The position numbers were made by a program, and so were the translations under genes. From Candidatus Pacearchaeota archaeon (GTDB taxonomy: Archaea > Nanobdellota > Nanobdellia > Pacearchaeales > GW2011-AR1): DNA of 12,489 bases. Below, in pieces: positions 1-12,489 of this stretch. Positions within the stretch are counted from its first letter, which is position 1. Each line of letters begins with the position of its first letter. The notes beneath the pieces are model-generated. The model did no database searches, had not been told where the DNA came from, and worked only from the letters and a program-made list of their open reading frames with translations. The DNA lies in the NCBI GenBank assembly GCA_016234025.1, contig JACQLL010000063.1, positions 1-12,489 on the forward strand, written 5' to 3'.

Positions 1-63
1 CCAATTTGCGACCGAGAAATTAAATTGGTTCACTATAGTCAATCCTAAAAACCCAAGGAATAG

Positions 64-74
64 TTTTATTAATT
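64..74 (+). promoter_or_regulatory. Possible TATA box of argS
   Basis: TTTTATTAATT is centred about 25 nt before the ATG at 94, the same spacing seen for the other genes here. It is weaker than the later boxes and supports the ATG start over the TTG at 73. Confidence 0.4.
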
Positions 75-93
75 GCTTTCTCAATTTATAAAT

Positions 94-1767
94 ATGAAAG
101 AAATAGTTGTCAAGGAAATAGAAAAATATAGCCCTCTGTCAAAAAAAGAAATCTTTTCTTTAATTGAAATTCCTCCGAAAGAATTAGGCGATTACGCTTT
201 CCCATGTTTTATTCTTTCAAAAAAATTTAAACAATCTCCGAATGAAATAGCAAAGAACATTGCCGGCAAAATAAATTCTTCACTCTTTGAAAAAATAGAA
301 GCAAAAGGACCTTACTTGAATTTTTTTATCGACAAGAGAAAGCTTGCAGAGACACTCGTTAAAAAAATTCTGGACGAAAAAGATAGGTACGGATCTTCCA
401 ACAAAAAAGAAAAGATCGTTATCGAATCTCCGGGTCCAAACACAAACAAGCCGTTGCACCTCGGGCATGTAAGGAACATCGTCCTTGCGCAATCAATCCA
501 GAAAATATTTGAGTTCAACAAGGCAGACGTAAAAATGACGGATATAATCAACGATCGTGGAATACATATTTGCAAATCAATGGTCGCCTACAAAAAGTTC
601 GGCGAAGGCAAAACGCCAGAGTCAGAAAAAAAGAAATCAGACCATTTTGTTGGAGATTTTTACGTCAAATTCTCAGAGCACGAAAAAGAACTGGAGTCAG
701 AAGTAAAAGAGTGTCTGCTCAAATGGGAAAATGGAGACAGACGAACCATTACATTATGGAAAAAAATGCACAAATGGGCAGTCGATGGTTTTAAGGAAAC
801 TTACAAGAAGTTCGATTTAAAAATAGACAAAACTTACAGAGAGTCTGCGCATTATGCCGGAGGAAAAGAGATTATCGAGGCACAGAGAAAAAAAGGAGCA
901 GTCCGTGTAAAGGAAGACGGCGCGCTCTATGCAAATCTTGAAAAGAAAAATCTTGGAGAAAAAATCTTGATAAGAGCCGACGGCACCTCAATTTATATCA
1001 CGCAGGATTTAAATCTCGCAGTCCTGAGAAAAAAAGAGCTAAACTTCGACCGGATGTTTTACGTCGTGGCCAATGAGCAGGATTACCACTTCAGGGTCCT
1101 TTTCGCCCTGTTGGAATTATTCGGATATAGCTGGGCAAAAAAACTAACGCATCTTAATTATGGTTTGGTTCATCTCGAAACGGGAAAAATGAAATCGCGG
1201 GAAGGAATAGTTGTAGATGCGGATGATATTCTTGAAAATCTGAAAACCTCTTCAAAAGAAGAACTTGAAAAAAGATACAAACTTTCCGGTCGCGAATTAG
1301 AAAAAAGATCGAAAGCGATTAGCATGGCAGCTTTGAGATATTACCTTCTAAAAGTCGAAAGAAACAAAGATTTGGTTTTCAAACCAAAAGAATCAATTTC
1401 ATTCGACGGCAACACAGGCCCATATCTTCTTTACACTTATGCTCGTGCAAAAAGCATTTTAAGAAAGGCAAAATACAAAAAGCAAAAAATTCTAAAGGTT
1501 GAAGAAGTCTCAGAAAAGGAAAAATCTCTGATTATACATCTTCACAAATTCCCGGACACCGTCGCGAAAGCATACAATGATCTCACTCCAAATATTATTG
1601 CCAACTATGCATACGATCTCGCAAAAAAGTTCAACGAATTTTATCACGCAGAGCAGGTAATCGGCTCTCAAAATGAAAAATTCCGTCTGGCAATCGTTGC
1701 GGCATTTTCGCAGACCCTAAAGAATTCTTTATATCTCCTAGACATAGATACAATAGAAAAAATGTAG
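94..1767 (+). CDS. argS: Arginyl-tRNA synthetase (class I)
   Basis: Charges tRNA-Arg with arginine in the cytoplasm. The 557-residue protein has the usual order. An N-terminal ArgS additional domain covers about residues 1-80. The catalytic Rossmann core carries ESPGPNTNKPLHLGH (HIGH motif as HLGH, 122-125). The second signature is KMKSR (365-369), a degenerate KMSKR of the kind common in ArgS. A C-terminal DALR anticodon-binding helical domain starts near FDGNTGPYLLYTYARA. Length fits the family (about 550-580). I prefer the ATG at 94 over the in-frame TTG at 73: the protein then begins MKEIVV, as N-terminal ArgS helices do, and a TATA-like box lies 25 nt upstream. It ends with TAG, followed after 34 nt by a separately promoted gene. 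Identification is secure; only the start is a choice. Confidence 0.96.
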   Translation: MKEIVVKEIEKYSPLSKKEIFSLIEIPPKELGDYAFPCFILSKKFKQSPNEIAKNIAGKINSSLFEKIEAKGPYLNFFIDKRKLAETLVKKILDEKDRYGSSNKKEKIVIESPGPNTNKPLHLGHVRNIVLAQSIQKIFEFNKADVKMTDIINDRGIHICKSMVAYKKFGEGKTPESEKKKSDHFVGDFYVKFSEHEKELESEVKECLLKWENGDRRTITLWKKMHKWAVDGFKETYKKFDLKIDKTYRESAHYAGGKEIIEAQRKKGAVRVKEDGALYANLEKKNLGEKILIRADGTSIYITQDLNLAVLRKKELNFDRMFYVVANEQDYHFRVLFALLELFGYSWAKKLTHLNYGLVHLETGKMKSREGIVVDADDILENLKTSSKEELEKRYKLSGRELEKRSKAISMAALRYYLLKVERNKDLVFKPKESISFDGNTGPYLLYTYARAKSILRKAKYKKQKILKVEEVSEKEKSLIIHLHKFPDTVAKAYNDLTPNIIANYAYDLAKKFNEFYHAEQVIGSQNEKFRLAIVAAFSQTLKNSLYLLDIDTIEKM

Positions 1768-1771
1768 CAAG

Positions 1772-1783
1772 GTTTAAAAATAT
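1772..1783 (+). promoter_or_regulatory. TATA box of the 60-aa membrane protein gene
   Basis: GTTTAAAAATAT lies just after the argS stop, centred about 24 nt before the ATG at 1802. This predicts transcription starting at or next to the start codon (leaderless). Confidence 0.6.
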
Positions 1784-1801
1784 GCAATTTTTTAACAAGT
1801 A

Positions 1802-1984
1802 ATGTCAATGATGTTGAACGCTCTAATAGTGGACAGCTTGTTCTTATTCCTAATTTTAATTTTTTTGATGCTGTTTTCCCGTCGTAATGGCAGTTATAGC
1901 AAAAAAGTCGAGGCAGACCTTCGCAAAATAAAAAAACAGATAAATGGAGAAACTTCTTTTAGCGAAGACGAATCAATTATCTAA
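1802..1984 (+). CDS. Small single-pass membrane protein, unknown function
   Basis: A 60-residue protein of no family I recognise. Residues about 6-27 form one strongly hydrophobic segment rich in Leu, Phe and Ile. A positive RRNGSYSKK stretch follows, which by the positive-inside rule puts the C-terminus in the cytoplasm. The tail is a short charged helix ending in an acidic ESFSEDESII-like stretch. It has its own TATA box at the right distance, which supports it as a real gene. It is convergent with the membrane-anchored nuclease-like gene and overlaps it by 4 bases at the stop codons. No function can be read from the sequence. Confidence 0.65.
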   Translation: MSMMLNALIVDSLFLFLILIFLMLFSRRNGSYSKKVEADLRKIKKQINGETSFSEDESII

Positions 1985-2415
1985 TCTTCGTTAAATCTTA
2001 CTTCTTTAAAACTAATCTCTTCGCTGTTTAATTTATCAATTAAATCTTTTATTTGCTTCTGATGTTTCGAAAGTTTCGATTTTCCGTCTTTAATTTCGAC
2101 CAAATGAATTCCCCTTATATCTCTTTCGTCCAACCCCTCAAACACGAGATAATCAATCGGATCGCCGATAAACTTACACTCGCTTGGCTTGAACGGAAAT
2201 TCAGGAAGATACGGCGCAAACGCCTCGGCAACCTTTCCTTTGATTCCGACCCTTTGCTTTTCCGCAATCTCTCTCCGCAAACGCGACAAATTTTCCTGCC
2301 ATTCAATCTCTCTCCTGTAAACTCCCCGTCTCACTCCAAGACGATAAAGAAAATAGCTAAGAAATATCAATAAGACAATAATCGCCACCAATACAAAGTT
2401 AAGCCCTGACATCAT
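1981..2415 (-). CDS. Membrane-anchored Holliday-junction-resolvase-like endonuclease
   Basis: Resembles the archaeal 'endonuclease related to Holliday junction resolvase' family (Pfam Endonuc_Holl type), with a restriction-endonuclease-like fold. From the chosen start it is 144 residues: a TM helix at about 6-24, a basic/acidic coiled stretch at about 27-56, then the nuclease domain. Candidate metal/catalytic residues are E64 (GKVAEAF), D85 and D88 (GDPIDYLVF), E107-x-K109 (VEIKDG) and Q119. The frame stays open up to 2481, but that would run over both divergent promoters. A TATA box at 2434-2441 is about 23 nt before the ATG at 2415, so I start there; the next codon (2412) is also ATG. The catalytic domain should face the cytoplasm. 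Whether it cleaves junctions or another DNA structure is unknown. Confidence 0.8.
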   Translation of the reverse strand: MMSGLNFVLVAIIVLLIFLSYFLYRLGVRRGVYRREIEWQENLSRLRREIAEKQRVGIKGKVAEAFAPYLPEFPFKPSECKFIGDPIDYLVFEGLDERDIRGIHLVEIKDGKSKLSKHQKQIKDLIDKLNSEEISFKEVRFNED

Positions 2416-2433
2416 TAACTTAAACAATTCAAG

Positions 2434-2441
2434 TATAAAAG
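2434..2441 (-). promoter_or_regulatory. TATA box of the membrane-anchored nuclease gene
   Basis: Read on the minus strand it is CTTTTATA, centred about 23 nt before the ATG at 2415. It sits inside the open frame that would otherwise extend to 2481, and so decides the start. Confidence 0.6.
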
Positions 2442-2452
2442 TTCTACCAAAA

Positions 2453-2462
2453 CTTTTTAAAC
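2453..2462 (+). promoter_or_regulatory. TATA box of the lamin-tail protein gene
   Basis: CTTTTTAAAC is centred about 25 nt before the ATG at 2483, consistent with a leaderless transcript. It is back to back with the box for the minus-strand nuclease gene. Confidence 0.6.
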
Positions 2463-2482
2463 AAACTTTCATACAATCCATA

Positions 2483-3046
2483 ATGAAAAAGAGTTACTTA
2501 TTAGCTGCACTAACTTCGTTGGGAGTTTACTCTTCTGCAAAGGCAGACACAATTAAAATAAATGAATTTGTTGTCGACCCACAGCAAGACCACAACAGCG
2601 ACGGTTCGATAACTCCTTCCGACGAATTCTTTGAACTATACAACAACTCAAACAAAACAATCAATCTTAACAACTAGCGTCTGGACATGATAGACACAAC
2701 GCCTGCTTCAGCAACTCTTGAAGGTTTGATCAGCCCAAACGATTGGTTCCTCATTCAAAACCCTGCCGGAATGCAAAACAACGACGGCAGAATAGAACTT
2801 TACAATGAATCGGGAGATTTAACCGACGCGATAAGTTATGGTAACTGGAACGACGGAGACAAGACAGACAACGCCCCCGATGGAGATTCAACAGGTCTGT
2901 CAGATGAATCTTTGTCAAGATATCCCGACGGAGCGGACAATATAATAAAAACGTTGGCCACTCCTGGAAGAGCAAACGTTCCCGAACCTGCAACATTCGG
3001 TTTAGTCTCATTATCGGCTCTCGCTTTAAGACGACGAAAGCACTAA
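2483..3046 (+). pseudogene. Secreted lamin-tail-domain protein with PEP-CTERM tail, interrupted by in-frame TAG
   Basis: One frame runs from 2483 to 3046 and is broken only by TAG at 2675-2677 (codon 65). Residues 1-21 are a signal peptide ending AKA. A lamin-tail-type beta domain follows (INEFVVDP, EFFELYNNS, then after the stop DWFLIQNP and GRIELYN). The C-terminus is VPEPATFG, a short hydrophobic run and RRRKH, which is the bacterial PEP-CTERM sorting signal recognised by exosortases. Lamin-tail domains usually have Trp where the TAG falls (...LNN-stop-RLD), so TGG to TAG is the simplest change. The part after the stop has an ATG at 2687 but no signal peptide and no promoter of its own, so two separate genes are unlikely. 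It may be a nonsense mutation, a read error, or readthrough. It overlaps the PCNA stop by 4 bases. Confidence 0.8.
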
Positions 3047-3771
3047 TCTTCCTGCTCTATTCTCGGAGCAAGAACAAAGGACAAAACAACATCTCCTGTA
3101 TGAAAATCCATTCTCATCGGATGATTGTCAGAAAAACTCAAGGTGGCTCTCGAAGAAATTTTAGAGCCCTTTATGAATTTTGACAGGTACTCCAGAGAAA
3201 ATCGTGCGGTGCTGTTTCCCGAATGAATCTCTGCCTCATCAGAAGAGAATTCTGCTCTGGCTGAATTCAGCCCGCGCGCCTCGACGATAAATTTACTCGG
3301 CTCGGCAGAAAAAGTGCAGGCGTCGGAAACAATAGCGCAATCCTCAACAACTTCAACAAGCACATCGGAATTTAGATGTATCACAGAATTAAACTCCCAC
3401 TGCGGAAGCGGTTTCTCCTCCGATTCTATTTCAATCAAAGCCAAAGAGAAATCTCTTTTTATCCTGTCATTTATTCCAAGGTGGAGCATATTCTCTTTCT
3501 TTTCCAAAGATAATGAACTTCCAGGACGGCATCTTCGTAGAACCGCTTTCAAACTCCCAAGATTAATACCTATCTCTTCTTCCCTGTCGAGCTCAAACTC
3601 CGAGAAAAGCGTCGCAGGCAACCTGAAATAAACCATCGCCACGTTCGCAGGGTCAACTGCAGTCAAGCTTATTCCCTCTTTATTTATCTTCATCCTCACT
3701 TCTGTAACGATTTCTGAAATTATCGAAACAATATCGGAGAAAATTTTCGGACTTTGCAATTCCAGTTTCAT
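3043..3771 (-). CDS. pcn: DNA polymerase sliding clamp (PCNA)
   Basis: Trimeric ring clamp that tethers polymerase, FEN1, ligase and other PIP-box proteins to DNA. The 242-residue product is normal for archaeal PCNA (about 245-250). It shows the two-domain repeat: an N-terminal half with GISLTAVDPANVAMVYFRLP, a connecting loop near IESEEKPLPQWEF, and a C-terminal half with ARFSLEYLSKFIKG. The hallmark C-terminal strand LAPRIE, next to the PIP-box pocket, lies at about 233-238. It starts with ATG at 3771 with a TATA box 25 nt upstream, divergent from the primase gene across a 95-bp gap. This pairing of two replisome genes suggests coordinated expression (inference). Confidence 0.96.
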   Translation of the reverse strand: MKLELQSPKIFSDIVSIISEIVTEVRMKINKEGISLTAVDPANVAMVYFRLPATLFSEFELDREEEIGINLGSLKAVLRRCRPGSSLSLEKKENMLHLGINDRIKRDFSLALIEIESEEKPLPQWEFNSVIHLNSDVLVEVVEDCAIVSDACTFSAEPSKFIVEARGLNSARAEFSSDEAEIHSGNSTARFSLEYLSKFIKGSKISSRATLSFSDNHPMRMDFHTGDVVLSFVLAPRIEQED

Positions 3772-3789
3772 CTATCTGCTTGTTGTTTG

Positions 3790-3800
3790 CATATTTTAAG
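3790..3800 (-). promoter_or_regulatory. TATA box of the PCNA gene
   Basis: On the minus strand it reads CTTAAAATATG, centred about 25 nt before the PCNA start at 3771. Confidence 0.65.
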
Positions 3801-3835
3801 CTTTATTGTCTTAAAAAGATAGTTGTCCGACATAA

Positions 3836-3846
3836 CAAATATATAG
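3836..3846 (+). promoter_or_regulatory. TATA box of the primase gene
   Basis: CAAATATATAG is centred about 26 nt before the ATG at 3867. Together with the PCNA box it fills the 95-bp divergent promoter region 3772-3866. Confidence 0.55.
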
Positions 3847-3866
3847 CCTTTGACTTTTAGTTCTGT

Positions 3867-5426
3867 ATGGATAAGGCAGAAAAGAGAATAAGGACAATAA
3901 CTAATCTTCATTACTCAAATCAGAATGTCCAAAAAGCTCTTTTAAATTTTGCAAAAGACAGAGAGGTAGTACCTAGATATTATGAACTCTTTGGAAAAAG
4001 ACCAGACATCTTTCAGTATCTTTCAGACATTAACGGCGCCGTAAAAAGAGGAGCGACATCCTTCCACGCATCAGAAGAACTGTGGGAGGACCCATTGCAG
4101 CTAAACTCGGAGCTTTCATTCAAAGAACTAAACTCACTAAGAAGGGGATGGGACTTAGTAATCGACATCGACTCAAAATTTCTCGACTATTCAAAAATAG
4201 CCGCAATGTTAATTATACAATCACTCGAGTTCCACAGAATAAAAAATTACAAAATAAAATTTAGCGGCAGCAAGGGTTTTCATATAATCCTGCCGGACAG
4301 CGCATTTCCAAAAGAGTACGGCGGTGTTTCCACAAAAGAAATGTTTCCGGAATGGCCGAGAGCAATTTGCGAGTATCTTATCGAAAAAATCAGGCCGGCG
4401 TTCAACGAGAGAGTAAGCAGAGAAAAAGACATAGACAATCTTATAATCAGGACGGGAAAGAAAAAAGAGGACTTGCTCGAAACAATCTGTCCGCAGTGCG
4501 GAAAAGCGATGGAAAAGCAAAGAATGATACTAACAAAGTGCAAGCTTTGCGGAAATCAAACCAAGCTAAAAGAAATATTGGTATCAAGAAAAAGAATTTT
4601 AAGATGTATGCTCGACAATGCTCCGCTCGAAATAACCGACAAAGAAGATTTTTTCGAATGCAACAATTGCAAAATTTCCACTCTTAAAAAATTCGAAACA
4701 GACCACAAAGAGAAATTAGAGAAAGAAGGAAGAAAGTCATTGGACAATTATCGTTCAGACATTAAGGAAGGAATAAAAGAAAGCGAACGGGGAAATCTTG
4801 ATTTGGTTCTCGTCGCTTCAAGACATTTATTCAGAATGCCTTACTCTTTGCACGAAAAAACCTCTTTGGTCAGCGTCGTTCTTGAGCCGGAGGAAATAGA
4901 GAAATTCAATCCAAGAAACGCGGAGCCGCTAAATGTTAAAGTAAAGGACTTCCTTCCCAAAGCAGAGCCGGACGAAGCAAGAAAACTGCTCGCAGAAGCG
5001 TTAGAATGGAAAAAGAACTTCGATAATTTAATGGAAAAGTCGGAGAGCAGACCCTATAAAACATATGAGAAAATAAACTTCAAAATCGAAGAGTCCTCTT
5101 TTCCCAATCCGATAAAAAAACTTCTCAAAGGTCTTGAAGACGGAAAAAAGAGAGGGCTATTTATTCTGATAACTTTCTTGCGCTGTTCGAATTATTCTCC
5201 GGAAGAGGTAATAGAAAAAGTCAGCGAATGGAACAAAAAAAATAATCCTCCTCTGAAAGAGGGCTATATAAGAAGCCAGCTTGACTGGCATTTCAAGCAG
5301 AAAAAACAAATTCTCCCTCCGAATTATTCAAACGACGGGTTCTATCGTGACCTCGCGCTGTTTTCCGAAAAACCAAAAGCGAAAAACCCCCTGGCCGAAG
5401 CAATCTACAATTCGAAAAGGGCTTGA
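3867..5426 (+). CDS. priS: DNA primase small subunit (PriS) with C-terminal PriL-like extension
   Basis: Archaeo-eukaryotic primase that makes RNA/DNA primers at the fork. The 519 residues exceed a normal PriS (about 330-400). Catalytic motifs are DLVIDID (D100, D102 metal ligands), FSGSKGFHI (133-140) and RMPYSLHEKT (about 323-332), with D312 in NLDLV a plausible third ligand. Between motifs II and III lies an insert with a zinc ribbon (C208, C211, C225, C228) and a second cysteine cluster (C247, C265, C268). Residues about 410-475 (FPNPIKKLLKGLEDG, then FLRCSNYSPEEV) resemble the first helices of the PriL C-terminal domain. The Fe-S cysteines of PriL are missing: the usual Pro-x-Cys is Pro-Asn-Pro. 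Fused primases are known from Nanoarchaeum. A TATA box 26 nt upstream supports the ATG at 3867. PriS assignment is strong; the tail assignment is tentative. Confidence 0.92.
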   Translation: MDKAEKRIRTITNLHYSNQNVQKALLNFAKDREVVPRYYELFGKRPDIFQYLSDINGAVKRGATSFHASEELWEDPLQLNSELSFKELNSLRRGWDLVIDIDSKFLDYSKIAAMLIIQSLEFHRIKNYKIKFSGSKGFHIILPDSAFPKEYGGVSTKEMFPEWPRAICEYLIEKIRPAFNERVSREKDIDNLIIRTGKKKEDLLETICPQCGKAMEKQRMILTKCKLCGNQTKLKEILVSRKRILRCMLDNAPLEITDKEDFFECNNCKISTLKKFETDHKEKLEKEGRKSLDNYRSDIKEGIKESERGNLDLVLVASRHLFRMPYSLHEKTSLVSVVLEPEEIEKFNPRNAEPLNVKVKDFLPKAEPDEARKLLAEALEWKKNFDNLMEKSESRPYKTYEKINFKIEESSFPNPIKKLLKGLEDGKKRGLFILITFLRCSNYSPEEVIEKVSEWNKKNNPPLKEGYIRSQLDWHFKQKKQILPPNYSNDGFYRDLALFSEKPKAKNPLAEAIYNSKRA

Positions 5427-5431
5427 CAAGG

Positions 5432-5443
5432 TTTTTAAATATC
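5432..5443 (+). promoter_or_regulatory. TATA box of the cysteine-rich surface protein gene
   Basis: TTTTTAAATATC is centred about 24 nt before the ATG at 5461. It shows that the upstream open frame from 5281, which overlaps the primase end, is not part of the gene. Confidence 0.7.
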
Positions 5444-5460
5444 TTATGCATTTAAGTAAG

Positions 5461-7569
5461 ATGATAAAAAAGGTGTCTCTTATAATAATTATTTTATTTG
5501 CAATTGCTCTTCCTAACATCACAGCACAATCAGACGAGGACATAAACAAGGCATTCATCTGCCTCGATGCAAGAGTCGGTGAAACCTCTCTTTCTCTGGA
5601 AGAGGCAATATTTTCAGCTCTCGTAAAAGTCCCTGATGAAAAAGTAAATTCAAAGATAAATTCTGAAAAAAGTTCTTCAGAAGAATGCTGGCCAAAGTCG
5701 GGATGTAAAGTAAAAGACACCTCCCAGGTCCTCATAGCAAAACAGGCAATGGGAGAAGACACAACCGCAATTGCGCAATGGATTATCTCAAAGGCAGCGA
5801 CGACAAAAGAGCTGACATGGTATCTGCAGATAACGACAGAAAACAACGCTCCGTCAGAATGCAGCGTTCTCTATGACGACTCAGAAAAAAAAATAAACGT
5901 CAACGATGAAATGAAAATCGAAGGCAATCCGGGCTCATGTCTCTCAATAACTCCTTCAGGTTACTGGCTAAAAATTTCAAACAACTGCGTCGAAAAAGAA
6001 TACAGCATTTCCTGCGATGTAGGATTCAAGACAAATCTGCTCTATGAAAAAAGCACAGGAGGAACAATATTCGTTTCCTCTCAAACACATTCCGCGGCTT
6101 CAAAGGGTATAACGAAAGAAAAAATAACTGCCAAATGTTTCAGGGAAGGAAACAAATGCAATTATGAATCAAGCTTATGGGCAACAACAGCACTCTACTC
6201 CTCTCTCGAAGAAACTTCAGAATACGTTCCTTACTTGAGAGCTCTCGCAGCAGAGAACCAGAAATATTTCCCTGACGCTTTCATCAGGTTCATCATAGGA
6301 GCGACAAACAGCGAGGAGGAATACGGAAGAATAATTCAGTCGAGACAATTAAGAGGATTCTGGCAGGCTCCAGGCACGCCCTACAATAAGTTTTACGACA
6401 CAAGTTTGGCAATGATTGCTTTAGGCGGTGCAGACGCACCGGAATTAACAGACATTACACTGCCCGCACTTTTCGACGAGCAGGGCGAGAACGGCTGTTG
6501 GAACAGCGGCAACATCAGAGACACAGCATTCATAATATATTCAGCCGGTTGGCAAAGAGCACAACCCCCTGATGAAGGCACATTTATATGTGGCAATGGA
6601 ATAATAGAGCAAGGGGAAACATGCGACATCGGAGCAAACGCAATAAGCACACAAGATGATATATTAGGAGGAGCGACATGCGTATCTAAAGGTTATAATT
6701 CAGGAAATATTTCCTGCAGTCCTGGATGTTTGTCATTCAATGTAACAGCTTGCGTCGGAACTCCTCCCGGCGACGGAGAGGCACCGCCTGACATAGGCAC
6801 AGGGGAAGTTTGCGCAGACATAAACGGAGAATGCAGAGCATCCTGCGAAACAGGGGAGGTCTCCACCGACGGAGTTTGTGATGTCGAAGGAGACACCTGT
6901 TGCGTTCCTGAAGGAAGTACCGACATCTACGACCCAAACACAATAACCGACTGCGAACTCGAAGGATTCTTCTGCTCACCAGATGTCTTGTCTTGTCTGG
7001 AGTCAGGTGGAGAAACTCTTCCTCAAGACATTTACTCCTGTTCAAGTTATGTTCAGGTATGTTGTACCATAGAAGTTCCTGAAAGTGATTCCTGCTTCGA
7101 AAGAGGCGGAGAAATCTGTCTCGCCGACGAGGTTTGTCCAACGCCGCCTCTTCAGGCATCAGACGGAGCATGTTGTCTTTCAGGATGCCAATTCACAGAA
7201 AGTTCAGACACCGATACAGATACGACCCCGACTACTCCTACCGAAGAGGGCGGGAGCTTACTTTGGCTATGGATAACTCTCCTGATAATTTTAATCATCT
7301 TGGTAGTCCTCGGAATAATCTTCAGAGACAAGATTCGTCTTTGGTGGTTTAAGTTCAGAGGAAAAGCAAAGACCTCAAAAGTCCAGCCAGGAGTTCCGCC
7401 TTCTGGCATAGCAAGAAGACCGCCTCCAAGCTTCGCTCAAAGACCGATGCCTCAACAAATGAGAAGGCCTATGCCCCAACAAATTCAAAGAACCGCCGGA
7501 AAACCAATGAACGAGAAAGATAAAGAGATGGAAGAAACTCTTAAAAAATTAAGAGAAATGTCTAAATGA
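5461..7569 (+). CDS. Large secreted, membrane-anchored cysteine-rich protein with toroid-like repeats
   Basis: A 702-residue surface protein of unknown role. Residues 1-22 form a signal peptide ending ITA. Residues about 232-365 hold repeats resembling the alpha-alpha toroid (terpene cyclase/prenyltransferase-like) fold: SSLWATTALYSSL, PDAFIRFIIGA, GFWQAPGTPYNKFYDTSLAM and NGCWNSGNIRDTAFIIY. At about 377-389 is CGNGIIEQGETCD, the motif of the DUF4215/myxo-cys type found in secreted proteins. Three Cys-rich modules follow at about 450-481, 498-536 and 545-576, each ending in CC, then a Thr/Asp-rich stalk at 580-597. A TM helix spans about 599-621, and a basic, Pro/Gln-rich cytoplasmic tail ends in a charged helix. 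The ATG at 5461 is supported by the TATA spacing and the signal peptide. The Cys modules are probably disulphide-bonded outside the cell. No catalytic residues are evident. Confidence 0.85.
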   Translation: MIKKVSLIIIILFAIALPNITAQSDEDINKAFICLDARVGETSLSLEEAIFSALVKVPDEKVNSKINSEKSSSEECWPKSGCKVKDTSQVLIAKQAMGEDTTAIAQWIISKAATTKELTWYLQITTENNAPSECSVLYDDSEKKINVNDEMKIEGNPGSCLSITPSGYWLKISNNCVEKEYSISCDVGFKTNLLYEKSTGGTIFVSSQTHSAASKGITKEKITAKCFREGNKCNYESSLWATTALYSSLEETSEYVPYLRALAAENQKYFPDAFIRFIIGATNSEEEYGRIIQSRQLRGFWQAPGTPYNKFYDTSLAMIALGGADAPELTDITLPALFDEQGENGCWNSGNIRDTAFIIYSAGWQRAQPPDEGTFICGNGIIEQGETCDIGANAISTQDDILGGATCVSKGYNSGNISCSPGCLSFNVTACVGTPPGDGEAPPDIGTGEVCADINGECRASCETGEVSTDGVCDVEGDTCCVPEGSTDIYDPNTITDCELEGFFCSPDVLSCLESGGETLPQDIYSCSSYVQVCCTIEVPESDSCFERGGEICLADEVCPTPPLQASDGACCLSGCQFTESSDTDTDTTPTTPTEEGGSLLWLWITLLIILIILVVLGIIFRDKIRLWWFKFRGKAKTSKVQPGVPPSGIARRPPPSFAQRPMPQQMRRPMPQQIQRTAGKPMNEKDKEMEETLKKLREMSK

Positions 7570-7854
7570 TTACTCCTTTTTCTTGTGCGGCTTTCCAAGC
7601 TTGTGATTTATTTCTTCAACGTTTAACAAAATTCTTTTTAAGTTCTTAGAGTTATTCCTCTCTGCAATGGAACTTAAAATCTTGCTGAAGATGACAACAA
7701 GAAAATAAATTATAAAAATAACAAGTAATATTTTCGCAATATCAACCATAACAAAAACTCTTTCCATTAATTTCGGAGGAAGCGCACCAATAAAACTCGA
7801 CGCTATTTCAGTAGAATTTATGACATCGCTTAAAGATATGTTCTCTCCGACCAT
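7570..7854 (-). CDS. Small membrane protein, unknown function
   Basis: 94 residues with no recognised family. Residues about 1-36 are a mildly polar region with possible N-glycosylation sequons (NIS, NST), likely outside. A hydrophobic TM segment lies at about 37-60 (DIAKILLVIFIIYFLVVIF). The basic C-terminal part (ERNNSKNLKRILLNVEEINHKLGKPHKKKE) is likely a cytoplasmic amphipathic helix. The gene abuts the previous one with zero bases between the two stop codons and has its own TATA box 25 nt upstream, divergent from the S-layer-like gene at 7949. The layout resembles the 60-aa protein at 1802 (one TM helix plus a charged cytoplasmic helix), but I see no sequence similarity. Confidence 0.72.
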   Translation of the reverse strand: MVGENISLSDVINSTEIASSFIGALPPKLMERVFVMVDIAKILLVIFIIYFLVVIFSKILSSIAERNNSKNLKRILLNVEEINHKLGKPHKKKE

Positions 7855-7873
7855 CTTATATCAAAGTTTATTT

Positions 7874-7884
7874 GGTTTATATTG
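7874..7884 (-). promoter_or_regulatory. TATA box of the 94-aa membrane protein gene
   Basis: On the minus strand it reads CAATATAAACC, centred about 25 nt before the ATG at 7854. Confidence 0.55.
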
Positions 7885-7918
7885 TTATCGAGTGAAAAAT
7901 TTTTTGACAGAACGAAAA

Positions 7919-7930
7919 GTTTAAAATAAT
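7919..7930 (+). promoter_or_regulatory. TATA box of the first S-layer-like gene
   Basis: GTTTAAAATAAT is centred about 25 nt before the ATG at 7949. Confidence 0.65.
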
Positions 7931-7948
7931 AGACAAATTATTAATCAG

Positions 7949-9091
7949 ATGAACAAAACTCTTCTTTTCATTTCTGTCTTTCTCATAATAGGCGTTTTCT
8001 TTTTTTCATATGCTCAAGGAACCGGCTTGACAGGCAAGGCGACTTTAAAAGATTTTTTTAATCTCTATAAAAAATCAAATTTAGAAATCGTTAAACCTCT
8101 AAACATTACCATAACAAATCCTCTGGACAATTCAAACGTAACAACGAAATACACCTACATCAAAGCCGTTTCTGACCGTGAAGCAACATGTAAATATTCT
8201 TACACAGGCAAAAGCAAGGATTTCAATGAACCACAAATATCAACTCGACCTCAACAAATGGAAACGACTGGCGGAACCTCGCATTCACAAATCATAGAAA
8301 ACTTACAACACAATTTTCTTTACGAAGTTAAATTAAGTTGTCAAGCAGAGCCTGAAGACAAGATAACCTCCTCTTCAACAACCTCGACACAATTTCTCAC
8401 GCAAACTTTACTTCCTGTAGAAAGCCGTGGCTTATTTAATCCTCTTTATGGCGGAGCAGAGATCGGAGAAAGATACGCAGGATACATAGGAGTTCTAACA
8501 AAATCCGAGCTCAGAAATTTACTCGCCGACATAAATTTTGAATATCTCAATGAATCAAGGATAATGTCTCCCGTCATCGAAACAGGAAACAGTTTAATCG
8601 AGAACAGCACAAGCAATGGCGACTTAGAATATCCAGCCGTTTTAATAGAGGTCGGAACAAATCCGAGAGATTACGTTTACAGATATCGAATGTATTTTAG
8701 TAGGAATATTAAATTTGAATTTATGAGAGGTAAAACCTTACAAATAGTCGGGGAGAACTACACGGTCAGCCAAAATTCCACTAACGAGATGTTCATCCTT
8801 GAAAGAGAAAACTCTGTACTAACCTTCTTAAACGACCAACCCGCAATTTTAAACAATAAAACAATCAACGGAACAAAAGTCGGGTTTAAATTTGGAGGAG
8901 ATGGCGGAATCAATACAATAAGTGTGAACTTCACAATGCAGGATCCAAATAAAGACTACATCGCGGTAGGAGAGTCATATGACGATCCATTCTTCAGAAA
9001 TATCAGAATAGGTTTTGTTTCGTACAATGCAAGCCGCAACCAATATAATGAAATCTTCGGTTCAGAAATTTACGTCGGCTCTACAAAATAA
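7949..9091 (+). CDS. Secreted S-layer-like protein (paralogue 1)
   Basis: A 380-residue exported protein. It has a signal peptide (1-23, ending SYAQ), then GLTGKAT, a short motif often found just after the signal in DPANN surface proteins. A beta-sandwich (FN3/Ig-like) region covers about 48-150 (ITITNPLDNSNV...). Residues about 168-356 resemble archaeal S-layer proteins: AEIG..., VLTKSELRNLLAD, YRYRMYFSRNIKFEF, GKTLQIVGENYTV, then IAVGESYDDPFFRNIRIGF. The same set of motifs, in the same order, occurs in the next gene. Many N-x-S/T sequons suggest glycosylation. There is no C-terminal TM helix, so it would be held by other surface proteins or the lipid-attached signal region. S-layer kinship comes from motif recall and needs a profile search; the specific role is unknown. 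Confidence 0.8.
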   Translation: MNKTLLFISVFLIIGVFFFSYAQGTGLTGKATLKDFFNLYKKSNLEIVKPLNITITNPLDNSNVTTKYTYIKAVSDREATCKYSYTGKSKDFNEPQISTRPQQMETTGGTSHSQIIENLQHNFLYEVKLSCQAEPEDKITSSSTTSTQFLTQTLLPVESRGLFNPLYGGAEIGERYAGYIGVLTKSELRNLLADINFEYLNESRIMSPVIETGNSLIENSTSNGDLEYPAVLIEVGTNPRDYVYRYRMYFSRNIKFEFMRGKTLQIVGENYTVSQNSTNEMFILERENSVLTFLNDQPAILNNKTINGTKVGFKFGGDGGINTISVNFTMQDPNKDYIAVGESYDDPFFRNIRIGFVSYNASRNQYNEIFGSEIYVGSTK

Positions 9092-9098
9092 TCCATAC

Positions 9099-9110
9099 TT
9101 TTTTAAATAT
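9099..9110 (+). promoter_or_regulatory. TATA box of the second S-layer-like gene
   Basis: TTTTTTAAATAT is centred about 24 nt before the GTG at 9129 and decides for that GTG start. Confidence 0.7.
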
Positions 9111-9128
9111 CGTTTAACTAATCAATAA

Positions 9129-10016
9129 GTGGATAGAAAAACTATTCTTCTTATGTCCGGTATAATCATATTTATTAGTACAATAGGTTTTGTTTTGTCT
9201 GAAAATAATTTTAAAACTTTTCAAAAACAAAATATCGACGAGAACTACCTAGAAACTTTAAGAAAAGCGGCAAGCTTAGAATGTTTAAAGAATTCTCACT
9301 GTCTTGAAAATTATGAATGCTTAAGCAATAAATGTATAGAAAGTAATCAATTAACTTTCTGTCAGGACGTTAAACTTTCAATCCCAATAACTGATTTGAA
9401 AATCGGAAGTCCAATAAACGCGGATAAAAGAGTTCTCACCAGAACCGAATTACCTTATTTCTTGTCCGACGGAGAACTTGTGGAAATTATAGACAAAAAA
9501 GTAGTTGAATACTTATACTCTCCGGTGATTTTAGTCGGGGATAGCAAAATAAATCTGGAAAATCAGGATTATCTAATAAAGACCTCTTACAATTCAACTC
9601 ATAACGAAACACTATACTCCTATAAAATGTTCTTCTCGAAAGGCATAGATTTTTCAAATAAAAATCTCCAAGGACAAATATTAAGGGTTTTAGGAGATGA
9701 ATATGTCATCGGAGACGATTCAAAAAGCTCAAACATCTTCTTAATCTCCCATGAAAAGAAAATAGAATTACAAGACCAAAAAAACTTAATAGTCAATTCA
9801 GAGGTCATATCCGGAACTCATATAAATCTAAATAAAAACTCAAAAGGAGACATTTCAGAGTTTGAAATTATTTTTAACAACAGAGGAGAAGATAAAGAGA
9901 TCATAAGGTACGGAGAAAAATATACGGCTCAGGCACTTGACAGGATAGAACTTCATTTTGATAACGCCAACTTTACAGAAATTCCAGATATTAGTATTGG
10001 AGGAAGATGCGAATGA
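9129..10016 (+). CDS. Secreted S-layer-like protein with Cys motif (paralogue 2)
   Basis: A 295-residue exported protein starting at GTG. The signal peptide or anchor is about 4-24 (ILLMSGIIIFISTIGFVLS). A short Cys motif at about 52-78 (CLKNSHCLENYECLSNKC, plus C78) resembles small disulphide modules of secreted proteins. The rest is parallel to the previous gene: LKIGSPINADKRVLTRTELP, SPVILVGDSK, LYSYKMFFSKGIDF (about 162-175), GQILRVLGDEYVI (182-194) and IIRYGEKYTAQALDRIELHF. It lacks the N-terminal beta-sandwich of paralogue 1 and has the Cys motif instead, so the two share a core with different N-terminal modules. It probably sits at the surface layer. Own TATA box, 37-nt gap to the upstream gene. 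Ends in TGA at 10014-10016. Confidence 0.78.
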   Translation: MDRKTILLMSGIIIFISTIGFVLSENNFKTFQKQNIDENYLETLRKAASLECLKNSHCLENYECLSNKCIESNQLTFCQDVKLSIPITDLKIGSPINADKRVLTRTELPYFLSDGELVEIIDKKVVEYLYSPVILVGDSKINLENQDYLIKTSYNSTHNETLYSYKMFFSKGIDFSNKNLQGQILRVLGDEYVIGDDSKSSNIFLISHEKKIELQDQKNLIVNSEVISGTHINLNKNSKGDISEFEIIFNNRGEDKEIIRYGEKYTAQALDRIELHFDNANFTEIPDISIGGRCE

Positions 10017-10029
10017 TAAATGCTATGCG

Positions 10030-10047
10030 CTTCAAACAAGTTTGAAG
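10030..10047. repeat. 18-bp near-perfect palindrome upstream of the protease cluster
   Basis: CTTCAAACAAGTTTGAAG has 8-bp arms around a central AA, 13 bases after the stop of the S-layer-like gene and 40 bases before the next ATG. The size and near-zero spacer suit a dimeric regulator's operator better than a hairpin. There is no U-tract after it, so a terminator is less likely. Function is inferred. Confidence 0.4.
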
Positions 10048-10056
10048 TTAAGAAAA

Positions 10057-10065
10057 GAGTTAAAA
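10057..10065 (+). promoter_or_regulatory. Weak TATA-like box of the first S8 fragment gene
   Basis: GAGTTAAAA is centred about 26 nt before the ATG at 10088. It is poorer than the other boxes of the window, and expression may be low. Confidence 0.3.
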
Positions 10066-10087
10066 AGAGGAAACGAGAAGAAACAAA

Positions 10088-11020
10088 ATGAGAAGAGAAA
10101 TAAAATATCTGATAATTTGGATGTTTGTTTTAGCCATAGCTCTGTTTAGCTTGAGCTTAGTTTCCGCGCAAACCAATGAAACCAACTATACTATGGAAGT
10201 CGAGCCAGAAATCTAAAATGAACTAAACATATCAAATTCAGTAAGAGCAGTAATATTTGTAAATTCCGCGCCGAATGAAACCCTTTATGACATAAAATCA
10301 GTTATTCTCGCAAATCTATCAGAGTCAGAATTTGTTTTGAGAGTAAATTTAGATGATACAGATTGGTTTTCTGGAGAGTTAACAAAAGAAGGTTTAGATA
10401 AATTAAGGAACAACTTTCTTATCGTTAGAATTGCTAAAGATAGGACAGGCCAGACAGTTGGAAGCGAAACAAACTACACTGCAGAAGTCGATCCGGATGT
10501 ATACGCGCAGCTGAATCATTCAAAATGGATACAGGTCATTGTAGAAGTGCATTCTAAAGAATTGATAAATGAAACTATCTCTTCTATCCCAGAAACAGAG
10601 TTTACATTTATACGTGAAATGATGTTTAGCAATGGCTTTGTGGGAGAGATAACTGCAGAAGGAATTAATATTTTGGCAAACAATTCTAACGTTACCAAGA
10701 TTCTTTTTGACAGGGTTGTCCATACAACATTACAACAAAGCCTCCCACTGATAAATGCAACAGATGTTTGGGATTTGGGCTACACAGGAGAAGGACAAAC
10801 GATTTGCGTTATCGATTCCGGAATCAATTACACTCATCCAGACTTAGGCTCCTGTGCATACACTAATAATATCAGCGATGGCTCATGTGCAAAAGTTATC
10901 GGGGGCTATGATTTTAGAAATGATGATGATCCTATAGATGATCAAGGACATGGAACTCACGTGGCTGGAATTGCAGCAGCGCAAGACGAGATAAGTCCAA
11001 ATAACATTGAAGTCAAGTGA
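10088..11020 (+). pseudogene. S8 (subtilisin-like) protease, secreted, truncated and with in-frame TAA
   Basis: One frame of 310 codons, broken only by TAA at 10214-10216 (codon 43). The signal peptide is MRREIKYLII...SLVSAQ (1-28). Two tandem propeptide-like (I9-type) modules follow: EVEPEI-stop-NELN (about 37-119) and EVDPDVYAQLN (about 132-213). Aligning the modules puts the stop opposite Tyr. The S8 catalytic domain starts at YTGEGQTICVIDSG, with catalytic D243 and H288 (GHGTHVAG). It ends after NNIEVK, so the oxyanion Asn and the catalytic Ser are absent and it cannot be an active protease on its own. The segment from 10337 on opens with a TTG and has no signal peptide, so it is not an independent secreted gene. 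The 3' end lies in a repeat shared with 12399-12489. It may be a pseudogene, silent cassette or recoded gene. Confidence 0.8.
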
Positions 11021-11063
11021 AAGTTTAAAAATAATAAATGGTTAGAATGAAAATGAGAAACAA
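10973..11063 (+). repeat. 91-bp direct repeat, copy 1 (S8 3' end + promoter + next signal-peptide start)
   Basis: Matches 12399-12489 with an offset of 1426 bases and only two differences (10992 T/C, 10997 C/T); the last 66 bases (10998-11063) are identical. It covers the end of the S8 fragment, its TGA, a TATA box and the first codons of the following gene. The 21 bases just before it differ at 6 positions between copies, so the boundary is sharp. Copy 2 reaches the window end, so the true length is unknown. Confidence 0.93.
11023..11035 (+). promoter_or_regulatory. TATA box of the I9-like membrane protein gene
   Basis: GTTTAAAAATAAT is centred about 24 nt before the ATG at 11053 but only about 9 nt before the upstream ATG at 11038, so it supports the start at 11053. 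It lies in the direct repeat. Confidence 0.6.
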
Positions 11064-11778
11064 AATAAAATATTTAATTGTCGGAACATTTGTTCTACTT
11101 CTGGCTCTGTTCAACTCGAGTTTAGTTTCTTCCCAGGAAGATACTAGCTCTATTTCTGGAACAGTGACGCCAGCAAAAGCTGGAATCAAAGTTAAAGCAA
11201 TTCAAAACTTATCCATCATTGGCGAAGCTGTAACTGACGAAAAAGGAAAGTATATAATAAACGATCTCAAACAAGGAGATTATGGTTTATTATTTGTCAG
11301 AGATGGAATAGTTTATATCTATAATGACGAAATAAACTTATACTGGGAGAGAGAAGGGGTTAAGGAAAATATTTCTGTGACAGAAGACAAGACGTCTATT
11401 GTCGATATTAACTTAATGAATGAAGCTGAAGACTATTAAGATAGATTAGTTACAATATATTTCCAAAAAGGCAGCTCTAAAGAGGAAAAGGAAGAACTTA
11501 TTAATTCCTACAATCTTGAAATTATCAAAATAATCTCAGCTACTACTTATAGGGTAGAAGTTTCAGAAGACAAAACCGCATTAGAGATGATTAAAATTTT
11601 TGAAAAGAACGCCCTAATAGAGAACTCTTATGCACTAAGAAGGGTCTTCGCTTCAGATGAGGAAGCAAAAAAAGAGACCAATGAGTTAGAAAAGAAAGAA
11701 ATAAATCTATGGATTGTAATAGTTGCTCTTTTGTCTTTATTCATAATCGCTAAACTTTTAAGAATGAAGAAAAGTTGA
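11053..11778 (+). pseudogene. Secreted/membrane protein with regulatory-like domain and I9-like domain, interrupted by in-frame TAA
   Basis: One frame of 241 codons with a single TAA at 11437-11439 (codon 129). The signal peptide MRNKIKYLIVGTFV...SLVSSQ is a clear relative of the one in the upstream S8 fragment (MRREIKYLII...), and this plus the TATA spacing chooses 11053 over 11038. Residues about 31-85 (ISGTVTPAKAGIKVKAI, then GEAVTDEKGKYIINDLKQGDY) look like a carboxypeptidase-regulatory-like beta-sandwich. After the stop, RLVTIYFQKGSSKEEKEEL to about ALRRVF resembles an I9/fervidolysin-type propeptide, which inhibits or chaperones S8 proteases. A TM helix near the end (LWIVIVALLSLFIIAKLL) is followed by basic residues. 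Its neighbours on both sides are S8 fragments, so a role as protease inhibitor or foldase is plausible (inference). If the stop is real, the anchored half has no signal peptide. Confidence 0.72.
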
Positions 11779-11792
11779 ATGAGAAAAAACAA

Positions 11793-11796
11793 GGAG
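11793..11796 (+). promoter_or_regulatory. Shine-Dalgarno (GGAG) for the second S8 fragment
   Basis: GGAG, 5 bases before the ATG at 11802, within AAGGAGAGGG. It is the only convincing ribosome-binding site in the window. It fits an operon-internal gene 23 nt after the previous stop, unlike the leaderless first genes. Confidence 0.6.
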
Positions 11797-11801
11797 AGGG
11801 T

Positions 11802-12446
11802 ATGAACAAAATACTAACATTGTGTACATTAATGGCTCTGTCAATAATAGTATTTGCTAACCTCTGCATAGCGAGCCCTACCATCGATAACAAAATTGAA
11901 TTAGTATTATAAAAACAAATAGAAGCTAAGGTTTTTATCAATTTCAAAACAGAAGATCTAATGAATAATAATTTAAAAGAGAGAAAGGTCGAAATTAAGA
12001 AAATACAGGAAAGTGGTATAAGTGATGTCTTAGATTCTGGATTCAGAATTAGGAACAGGTTTCAATTAATTCCTTCTGTCTCAGGATATATTGACAAAGA
12101 AAATCTTGAGGCTTTAAGAAATAGTTCAATTATAGAGAGCATTGAATTAGTAACCGAAGTTTATAGCTCACTAGATAAAAGCGCAGAGATTATAAATGCG
12201 ACCCAAGTGATAGAAGATCTTAATTTTACCGGAGAAGGAGTAACGATTTGTGTTGTTGACTCAGGTGTTAACTACACACACCATGCTCTTGGAGGATGTT
12301 TTGGCGAAGGATGTAAAGTAAAGGAGGGACATGACTACGTTAATAATGATGGAGATCCTATGGATGATAACGGACATAGAACGCATGTAGCGGGAATAGC
12401 AGCAGCGCAAGACGAGACAAGTTCAAATAACATTGAAGTCAAGTGA
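11802..12446 (+). pseudogene. Second S8 protease fragment, secreted, truncated and with in-frame TAA
   Basis: One frame of 214 codons broken only by TAA at 11910-11912 (codon 37). The signal peptide is MNKILTLCTLMALSIIVF...CIAS. A single I9-like propeptide follows, with the stop just before its first strand (VL-stop-KQIEAKVFINF). This is the same place as in the 10088 gene, opposite Tyr of that gene's intact second module. The S8 domain begins FTGEGVTICVVDSG, with D153 and H192. The glycine after the catalytic His, nearly invariant in S8 enzymes, is Arg (GHRTHVAG, codon AGA at 12378-12380). It ends NNIEVK like the first fragment, lacking oxyanion Asn and Ser. A ribosome-binding site and a short gap join it to the upstream gene as an operon. 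Three defects point to decay or a silent role, though the frame is otherwise fully open. Confidence 0.8.
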
Positions 12447-12448
12447 AA

Positions 12449-12461
12449 GTTTAAAAATAAT
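12449..12461 (+). promoter_or_regulatory. TATA box of the gene cut by the window end
   Basis: Same GTTTAAAAATAAT as in repeat copy 1, centred about 24 nt before the ATG at 12479. Confidence 0.5.
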
Positions 12462-12478
12462 AAATGGTTAGAATGAAA

Positions 12479-12489
12479 ATGAGAAACAA
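12479..12489 (+). CDS. Start of another signal-peptide gene (partial)
   Basis: Only the first codons (MRN) are visible. They are identical to the start of the gene at 11053 and preceded by the same promoter, so a paralogue of the I9-like membrane protein, or another secreted protein with that leader, probably begins here. Nothing more can be said. Confidence 0.4.

Follow-up and report, generated by a model that had tools for sequence, protein, structure and literature searches.

The window, i.e., the whole stretch of DNA analysed here (12,489 bases), corresponds to contig C28 of an assembly of 663,516 bases, which is distributed over 97 contigs and is 75% complete. The core genes found on this contig, encoding ArgRS, a Holliday-related endonuclease, PCNA and the primase small subunit, are all uninterrupted (0 of 4), and four of its seven exported-looking genes, by our own count, are broken by an in-frame stop codon. 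Judging by its PCNA and primase genes, the window is probably archaeal. Three of the broken genes follow one another on the forward strand. Gene 1 (10088..11020) is composed of a signal-peptide-like start, a TAA codon (10214..10216), two tandem I9-like repeats and the N-terminal part of a Peptidase_S8 domain, and ends with NNIEVK and a TGA codon. Gene 2 (11038..11778) comprises a signal-peptide-like start, a CarboxypepD_reg-like domain that scores below the cut-off, a TAA codon (11437..11439), a weakly I9-like domain and a long C-terminal helix. Finally, gene 3 (11802..12446) contains a signal-peptide-like start, a TAA codon (11910..11912), an I9-like region and an N-terminal S8 fragment carrying GHRTH, and terminates, like gene 1, with NNIEVK-TGA. 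Directly upstream of the broken genes lie two exported-looking paralogues (7949-9091 and 9129-10016; 27% identity over residues 180-360 of the first), neither of which matches a Pfam family above the cut-off; weak relatives of the 7949-9091 protein were detected in 4 of 38 other genomes.

The original prediction of exactly one in-frame TAA per gene, at 10214, 11437 and 11910, followed by 267, 112 and 177 open codons, respectively, and with no frameshift between the halves, was borne out in the assembled sequence for all three genes. The signal-peptide-like N-termini upstream of the stops were likewise recognized, here by eye. Downstream of the TAA, the gene frame ranked first of six by coding statistics in all three genes; upstream of it, the gene frame ranked first in two of the three, a reverse-strand frame scoring higher in the remaining one. 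The claim that no in-frame ATG lies near any of the stops proved incorrect for gene 3, in which an ATG occurs 16 codons downstream (11961, opening a frame of 161 aa); downstream of the TAA, gene 1 has a TTG at +40, and the first start codon of gene 2 is located at +49.

The two tandem I9-like repeats of gene 1 share 31 of 82 aligned residues, and none of 300 shuffles was as good. The Inhibitor_I9 profile matched gene 1 alone of the three, and did so below its cut-off (18.5 of 21.2 bits). In the AlphaFold model of gene 1 (pLDDT 66.5 as a whole), the second I9-like domain reached a pLDDT of about 97 and the S8 part had block means of 36-67; the top matches of the fold search were pro-subtilisin E, ProN-Tk-SP and pro-Tk-subtilisin (best E-value 0.0018, none at or below 0.001). 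The Peptidase_S8 fragment of gene 1 (10787..11002, forward strand; 48.4 bits against a cut-off of 21.8) covers profile positions 1-73 of 288 and thus the Asp and His motifs only, with D-S-G (catalytic Asp) and HGTH (catalytic His) both preserved. In an alignment of 34 sequences, for which we selected 33 homologues from 118 matches and added gene 1, gene 1 retains every invariant residue, being itself one of the rows.

The pro-region of gene 3 resembles the second repeat of gene 1 (identity at 23 of 81 residues, equalled by none of 300 shuffles), and it is because of this similarity that gene 3 is regarded as I9-like. Its Peptidase_S8 fragment (12231..12428, forward strand; 41.2 bits) again spans profile positions 1-73 of 288 and keeps the D-S-G motif of the catalytic Asp. 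Its His motif reads HRTH (GHRTH), as opposed to HGTH in the other nine sequences of a 10-sequence alignment, and the glycine that gene 3 has lost is invariant in the 34-sequence alignment. HHAL in place of HPDL in gene 3 was not retained as a further lesion, the homologues being variable at that site as well. Along residues 112-267 of the post-TAA part of gene 1, identity with gene 3 amounts to 48%; between the two genes, dN/dS is about 0.35 over 153 codons.

In both genes the Ser half of the S8 domain is missing, and homologues continue past the point at which the two fragments stop. The expectation of coherent domains downstream of the stops was not confirmed, as in genes 1 and 3 the Peptidase_S8 match breaks off at about profile position 73 of 288, right after the His motif. 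Both genes recall secreted subtilases that combine Peptidase_S8 with Inhibitor_I9, such as Tk-subtilisin and pro-subtilisin E, in their signal-like start, their I9-like propeptide or propeptides, the catalytic Asp motif and, in gene 1, the His motif; they differ from them in the absence of the Ser half, in the premature TAA and, in gene 3, in GHRTH. With PADLOC, the S8 parts matched only generic subtilase and IetS.

Gene 2 is more difficult to place. Its second part has a weak Fervidolysin_NPro-like match (E-value 0.012, 16.4 of 21 bits) and shares no sequence similarity with the pro-region of either gene 1 or gene 3 (equalled by 113 and 97 of 300 shuffles, respectively). A single-sequence model of this part (pLDDT 77.9) predicts the order strand-helix-strand-strand-helix, followed by a short helix and then a long one at the C-terminus, and prosubtilisin propeptides ranked first and fourth in the corresponding fold search, at values that are not significant (E-values 0.099 and 0.17; probabilities 0.98 and 0.97). 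The second part gave 0 matches in 55 other genomes, and the read-through product gave 0 matches among 1686 candidates of the protein collection. Since gene 2 has no homologue, we can only infer that its two parts were once a single gene. The modelled fold order and the long C-terminal helix of its second part are reminiscent of membrane-anchored I9-like (propeptide-like) proteins, from which gene 2 differs in having no sequence homologue, in the TAA that separates the signal peptide and in the non-significant fold E-value.

The terminal NNIEVK-TGA common to genes 1 and 3 falls inside a direct repeat of 150 bp, both copies of which are on the forward strand. Copy 1 (10914..11063) encompasses the last part of the S8 fragment, the TGA, what we take, by eye and against archaeal promoters, to be a TATA-like box, and the start of gene 2; contig C28 terminates inside the repeat, at the end of copy 2 (12340..12489). 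The copies differ at 15 of 150 positions (90% identity), all of them within the S8 coding part, and their last 66 nt, which run from the final S8 codons and the stop through the presumed TATA-like box to the start of the next gene, are identical. Within the repeat, 7 codons differ nonsynonymously and 5 synonymously (dN/dS 0.39 over 34 codons), as compared with 79% nonsynonymous differences under neutrality. A tandem array extending past the contig end is possible. Such an arrangement, with two truncated head-to-tail copies sharing a common border repeat whose terminal 66 bases are identical, and a contig end that would fit further tandem units, also brings to mind silent cassettes, in which the N-terminal halves would recombine with an expressed subtilase and generate surface variation. 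We consider this very unlikely, given that the common border contains a stop codon and the beginning of the following gene rather than the S8 core, that no third copy of the repeat exists in the assembly, and that identities are 48% between genes 1 and 3 and 53% over 56 residues for the sole other S8 match of the assembly, an intact full-length gene on contig C63.

With the post-TAA part of gene 1 as query, a match was obtained in 28 of 56 genomes (its own included), with no internal stop among the matches listed. All 29 other S8 loci examined (28 in relatives and 1 in the same assembly; L002, L006-L032, L034) are unsplit, and in each of them the S8 frame opens with a hydrophobic, signal-like segment, as judged by eye; none is a close orthologue. 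The protein search returned 113 matches for gene 1, the best of which by E-value was 56% identical over 55% of the query, and 5 matches, itself included, for gene 3. Named genome contigs contributed 13 loci with identities of 29-59%, and the named S8 relatives of gene 1 belong to Nanoarchaeota, Woesearchaeota and other archaea and bacteria; an affiliation of the window with DPANN seems probable. The proposed comparison of orthologues at the three codons found no orthologue close enough, with the stop not conserved in any of the 29 unsplit S8 loci and gene 2 being devoid of relatives.

The stops had also been described as lying just before an I9-like fold. This was not confirmed as it stood: the TAA codons are 8, 2 and 4 codons ahead of the first strand (genes 1, 2 and 3, respectively; strands assigned by eye), that of gene 1 marking the leading edge of the first of its two I9-like repeats, and the I9 identity of the fold is weak, especially in gene 2. 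Under random single substitutions, the chance that all three stops are TAA is about 0.11 (56/123 x 66/126 x 43/94). Under uniform placement, the chance of all three lying at most 8 codons ahead of an I9 strand is 6e-5, and at most 20 codons ahead 1e-3, with strand starts set by eye and no correction for a feature chosen after seeing the data. Little weight is given to these placement probabilities, because the feature was picked post hoc and genes 1 and 3 have their I9-like region close to the N-terminus in any case.

The set of three genes was, moreover, incomplete. A fourth interrupted exported gene (2483..3046, forward strand), overlooked in the original prediction, encodes an LTD domain and a PEP-CTERM segment, the only PEP-CTERM match in the assembly, and carries a single in-frame TAG (2675-2677) inside the LTD domain, outside the I9 pattern. 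The LTD profile aligns across this codon when it is read as X (45.7 bits versus 28.4 for the front part alone), and a further analysis likewise reported '1 TAG' within the domain. A strict coding screen of 20 contigs recovered one TAA case and the TAG case out of these four. In a loosened screen of 40 of the 97 contigs, for which the thresholds were relaxed after the strict result and the start-codon filter removes the TAG case, all three TAA cases were found together with 5 other hits in 282,311 other bases; in L088 and L092 the hit resembles a natural gene start placed 10 codons further downstream, leaving L084, L103 and L114. L084 (294-605, minus strand) is a weak candidate for a gene split by a single TAA, with a zinc-ribbon-like part downstream and all Pfam matches below the cut-off.

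Open and coding-like frames downstream of the stops, the position of the stops near a domain edge and a paralogue dN/dS below 1 would all be expected if TAA were read through, in a programmed or leaky manner, so that a short secreted leader is made alongside some full-length protein; PMC7918605 reports bacterial cases of in-frame stops with a dN/dS below 1. TAA is, against this, a normal stop codon in the sampled contigs: the 159 ORFs of at least 180 codons on 40 of the 97 contigs terminate with TAA in 81 cases, TGA in 51 and TAG in 27, and in the window TAA also terminates ORFs 2687-3046 (what follows the TAG in the fourth interrupted gene), 7570-7854 and 7949-9091. Reassignment of TAA, the commonest stop of the sample (81/159), is thus ruled out. 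The search for suppressor tRNAs revealed a stop-reading anticodon in none of the 18 tRNAs found with Rfam in this 75% complete assembly, whose missing part may encode others. One ARAGORN call of 'tRNA-Stop (tta)' (C55:6069-6153; L053 1501-1585) is in reality a tRNA for Asn (GTT) interrupted by a 12-nt intron. For the other 17, sense anticodons were derived from the loops by a stem script (16) or by ARAGORN alone (Gly, ccc); several of them have alternative loops, with no TTA, CTA or TCA among those printed. In 7 of the 18 tRNAs, extra bases after the anticodon loop would, in our reading, fit introns. A tRNA-like stretch on contig C34 (L046 2023-2093), called Cys(aca) by ARAGORN, sits beside a normal Cys(gca) and is absent from the Rfam tRNA matches.

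Nor did the RNA itself stand out. Folding of 107 nt from each TAA was comparable to that of shuffles (z 0.28, 0.96 and -1.14), as it was for the TAG case (z 0.76) and four ordinary stops (-1.00 to 1.38), and Rfam gave no match over the window. Read-through would, in addition, still produce from genes 1 and 3 a subtilase lacking its Ser half, it would be at odds with the 29 other S8 loci examined, which are unsplit, and it would not embrace the fourth stop, which is a TAG within a domain. The archaeal review PMC8211752 names selenocysteine and pyrrolysine as the demonstrated archaeal read-through cases and contains no occurrence of 'UAA', and our literature search found no report of UAA read-through or of comparable split genes in DPANN. 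Taken together, TAA usage, tRNAs, RNA folding, Rfam and the S8 truncation lend no support to the proposed read-through or recoding, which we regard as very unlikely; if true, it would mean UAA recoding in archaea. Still less probable is a lineage-wide leaky UAA, under which exported I9-like modules and subtilase halves would be produced chiefly as short secreted leaders and only seldom in a longer form, in effect a read-through switch for exported genes, and of which the literature search yielded no archaeal description.

The stops could also be assembly or base-call errors, or reflect a population polymorphism with unbroken alleles in other cells. The fragmented and incomplete state of the assembly, with a contig that ends in a repeat, is compatible with this, and the absence of frameshifts and the constraint between paralogues would fit. 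It would nevertheless be odd for three substitutions in neighbouring genes all to create in-frame stops and for none to fall in the four core genes, and two truncated S8 domains and a changed HGTH motif would be left unexplained. On balance, we judge errors or polymorphism to be unlikely, though deserving some weight.

The reading favoured here, with a probability of roughly 0.78, is that genes 1-3 form a local cluster of young pseudogenes, two of which were probably cut by recombination at the repeat. It agrees with one of the two options originally put forward, that of very young pseudogenes, and draws on the truncations, the HGTH change, the low pLDDT of the S8 part of gene 1, the unbroken relatives, the use of TAA as a normal stop and the existence of a fourth interrupted gene. 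Compared with unbroken homologues, genes 1 and 3 have both a premature stop and a 3' truncation, gene 3 has in addition lost a motif, and gene 2 has the stop only. According to this scenario, secreted subtilase genes would originally have stood beside one encoding an exported I9-like protein anchored in the membrane, and recombination around the short repeat would have severed two of the subtilase genes downstream of the His motif, placing the presumed promoter and the start of the next gene directly behind the cut. The remnants, now without the catalytic Ser half, would have been freed from selection, and each may then have gained one early nonsense change, as may the middle gene, gene 2. As read, genes 1 and 3 would yield only short exported leader peptides, and gene 2 an exported CarboxypepD-like domain.

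The dN/dS values of 0.35 and 0.39 for genes 1 and 3 imply that most of their divergence occurred under constraint, and hence that any decay is recent; taken alone, the same values would fit continued function as well. Several observations run against pseudogenes. Four nonsense lesions and no frameshift across four genes are somewhat unlike ordinary decay, four nonsense first lesions in a row having a probability of 1/16 if nonsense and frameshift are equally likely. The proximity of all three TAA codons to an I9-like strand is not accounted for by decay. Gene 1 keeps all alignment-invariant residues, dN/dS between genes 1 and 3 is below 1, and gene 2 has no homologue. As in prokaryotic pseudogenes with in-frame nonsense codons, truncated and interrupted paralogues are found here by a rearrangement-like repeat, with unbroken homologues elsewhere; the present genes differ from these in the absence of frameshifts and in having one stop each, near a domain edge.

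Two cautions follow for similar loci: a frame that stays open past a stop is not enough to infer read-through if the extended product would itself be a truncated domain, and ARAGORN can mistake an archaeal tRNA with an intron for a stop-reading one. If genes 1-3 are indeed young pseudogenes, the locus would record the ordinary loss of exported proteins in a small archaeon, and the repeat would mark a rearrangement.
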